From the NCBI GenBank assembly GCA_903847405.1, contig CAINDP010000182.1, forward strand, positions 1 through 32,093: 32,093 nucleotides of DNA, in the 5' to 3' direction. Positions 1 through 32,093 of the stretch are shown piece by piece; positions within the stretch are counted from its first letter, which is position 1, and each line of letters begins with the position of its first letter. The notes under the pieces are model-generated. The model saw only the letters and a program-made list of their open reading frames with translations. It was not told where the DNA came from and searched no databases. The DNA is from an uncultured Myxococcales bacterium (GTDB taxonomy: Bacteria > Myxococcota_A > UBA9042 > DTJE01). The position numbers and the translations under genes were made by a program.

Positions 1-8
1 AAAGACGA

Positions 9-130
9 GGGGCTGGTGACCATACCGGAAGGGCCATACCTGATTCCATCCCGAACTCAGAAGTCAAGCCTTCCAGGGCCGATGGTACTGCGGGGGAGAC
101 CCCGTGGGAGAGTAGGTCGTTGCCGGCCCC
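9..130 (+). rRNA. rrf: 5S ribosomal RNA
   Basis: This is a 5S rRNA of about 120 nt. The internal blocks CCGAACTCAGAAGTCAAGC and GATGGTACTGCGGGGG are typical of bacterial 5S loops B/C and helix IV/V. The ends pair as helix I: positions 9-16 (GGGGCTGG) with 123-130 (CCGGCCCC), giving eight pairs including one G-U. The true mature ends could be one or two bases inside these limits. Only eight bases precede it, so the 16S and 23S genes that normally lie upstream are outside the window. A 5S gene at a sequence edge is typical of contigs that break at repeated rRNA operons. Confidence 0.96.
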
Positions 131-139
131 TTTTTTTTT
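131..139 (+). terminator. T-run ending the rRNA operon
   Basis: Nine consecutive T residues follow directly after the GC-rich 3' strand of 5S helix I. The strong helix plus U-tract can act as an intrinsic terminator for the rRNA transcript. No separate hairpin lies between the 5S gene and the T-run. Confidence 0.6.
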
Positions 140-189
140 GCTCCGGAGTTCCTTGTCAGCCGCGGCGTCGGACCGGCTTGTTTGGCCGT

Positions 190-228
190 GCTACGGCGCT
201 GCGGTGCTCGCCGTAGCAGTGCTACGGC
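190..228. repeat. Three alternating inverted copies of GCTACGGC
   Basis: GCTACGGC occurs at 190-197, its exact reverse complement GCCGTAGC at 210-217, and GCTACGGC again at 221-228. The middle copy can pair with either flank, giving a 12-nt-loop hairpin (190-217) or a 3-nt-loop hairpin (210-228). These two structures exclude each other. The position is 50 to 90 bases after the 5S T-run. Confidence 0.7.
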
Positions 229-413
229 TGCGCTCCTCCCGCACGCATCACAACCAAACCGCTCGGTCTGACGCTCGCGCCTGCCTTCGTCACTCCTCCG
301 CTCTAGCCCCAGTTGGTTTCCTTGGTGGGGGCAGGAAGCGCGGGAATCCCCGGTTTCACTTCGTTTCTACTTGTCATGCATCAACAGGTTCATCAGAATC
401 GGTGTCTTGGTTT

Positions 414-431
414 GTCCCGTGAATGCGGGAC
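414..431 (+). promoter_or_regulatory. Possible leader hairpin before the metallophosphoesterase
   Basis: GTCCCG (414-419) pairs perfectly with CGGGAC (426-431) around a TGAATG loop. It ends four bases before the GCGAGG ribosome-binding site (435-440) of the start at 447, so it would lie in the 5' leader. The loop contains the alternative ATG at 423. A regulatory role is speculative. Confidence 0.35.
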
Positions 432-446
432 TTTGCGAGGTCCGAT

Positions 447-1604
447 ATGCCTCGGTGGATTGGTGCCGTTCTGTTCTTCTCGGTGGCGGCGGCGATCTGG
501 ACCGCCATGCACGTCTATCTGTATACCCGCGTGGCGAATGCACTGGACCTGGGTGAGACGGGCCGGACTGCGTTCAAGTTCGTCGTGGCCGGGCTGGCGA
601 TCGCCTATCTGCTGGGCCGGTTGATGGATGGACGGTGGGACGGGGCGTCCTTCGTGCTGACGTGGGTCGGCGCGATCTGGATGGGATTCGTCGCGCTGGC
701 GGCGACTGCGTTCGCGATCCGGGACCTGACTGTGGCGCTGCCGGTGGCCGGGATGGCGCGCTGGGGCGGGCTGGACGTGGAACTGGCGGCGTCGATTTCC
801 CGGTGGAGCGCCCGGGTGGCCCTGGGGGTTGCCGGTGTGGCGCTGGCCTGGGGACTGGTGGTCGTGCAGCGGGGGCCGACGGCGACCGAGGTCGAGGTCC
901 CGTTGAAGGGACTGGCGAAGGAGCTGGACGGCTTCAGAATCGTGCAGGTGTCCGACATCCACATCGGGGAAACGGTCGGCGAGGCCTACCTGGAGAAGAT
1001 CGTCGGTGTCGCGAACGGCCTGGACGCGGACCTGGTGGTGGTGACGGGCGACGTGACGGACCAGCACAACGGCGGGGACGGCACGGGGTTGCGGCAACTG
1101 GCGGGGATCCACAGTCGGAACGGCGTGCTGGTCAGCACGGGAAACCACGAGGTCTATGCGGGCGGGCAGGGCGTGGTGGACGCCATCGAGGCGGCCGGGA
1201 TGAAGGTCCTGCGGCAGTCGCACGTGGTGGTCGCCGGGGGCCTGGTCGTCGCCGGCGTCGACGATCCGACCTTCCTGGGTGGCCGGGACAAGCTGGCCGA
1301 CGCAATGGCGACGGCCGTGGCCGGGCGGCCGGAGGGGCTGCCGGTCGTGCTGTTGTCCCACCAGCCCCTGGAATTGGCTGCCGCGGCGGACCTGGGAATC
1401 GGGCTAGTCCTGTGCGGCCACACCCACGGCGGGCAGATTCCGCCCTTCCAGGTTCTGAATCGGATCGCCTATTCGTTCATCACGGGCCTTCACCGGGTGG
1501 GCGACATGCAGGTCTACGTGTCGAACGGCTCCGGGTACTGGGGGCCTCCCGTGCGGGTGTTCGCCGACCCCGAGGTCGTGCGGGTGACGTTGCGGTCGAT
1601 CTGA
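447..1604 (+). CDS. Membrane-anchored YkuE-like metallophosphoesterase
   Basis: A two-metal phosphoesterase of the calcineurin-like superfamily, probably facing the periplasm. The N-terminal 140 or so residues hold about four hydrophobic segments, the first beginning WIGAVLFFSVAAAIW. The catalytic domain follows with the family motifs in order: SDIHIG, GDVTD, GNHE, SHQP and GHTHGGQ. Its substrate cannot be read from the sequence; YkuE-like relatives act on phospholipid or nucleotide phosphates. I chose ATG 447 because GCGAGG lies six bases before it. An in-frame ATG at 423 would add eight residues but has no ribosome-binding site. The gene converges on the nucleotidyltransferase at 1641, with 36 bases between stops. 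The class call is firm; the specificity is unknown. Confidence 0.9.
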   Translation: MPRWIGAVLFFSVAAAIWTAMHVYLYTRVANALDLGETGRTAFKFVVAGLAIAYLLGRLMDGRWDGASFVLTWVGAIWMGFVALAATAFAIRDLTVALPVAGMARWGGLDVELAASISRWSARVALGVAGVALAWGLVVVQRGPTATEVEVPLKGLAKELDGFRIVQVSDIHIGETVGEAYLEKIVGVANGLDADLVVVTGDVTDQHNGGDGTGLRQLAGIHSRNGVLVSTGNHEVYAGGQGVVDAIEAAGMKVLRQSHVVVAGGLVVAGVDDPTFLGGRDKLADAMATAVAGRPEGLPVVLLSHQPLELAAAADLGIGLVLCGHTHGGQIPPFQVLNRIAYSFITGLHRVGDMQVYVSNGSGYWGPPVRVFADPEVVRVTLRSI

Positions 1605-1640
1605 CGCGCTGCGGCCCGCCGGGTTCTTCCTCTTTCTTCC

Positions 1641-2813
1641 CTATCGAGCAGTGTGCCCGCGAAGACGGATGCGGAGTTCCGCCCGGACCAGGCGGGCCAG
1701 CAGCGTCGCGGCGTTCCAGGCCCGGGCGGGCCCGGGTTCCGGGGACAGGGTTCCCATGCGATGGCCCAGTTTGTCCCGGACGACGGCAGCCGGCCGGTGG
1801 CGGATGAGAAAGGCGACCTGTCGCAGGCGCAGGGCATCGCGGTAGTCGGGGTCCAGGGCGCCGGCGACCAGATGCGCCAGGAGGGTCCCGGCGGGGCTGG
1901 GTTCGCCCAGGACGGTCAGGCCGGCCGAAACCAGGCGCGCGACCAGGGTCAGTGCGGCGTCCCGTTCGACCGGGGAAACCGCGTCGCCCACGAATCGCCC
2001 GACCTGCCCGGCGATCGCCGGATGCAGGGGCGCCGGGCCCAGGACGTCCGCCAGATCGCACAGGACCCGCATCGGGGGATACCGATCGGCCCCGAAGCCG
2101 TGGTCGTCGATCCCGTGGACCAGGGCGTGGGCGGCAAGGATGCCCGGTGCCGGGACCACGGAGCGGCCGGGCAGGGCGCCAAGCGCCAACAGACAACCGT
2201 TTCCGTCGAGCGCCTCGAAGTTCATCGAACCCGCCCGGCCCGGGACCACGCAGCCGGGGATTTCCAGGTGCACCTCCACCCAGGGATCGGCGCGCTGCCC
2301 CAGCGGGGCCAGGTGGTGAAGGGAACGCGTGGTTCCCCGGGGCTCGAAGCCGGCGGTCCTGAGGGCGCGCTGGAGATCCTCGGCCCGTCCGCCGGGAGCC
2401 AGGACGTCGATGTCGGAGGTGCTTCGGGCCGAAACCAGCGCGTGCCCTGCCAGGTGCAACGCCGTCCCCTTGAGGAAGGCTACCGGCAGGCCGGCGCCGG
2501 CGGCGATTTCCGCGACCCGCCCCGCGGTGCGGAGGATCCGCAGCGTCGAGGCGGCCACGCGCCGGCGTTCGGCGACTGCCGCCTGCAGACCCGGGGCGCC
2601 GACCTCCAGGGCCAGCGTCGCGTCGGGAATCCGTGAGGCAATGCGGCCCAGGAGGTCGAGGTCCTGCGCCAGGGCCACCGCGTGCGGGGCATCGGTCGGC
2701 CGCGGGGCCTCGAATTCGGGGGACGCGAACGCCCGCGCGAGAACCCAGGCGAGGTCCGGCGTGGCGTTCAGAGGTGGCGGATTGAATCGCAGGCGGGCGG
2801 AGGGGGCTCTCAT
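1641..2813 (-). CDS. Nucleotidyltransferase family protein (PF14907 type)
   Basis: A 390-residue protein of the polymerase-beta-like nucleotidyltransferase fold, as found in PF14907. The diagnostic core is LKGTALHLAGHAL followed by RSTSDIDVL. The two Asp of DID would bind metal, and the G-T segment would contact the triphosphate. The rest is helical and Ala/Leu-rich. Members of this family occur in some lasso-peptide clusters and in HprK-related peptide cassettes, where a tailoring role on the peptide is suspected but generally unproven. The start at 2813 is set by an ATGA overlap with the peptidase gene and an AGGAGG ribosome-binding site just upstream. A longer reading frame from 2876 would overlap the upstream gene heavily. 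It is the last gene of the operon. Confidence 0.8.
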   Translation of the reverse strand: MRAPSARLRFNPPPLNATPDLAWVLARAFASPEFEAPRPTDAPHAVALAQDLDLLGRIASRIPDATLALEVGAPGLQAAVAERRRVAASTLRILRTAGRVAEIAAGAGLPVAFLKGTALHLAGHALVSARSTSDIDVLAPGGRAEDLQRALRTAGFEPRGTTRSLHHLAPLGQRADPWVEVHLEIPGCVVPGRAGSMNFEALDGNGCLLALGALPGRSVVPAPGILAAHALVHGIDDHGFGADRYPPMRVLCDLADVLGPAPLHPAIAGQVGRFVGDAVSPVERDAALTLVARLVSAGLTVLGEPSPAGTLLAHLVAGALDPDYRDALRLRQVAFLIRHRPAAVVRDKLGHRMGTLSPEPGPARAWNAATLLARLVRAELRIRLRGHTAR

Positions 2814-3301
2814 GGGAGCCTCCTGCCGAGGCCGTGCCGCAGACGTTCCTTGAGGGCCGCGGGTACCCAGGGCCACGCGACGGCCCGGACCCCGCGGACC
2901 AGGGGCGCCGTGCCGCGGCCGAGGGCCAGCCAGGACCGGAAGGCGGGGCCGGTGGCCGGCATCCGGAACCCCAGGACCTGCACGAAGGCAACCGCACCCA
3001 CGAGGGCGTCGGTGGGCACCGGCGGGTCGGGGAGGGAGGCCCAGAGGCCCCGGGTGACCACCGGACCGGATGCGCCGTCGCCGACCGATTCCAGGGCATG
3101 GCAGACCAGGTTGCCCTGGATTTCCACGACCACGAGGTCGCCCTTTGCCAGGTGTGGCAGGTCGACGGCCCGGAGTTCCACCCAGGCGCCGGGAGGCACG
3201 GCGGGCAACAGGCTGAAGCCGAGCACCCGGAGGCGGACGAGGTCCCCCCGGCGCACCTGTGGGCGGATTTCACCGTCAGGCGGGCGCGCCGTGCGGGTCA
3301 T
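2810..3301 (-). CDS. S24/S26-type Ser/His peptidase, candidate leader peptidase
   Basis: A 163-residue protein resembling the catalytic core of signal peptidase I and LexA-like S24 peptidases. VLGFSLLP matches the nucleophile box (G-x-S-M-x-P in the family), with Ser as nucleophile. GDLVVVEIQGNLVCHAL matches the second box, with His where bacterial leader peptidases carry Lys. That gives a Ser/His dyad like the ER-type (SipW-like) enzymes. DALVGAVAFVQVLG matches the closing strand. No N-terminal membrane anchor is visible, so it is probably cytoplasmic. About 60 extra residues follow the core. In this operon the obvious inference is that it removes the leader of the modified peptide. The start is set by the ATGA overlap with the rSAM gene and the upstream GGGGAGGG. 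Loss of activity cannot be excluded. Confidence 0.7.
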   Translation of the reverse strand: MTRTARPPDGEIRPQVRRGDLVRLRVLGFSLLPAVPPGAWVELRAVDLPHLAKGDLVVVEIQGNLVCHALESVGDGASGPVVTRGLWASLPDPPVPTDALVGAVAFVQVLGFRMPATGPAFRSWLALGRGTAPLVRGVRAVAWPWVPAALKERLRHGLGRRLP

Positions 3302-4386
3302 CGGCCCTCCCCTGCCCCTTCGCGCAACCGGCGAAGGGCTTCCCCCAGGACGCGGGCCCGGGAACAGGCGGCCGGATACGGAGCATCGGGGCTGCCCGTC
3401 AGGATTTCCGCCTGGCCCGGGCAGAAATCGCACGTCGGTCGGAGTTCGCAGTCGCTGCACTGGTGGCGGTCGCCCTGGCGGAGGGCGCGCAGCCGGGCCA
3501 GGGCGTCGGAAGCCAGGACGGCCGGAAGACCTCCCTCCAGCAGATGCCCGAGGCGCCGCGGCCACGCCACGCAGGGGTTGATTTCGCCGGCCGGCGTGAC
3601 GTACAGGCGCGTGTGGCCCGCGGCGCACGGGGGAGCCGCGGGATCGGGAACGCGCGGAGCGGGTGCGGGTCGGTGAGCCATGTGTCGCAGGACCACGCCG
3701 ACCTGGGCCGCCTCGGACATGCTGGCCCGGCCGGCGGGAAGGCCGTCGCGCCGGGGCACGACCGAGGTCGATTCGATGATTCGCATGCCCCGGGCATGGG
3801 CCCAGTCCCAGAGGGCGCCGCCGTCGTCCTCGAGCCCCTCGACCACGCTGCGGGCGATCCGGACCGACACCCCCCGGGCAAGGAGGGCGTCCACGGCCCT
3901 CACGGCTTCCGCCCAGGCCCCGTCCCGGCCGACGAAGGCGTCGTGGATGGCCGCGGTCGCGGAATGGAGGCTGATGTCCACCAGCACCCAGCGAAGGGCG
4001 GCGAACCGGTCGGCGTCGGCCGCGGTCAACCAAAGTCCCGTCGTCTTCACCAGGACCGCGAATCCCCGCGCCCGGGCGGCTTCCAGGAGGATGCCGAAAT
4101 CCTTCCGCGCCATCGGCTCGCCGCCGGACAGGACGACCTGCGCCACCTCCAGCGCCCGGGCCTGGTCCAGGAGGTCCAGCCAGGCCCCCGTATCCAGTTC
4201 GGGGGACTTCCGTTCGCCCAGGTAGCAATGGGGGCAGGACAGGGGACACCGCCACGTCAGGTCCAGGTGGACCAGGAACAACCGGCCCTGGTCCGCATAG
4301 CGTTTTTCCAGGGCGCGGAGGGCGTCGCGAGGATTGCCGGCCATCCCGCCCGACAGACTCGGCGGGGCGTGCTGCGCGTCGCTCAT
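3298..4386 (-). CDS. Radical SAM/SPASM peptide-modifying enzyme
   Basis: A 362-residue radical S-adenosylmethionine enzyme. Cys47, Cys51 and Cys54 form the CxxxCxxC [4Fe-4S] site (CPLSCPHC), followed by a GGEP SAM-binding motif. The C-terminal part matches a SPASM domain: C-x12-G-x4-C, then C-x2-C-x5-C-x2-C (CSDCELRPTCDFC), then a final Cys after a gap. That fits two auxiliary Fe-S clusters. SPASM enzymes commonly modify ribosomal peptides through thioether, C-C or C-O crosslinks or epimerisation. Here the neighbouring 61-residue Cys peptide is the likely substrate. This is inference from context, and the reaction cannot be predicted. The start ATG overlaps the HprK stop and has GGGGG upstream. 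Confidence 0.9.
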   Translation of the reverse strand: MSDAQHAPPSLSGGMAGNPRDALRALEKRYADQGRLFLVHLDLTWRCPLSCPHCYLGERKSPELDTGAWLDLLDQARALEVAQVVLSGGEPMARKDFGILLEAARARGFAVLVKTTGLWLTAADADRFAALRWVLVDISLHSATAAIHDAFVGRDGAWAEAVRAVDALLARGVSVRIARSVVEGLEDDGGALWDWAHARGMRIIESTSVVPRRDGLPAGRASMSEAAQVGVVLRHMAHRPAPAPRVPDPAAPPCAAGHTRLYVTPAGEINPCVAWPRRLGHLLEGGLPAVLASDALARLRALRQGDRHQCSDCELRPTCDFCPGQAEILTGSPDAPYPAACSRARVLGEALRRLREGAGEGR

Positions 4387-5204
4387 GGTGCCCCCAGGAT
4401 GGCCCAGGGGGACTGATCCGGCGGGAGGCCCAGGCGCAGGACTCCGGGGTGCTGTGCCAGGCGCAGGGCGGCGTCGAGGACCCGCTCGCGAACCGGGAGG
4501 GCGTTGTCCGGGACCTTGGCCCGGAGGACCAGCAGGGTCACCGCTTCGGCGGTCGAAAGACGCACCCAGTTCGGCGGCTCCCCTTTCCGGAGGTCCACGA
4601 TGCGGGCCAGGGGCGCCGCGGTGCCGGTCGTGGAAACGCCCTCCCGTCCGGGGAACGGCGAAGGGACGACCCAGTGCCCCCCGCGGCCGGGAACGATCAG
4701 CGCCATGTCGTCGGCCAGGGCGCCGGCGCCGGCATGGCGACGGACCAGGGTCGTCTTTCCGCCGCCGGAGGGCGCCAGGAACACCGTGGCGCCCTCGGGA
4801 CGTGTCGCGGCCGCCGCGTGCAGGGCCAGTCCGCCCAGGGCCAGGAGGGCCTCGCTGACGAAATACCGCAGGAACTGCCGCAGGCCGAACTCGGGGGCTG
4901 CGGGTGCCGGGAGTTCCACGATCCGGACCGTCACCGAGGCCAGTCCATCGCCCTCGGCCACCCACAGCGGGTCGTGTCCCAGTCGCCAGGGACCGAGGGC
5001 GGGATCCCCCTCGCGGACGTAGGGGCGGTGGGGTGGCAGGCGGCCTGGTCGCGGTACCAGGTGGATGTGCGCATCCAGGAGAACCGGAACGTCGGTTTCG
5101 GGGGCGGAAACGGGCCACCGGGATGCAACGGCGTGGACCGCAGCCAGCAGTCCGGCGGATTCCGTCGTGATCTGCAGCCGGATCGGGCCGGTGACGAAGT
5201 CCAT
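4383..5204 (-). CDS. HprK-related P-loop kinase-like protein
   Basis: A 273-residue protein similar to the C-terminal kinase domain of HPr kinase. LHAAA (about 128-132) and the P-loop APSGGGKTT (144-152) are followed by ALADDMALI (162-170). The last matches the conserved aspartate pair after the P-loop in HprK-like proteins. The 100-residue N-terminal part has no motif that I recognise. Related kinases occur in paeninodin-type lasso clusters, where they phosphorylate the precursor, and in families that NCBI names HprK-related kinase A/B next to PqqD proteins. A role in phosphorylating the adjacent peptide is plausible. The start codon lies 1 nt after the peptide stop with no clear ribosome-binding site, so translation is probably coupled to that of the peptide. 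Confidence 0.8.
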   Translation of the reverse strand: MDFVTGPIRLQITTESAGLLAAVHAVASRWPVSAPETDVPVLLDAHIHLVPRPGRLPPHRPYVREGDPALGPWRLGHDPLWVAEGDGLASVTVRIVELPAPAAPEFGLRQFLRYFVSEALLALGGLALHAAAATRPEGATVFLAPSGGGKTTLVRRHAGAGALADDMALIVPGRGGHWVVPSPFPGREGVSTTGTAAPLARIVDLRKGEPPNWVRLSTAEAVTLLVLRAKVPDNALPVRERVLDAALRLAQHPGVLRLGLPPDQSPWAILGAP

Positions 5205-5205
5205 G

Positions 5206-5391
5206 TCAGGCCAATAGACCGCAGCCGTCCTCTTCGCTGAGGGCGCCGATTCCGCACCCCGAGGAGGCTGCCAGGACGACGGCGTCGGTCGTCTGCTCGG
5301 TCAGGACGACCGGCTTGCCGTAGGAACGCTTTGCGTCACGCTTCACGTCGGGCGTCGCCGCCGGACCGGGTGTTTTCGTCTGCTCGCCCAT
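5206..5391 (-). CDS. Putative RiPP precursor peptide with two GCG motifs
   Basis: A 61-residue peptide between the giant lipoprotein and the HprK-like gene. The first 23 residues are polar and Lys/Pro-rich. SYGKPVVL (23-30) resembles the Y-x-x-P-x-[LV] leader box bound by PqqD-like recognition elements in lasso and related pathways. The tail after about residue 40 has two GCG triplets, Cys46 and Cys57, flanking Ser/Glu/Asp residues, and ends GLLA. I infer leader 1-42 and core 43-61; the boundary is uncertain. It has the clearest ribosome-binding site of the operon, GGAGGA at 5396-5401, four bases before the ATG, consistent with high output. It lacks membrane segments and zinc-finger spacing. 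It could be an unrelated small protein, but the context makes a precursor the best reading. Confidence 0.75.
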   Translation of the reverse strand: MGEQTKTPGPAATPDVKRDAKRSYGKPVVLTEQTTDAVVLAASSGCGIGALSEEDGCGLLA

Positions 5392-5405
5392 CGGGTCCTC
5401 CGTTT

Positions 5406-8400
5406 CTAGTACAGGATCATCGCATATCCGGCCCCGTCCGTCCCGACGAGGAGGTCGGGGAACCCGTCGCCGTTGAAGTCGCCGACGGGAACCGCACCAA
5501 AGTATCCGAATCGGAAGGCCGTCGGGTCAAGTGGATCGACCAGAATCGGCGATTCGTATGGGAACGTGCCGTAGGCGAAGGCTCCCGCCGGGTCCTTCAC
5601 GTTCCGACGGATGAACACCTTTCCGTGGTTCGTGCCGGACGCGAAGATGACGTACGCGATGTCCGCCGTCCCGTCGGCGTCGTTGTCGAAGTTCCCGATC
5701 GGCACGGCCTTGTCGTACTGGCCCGAGATCAGGAAGCCCTTTTCGTTCTGGACGATGCCGGTGCCCGTGCCGGTGGTCGCCAGGACCTGGATGGTGGAGC
5801 CGAACCGGGTCTTGAGGTACCCGCCCCGGAACATGTAGAGGGTCTTTGCGCCCGCCAACGGGGCGCCGCCCGTGTGCGTCACCAGGATGTCCGGGGAGCC
5901 GTCCTGGTCGAGGTCCTGCCGGCCCGCGATGCTGGAGTTGCCGAAACCGTCCGCGCCGCTGAGCGCGTCCGGCGCCAGGCGAATGACCGTGGCGTCGTCG
6001 GCGCCGCCCGTGGTCACGGCGACCGTGATGGCCGTCACGCCGGTCAGATCCCGGCCCTTGAACACGAGGACCTGCGACGGAGCCGCCGTGGTGGCTGCGG
6101 CCGCCTCGTCCTTGCCGTCCCCGTCGATGTCGCCTACGAAGGCGACCCGGAACCCGAAGCGGGTCGCCGCGGTTCCGCCGGTCATCGTCATTGCCACGAT
6201 GCCGTTGGCGGTCCTGTCGGCCGGGGTCTGGAGGTTGATCGCCAGGGCAGTGGCCGCATTCCAGGTGGACTTGCCGGGCAGCAGGTAGACGATGCTTCCG
6301 CCGGGCGAACCGATCAGGAGGTCGCCCACGCCGTCCCCGTTGAAGTCGCCGCCGCCCGCAACGGACACGGAGGCGACCGTCGTGACGATGCCGGTGATCG
6401 TGAGGTTCGGGGTGGCCGCCAGGCGCCCGGCCGAAACGCCGAACCAGACCTTGGCCGTCTGGGCGCCCAGTTTGCCTTCGCCCACGACCAGATCGTCGGT
6501 GCCGTCGCCGTTCAGATCGCCGGCCTCGACCACGGGGACGCCGAAGAGGGCGTCCGACGCGCCCGTCAGGCACTGGTGGTTGGTGCCAGTCGCCGCCGCG
6601 ATGGTCAGATCCGCGACGGTCTTGGCGGTGCCGGTGCCGTTGCCATACACGATGCAGAACGTGTTTCCGGTCGTTCCGCCGCCGCCGCCGACGACCAGGT
6701 CGCCCAGGCCGTCGTTGTTCAGGTCGCCCACGTAGGCCACGCGCTTGTTGAAGACGCTGTCGTTGTAGGGCGCGACCGAACCGGACACCCGTGCGTAGCG
6801 CAGGGACAGATCGACGTCCGCGACGCTGGAAGCGACGACCGGCGACGCGTTGCCGACGGCGTCGACGGCCCGGATGGCGAAGGCGTAGTTCGTGTCGCCG
6901 GGGTTCGTGCCCGCGACGAACTTGCAGGGAGTCCCGTGTTCCGTGACGGTGGGGTTCCGGATGTCCGGGCCCGTGATCGTGAAGGCCTCGGCCGTTCCGG
7001 GCGCCGCGGGTGCCTGCACGGCTGCCGTGTACACCAGGCCCGCGACGCTGCAGGCCGCGTTGAAGTCGGTTTCCGTCACGATGGGCAGGGGCGAGTAGCG
7101 GATGTCGTAGGACGTCGCCGCGCCGCCGGAGATCCCGTTGTCGCCCACGGCGTTCCACCGCAGGCTGACCGACGGACGGCGCGGATTGACGTCCGCCGTG
7201 GCCACGGTGTCCAGGGTCGGCGAGGACGGCGGCAGGAGATCGACCTTGGCCGCGAAGGTCGACGTCGCGGAGTTGCCTGCGACGTCCGTGGCCGTGAGGA
7301 CGATCGAGCCGCTGGTCTGGTCGGTCAGGGTCACCGCGAGGCTGATGGAGGCCGGGGAGGCGACCATCGTGTAGGGCAGCGCGATGTTCGTCGGCACGAT
7401 CGCCACGCCGCCGTAGGTCAGGGAGGCGACCTGCCCGCCGGCGAGGTTGGTGTCCGTGATCTGGGCCGAAAGGGCTTTCTGGAGGCCCGCGCTGGTCGCG
7501 TTCTCGTCGGCTGCCGTGCCCCACTTGTTGTCGGAGGCGGGGGCCGGACTGGTGAATGCCACGACCGGGTCCGCGAGATCGACGGTCCGGGCCAGGGCGC
7601 CCGACGAGCCCGACTGCGTGCCGCTTTCGAAGGCGCGTCCCTCGAAGGTCAGGGCGGCACCGTCGTTGACCGTCGCGGTGAACGTGGCCGACTGGCCCGT
7701 CAACGGCTTTTCCTGGGTCGCCACGCCGGTCTGCAGCAGGCGGACGGAATCCACTGCCCCGCAGGACGTCGACACCGTCACGGTGACCGTGAGGCTGGTG
7801 GAGGCGCAGTCCGTCCCCGGGGTCGGGCAGGACAGGTTGTTGATGTAGGAGCCGTTTCCGACGCCGGCCAGCGAGACCTGGCACTCGGCGAGGTTCATGG
7901 TGATGCCGGCCGTGCTGGAGTTGCTGTTCCCAACGCCGTCGGTCACGACCGCGAGGACCATGTAGTACGGGGTCGCCGCCGCGGGAAGGGTCGGGAAGAG
8001 CGACGGCTCGAGGCCGCCGGCCGCGGTGATGGCGCCCTGGGCGATGCGCACGGGCGGATCGCAGGTCGTGAAGGTGGCGTCGCAGTTGGTCGCCAACTGG
8101 ATCTGCCAGGCGGAGGCGTCGGTGCTGGGGGAGCCGAAAGAGACCTCGATCTGGAAGCCCGGCGAGCCCGGGCGCGCGTCGTCGGCATCGGTCAGGACCG
8201 CGCCGCCCACGGGCTTCACCAGCAGAACGTCCGGGAGAACCGTGTCCACCGTGACGGCGTGCGTCGCGACGGCCGGGTTGCCGGCGTCGTCCGTGACGCG
8301 GGCCTCCAGGGTGTGGTCGCCGTCGGTCAGCACCGGCAGCGACGCGAACGGGAAGGTGACCAGGCCGCTGGCGCCGACCGTGGCAGTGTCCTGCTGGACG

Positions 8401-11400
8401 CCGCCGTCCAGGAGGGTGACGACGCGCCCGATGGCGCCATCGGACGAAATCACGATGTCGCGGGAGTCGCCGGCCTTGAGGACCGCGGCCCCGGGGTTGT
8501 CGAAGCCGAGGAGCGGCGCCGTTGTGTCCACGGTCGGCCGGTAGTACACCACCGCGGGCGACGAGGGCAGGGGACTGACGTTTCCGACGAGGTCCGTCAC
8601 CCGGGCGTGGATTTCGTTGGCGCCCTCGCGCAGCGTGGCGTCCAGGGCCAGGTCGCCGGTGAAGTCCGCGGAACCGGCGCCGTCCACGCCGTTGAGCACC
8701 ACGGCCAGGCTGCCGGGCTCGGACGCGACGACGCGGATCGAGTAGACGCGGCCCGCCGCGACCTGTTCGGCGATGTTCAGGACGTTGGCCGGCGCCTGGG
8801 TGTCCGACGGCGAGGTGATCGTCGTCACGACGGGCAGGACCGTGTCCTGGAAGACGTACCGGAAGCGCTCGATGGCGTTGGGGCTGGCGGTCGACGAACT
8901 CCAGGGCTGGCCGACCGTCAGCAGGCCCTCGGCGATGAGGCCGTGCGAGCCGTCCGGCAGGCCGGACACGGTGATCGTGGTGTTCCCGGTGCCCGCGCTG
9001 GATCCCAGGGCGACCTGGCGATAGCCCGCGGTGCTGCACGGCGTGCCCGGGAGGCCCGCCTTGTTGCTGCAGATCCGGAGGTTGTTGACGCCGGACGGCA
9101 GCGACGACACCGACACGATGAGGTTCTTCGGGGTGGCGGCGGCCCAGGGCGTCGCGCAGAAGCCCCCGGCGCAGACGCCGCCCGCAGCGCAGGTCGACGA
9201 CGTGGTGCAGGCCGTGTTGTTCACGAACACCGGCGACCCGAGGCGGATGACCGGCTGGTCGACCAGGACGTCGACCAGGCGGCTCAGCGTGGTCGTGTTG
9301 CCCGAGCCGTCCGTCGTGGACGCGGTCAGTTCGTAGGTGCCGTCCAGCAGCGTGACCCGCGGGAACACCAGTTCCCGGGTGGTCAGGTTCGGAACGGCGG
9401 TGTCGACCGTCACGGACACGCGGGCCATCGTGCCGCCCAGGGGGCCGTAGTCGATGTTGACGGCCATGCCGGCGTCGATGGCCGAAACGATGACCTTGAA
9501 GGTGAACTGGAGACCGGGCGTCGCCGGGTCCTCGTCGATGGTGTACGTCAGGGCGCCGACGTTCGGGTCGGGCTGCTGGAACGCCACGATGATCGGGGCG
9601 AACCGGTCGACCCGGACCGAGATCGGGCCGGCCGTGACCGTCTGGTTCGCCAGGTCGGTGGCCGTCGCCGTCAGGCTGCACGTCTTCTGGTCGATCAGGG
9701 TGACGTCCGGGATCGTGAGGACGCCGGTGTCCACGAAGCCGTGATAGACGATGGTCGATGTGCCGCAAGTGACGGTCAGTTGGCCCGCCTGGCCGTCCTC
9801 GATGTTCTGGGTGTCGATCAGGACGTTCAGGGCGCAGTTGGCCATTCCGGGCTCGCAGGCGACGGTCGCGAGGTTGATCACGTCCTCGTTCGCCGGCACC
9901 CGGAAGGTCAGGACGGGCTGATCGACCTTGAAGGACAGGAAGCGGGGCGCCGAAACGCCCTCGTCCCCGGCCACCGTCGAACGTGCCACGAACGTGTCGC
10001 CGGTGGTCGAAAGGGTCGTTACCGGGAAGGTGACGGTTCCGGTGGCGTCCGTGGCGCCGGTGTACGTGTCGGTTCCGTTGACGGAGACCGTGACCGGCGC
10101 GCCGGCCTGGACCACCAGCGCCACGTCGGTGACCTGCACCGTGAGGTTGAAGGACTGCACGGCCAGGGGGCCGTTCTTGTCGGGAGCGATGATGCGGACG
10201 CGCGGTCCCGGCAGGACCAGCGTGATCGTGCGGGCGACGGTTGCGCCGAGATTGCCGCCGACGTCGGTCGCCTGCGCGGACAGGTCGTTGCTGCCCGGCA
10301 GCAGGGTGACCGACAGGAACGTCGCGGAGGTCTCGCCGTCCGCGAGGGTCCTGCAGTCCTTGTCGCCGTTGACCGTCAGGCAGACCCTGGTCCCGGTTCC
10401 GCCGCCGGACACGACCGTGACGACCACCGTGGTCTGGTAGCCGGGGGCCGCATCCGAGTCCGCGTCGGTCGTCGGGTTCGTCGCCGGGTCCAGCGTGGCC
10501 GTCGGCGGCGTCGTGATGGCCACTTCGGGCGCCACGGTGTCCAGCGTGAAGGGGGCCTGCGTCCTGCTGGTCGGGGTATCCGCCGCCAGGTTGCCGAAGG
10601 CGTCCGTCGCACCCACGTCGAGGGTCCAGTCGCCGTCAGCGAGGGGCTGGCCACCGACCAGCAGCGGCAGCGTGAAGACCAGGCCGCCGCTCTTGATGGG
10701 GTTGGCCGGCGTGAACGAAAGCGCCTCGACGCCGAGCGCATCCAGGACGCGGACGACGGGTACCACGGTGTTCAGGTTCGTGGCCGCGAGGACGACGTTC
10801 AGGCTGGTCTTGTTGACCCTGGCCCCGATGGCCGGCTGCAGGATGCGCAGTTCGGGCGCCGGCAGGCCCACGCGGAAGGCCACGTTGCCGGACACCGACG
10901 GGTTGGAGGCGTTGTCCAGCACGCGGCAGGTCACCTTGCTGGTCAGGGCCTGCACCGACAGCGCGACGGCGATCGGGTACATCCCGTCCGTCGCGGGCGT
11001 GACGACCGTGAAACTGCCGACGGGCAGTTCGGGAGTGCCGAGGCGATCCTCGCGGCAGCGGACGGTCAGCGTGGTACCGGCCTGGACGGCCTCCCCCAGC
11101 ACGACCACGTTCGTTTCGTACACCAGGGCGGTCGCGGGGTTGCCGTCGTCCTTGGCCAGCAGGACCGCCCCCGCGGTCGGCGTCATGATCGTCAGGGCCG
11201 CCTGGGTGACCTTCGCCTGGAAGGTGAACTCGGCGCGTCCCGTGCGGCCGCAGGAATCCAGGCCCGTCGCGACGATGACGTGGCCGCCGTCGGCCGTCAA
11301 CGCCAGGTCCGGGACGCTCCAGAGGCCCCCGGCGTCCGGTACCGGGGCGCCGACGGCGGTGCCGTCGAGGGTGATGGCCAGGGGGTCGCCGGTCTGCATG

Positions 11401-12371
11401 CCCGCTGCCGTGCCCGCCGTGTCGAAGGTCAGGCCGTTCGACGGATCGCCGTCCTTGTCGTCCTGGAGGGTCAGGAGGGCCTTGGCGGGCGCCGTGATGG
11501 CGACCGTCGGGTCCACCAGGTCGAGGGTGTAGGCGAGGTCCGCGGTGACGGCCGTCCGGTCGGCGGCTGCCGTGTCGGAAACCTCGGCGGCCACCTGTAC
11601 GGAAACGCCGTCCACGCCGGCCGTGTGGTCCAGCAGCGTCGCGACGATCGTGGCCGCACCGGATGCGTCCAGGGGGACCGGGTCCGTCGTGGTGGTCGTG
11701 CCGTCGATGATGACCTTGAGGCGGGCCGTGGTGCACGTGCGTTCGGGGTTCGTGACCGTGAAGCTGACCTGGAAGCCGGCCGCAACCGGATCCGCGTCGG
11801 CCAGCACGCACGTCGCGTTGGTGGGCGTCAGGCCGATGCCGCAGGTTCCGATGTCCACCTTGACGGTCTTCAGGACCTCGCCGGTTTCCTGCAGGACGTT
11901 GGTCGCCTCGGCCCGCACTTCGTAGCCGCTGGGGTTGTGCGTCAGGCCGATGGTCGCGAATGTCGCGGTGCCGATGCCGGCCGTCACCACGGCCTTGACC
12001 GTGGACACCAGGCTCCCGGCCACGAACAGCCGGACGTCGGTGCCGTTTTCGATGTTCTTCGTCGTGACGACGATGTCCATCTGGAAGCCGGGGCTGTCCG
12101 CGTACGCCGCGGGCTCGTCGGACTTCACGAGGGTCACGATGTCCGTGTCCTGGCCCTTGGGGCCGGACGCGGTCTGGAAGACCATCGTCAGTTCCGGAGT
12201 GGTGACGACCTCGACCTCCGGAATGTCGGCGTCCGGGAGATCGGTCGTCCCGTCCTCGACGTCCGCGTCCGGCGTGTCGACCGCCCCCGTGAACGACACC
12301 GTGCCTCCGGTACAGGCGGAAAAGGCCGCCAGGACCAGTGCCAGAAGCAGGCTTGTCGATTTGCGGCTCAT
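5406..12371 (-). CDS. Giant lipoprotein: Ig-like repeats, FN3 and C-terminal FG-GAP propeller
   Basis: A 2321-residue secreted protein. The N-terminus has KSTSLLLALVLAAFSAC, a lipoprotein signal with Cys20 as the likely lipidated residue (Phe at -3 is unusual). Position +2 is Thr, which does not signal inner-membrane retention. An Asp-rich linker follows. Residues of about 60-1700 are roughly ten or more diverged Ig-like domains, many opening with an Asp-rich turn and a PGxQ-like motif. About residues 1050-1075 hold a four-Cys knot with spacing typical of myxobacterial surface proteins. A fibronectin-III-like domain lies near 1710-1850. From about 1860 to the end there are seven DxNxDGxxD-type FG-GAP motifs, a seven-blade propeller. 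The start overlaps the PqqD stop (ATGA) and has GGAGGAAGAGGG upstream. A role in adhesion, display or as partner of the peptide is inferred only. Confidence 0.9.
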   Translation of the reverse strand: MSRKSTSLLLALVLAAFSACTGGTVSFTGAVDTPDADVEDGTTDLPDADIPEVEVVTTPELTMVFQTASGPKGQDTDIVTLVKSDEPAAYADSPGFQMDIVVTTKNIENGTDVRLFVAGSLVSTVKAVVTAGIGTATFATIGLTHNPSGYEVRAEATNVLQETGEVLKTVKVDIGTCGIGLTPTNATCVLADADPVAAGFQVSFTVTNPERTCTTARLKVIIDGTTTTTDPVPLDASGAATIVATLLDHTAGVDGVSVQVAAEVSDTAAADRTAVTADLAYTLDLVDPTVAITAPAKALLTLQDDKDGDPSNGLTFDTAGTAAGMQTGDPLAITLDGTAVGAPVPDAGGLWSVPDLALTADGGHVIVATGLDSCGRTGRAEFTFQAKVTQAALTIMTPTAGAVLLAKDDGNPATALVYETNVVVLGEAVQAGTTLTVRCREDRLGTPELPVGSFTVVTPATDGMYPIAVALSVQALTSKVTCRVLDNASNPSVSGNVAFRVGLPAPELRILQPAIGARVNKTSLNVVLAATNLNTVVPVVRVLDALGVEALSFTPANPIKSGGLVFTLPLLVGGQPLADGDWTLDVGATDAFGNLAADTPTSRTQAPFTLDTVAPEVAITTPPTATLDPATNPTTDADSDAAPGYQTTVVVTVVSGGGTGTRVCLTVNGDKDCRTLADGETSATFLSVTLLPGSNDLSAQATDVGGNLGATVARTITLVLPGPRVRIIAPDKNGPLAVQSFNLTVQVTDVALVVQAGAPVTVSVNGTDTYTGATDATGTVTFPVTTLSTTGDTFVARSTVAGDEGVSAPRFLSFKVDQPVLTFRVPANEDVINLATVACEPGMANCALNVLIDTQNIEDGQAGQLTVTCGTSTIVYHGFVDTGVLTIPDVTLIDQKTCSLTATATDLANQTVTAGPISVRVDRFAPIIVAFQQPDPNVGALTYTIDEDPATPGLQFTFKVIVSAIDAGMAVNIDYGPLGGTMARVSVTVDTAVPNLTTRELVFPRVTLLDGTYELTASTTDGSGNTTTLSRLVDVLVDQPVIRLGSPVFVNNTACTTSSTCAAGGVCAGGFCATPWAAATPKNLIVSVSSLPSGVNNLRICSNKAGLPGTPCSTAGYRQVALGSSAGTGNTTITVSGLPDGSHGLIAEGLLTVGQPWSSSTASPNAIERFRYVFQDTVLPVVTTITSPSDTQAPANVLNIAEQVAAGRVYSIRVVASEPGSLAVVLNGVDGAGSADFTGDLALDATLREGANEIHARVTDLVGNVSPLPSSPAVVYYRPTVDTTAPLLGFDNPGAAVLKAGDSRDIVISSDGAIGRVVTLLDGGVQQDTATVGASGLVTFPFASLPVLTDGDHTLEARVTDDAGNPAVATHAVTVDTVLPDVLLVKPVGGAVLTDADDARPGSPGFQIEVSFGSPSTDASAWQIQLATNCDATFTTCDPPVRIAQGAITAAGGLEPSLFPTLPAAATPYYMVLAVVTDGVGNSNSSTAGITMNLAECQVSLAGVGNGSYINNLSCPTPGTDCASTSLTVTVTVSTSCGAVDSVRLLQTGVATQEKPLTGQSATFTATVNDGAALTFEGRAFESGTQSGSSGALARTVDLADPVVAFTSPAPASDNKWGTAADENATSAGLQKALSAQITDTNLAGGQVASLTYGGVAIVPTNIALPYTMVASPASISLAVTLTDQTSGSIVLTATDVAGNSATSTFAAKVDLLPPSSPTLDTVATADVNPRRPSVSLRWNAVGDNGISGGAATSYDIRYSPLPIVTETDFNAACSVAGLVYTAAVQAPAAPGTAEAFTITGPDIRNPTVTEHGTPCKFVAGTNPGDTNYAFAIRAVDAVGNASPVVASSVADVDLSLRYARVSGSVAPYNDSVFNKRVAYVGDLNNDGLGDLVVGGGGGTTGNTFCIVYGNGTGTAKTVADLTIAAATGTNHQCLTGASDALFGVPVVEAGDLNGDGTDDLVVGEGKLGAQTAKVWFGVSAGRLAATPNLTITGIVTTVASVSVAGGGDFNGDGVGDLLIGSPGGSIVYLLPGKSTWNAATALAINLQTPADRTANGIVAMTMTGGTAATRFGFRVAFVGDIDGDGKDEAAAATTAAPSQVLVFKGRDLTGVTAITVAVTTGGADDATVIRLAPDALSGADGFGNSSIAGRQDLDQDGSPDILVTHTGGAPLAGAKTLYMFRGGYLKTRFGSTIQVLATTGTGTGIVQNEKGFLISGQYDKAVPIGNFDNDADGTADIAYVIFASGTNHGKVFIRRNVKDPAGAFAYGTFPYESPILVDPLDPTAFRFGYFGAVPVGDFNGDGFPDLLVGTDGAGYAMILY

Positions 12372-12667
12372 CCCTCTTCCTCCCGTACGATGGCTTCCAG
12401 GACGTTCCGGGACACCAGCGAGTCCAGGAACGTCCGGACGTCGGCTTCCACGTCGTCGGCCTCGCCGGCATTGAATTCATGCCGAACGGCCGACACGATG
12501 TCATCCAGTGACCGTCCCGGGTGGCCCCGGAGGAGGTCCAGGACGAACGCTCCCACCGGGTCGGATACGACGTGGAACGCGCTGTCGGCCGAAAGCATGA
12601 AATGCTCATCGTCCAGCGAGCGGTGCACCACGTCTGGTCTGAGCCGGTAAACGGCAGCGCGGATCAT
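12368..12667 (-). CDS. PqqD-like peptide chaperone (RiPP recognition element)
   Basis: A 99-residue protein of the PqqD family, a small winged-helix RiPP recognition element that holds leader peptides for modifying enzymes. The motif pattern fits: YRLRPDVVHRSLDDE at the start, HVVSDPVGAFVLDLL in the middle (the usual N-x-x-G-x-x-[IVL]-x-x-L helix) and SLDDIVSAVRHEF followed by a C-terminal helix ending in a leucine-rich stretch. It heads the seven-gene operon and overlaps the giant lipoprotein by four bases. The ribosome-binding site before ATG 12667 is weak. The likely partner is the SYGKPVVL leader box of the peptide at 5206-5391. That gene is 7 kb downstream, an unusual separation. Confidence 0.85.
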   Translation of the reverse strand: MIRAAVYRLRPDVVHRSLDDEHFMLSADSAFHVVSDPVGAFVLDLLRGHPGRSLDDIVSAVRHEFNAGEADDVEADVRTFLDSLVSRNVLEAIVREEEG

Positions 12668-12766
12668 GGGGTTAGGGTAATCGAACGGCGGATCGGCGTC
12701 AAACTTCCGGAGGCAGGAACTCCGCTTCCCCGTAAGCGAGATCGTTCTCCCTCCGTGTCGGTAGGC

Positions 12767-12785
12767 ATCCCCCCCGGCGGGGGAT
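12767..12785 (-). terminator. Hairpin right after galT
   Basis: ATCCCCC pairs with GGGGGAT around a CCGGC loop, beginning one base after the galT stop codon. No T-run follows on the minus strand, so it may be a weak or Rho-assisted stop, or an RNA-stabilising hairpin. Read-through into the PqqD operon, 100 bases downstream, remains possible. Confidence 0.35.
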
Positions 12786-13820
12786 TCACCCCGCGGGGAA
12801 CCGGACCTCGCGCAGGAAACGGGCGGCGTCCTCGGGCGGGGTGGGGTTGATGTAGAAGCCGCTTCCCCATTCGAAGCCGGCGGTCTTGACCAGGCGGGGC
12901 AGGATTTCGATGTGCCAGTGCCAGTCCATTTCGATCGTCGACCAGTAGCCGGGACGCCGGTTCATCAGGTGGTACGACGGCGCCGTGTGCAGCAGGAAGT
13001 TGTAGGGCGGGTCGTTCAGGCTGGCCTTCATGCGCCGGATGACCTCGCGCAGGTGGCGGGCCAGGCTGTAAAGGCGGGCGTCGTCCAGGGACGCGTAGTC
13101 CGCGTCGTGGCGCAACGGGGCGACGCACATCTCGAACGGGAAGCGCGACGCGTAGGGGCACCAGGTCACGTAGTCGGAGTCCTTCGTCACGATGCGGGTC
13201 TGGTTGCCCAGTTCCTGCGCGATGATGTCGCAGAAGATGCAGCGCTCCTTCAGCGCGTAGTGCTCGCGGGCGCTCTGCAGCTCCACCGATACCGTCCGGG
13301 GCGTGATGGGCGTGGCGATCAACTGGGAGTGGGGGTGCTCCAGCGACGCGCCCGCCGCGGCCCCGCGGTTCCGGAAGATCAGGATGTACCGGAACCGCAC
13401 GTCGCGCTGCAGGTCGATGATGCGTTCGCGATACATCCGCAGGACCGCCGCCACGTCCTCGACGGGGAGGTCGGCCAGATCCTTGTCGTGGTGAGGCGTT
13501 TCCACGATGACCTCGTGGGCGCCCACGCCGTTCATGCGATCGTACTGGCCCACGGCGGCGCGTTCCAGGTCGCCCTCGATGCGCAGGGCCGGGAACTTGT
13601 TCGCCACGACCCGGACCTTCCACGCCGACGGGTTGGCCGGGTCGGTGAAGGAGTGGATCTGCGGCGGCGTCGTTTCCTCGTGGCCGGGGCAGAAGGGGCA
13701 GGTGTCGCGGCCCGTCGCACCCGAGCCTCGTTCGACGGCAAACTCCTGCGGGCGGCTGGCGCGCTCCGTGGAGATGATGACCCAGCGCTTCTGCACGGGG
13801 TCATGGCGGAGTTCGGGCAT
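12786..13820 (-). CDS. galT: Galactose-1-phosphate uridylyltransferase
   Basis: Transfers UMP between UDP-glucose and galactose 1-phosphate in the cytoplasm (Leloir pathway). At 344 residues it is the usual length for the family. The two zinc Cys are Cys41 and Cys44 in CPFCPGHE. The active-site triad is H-P-H-S-Q at 162-166, with His164 as the expected uridylylated residue. Further family blocks are NKFPAL near 75 and HWHIEILPRL near the C-terminus. GGAGG lies five bases before the ATG. It follows the GH57 gene by 16 bases, so the two probably form one transcript for glucan or galactoside turnover. Related enzymes using ADP-glucose or other NDP-sugars share these motifs, so the exact nucleotide is not certain. 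Confidence 0.93.
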   Translation of the reverse strand: MPELRHDPVQKRWVIISTERASRPQEFAVERGSGATGRDTCPFCPGHEETTPPQIHSFTDPANPSAWKVRVVANKFPALRIEGDLERAAVGQYDRMNGVGAHEVIVETPHHDKDLADLPVEDVAAVLRMYRERIIDLQRDVRFRYILIFRNRGAAAGASLEHPHSQLIATPITPRTVSVELQSAREHYALKERCIFCDIIAQELGNQTRIVTKDSDYVTWCPYASRFPFEMCVAPLRHDADYASLDDARLYSLARHLREVIRRMKASLNDPPYNFLLHTAPSYHLMNRRPGYWSTIEMDWHWHIEILPRLVKTAGFEWGSGFYINPTPPEDAARFLREVRFPAG

Positions 13821-13836
13821 CAGTTCCTCCCGGGGG

Positions 13837-16014
13837 TCACACGAACCAGTTTGCCCGTTCGATCCCCAGGGGGTCGCACGCCACGTCGATCACGGCGTCC
13901 CAGGGAAAGCGCTCGTCGGAAAGCTCGGCACTTCCTAGCACAAGGTGGAACTCGATGGCAAACGCCGTCCGGGAGTCGCGCCAGGCCTGGAAGACGTTCA
14001 GCGGGAGGGCGATCTCGAGGACGTCGCCTACGGCCGCGCGGGCCTCCGCCACGGGGAGGGAGGCGCCGGCCTTGTCCCGGATCTCGACGGCCAGGCCCCC
14101 GTCTTCGCGGCGCACGACGAAGGTCAGGGGCTCGGGGCGCGAGACGTTGACCGTGATCCAGTCCCCCAGCGTCATCAGTTCCGTCATGGGCTTGAACCCG
14201 TCGACGCGCAGGTAGAAGAACCGGTCGTCGAAGCCGAAGCGGACCCCGGCCACCAGCGGCTGGAGGCGATGGATGGCGCCCTGCTGGAAGGTGCACGAGC
14301 CGGCGCCGACCCACTTGTAGTAGCTGTCCCGGAGGCCGGTGATCGTCGGCGAGATGCGGGCGGTCGGTTGAAGGACCGGAACGGACGGGTGGTCGGGTGC
14401 GACGGGCCGGTCCAGGTGGTCCGGCGGCGTCAGGCCCAGCTCCTCGTAGGTCATTCGCAGGTTCTGGCGAAACAGGTAGTCGAACTCGGGTTCGTGGATC
14501 GACGAGTGGCCCGCGCCGAACCACCAGAACCAGTCCGAGGCCTCGGCGCGCATCAGGAAGCGTCGGACGTTGGCGCGCTTTTCCGGGGCCAGCGCCGACA
14601 CGTCCCGGGCCACTTCCAGCGTTTCGGCCAGGAAGGACCACGCGCGGTTCTTGACCGGGTCCCCGATCCACGTGTTCAGGTTGCCGTCGATCCAGGACCC
14701 CGTCGCCAGCATGTCCAGCGGTTCGCCGGGTCCATGGCGGTCGAGGTACTCGCTGAAGGTCACGGGCGCCGCGAAGTCGGATCGGCAGACGGCCCCGTAC
14801 AGGGCGTCCAGGAAGGGGTAGCCGCCATCGGGATAGTGCTCCCAGGCGTTTTCGCCGTCCAGGGCCACGACCACGATCGACCGGTCGTCCTCGCTGGCCT
14901 CGGCCCGGTGCCGCAGTTCCTGCATGAACGCCTTGACCGCCTTTTCGCGCGGCCAGCGGCTGTAGACGAAGCCGATCTGATCGGACAGGAAGTGGTCGCG
15001 GAAGAAGATCGACACCCCGGCGAACTGGTGGGGGCGCATGCGCTCGCGGAGGGTCATGGACCCGCCCAGGGAGCGACGGAGGATCTCTTCGTCGGTGCAG
15101 ATCCAGCGGACGCCCCGCGATCCGATGATGCGGACGGCGCGTTCCGACACGGCGCCTTCCGCAGGCCAGACGCCCGCGGGACGGCGGCCGAAGGTGCGTT
15201 CGAAGTACCCGAGTCCCTCGTCCACCTGACGTTCCGCCTCCTCCGGGGCCTCGACGCGAGCCCAGGGGAGCCGGGTGGACGGGTTGGCCTCGACCGCCGC
15301 GTGGGTGGCGCACAGCAGCGGGAGGATCGGGTGGTTGAACGGCGACGTGGACAGTTCGACCTGTCCGGAGGCCCACAGGTCGCGGTACAGCGGCACGATG
15401 CGGCCCAGGAATTCGCGGCCCACGGCCAGCAGCACATCCCGATCCGATGCGGCGAAATCCCGGCCCTTGGCGGCGATCGCCTGGACGCGCGGATCCTCCT
15501 GGAGGGTCGGGCCGCACCAGACCAGCAGGTAGAGGACCGTGAGGTCCAGGAAGTCCCCGGAGGTGAAGCGGTCGATGACCCCGCCCGAGCACGCAGTCGA
15601 CTCGGGCCGATCCACGGCAGGGGCCGCCAGCGGCGAGGCGTGCAGCATGTCGAACAGTTCGCCGTACCGCGGGAAGCGGGTGATCATCGTGGCGTGGTTC
15701 ACGCCGAAGCAGGTTCGGAGCAGGAATTCACGGTCCACCGGGGACAGGTCGGACGGATCCCGGGTCATGGCCAGGAGCGTCTGGTCGGGGACCGGCCCCC
15801 CCTCGGCGTATCGCGCCAGGCCCTCGAGCAGGCTGGGCGTGAAGTTCACGACCATCCGCATCGTCGGGTGCCGACCGGCCACCTCGCCCATGTCGTAGTA
15901 GTCCTTGGTGCCGTGCAGGTAGGTCCAGGGGAGCAGGAACAGGCCCGATCGGGGTTCCGCGTAGGGCGGCTGGTGCATGTGCCAGAGGAACGCGACCTGG
16001 ATGCGGCGTTTCAT
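13837..16014 (-). CDS. Glycoside hydrolase family 57 protein
   Basis: A 725-residue GH57 enzyme of the alpha-amylase/4-alpha-glucanotransferase type. The start VAFLWHMHQPPY carries the family HMHQP motif, and LHGTKDYYDM follows. GVWPAEGAVS (around residue 280) contains the expected Glu nucleophile. FRDHFLSDQIGFVY (around residue 340) holds the Asp acid/base region. GENAWEHYPDGGYPFLDALY is another conserved block. The C-terminal 200 residues look like a beta-rich accessory domain. No signal peptide is seen, so it is probably cytoplasmic and acts on storage glucan. I chose ATG 16014 because homology begins there; the frame extends 37 codons further upstream without family motifs. No good ribosome-binding site is seen. 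It is divergent from cysE. Confidence 0.92.
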   Translation of the reverse strand: MKRRIQVAFLWHMHQPPYAEPRSGLFLLPWTYLHGTKDYYDMGEVAGRHPTMRMVVNFTPSLLEGLARYAEGGPVPDQTLLAMTRDPSDLSPVDREFLLRTCFGVNHATMITRFPRYGELFDMLHASPLAAPAVDRPESTACSGGVIDRFTSGDFLDLTVLYLLVWCGPTLQEDPRVQAIAAKGRDFAASDRDVLLAVGREFLGRIVPLYRDLWASGQVELSTSPFNHPILPLLCATHAAVEANPSTRLPWARVEAPEEAERQVDEGLGYFERTFGRRPAGVWPAEGAVSERAVRIIGSRGVRWICTDEEILRRSLGGSMTLRERMRPHQFAGVSIFFRDHFLSDQIGFVYSRWPREKAVKAFMQELRHRAEASEDDRSIVVVALDGENAWEHYPDGGYPFLDALYGAVCRSDFAAPVTFSEYLDRHGPGEPLDMLATGSWIDGNLNTWIGDPVKNRAWSFLAETLEVARDVSALAPEKRANVRRFLMRAEASDWFWWFGAGHSSIHEPEFDYLFRQNLRMTYEELGLTPPDHLDRPVAPDHPSVPVLQPTARISPTITGLRDSYYKWVGAGSCTFQQGAIHRLQPLVAGVRFGFDDRFFYLRVDGFKPMTELMTLGDWITVNVSRPEPLTFVVRREDGGLAVEIRDKAGASLPVAEARAAVGDVLEIALPLNVFQAWRDSRTAFAIEFHLVLGSAELSDERFPWDAVIDVACDPLGIERANWFV

Positions 16015-16142
16015 GGCCGGAGGATACCTCGGTCGAGGGGGCGCGGCCAGCGCGTCGCGTCGGAGATCCCTGTTCGCAGCCGGATTTCCCGGTCCGGGGC
16101 GCGAACCGGCGGCGCGCTGTCGCACGGGGGGCCGGGACCGGA

Positions 16143-16148
16143 TACAAT
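16143..16148 (+). promoter_or_regulatory. Possible -10 box for cysE
   Basis: TACAAT lies 40 bases before the cysE start, in an AT-richer patch of otherwise very GC-rich DNA. No convincing -35 box is visible 16-18 bases upstream. The placement is tentative. Confidence 0.3.
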
Positions 16149-16187
16149 TCGCCGTCCGGCGAGGGTCAGGCCCTTTGGGGGGGGACG

Positions 16188-17111
16188 ATGAACGACGATT
16201 CGAACAGGTGTGCGGGACCGGGCCCCGAGGGCGCCGTCCTGACCCTGGAGCAGGTGACGGATGCGCTGTGCGAGGCCCACGACGGCCTGACGCGCCTGGG
16301 GACCAACGGGGACGAACACCGGCAGTTGCCGTCCCGGGCCGCCCTGGTGGAGGCCGTGGAGGAACTGCGGTCCGTGCTGTTTCCCGGCTACGTGGGCGAG
16401 CCGGACGTCCGGCGTGAAAGCCTGAGGTTCCACCTGGGCGCGACGCTGGACCGGGTGTCCCGCGTGCTGCGGGAGCAGGTCAGGCGCGGGCTGTGCTTCA
16501 CCGGGTGCGCGGTTCCGGGCGACTGCAACGCGTGCGAAGTGCGCGCCCACGAGATCACGACGGCCTTCGTCGGGCGGCTGCCCGAGGTGAGGCGCCTGCT
16601 GGCTACCGACGTTCAGGCCGCGTACGAGGGCGACCCGGCGGCGACCAGTCCCGACGTGGCGATCTTCTGCTACCCGGGCATCATGGCGGTCACGTGCCAG
16701 CGCATCGCCCACCAGTTGCACCTGCTGGGCGTGCCGCTGATCCCGCGCATCATCACGGAGCACGCCCACTCGCTGACCGGGATCGACATCCACCCGGGCG
16801 CGGCCCTGGGCGAACGGTTCTTCATCGACCACGGCACCGGCGTCGTCATCGGGGAAACGTGCGTGATCGGGAACAACGTCCGCATCTACCAGGGCGTGAC
16901 CCTCGGCGCGAAGTCGTTCCCGCTGGACGAGGACGGCCACCCGATGAAGGGCATCCCGCGCCACCCCGTCGTCGAGGACGACGTGATCATCTATTCCGGT
17001 GCGACCGTCCTGGGGCGCATCACCATCGGCCGCGGCTCGACCATCGGCGGCAACGTCTGGCTGACCCACGGGGTCCCGCCGGGCAGCCGCGTCGCGCAGG
17101 ATTCGCGCTGA
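16188..17111 (+). CDS. cysE: Serine O-acetyltransferase
   Basis: Makes O-acetylserine from serine and acetyl-CoA, the first step of cysteine synthesis. It has 307 residues. The N-terminal half is helical, and the C-terminal half is a left-handed beta-helix with hexapeptide repeats. GIDIHPGAALGERFFIDHGTGVVIGET holds the catalytic Asp/His region of CysE (given here only as a block of about 27 residues starting near position 197). NVRIYQGVTLGAK and GATVLGRITIGRGSTIGGNVWLTH follow in the same order as in the family. The N-terminal CFTGCAVPGDCNAC segment adds four Cys not typical of short CysE forms, but similar to the long EpsC-like type. GGGGGGGAC precedes the ATG. The downstream rrf2 gene may share Fe-S/sulfur regulation. 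Confidence 0.93.
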   Translation: MNDDSNRCAGPGPEGAVLTLEQVTDALCEAHDGLTRLGTNGDEHRQLPSRAALVEAVEELRSVLFPGYVGEPDVRRESLRFHLGATLDRVSRVLREQVRRGLCFTGCAVPGDCNACEVRAHEITTAFVGRLPEVRRLLATDVQAAYEGDPAATSPDVAIFCYPGIMAVTCQRIAHQLHLLGVPLIPRIITEHAHSLTGIDIHPGAALGERFFIDHGTGVVIGETCVIGNNVRIYQGVTLGAKSFPLDEDGHPMKGIPRHPVVEDDVIIYSGATVLGRITIGRGSTIGGNVWLTHGVPPGSRVAQDSR

Positions 17112-17200
17112 CGTCCGCCCGTCGGATCCCCGTGATCGTCCACGAGCACGTCCACGTCGAGGTCCACGACGAGCACGGGAATCGTCCTGTCCCAGTATCG

Positions 17201-17209
17201 TGCTAGGAT
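17201..17209 (+). promoter_or_regulatory. Extended -10 promoter candidate for the transglycosylase
   Basis: TGCTAGGAT fits the extended -10 pattern TGnTAnnnT, 36 bases before ATG 17246. The -35 region is poor, as expected where an extended -10 is used. Confidence 0.35.
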
Positions 17210-19746
17210 CCGCCCGTCTTTTCCCGGCCCGCACACGGGCTGCGGATGGGGGCGACCATGGGGGGCGCGGCATCCCCGGCGCCCGGGCGATGGTCCCGGG
17301 TGCCTCGATGGATGTGGATTGTCGGGATCGGAATCGGTGCGGCGGTCGTCCTGACCGTCGTCGCCCTCCTGGCGATCCGTCCGCTGGTCCTGAAGGTCGC
17401 CCGGGCCGAACTGGACTCCCGCCTCGCTCCGCTGTCCGACGCCCTGGGTCGCAAGGTCACCATCGGCGGCCTGTCTGCCGGGATCACCGAGGAAATCGTG
17501 CTGGCCGACCTGCGCCTGCCCGGGTCCGACGGCGGACCGGACACGCTGGTCATCCCGATGCTGCGACTGGGCTTTTCGCCCTGGGACCTCGTCCGGGGCA
17601 AGGCCATGCCCGACCACGTCGTGCTGGAGCGGCCGACCCTGACGGTCCGCCTGGACGGCGCCACCCCGACGGACCTGAAGGACCTGGCCGACGGGATCCA
17701 GCGATGGCGGGCCCGTCGTGGCCCGGGAAGCGGCGGCGGGGGCGGTGTCGGCGCGATGCCCGAGGTCCAGGTGAAGGACGGCGCCGTCGTGTTCCTGCAG
17801 GGGAAGGATCCGGTGCCGGTCGGCCGCCTGACGGGACTGCGCCTGGACGCCCGGCGCGGTGACGGCGCCCTGGAGGCGGACCTTTCGGCGACTGCCGAGG
17901 GGCTGGGAGCCGCGCCGACACTGCTCCGCGGCGTGGCCACGTACGACGCGACACGGATTGCCTACGCCAGCCTCGACTCGGACGCCCCGGTCGAGTGGAC
18001 GCGCCTCCTGGGGGCCCGGGCGCCCCTGGGGGCCTCGGTCGAGGGCGCCGGCGTGGACCTGGATCGCAAGACGGGGCGCTTGAAGGTGACCCTGAAGAAC
18101 CTCCGGTCGGAGGATGCGACGTCCCTGCTGCCCGCTGCGGTGGCCCGGTGGTTCCCTGCGGCGGGTCCCGTGGCTGCAGACGAGGTCCGGATCGAGGTCG
18201 ACGCCGCGCTGCTGGCCGCCGCCGCCGGGACGAAGGCTCTGCGCGAGGCCCTTCAGTCGGTGGCGATCCGGGGCGCCCGTGCCCGCCTGACGCCGTCCCG
18301 GGGGGCCTGGTCGGCGCTGGTCCTGGAGGGCGTGTCCTTCGACCTGAACCGTGCGCCCGACGGCAGCCTGCTGGGCCGCGTGTCGGGCGGAACGGCCCTG
18401 GGTACCGGGGCGCCGTCGCGGTTCGCGGCGGAAGCCCGCCTGGGGTCGGCCGACGAACTGAGGGGCGCCGCGGTCCGGCTGTCCGGGCCCATGGCGGTGC
18501 AGGCCCTCAGCCTCATCGACCGGCACGTCCTGCCGTGGCCCGGAGCCGACGTGGACCTGGACCTGTCGCTGGAGGGCGACGGGACGAAGTTCACGGCCTC
18601 CGGGCGGCTGGCGGGTTCCGGGCTGGCGTACTTCTGGACCAAGATCTGCCTGGTCCCGCTGACCGACCTCGCGTTTTCCGCCATCCTCCGCGGCGAACTG
18701 GACCTGGAAAAGCAGACCGGCCACCTCGTCGTGGATCCGCTGACCGTGGGGCGGGCCACCTTTTCGGCCGAGATGGGCGTCGAGGGGTTCCACGCAAAGC
18801 CCCGTCTTTCCATGCGCTTCACGATCCCGCGCCAGCCCTGCCAGTGGGTCGCGTCGGCCATCCCGCCGGTCATGGTGCCGCGCCTGGAGGGGATGGCCTT
18901 CCAGGGATCGATGGAGTTCGACATCCGCCTGTCGCTGGACCTGAACGGCCTGGAGGTCAAGACGGGCGGGCCTGAAAACAAGACGACCGTCAAGGGCGCC
19001 AGCCTCTCGGTGGACGGGGACTTCGAGGCGTGCGAGGCCCGGACGCTGGGGCGTCATGCGAACCTTCCGGCGCTGGACGAGCCGTTCGTGCACGTGATCC
19101 CCGCGGACGAGGAGGAGGACGCGCCGGCGATTTCGGTCGGGCCCGGCACGCCGTCCTACGTGGCGTTCGACAAGATCCCGGAGCCGGTCTGGCAGGCGGC
19201 GCTGGCGACCGAGGACATGGGCTTCTTCAAGCACGCGGGATTCAAGCTGGGCCTGATCAAGCGGGCCATCGTCCTGAATCTGGACAAGGGCTGGTACGTG
19301 TACGGCGGCAGCACGATCAGCCAGCAGTTGGTGAAGAACCTGTTCCTGTCCCGGGAAAAGACGCTGTCGCGGAAGCTGGAAGAAGCCATCATCGTCTGGC
19401 AGATGGAGCGGCGCCTGACCAAGGAGCGCATCCTGGAGCTGTACCTGAACTGCATCGAGTACGGGAAGCGCGTCTACGGGATCAAGGCCGCGGCGAAGGC
19501 GTACTTCAACCGGCCGGTCGAGGAGTTGACGCCCCTGGAGGGCGCGTTCCTGATGGCCACCAAACCGGCGCCCGTGAACGCCTACGGGGTCTACGAAAAG
19601 CGCCAGTTCAGCAAGTGGTGGGTCCAGCGCCTGCACGGCATCCTGGTGCGCCTGTCGAAGGAGATGAACGTGCTGGACGAGGCGCAGGTCCTGGCGGCGG
19701 CGCCCTACCTGCCCCTGTTCTGGTACCCGGAGGAAGGCGTGTTCGC

Positions 19747-21705
<1,959 letters not shown>

Positions 21706-21840
21706 GACCGCCTCCGGCCGGGAGGTATATCCGATCCGGGCCGGAGGTTCCATTCGCATCATCTATGGGTGTTTCGCCATTTCGGGGTTGAACGGATTTG
21801 ACGCCATGTGTCATTCCCTGATATGTCGCTTGGCAATCGG

Positions 21841-21869
21841 TTGAACCCCCTTGGGGAAACCGCTATGGT
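21841..21869 (+). promoter_or_regulatory. Promoter candidate and GC-arm operator before rrf2
   Basis: TTGAAC (21841-21846) and TATGGT (21864-21869) are separated by 17 bases, a good sigma-70-type spacing, 29 bases before the rrf2 start. The spacer contains CCCCTTGGGG, with two 4-base arms that could bind a dimer, so autoregulation is possible. A second pair, TTGACG (21798-21803) and TATGTC (21822-21827), lies just upstream with 18-base spacing. Confidence 0.4.
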
Positions 21870-21897
21870 CCTGACGGGCTGAACTTGGAGGATTCCG

Positions 21898-22365
21898 ATG
21901 CGTTTGACCCGAGCAACCGAATACGCCTACCGCGCCCTGCGTTTCCTGGGCGCCCGGAAGGAAGATCGTTGGTTTTCGATCCAGGAAATCGCCCAGGCGG
22001 AAGAGATGCCGGTCCAGTTCCTGGCGAAGGTGATGCAGCACCTGACGCAGGCGGGCCTGGTGCACTCCGCGTGCGGCAAGACCGGCGGCTACCGGCTGGG
22101 GCGCCCCGCGGCCCAGGTCAAGATGGCTGACGTCTTCCTGGCGATGGAAGGACCCCTGTCGGTGAACATCTGCCTGATGTACCCGACCGACTGCAAGTTC
22201 GTCGAGCACTGCAAGGTGCACAACGTCTGGCAGGAGATGCAGGATGCGATCCTGGACGTCCTGAACCGCCACACGCTGGAAGAAATCCTCCCCACCGGCG
22301 TTCCGTTCCCGCTCCCGGAACGCACCAAGGGCAAGAAGAAGATCGCCGCCGCCGTCGCTGTCTGA
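21898..22365 (+). CDS. IscR-like Rrf2 family Fe-S transcription regulator
   Basis: A 155-residue Rrf2 winged-helix regulator. MRLTRATEYAYRALRFLG opens the DNA-binding domain. The recognition region is SIQEIAQAEEMPVQFLAKVMQHL, and the wing follows at GKTGGYRLGRP. Three cysteines and a histidine (Cys92, Cys99, Cys105, His108) have nearly the spacing of the IscR [2Fe-2S] ligands (C92, C98, C104, H107 in Escherichia coli), so it probably senses Fe-S status, oxygen or nitric oxide. No isc or suf genes accompany it here; cysE is the nearest sulfur gene, 4.8 kb away. GGAGG lies six bases before the ATG. The Lys/Ala-rich tail is not conserved. Whether it is IscR itself or a paralogue is open. Confidence 0.9.
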   Translation: MRLTRATEYAYRALRFLGARKEDRWFSIQEIAQAEEMPVQFLAKVMQHLTQAGLVHSACGKTGGYRLGRPAAQVKMADVFLAMEGPLSVNICLMYPTDCKFVEHCKVHNVWQEMQDAILDVLNRHTLEEILPTGVPFPLPERTKGKKKIAAAVAV

Positions 22366-22449
22366 CCCCGTCGGCAGCCCCCCGCCGCACCATTCCATCC
22401 CGTGGATCGATCGACGCACAGCCTTGCCTTCGCAGTTCCCGACGGAAAA

Positions 22450-22497
22450 AATGGGGACAGACACCATTTCCGGAATAATGGGGACAGACACCATTTC
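22450..22497. repeat. Two REP-like palindromes between convergent genes
   Basis: A 21-bp unit starting AATGGGGACAGACACC occurs at 22450-22470 and again, identical, at 22477-22497. Each copy is bracketed by an (A)ATGG...CCATT inverted repeat around a GGACAGACA-type loop. Reverse-complement sequences with the core TGTCTGTCCCC are widespread in deltaproteobacterial and other genomes and are often associated with REP-type transposases. No such transposase lies in the window. The site between the rrf2 and guaB stops suits a passive or terminator role. Confidence 0.75.
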
Positions 22498-22514
22498 GTG
22501 CGGCAGGGGGCGGG

Positions 22515-25507
<2,993 letters not shown>

Positions 25508-25510
25508 ACC

Positions 25511-26284
25511 ATGGCGCGACGGGTGCTGATCATCGACGGCTACAACGTGATCGGGGCGCTGTCCGTCCTGCGGGGGGACCGCCTGGGCGCCGGGCGGGAG
25601 GCCCTGCTGGACCGGCTGTCCCGGTACGCCCTGGTCCGGGGGCACCAGGTCATCGCGGTGTTCGACGGGACCGCGGCGGTCCGGCACGGGGCGGCGACCC
25701 ATTCCCACCCCGGCGTCAAGGTCGTGTTCTCGGGCCCTGATGAAAAGGCGGATCCGGTCATCGTGCGGATGGTCCGCGAGCGGCGGGGGGAATGCGTGGT
25801 GGTGTCCGACGATCACGGCATCCGCAAGCCCAGCGACCATGCCGGCGCCGTGATCCTGTACTGCGAGCAGTTCGACCGGCTCCTGGCGTGTTCGGAAGAG
25901 GAACCGGTGCCCGCGCATCCGCAGGCGTCCACCATGGTTCGTCCCGCCGCGGCGCCGCCCGTCGCGCCGTTGTCCGCGGCCGATCGCGAGGCCTGGGAGG
26001 CCTTCGCGTCGGGGGTGACCCGGCTGCCCGACGAGGCGCCGCACGTGGCCGCGCACCTGGAGGTCGTCATGGTCCCCGCGGCGCCGCCTGCGCCTGCGGA
26101 ATCCGGCAGGTCGCCTGCCCGGCCTGCCGTGCCCGACTCCTCCCCGCCGGACCCGTCCGATCCGTGGTTCGTGCCGGACAGCGTCATCGCGGCCAAGGAC
26201 GCCGATGAGGAACGGCCGGTGCACTGCGATCGGGGGCCCAGCCGGGACGAGCGCCGCCGCAGGCATATCCTCGACGACCTGTGA
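25511..26284 (+). CDS. NYN-domain nuclease, YacP/Rae1-like
   Basis: A 257-residue protein with an N-terminal NYN (PIN-like) RNase domain of about 125 residues. The acidic metal-binding motifs are in order: IIDGYNVIG, VFDGT, EKADPVIVRM and VVSDDHGIRKPS. This set matches the YacP family; the Bacillus member Rae1 cuts mRNA in the ribosome A site. The C-terminal 125 residues are Pro/Ala-rich and look disordered, ending in basic RRRRHILDDL. It begins three bases after rarA with GGGAAGGGGG as ribosome-binding site, so the two form an operon. That pairing suggests a shared link to stalled machines, but this is inference. The target RNA is unknown. Confidence 0.82.
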   Translation: MARRVLIIDGYNVIGALSVLRGDRLGAGREALLDRLSRYALVRGHQVIAVFDGTAAVRHGAATHSHPGVKVVFSGPDEKADPVIVRMVRERRGECVVVSDDHGIRKPSDHAGAVILYCEQFDRLLACSEEEPVPAHPQASTMVRPAAAPPVAPLSAADREAWEAFASGVTRLPDEAPHVAAHLEVVMVPAAPPAPAESGRSPARPAVPDSSPPDPSDPWFVPDSVIAAKDADEERPVHCDRGPSRDERRRRHILDDL

Positions 26285-26303
26285 CCGGGGACGTCCCGCC
26301 GCG

Positions 26304-26852
26304 TCAGCCCGCCCGTCGGGTCGTCCTGGTGCTCGACGTCCAGTCGATGGTCGGAATCAGTCCGACGTTGCGCGCCTCGTCTCGATCGATTCCCCAGGCG
26401 TCGGAAGCGGATCTCCGCTGGGGGAAGTCGTCGGTCGGGTCGATCGCGGGATGCTGCTCCTTGAGGAACCGGGCGAACTGCAGGTCCGCCCTGGCCGTGT
26501 GGCTGGATACCAGTTGCAGCAGCATGCCCCGGATTGCTTCCTGGATCCTCGGGGTGACCCCCTCGGCCTGGCTGCGGCGGTGCAGGGCGCCAATCGTTTC
26601 CCGCAGGGCCTCGTGTTCCCGGGCGTGGGCCTTGACGTCGGGGAAGCCGAAGAGGCGCATCGCGAACAACTCGTCGTCGAACGGCGTCCGGCTGTATTCC
26701 AGCAGGAAATCCATCGCCTGCGACGTCATCGGAGCCCGCGGTTCCTTCCCCTCCGGGAAGGCCCGGTGGAACCACTGGAACAGGAGCGCCCGGCTGAGGT
26801 CCAGATCGTCGATTCCGGTGCGCTGTTCTTGCGGCAATCGGCTGTGGCGCAT
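26304..26852 (-). CDS. Hemerythrin-like protein with degenerate iron site
   Basis: A 182-residue helical protein resembling bacteriohemerythrin, which binds O2 through two irons. Recognisable parts are AMRLFGFPDVKAHAREHEALRETI, with the H-x3-H pair, and LVSSHTARADLQFARFLKE, with the H-x4-D pair. Two usual ligands are missing: the first-helix His (IDxxH) reads IDDLD, and the HFxxE box reads PFDDE. It may therefore bind one metal, or none. The C-terminal 35 residues are extra and polar. The start at 26852 is supported only by GGAG further upstream. It follows the LamG lipoprotein in the same direction after 153 bases with no recognisable gene. It is convergent with the nuclease gene, 19 bases between stops. 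The family assignment is moderate. Confidence 0.62.
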   Translation of the reverse strand: MRHSRLPQEQRTGIDDLDLSRALLFQWFHRAFPEGKEPRAPMTSQAMDFLLEYSRTPFDDELFAMRLFGFPDVKAHAREHEALRETIGALHRRSQAEGVTPRIQEAIRGMLLQLVSSHTARADLQFARFLKEQHPAIDPTDDFPQRRSASDAWGIDRDEARNVGLIPTIDWTSSTRTTRRAG

Positions 26853-27005
26853 CTTCCATCTCCATCCTGGGTGCCCTACAGAGGAGTTCGGAAGAATCCC
26901 GTTCCAGGCGCACGCGGAAGATCCTTGTCGGCCCTGGGGAAGTCGCTGTCGGCAATCAGGACTTTGCGCAGGATGAGCCCGTCGGGGGCCCTTCCGGGTC
27001 GCGGG

Positions 27006-29099
27006 CTACCGGCCGGCGGCCAGGCACGCCACCTCGTCGTCCGACAGGGCCCTGGCGAAGGCCTGGACGTCGGCCAGGCCCCCGGTGAAGCGGTCGAGGT
27101 TCTCGATGTCCGACCCGACGCGCGCCCGCCACGGGAAGGTGGCGCCCATCGCGAAGGCGGCGGTCTTCCGGGCCACGACGACGCCGTCGACGGCCAGGCG
27201 GGCCTCCCCGGCGTCGGCGTCCCAGGTCGCGGCCACGTGTGTCCAGGCCCCGGGCGTGAACGGCGCGTCCAGGCGCATCGGCCGTCCCCGGGCGTCGTGC
27301 AGGTCCAGCGCGACGCGACCGTCCGCCACCGAGAGGCGTACCGAACCATGGCGGCAGGGCTGGGAACCCCAGGTCGAACCCGCGGCGCAGAAGGGGCTGC
27401 CCGGAATGCCGACAGCCCCCGTCCCCCGGCCGGGAAGCGCCGTGCGCCGGGCCGGGTCCAGGCCGTCGGGACCGCCCCAGTACACGTGCGAGTCCAGGGC
27501 GTGCGTGGAGCCGTCCCAGGTGCTCGGCACCAGCACGTCGACCCACCCGTCGCCGTCCAGGTCGGCAGCGGCCATGCCCAGGCACCCGTTGGCGGGCAGT
27601 TCGACGCGGTCGTCGGGATGGAAGCCCGCGGCGGAACCCCGGTAGACCCGGGACGGCACGTCCAGCGGCTTCGTGAACCTTCCGTCCGCCCCCTTCGTGC
27701 CGTCGAAGTAGTTCGGCATCAGCAGGTCCGGCCAGCCGTCGTCGTCCAGGTCGGCCGCGGACGGGTCGATGCCCCCGAAGGAGGGCAGGGCCAAGAAATC
27801 GTCCGGGGTGAACCCCGTTGCGCTGCCACGGTAGATCCGCGAATCCACGTCGTACCGGTCGTCGGTCTGATCGGTCGTGCCCTTGTCGTCCCAGTAGGAA
27901 CCGAACACCAGGTCCACGTACCCGTCCTGGTCCAGGTCCAGGGCCGTGCTGCCGTAAGCCGAGTGCGTCGTCAGGCCGAGCCGTCGCGTGGCGTCGAACC
28001 CCTCGGCGGCGTTCGTGTAGATCCAGGACGTCGAGGGGCGGGAAACGCTGCCGTCGATGTTGCTGACGACGACGTCCGGGAGTCCGTCGCCGTTCACGTC
28101 GGCGACGGTCAGGCCGCCGGGCATGCCGGTGCGCGGGTCGGTGAGCGCGCCGGCGGGCAGGTGGACGTCCCGCGACCGGTCAAACCCCGCGGCGGATCCC
28201 CGGATCACCAGGGCCGAGGTGGGTTCGTCCTGGGCCTTCCCGAACACCAGGTCGTACCAGCCGTCGCCGTCGAGGTCCGCGATCGCCACGCCGCCGGCCG
28301 CGTCGTTCAGGGCGCCGTCCGGGTCCGGGACCAGGCCCGCGGCCGAGCCGCGGTAGATGTTGGTGGCGTTCGGGGCCGCCAGCCCGACGAACTTCTGCGC
28401 GACGACCAGGTCCAGCCAGCCGTCGCCGTCCAGGTCCGCCGACGCGATGCCCGACGCGGCGTTGGTGGGGAGGCGGAACGGCGTCAGGTCGATGCCGGCC
28501 GGGTGGTTGAAGTACACGAAGGAATCGGTGGCGTAGCCCGCCGTGTCGTCGTAGTTGTTCGCCAGGACCATGTCCAGGCGTCCGTCGCGGTCCAGGTCCA
28601 GCACGTCGCCCCGGTGGAACAGGACCCGCGTCCGGGGCCCCGCGGCGGCCTGGAAGAACAGCGCCACCGTGCCGGCGGAACCTCCGGGCATCGTCGCGGG
28701 GGATCCCACCCGAAGGAACGTGGAGCCGTCCAGGGACACGGCGGATGTCCGGGGGCCTGCGATGGCACCGAAAGCCCCGGAGGGCGTGGCGTCGTGGCCG
28801 TTCCCCGAGGCGTCCGGGAAGGCGCTGTTGGACAGGGAGTCGAGGGGCAGTTGGAGCCATGGATCCGCGGGCGGGACGCAGGTCGGGGGGACGTCCGGAG
28901 GGGTGTCCGGGGCGGCGTCCGCGTCCCCGGTCCCGCCAAGGTCACGGTCCGCGTCAGGGGTGTCGTCTCCGACCCCGTCCGGCTGCACCAGGCCCAGGTC
29001 CAGGTCCTCGCTGACGTCGGACCCGCGGGTGCTCCCGCCGCCGCAGGCCAGGCACCCCAGCACGATGATGGCGCCCGCGATCCGTCCATGGACCTTCAT
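27006..29099 (-). CDS. LamG lipoprotein with inserted seven-blade VCBS propeller
   Basis: A 697-residue outer-surface lipoprotein. MKVHGRIAGAIIVLGCLAC is a lipoprotein signal, with Cys16 or Cys19 as the lipidated residue. An Asp-rich linker to about residue 75 follows. The first half of a LamG/concanavalin-like fold starts near 80 (DASGNGHDAT, SLDGSTFLRVG, TVALFFQ, RVLFHRGD). Seven DxDxDGxxD calcium-type motifs, usually followed by IYRGSAAGF, then occupy about 180-560, a seven-blade propeller. The second half of the LamG fold follows (SVRLSVADGR, TPGAWTHVAATWD, ARLAVDGVVVA, GGLADVQAFARALSDDEVACL). The propeller thus appears inserted into the jelly roll. The start has only GGGGGAT upstream. 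It lies 65 bases after murD and could be cotranscribed. Its ligand is unknown. Confidence 0.87.
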   Translation of the reverse strand: MKVHGRIAGAIIVLGCLACGGGSTRGSDVSEDLDLGLVQPDGVGDDTPDADRDLGGTGDADAAPDTPPDVPPTCVPPADPWLQLPLDSLSNSAFPDASGNGHDATPSGAFGAIAGPRTSAVSLDGSTFLRVGSPATMPGGSAGTVALFFQAAAGPRTRVLFHRGDVLDLDRDGRLDMVLANNYDDTAGYATDSFVYFNHPAGIDLTPFRLPTNAASGIASADLDGDGWLDLVVAQKFVGLAAPNATNIYRGSAAGLVPDPDGALNDAAGGVAIADLDGDGWYDLVFGKAQDEPTSALVIRGSAAGFDRSRDVHLPAGALTDPRTGMPGGLTVADVNGDGLPDVVVSNIDGSVSRPSTSWIYTNAAEGFDATRRLGLTTHSAYGSTALDLDQDGYVDLVFGSYWDDKGTTDQTDDRYDVDSRIYRGSATGFTPDDFLALPSFGGIDPSAADLDDDGWPDLLMPNYFDGTKGADGRFTKPLDVPSRVYRGSAAGFHPDDRVELPANGCLGMAAADLDGDGWVDVLVPSTWDGSTHALDSHVYWGGPDGLDPARRTALPGRGTGAVGIPGSPFCAAGSTWGSQPCRHGSVRLSVADGRVALDLHDARGRPMRLDAPFTPGAWTHVAATWDADAGEARLAVDGVVVARKTAAFAMGATFPWRARVGSDIENLDRFTGGLADVQAFARALSDDEVACLAAGR

Positions 29100-29164
29100 C
29101 GCATCCCCCGGTTCCCCGTGGGGTCATTGTGGCGACATCCGGCTCCGCGATTCAAGGGGTGGCC

Positions 29165-30523
29165 CTACAGCCCCAGGACGATTTCCCGGAAGCGGTCCCC
29201 GCGGTGCTCGAACGAGGTGTAGTGGTCGAAGGACGAGGCCGCGGGGGAGAACAGCACGAGGCCGTCGGGGCGGGCCAGTTCGTAGGCGCGAATCACGGCC
29301 GATTCCAGGTCGTCCACGATTTCCGAGGGGACCGACCGCGGGAACTCCCGCTTCATCCGGTCCGCGCAGTCGCCCGTCAGGACCAGTGCGCTGCACCGCC
29401 GTTCGATTTCGATCGCCAGGTCCGTCAGCGGAAGCCCCTTTTCGAAGCCGCCGGCGATCAGCACCACCCGGCGGTCGAACGCCCGCAACGCCGTGATCGC
29501 CGCGTGGGGATTCGTCGCCTTCGAGTCGTTGAAGAACGTGACCCCGTCCAGCACGCGGACCCGTTCGATGCGGTGCGGAAGGCCCTGGTACGTCGTGAGG
29601 CCCCGGATCAGGCCGTCCGGTTCCGCGCCCAGGGCGCTGGTCGCCGCCAGGGCCATCAGCAGGTTTTCGGTGTTGTGCGCGCCCGGCAGCGGGAACTCGG
29701 ACCGTTCCGCCACCCGCGTTTCGCGGCCATCCCGGGCCAGGTGCAGCCCGCCGTCCAGCAGGAAGGCGCCGTCGGCGACGGGGCCCGACCGGGACACGTC
29801 CCGCACGTGCTGGCCGTTGTCGCGGGTCCACGCGTCGCCGGGCCGCAGCCAGTTCGCCAGGAACCCGTCGTCCAGGTTGCGGATGAAGACGTCGCCGTGA
29901 GCCTGCCGCTCGATGACGCGCGCCTTGGCCGCCACGTAGGCCGACCAGGATCCATGATGCTCCAGGTGGTCCTCGGCGAGGTTGGTGACCAGGGCCACCT
30001 GGGGGCGGAACCGCACCGTCGTCAGCAACTGGAAACAGGACACCTCGGCCACCACCACGTCGTTGTCGTCGATCACGCCGATCAGGTCGCACAGGGGGTT
30101 GCCCAGGTTGCCCGCCGCGTGGGCCGGAATGCCGGCGGCGTTCAGCAGGTGCGCGGCCAGCGTCGTCGTCGTGCTCTTCCCGTCGGTGCCGGTCACGGCA
30201 AGGATCCGCCCCGGGAACAGCCGGCAGAACAGTTCGACCTCGCCGATGACCTCGGAGGCCAGGCGGTAGGCGTTCCGGAAGGCCGGGGCCGCCGGCGCGA
30301 TTCCCGGGGACAGGACGGCCACGTCGCCCGGCCTCACCGTTTCCCGGCCGAACACCGTGTGCACGCGGAAGTCCACGAGGTCCTCGGCCCTGCGCCGCAG
30401 GTCGTCGGTGTCCTTCCCGTCGGACAGCAGCACGTCGCCGCCCAGTCGCGCCAGCAGGTTCGCCGCTGCGACGCCGCTCTTGCCCATGCCCAGCACGCTG
30501 AACGAGGCGCCTTCGATCCGCAT
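29165..30523 (-). CDS. murD: UDP-N-acetylmuramoyl-L-alanine--D-glutamate ligase
   Basis: Adds D-glutamate to the peptidoglycan precursor in the cytoplasm with ATP. It has 452 residues, the normal length. FSVLGMGKSGVAAANLLA opens the N-terminal nucleotide-like fold. VTGTDGKSTTTTLAAHLL is the ATP P-loop of Mur ligases. EVSCFQL and NLAEDHLEHHGSW are the central-domain motifs. LFSPAASSFDHYTSFEHRGDRF is the C-terminal MurD signature. GGAGG lies before the ATG. It starts 21 bases after the murC stop, so the order is murC then murD, with ftsW and murG absent between them, unlike the usual dcw layout. Confidence 0.95.
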   Translation of the reverse strand: MRIEGASFSVLGMGKSGVAAANLLARLGGDVLLSDGKDTDDLRRRAEDLVDFRVHTVFGRETVRPGDVAVLSPGIAPAAPAFRNAYRLASEVIGEVELFCRLFPGRILAVTGTDGKSTTTTLAAHLLNAAGIPAHAAGNLGNPLCDLIGVIDDNDVVVAEVSCFQLLTTVRFRPQVALVTNLAEDHLEHHGSWSAYVAAKARVIERQAHGDVFIRNLDDGFLANWLRPGDAWTRDNGQHVRDVSRSGPVADGAFLLDGGLHLARDGRETRVAERSEFPLPGAHNTENLLMALAATSALGAEPDGLIRGLTTYQGLPHRIERVRVLDGVTFFNDSKATNPHAAITALRAFDRRVVLIAGGFEKGLPLTDLAIEIERRCSALVLTGDCADRMKREFPRSVPSEIVDDLESAVIRAYELARPDGLVLFSPAASSFDHYTSFEHRGDRFREIVLGL

Positions 30524-30544
30524 GGTTCCTCCGATCCCAGGGGC

Positions 30545-31933
30545 CTATGCCTTGGCCTGGAGTTCCGCCGCGAACGAGTCGGCCAGGGCGAACAGGTCGT
30601 CGCCGCCGAAGAAGATCACCGTGTCGTCGCCTGCGACGCGGTCGCGCAGCACCCCCAGGAGGTCCCCCATGGCCGGCACGAACTGCACCTCGGACCCGGC
30701 CGACCGGATCTTTTCGACCAGCCACGGGGCGTCCACGCCCGGGATCGGCACCTCGCCGGCGGTGTACAGTTCGGTGACCAGGGTCAGGCCGGCGTCCGCG
30801 AACGCGGTCCCGTACTCGTCCCCGAGGTAGTGGATCATCGTGAAGCGGTAGGGCTTGAAGACCGCGACCACGCGCCCCGGCGCGAAGGCCTTCGCCCCGG
30901 CCAGCACGCTGCGGATCCCCGCGGGATGCGAGATGTAGTCCTTGACCACCAGGTGCCGTCCCGCCCGGACCAGCGTGAAGCGGTTTTCCAGGCCCTGGAA
31001 CGTCGGCAGGGCGGCCCGGCAGGCCTCGAGGTCCGCACCCTCCTCCAGGACCACGGACAGGGCCGCCACGGCGTTCATCGCGTTGTGCTCGCCGGGCAGG
31101 TTCAGGACGAAGTCGCCCAGGTCGCCCCGGGGGCCCGACACCGTGAACCGGGATCCGAAGCCTTCCAGCACCAGCGCCGTCATCCGGTAGTCGGTTCCGG
31201 CGTCGCGCCCGAACGTGATGGCGGTCCGCCCGGCGCGCCGCAGGACGTCGCGGCAGTTGGCGTCGTCGCCGAAGACGTGCAGCAACCGGGGCGATTCCGG
31301 GGTCGCCAGATAGGTCGCGAAGTGTCGCAACAGGCCTTCCAAATCCTTGTAATAGTTCAGATGGTCCGCTTCCAGGTTGTTGACGACCAGGCGGTCGGGC
31401 CACGTGTTTTCGAAGGACCCGTCGGACTCGTCCAGTTCGCAGACCAGGTGCGGGCCGCCGCCTTCGCGGGCGTTCGTGGCGAAGTCCAGCAGCATGGCGC
31501 CGATGGCGAAGGAGGGCCGCAGGCCGGCGCGGTCCAGCAGGAACGCCACCAGGGCGGACACCGAACCCTTGCCGTTCGTCCCGGTCACTCCGATTGCCCG
31601 CCGGCCGACCATCAGGCCGCCCAGGACCTCCGACCGGTGGACGACGGGCATCCCGGACTGGCGCGCTGCGATCAACTCGGGGTTCGTTTCCGGGATCGCC
31701 GTGGACACGACCACCAGTTCGGCCCCGGCGAGGTTTGCCGGCGAATGCCCGATGGTCACCGTCGCGCCCTCGGCCCGGAGGGCCAGGGTGATCGACGATT
31801 CGCGGACGTCGGACCCCGAGACGGGGAAACCGCGCTGCAGCAGCAGGCGCGCGACGGCACTGACGCCGACGCCGCCGATGCCCAGCAGGTGGACGTGCAA
31901 GGGACGGCTGAGATCCAGGGGGCGCGCAATCAC
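30545..31933 (-). CDS. murC: Divergent UDP-N-acetylmuramate--L-alanine ligase (MurC-type)
   Basis: A 462-residue Mur ligase. LHVHLLGIGGVGVSAVARLLL, SGSDVRES, CELDESDGSFENTWPDRLVVNNLEADHLNYY (block around residue 175-205) and YTAGEVPIPGV place it in the MurC/Mpl group. Several signature residues differ: the P-loop reads GTNGKGS, as in FolC, instead of GTHGKTT; the DYGHHPTE box reads DYISHPAG; and the FQPHRYTR box reads FKPYRFTM. I chose the GTG at 31933, which gives the usual length. The open frame continues upstream to the window end at 32092 through two 26-residue repeats, which I take as non-native. It is followed by murD after 21 bases. Canonical MurC function is likely but not certain; a paralogue with another substrate is the alternative. 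Confidence 0.82.
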   Translation of the reverse strand: MIARPLDLSRPLHVHLLGIGGVGVSAVARLLLQRGFPVSGSDVRESSITLALRAEGATVTIGHSPANLAGAELVVVSTAIPETNPELIAARQSGMPVVHRSEVLGGLMVGRRAIGVTGTNGKGSVSALVAFLLDRAGLRPSFAIGAMLLDFATNAREGGGPHLVCELDESDGSFENTWPDRLVVNNLEADHLNYYKDLEGLLRHFATYLATPESPRLLHVFGDDANCRDVLRRAGRTAITFGRDAGTDYRMTALVLEGFGSRFTVSGPRGDLGDFVLNLPGEHNAMNAVAALSVVLEEGADLEACRAALPTFQGLENRFTLVRAGRHLVVKDYISHPAGIRSVLAGAKAFAPGRVVAVFKPYRFTMIHYLGDEYGTAFADAGLTLVTELYTAGEVPIPGVDAPWLVEKIRSAGSEVQFVPAMGDLLGVLRDRVAGDDTVIFFGGDDLFALADSFAAELQAKA

Positions 31934-32088
31934 TCCCCCCGAGCGCGCAGGCGGAGGCGATGGGTTTCCACAGGAAACTCTCGCCGGAGCTGGAGCCGAC
32001 TCGGGACGATCTCCCCCCGAGCGCGCAGGCGGAGGCGATGGGTTTCCACAGGAAACTCTCGCCGGAGCTGGAGCCGACTCGGGACGAT
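31933..32088. repeat. Perfect 78-bp tandem duplication of a palindromic unit
   Basis: Two identical copies lie at 31933-32010 and 32011-32088; the window ends five bases later, so more copies may follow. Each unit contains nested inverted repeats: CCCGAG/CTCGGG outermost, GGCGA/TCGCC inside, and GTTTCC-ACA-GGAAAC as the central hairpin (31964-31978 in the first copy). The 78-bp length is a multiple of three and all frames tested in the murC direction stay open. The murC start codon overlaps the edge of the first copy by one base. Confidence 0.93.
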
Positions 32089-32093
32089 CCATG

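Follow-up and report, generated by a model that had tools for sequence, protein, structure and literature searches.

The locus considered here raises the question of why genes of the kinds used to modify small peptides should lie in one operon with the gene of a giant surface lipoprotein, and whether the two belong to one functional system. The window, which is the whole stretch of DNA analysed (32,093 nucleotides), is an entire contig from a 5.65-Mb genome. By its start and stop codons the operon comprises seven genes on the minus strand, running from 12667 to 1641 (Table 1). Consecutive genes overlap by 4 nt (ATGA) at four junctions and are separated by gaps of 14 nt and 1 nt at the other two, and a lipoprotein of 2321 residues is encoded between the PqqD protein and the peptide; the coordinates agree with the initial annotation on these points. 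A GGAGG site is located in the 14-nt gap ahead of the peptide gene. A weak promoter-like match (9 of 12) also lies within the lipoprotein gene, near its 3' end (5530-5501, minus strand) and some 110 nt ahead of the start of the peptide; 0.2 such matches are expected in the region scanned.

Judged from sequence, the operon is more than a product of chance, for its gene set recurs across the phylum. Its core is made up of the genes for the PqqD protein, the giant lipoprotein, the peptide, the HprK-like kinase, the radical SAM/SPASM enzyme and the soluble S26 peptidase. The PF14907 gene, initially counted as a member of the set, is not part of this core. It is a local addition, confined to the window's family among lipoprotein loci with this gene order.

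Table 1. Positions of the operon genes and of the features located within them
Feature	Positions	Strand	Basis
PqqD-family RiPP recognition element, 99 aa, operon gene 1	12368..12667	-	PF05402 4.7e-11
Giant lipoprotein, 2321 aa	5406..12371	-	lipobox, Ig-like domains in tandem, C-terminal FG-GAP propeller
Lipoprotein C-terminal head, residues 1702-2321, predicted integrin-alpha-type beta-propeller	5409..7268	-	AF2 model and Foldseek
Precursor-like peptide, 61 aa	5206..5391	-	YGKPVV leader motif, then core with Cys
YGKPVV leader motif of the peptide, Y24-V29	5305..5322	-	family alignment
HprK-like peptide kinase, 273 aa	4383..5204	-	alignments and AF2 model
Radical SAM/SPASM enzyme, 362 aa	3298..4386	-	PF04055, PF13186
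S26-type Ser/His peptidase-like protein, 163 aa	2810..3301	-	conserved S30, H68; TIGR02228 below cut-off
NTP_transf_5 (PF14907) nucleotidyltransferase-like protein, 390 aa, accessory	1641..2813	-	PF14907 5.2e-14

Enzymes encoded in the operon

Six of the genes had been assigned at the outset to classes known from peptide-modification pathways. The PqqD, PF14907 and Radical_SAM/SPASM assignments are supported by Pfam, whereas the HprK and S26 assignments remain below threshold in single-sequence HMM searches; the latter two identities rest on catalytic residues conserved in alignments and, for the HprK-like protein, also on a confident model. No curated NCBIfam cut-off is met by the kinase, PqqD, radical SAM or S26 protein of the window. 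The PqqD protein has been aligned with 21 homologues encoded directly or closely upstream of a giant lipoprotein.

The HprK-like protein reaches E-values of only 3.6e-6 with ScmC and 0.003 with HprK_rel_A. Its AF2 model (pLDDT 91.1) predicts a PEPCK-type P-loop kinase fold, the best solved matches being PEP carboxykinases, which are relatives of HprK. The catalytic His (H129), the Walker A motif GxGK[ST] (G147-x-G149-K150-T151) and the Asp-Asp pair (D165, D166) are mostly invariant in the alignments (A4, A6). The residues listed for BsfK, the kinase of Bradymonas (H148, G166, G168, K169, S170, D186 and D187, with G163 as first glycine of the P-loop; PMC10368454), are all matched in the window kinase except this first glycine, which is Ala144. 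Two HprK-like genes are arranged in tandem in one cluster in L122 (G105) and in L128 (G165).

The radical SAM/SPASM enzyme (Pfam Radical_SAM 1.4e-17, SPASM 4.9e-7) has a conserved CxxxCxxC motif (C47, C51, C54) and conserved SPASM cysteines (C254, C272, C310, C313, C319, C322) in the alignments A3 and A7. Its nearest solved relatives are SkfB (3.7e-41) and PqqE (4.1e-38).

The S26-like protein matches the archaeal signal peptidase I family at 4.9e-4, with 20 bits against a cut-off of 51.85. The serine (in GxSMxP) and the histidine (in HR) are conserved across the lipoprotein loci, and no membrane segment is evident in the protein. One S26 homologue scores weakly with the curated family of Ni-SOD maturation proteases, which are a precedent for a soluble S26 enzyme removing a leader. 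Two loci that lack the lipoprotein (L054 and L056, from G066 and G070) have Cys in place of the catalytic Ser (GACM, GHCM).

The precursor-like peptide and the giant lipoprotein

The peptide has the features by which a RiPP precursor is recognised, namely a short encoded precursor, a conserved leader, a variable core and adjoining genes for modifying enzymes. Each of the 21 loci of the class that were inspected closely encodes, between the lipoprotein and the HprK-like kinase, a short peptide that has a [YWF]xxP motif and one to four cysteines. The alignment of 19 of the peptides from the class (A1) has an invariant Pro and a near-invariant Tyr in the motif, the latter replaced by Trp or Phe in few. 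A single convincing copy is encoded in the window's genome, and none of the NCBIfam families meaningfully matches the peptides tested.

The first Cys lies at a nearly fixed distance from the motif residue: 18 in 16 of the 20 peptides from other classes, and 19-22 in 20 of the 21 from the class itself. A C-terminal Ser or Thr is found in 16 of those 20 (p 3e-10) against 6 of the 21 of the class. In 31 of all 41 peptides the first core Cys is preceded by Ala, Gly or Ser (binomial p 7e-11). These p values are optimistic, since related sequences have been counted as independent. Cores are identical between congeneric species (L041/L042, L099/L100).

Two other readings of the peptide have been rejected. 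The sequence 'LxSC' before the first Cys could be taken for a lipobox, but a hydrophobic signal region is absent, and the Leu stands at -2 in the outer families. A cofactor precursor of the PQQ or mycofactocin kind is rejected as the main reading because the core differs between families and has no invariant residue.

The lipoprotein begins with a lipobox that ends in LAAFSAC, with the Cys at codon 20. Lipoboxes are read in many of its homologues as well, and the outer-membrane location is inferred from them. The Ig-like and FG-GAP content has been confirmed by Pfam. Homologues in 18 loci are colinear, share 29-76% identity and are mostly full length at about 2300 aa, and Cys and acidic positions are conserved along these colinear lipoproteins of the class. 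Over the loci of the phylum the size ranges from about 1200 to 2600 residues.

The C-terminal head has been modelled (AF2 pLDDT 87.4, pTM 0.87). A Foldseek search of the PDB ranks integrin alpha headpieces first (best E 7e-11; TM-score about 0.36-0.46 scaled to the query and at most 0.60 scaled to the target). This similarity between a predicted model and the integrin heads is a resemblance of fold and is proof neither of kinship nor of function nor of peptide binding.

Conservation of the gene set in Myxococcota

A profile search of 52 genomes of the class has identified the lipoprotein in 43 and the HprK-like kinase in 41. In all 39 genomes that have both, the kinase gene shares its contig with the lipoprotein gene or with the C-terminal part of it. 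Relatives lacking the peptide or the lipoprotein had been named as the observation that would refute the association, and it withstands this in the class, where the two genes, when both are present, always share a contig. The four genomes with the lipoprotein alone (G008, G023, G030, G049) all have it at a contig end; in G049 the contig stops within the lipoprotein gene, and in the other three the placement is taken from coordinates. In two further genomes, G006 and G012, HprK is matched less strongly and the lipoprotein is absent. A TPR (CpoB-like) lipoprotein and a LysM protein are encoded as a recurring pair downstream of the radical SAM gene in L046, L047, L055, L057 and L058; they are absent from the window and from other families and have been taken as ordinary neighbours.

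The survey of the phylum covered 284 genomes, with 40 further regions inspected, and was limited to Myxococcota. The order PqqD-lipoprotein-peptide-HprK-rSAM-S26 is also found in the families f30, f48 and f15 (L088, L091-L093, L096, L099-L101, L123), where the lipoproteins measure 1639-2641 aa and the flanking genes are unrelated; in L097, which has the same order, the radical SAM gene was not found. Other orders are seen in f22, f34, f45, f38 and f31, with lipoproteins of 1224-1430 aa: HprK-PqqD-rSAM-lipoprotein-peptide, S26-HprK-HprK-PqqD-rSAM-lipoprotein-peptide and rSAM-lipoprotein-peptide-S26. In these families too the peptide gene is located right behind the lipoprotein gene. The expectation that the peptide accompanies the lipoprotein in relatives is thus fulfilled in 39 loci (21 of the class, 10 of the same order elsewhere, 8 of other orders), which span many families, distant ones included, and at least three gene orders. 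The window's genome has about nine FG-GAP_3 reading frames, so that adjacency by chance would be improbable within a single family and can be neglected across several.

The HprK-like kinase is present in 56 of the 61 genomes in which the lipoprotein is matched strongly (E <= 1e-45), against 106 of the 223 others (Fisher p 4e-11, uncorrected for shared ancestry). A contig profile search with a lipoprotein alignment of six rows identified nine named loci of Myxococcota/Deltaproteobacteria; a contig scan with the HprK protein alone as query gave no matches.

The lipoprotein, which had been proposed as a member of the set, recurs across the phylum in that role but is not found in every cluster of related enzymes. 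Clusters with HprK, radical SAM and S26 genes and without the lipoprotein are known from L054 and L129-L132, and L056 has only HprK and S26. The enzymes therefore do not need the lipoprotein, which is obligate for only part of the wider kind. A distant lipoprotein homologue of 2603 aa is encoded in L102 (G162, 2204-10012), with no PqqD, HprK or peptide gene found nearby.

In the family f43 the genes are located in three places, with PqqD and lipoprotein together (L094, L095), peptide and HprK together (L117-L119) and radical SAM apart (L141-L143). Each of the three genomes (G154, G189, G217) has strong matches to lipoprotein, HprK, peptide and radical SAM enzyme, although the PqqD-lipoprotein pair has been read in only two, the lipoprotein being the only member of the pair seen in G217. 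Most loci group by gene-order type in the radical SAM tree, and f43 nests inside the f30 clade; the scattered arrangement is therefore probably a derived one, in which the parts have persisted unlinked. No other observation speaks as strongly for a joint function as this retention. No single origin of the link to the lipoprotein is claimed, as the deep nodes of the tree are weak. By eye, a methyltransferase-like protein is seen upstream of the f43 peptide and HprK genes (L117 5288-6310, L118 5262-6272).

Comparison with known systems and possible function

Peptide systems that combine HprK with PqqD, or radical SAM enzymes with PqqD, are kinds already known. Among the closest is the lasso bsf cluster of Bradymonas sediminis (PMC10368454), from a related host group, which resembles the window in its YxxP leader, PqqD-like protein, HprK-like kinase and nucleotidyltransferase. 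BsfK, a Myxococcota HprK-like kinase, phosphorylates a precursor with a YxxPxL leader, a PqqD-like protein helping, and alanine exchanges in this motif of BsfA did not abolish phosphorylation (PMC10368454); the leader motif alone may therefore not be what the kinase requires. The window operon shares the lasso-type recognition element and leader motif but has no ABC transporter, and instead encodes the radical SAM/SPASM enzyme, the soluble S26 protein and the giant lipoprotein. As had been remarked initially, an asparagine-synthase-like lasso cyclase is lacking among its seven genes. The transglutaminase-like B2 leader peptidase (PF13471) has no match in the whole genome, nor has the Peptidase_C39 exporter, for which the same search was positive in 8 of 14 control genomes. 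With both of these missing, the S26 protein is the best candidate for leader removal.

The SynChlorMet cassette (NCBIfam TIGR04248-TIGR04251), with its HprK-like ScmC, PqqD-like ScmD and SPASM enzymes, is among the best curated matches, but all scores are far under the cut-offs (ScmC 26.5/125, ScmD 24.5/100 and ScmE 74.8/400 bits), and we know of no giant lipoprotein in it. The HPr-rel-A system (TIGR04352, TIGR04353) likewise joins an HprK-related kinase to a PqqD-family chaperone, whereas the window scores 16.5/200 and 20.9/35; to our knowledge it does not occur with a radical SAM enzyme and a giant lipoprotein. The sactipeptide and PQQ-type maturases SkfB and PqqE also act on a short peptide, but their equivalog cut-offs are unmet, the substrate peptide is unrelated and the chemistry of the window enzyme is inferred. 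In DAG-RiPPs a RiPP pathway is joined with a lipoprotein pathway; there an MNIO enzyme modifies a precursor that itself bears the lipoprotein signal (PMC12636315), whereas here the peptide and the lipoprotein are separate products. A giant integrin-like lipoprotein dedicated to such a peptide pathway is not described in the literature searched, relative to which this lipoprotein and its persistence over a phylum are new.

We prefer to read the operon as a RiPP-type tailoring pathway to which a giant surface protein belongs as its dedicated partner. In this scheme the [YWF]xxP leader would be recognised by the PqqD protein, which would present the 61-aa peptide to the enzymes; the radical SAM/SPASM enzyme would probably form a crosslink at the core cysteines, the HprK-like kinase would phosphorylate core Ser/Thr and the soluble S26 protease would cut near the first Cys. 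An unlinked exporter encoded elsewhere would export the tailored peptide. The lipoprotein, placed in the outer membrane, would be an Ig-like stalk bearing the integrin-alpha-like propeller head, and the peptide would most likely serve with it, as its ligand or as a head-piece bound to it, in adhesion or in the recognition of cells. Every chemical step, the modification of the peptide, its export and its contact with the lipoprotein are inferences; the gene set and its linkage over the phylum, the adjoining peptide and lipoprotein genes, the conserved catalytic residues and the predicted folds are results of the analysis. It is highly probable that a single functional system unites the lipoprotein with the peptide pathway, even with the lipoprotein-free enzyme clusters and the solitary lipoprotein of L102 counted against it. 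The full mechanism is put forward tentatively and is doubted slightly more than it is believed, with the lack of an exporter in the operon and of a C39 peptidase-exporter in the genome, the mostly absent C-terminal Ser/Thr in the window's class and the Ala at the first P-loop glycine position held against it.

Small immunity lipoproteins such as NisI and SpaI adjoin bacteriocin genes and protect against some bacteriocins by binding or titrating them, and the peptide might accordingly be an antibacterial RiPP that the giant surface protein binds or titrates for the protection of the producer, a reading that fits the position of the lipoprotein gene directly before the peptide gene in all arrangements except the broken-up one. 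We consider it unlikely: we know of no immunity lipoprotein near 2300 aa, and this one, with one fixed domain plan, is far above the known ones in size; there is no exporter nearby, the single-copy locus is kept in most of the class, unlike patchy bacteriocin loci, and congeneric species share the same cores. Mere co-regulation, in which old operon linkage holds an envelope protein together with a peptide pathway unrelated to it and without joint function, could be entertained because Myxococcota have several FG-GAP proteins per genome, some of which will adjoin anything; the conservation across families with different flanks in at least three orders, and the co-retention of the f43 parts, make it quite improbable.

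The lipoprotein might itself be the substrate of the PqqD protein, radical SAM enzyme and kinase, with the short peptide as regulator or second substrate. Modification of a lipoprotein is suspected in the radical SAM/lipoprotein system of Bacteroidota, where a SPASM enzyme is linked to a lipoprotein (TIGR04133), and the window enzyme scores weakly with this family; the PqqD and lipoprotein genes also stay paired in f43 where the others lie elsewhere. C-terminal modification of large proteins by a RiPP enzyme has been described for another enzyme class (PMC12636315). However, the TIGR04133 score is 59.7 bits against a cut-off of 425, that system belongs to another phylum, and the window differs from it in the giant size of the lipoprotein and in having a separate peptide. 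The leader motif familiar from PqqD-dependent systems sits in the peptide, and related enzyme sets occur with the peptide and without the lipoprotein. There is little likelihood, in our judgement, that the lipoprotein is the substrate.

RiPP pathways are mostly known for exported antibiotics or cofactors. In the loci described here the peptide gene has as its most constant companion a surface protein of about 1200-2600 residues whose head is predicted to be integrin-like, and this protein is kept across Myxococcota, a phylum noted for social behaviour that depends on contact. A ligand-receptor system across the phylum, in which a peptide tailored by the radical SAM enzyme and the kinase acts with the giant integrin-like lipoprotein in adhesion, kin recognition or signalling, remains possible and is held with more reserve than the mechanism above; the system would be categorically new only if this function were shown. 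Should the peptide and the protein bind, they would be a bacterial peptide-receptor pair in which the chemistry of the ligand can be modified. The operon also offers one defined common substrate on which HprK-like kinases, SPASM enzymes and soluble S26 proteases could be tried.

The window has three further features outside the operon. A 5S rRNA gene (12-128, plus strand; Rfam RF00001, 110.6 bits) is located at the contig edge. An 869-aa protein with a Transglycosylase domain and a partly DUF748-like N-terminus is encoded at 17246-19855 on the plus strand, and a second FG-GAP protein, of 697 aa and with a Laminin_G_3 domain, at 27006-29099 on the minus strand.
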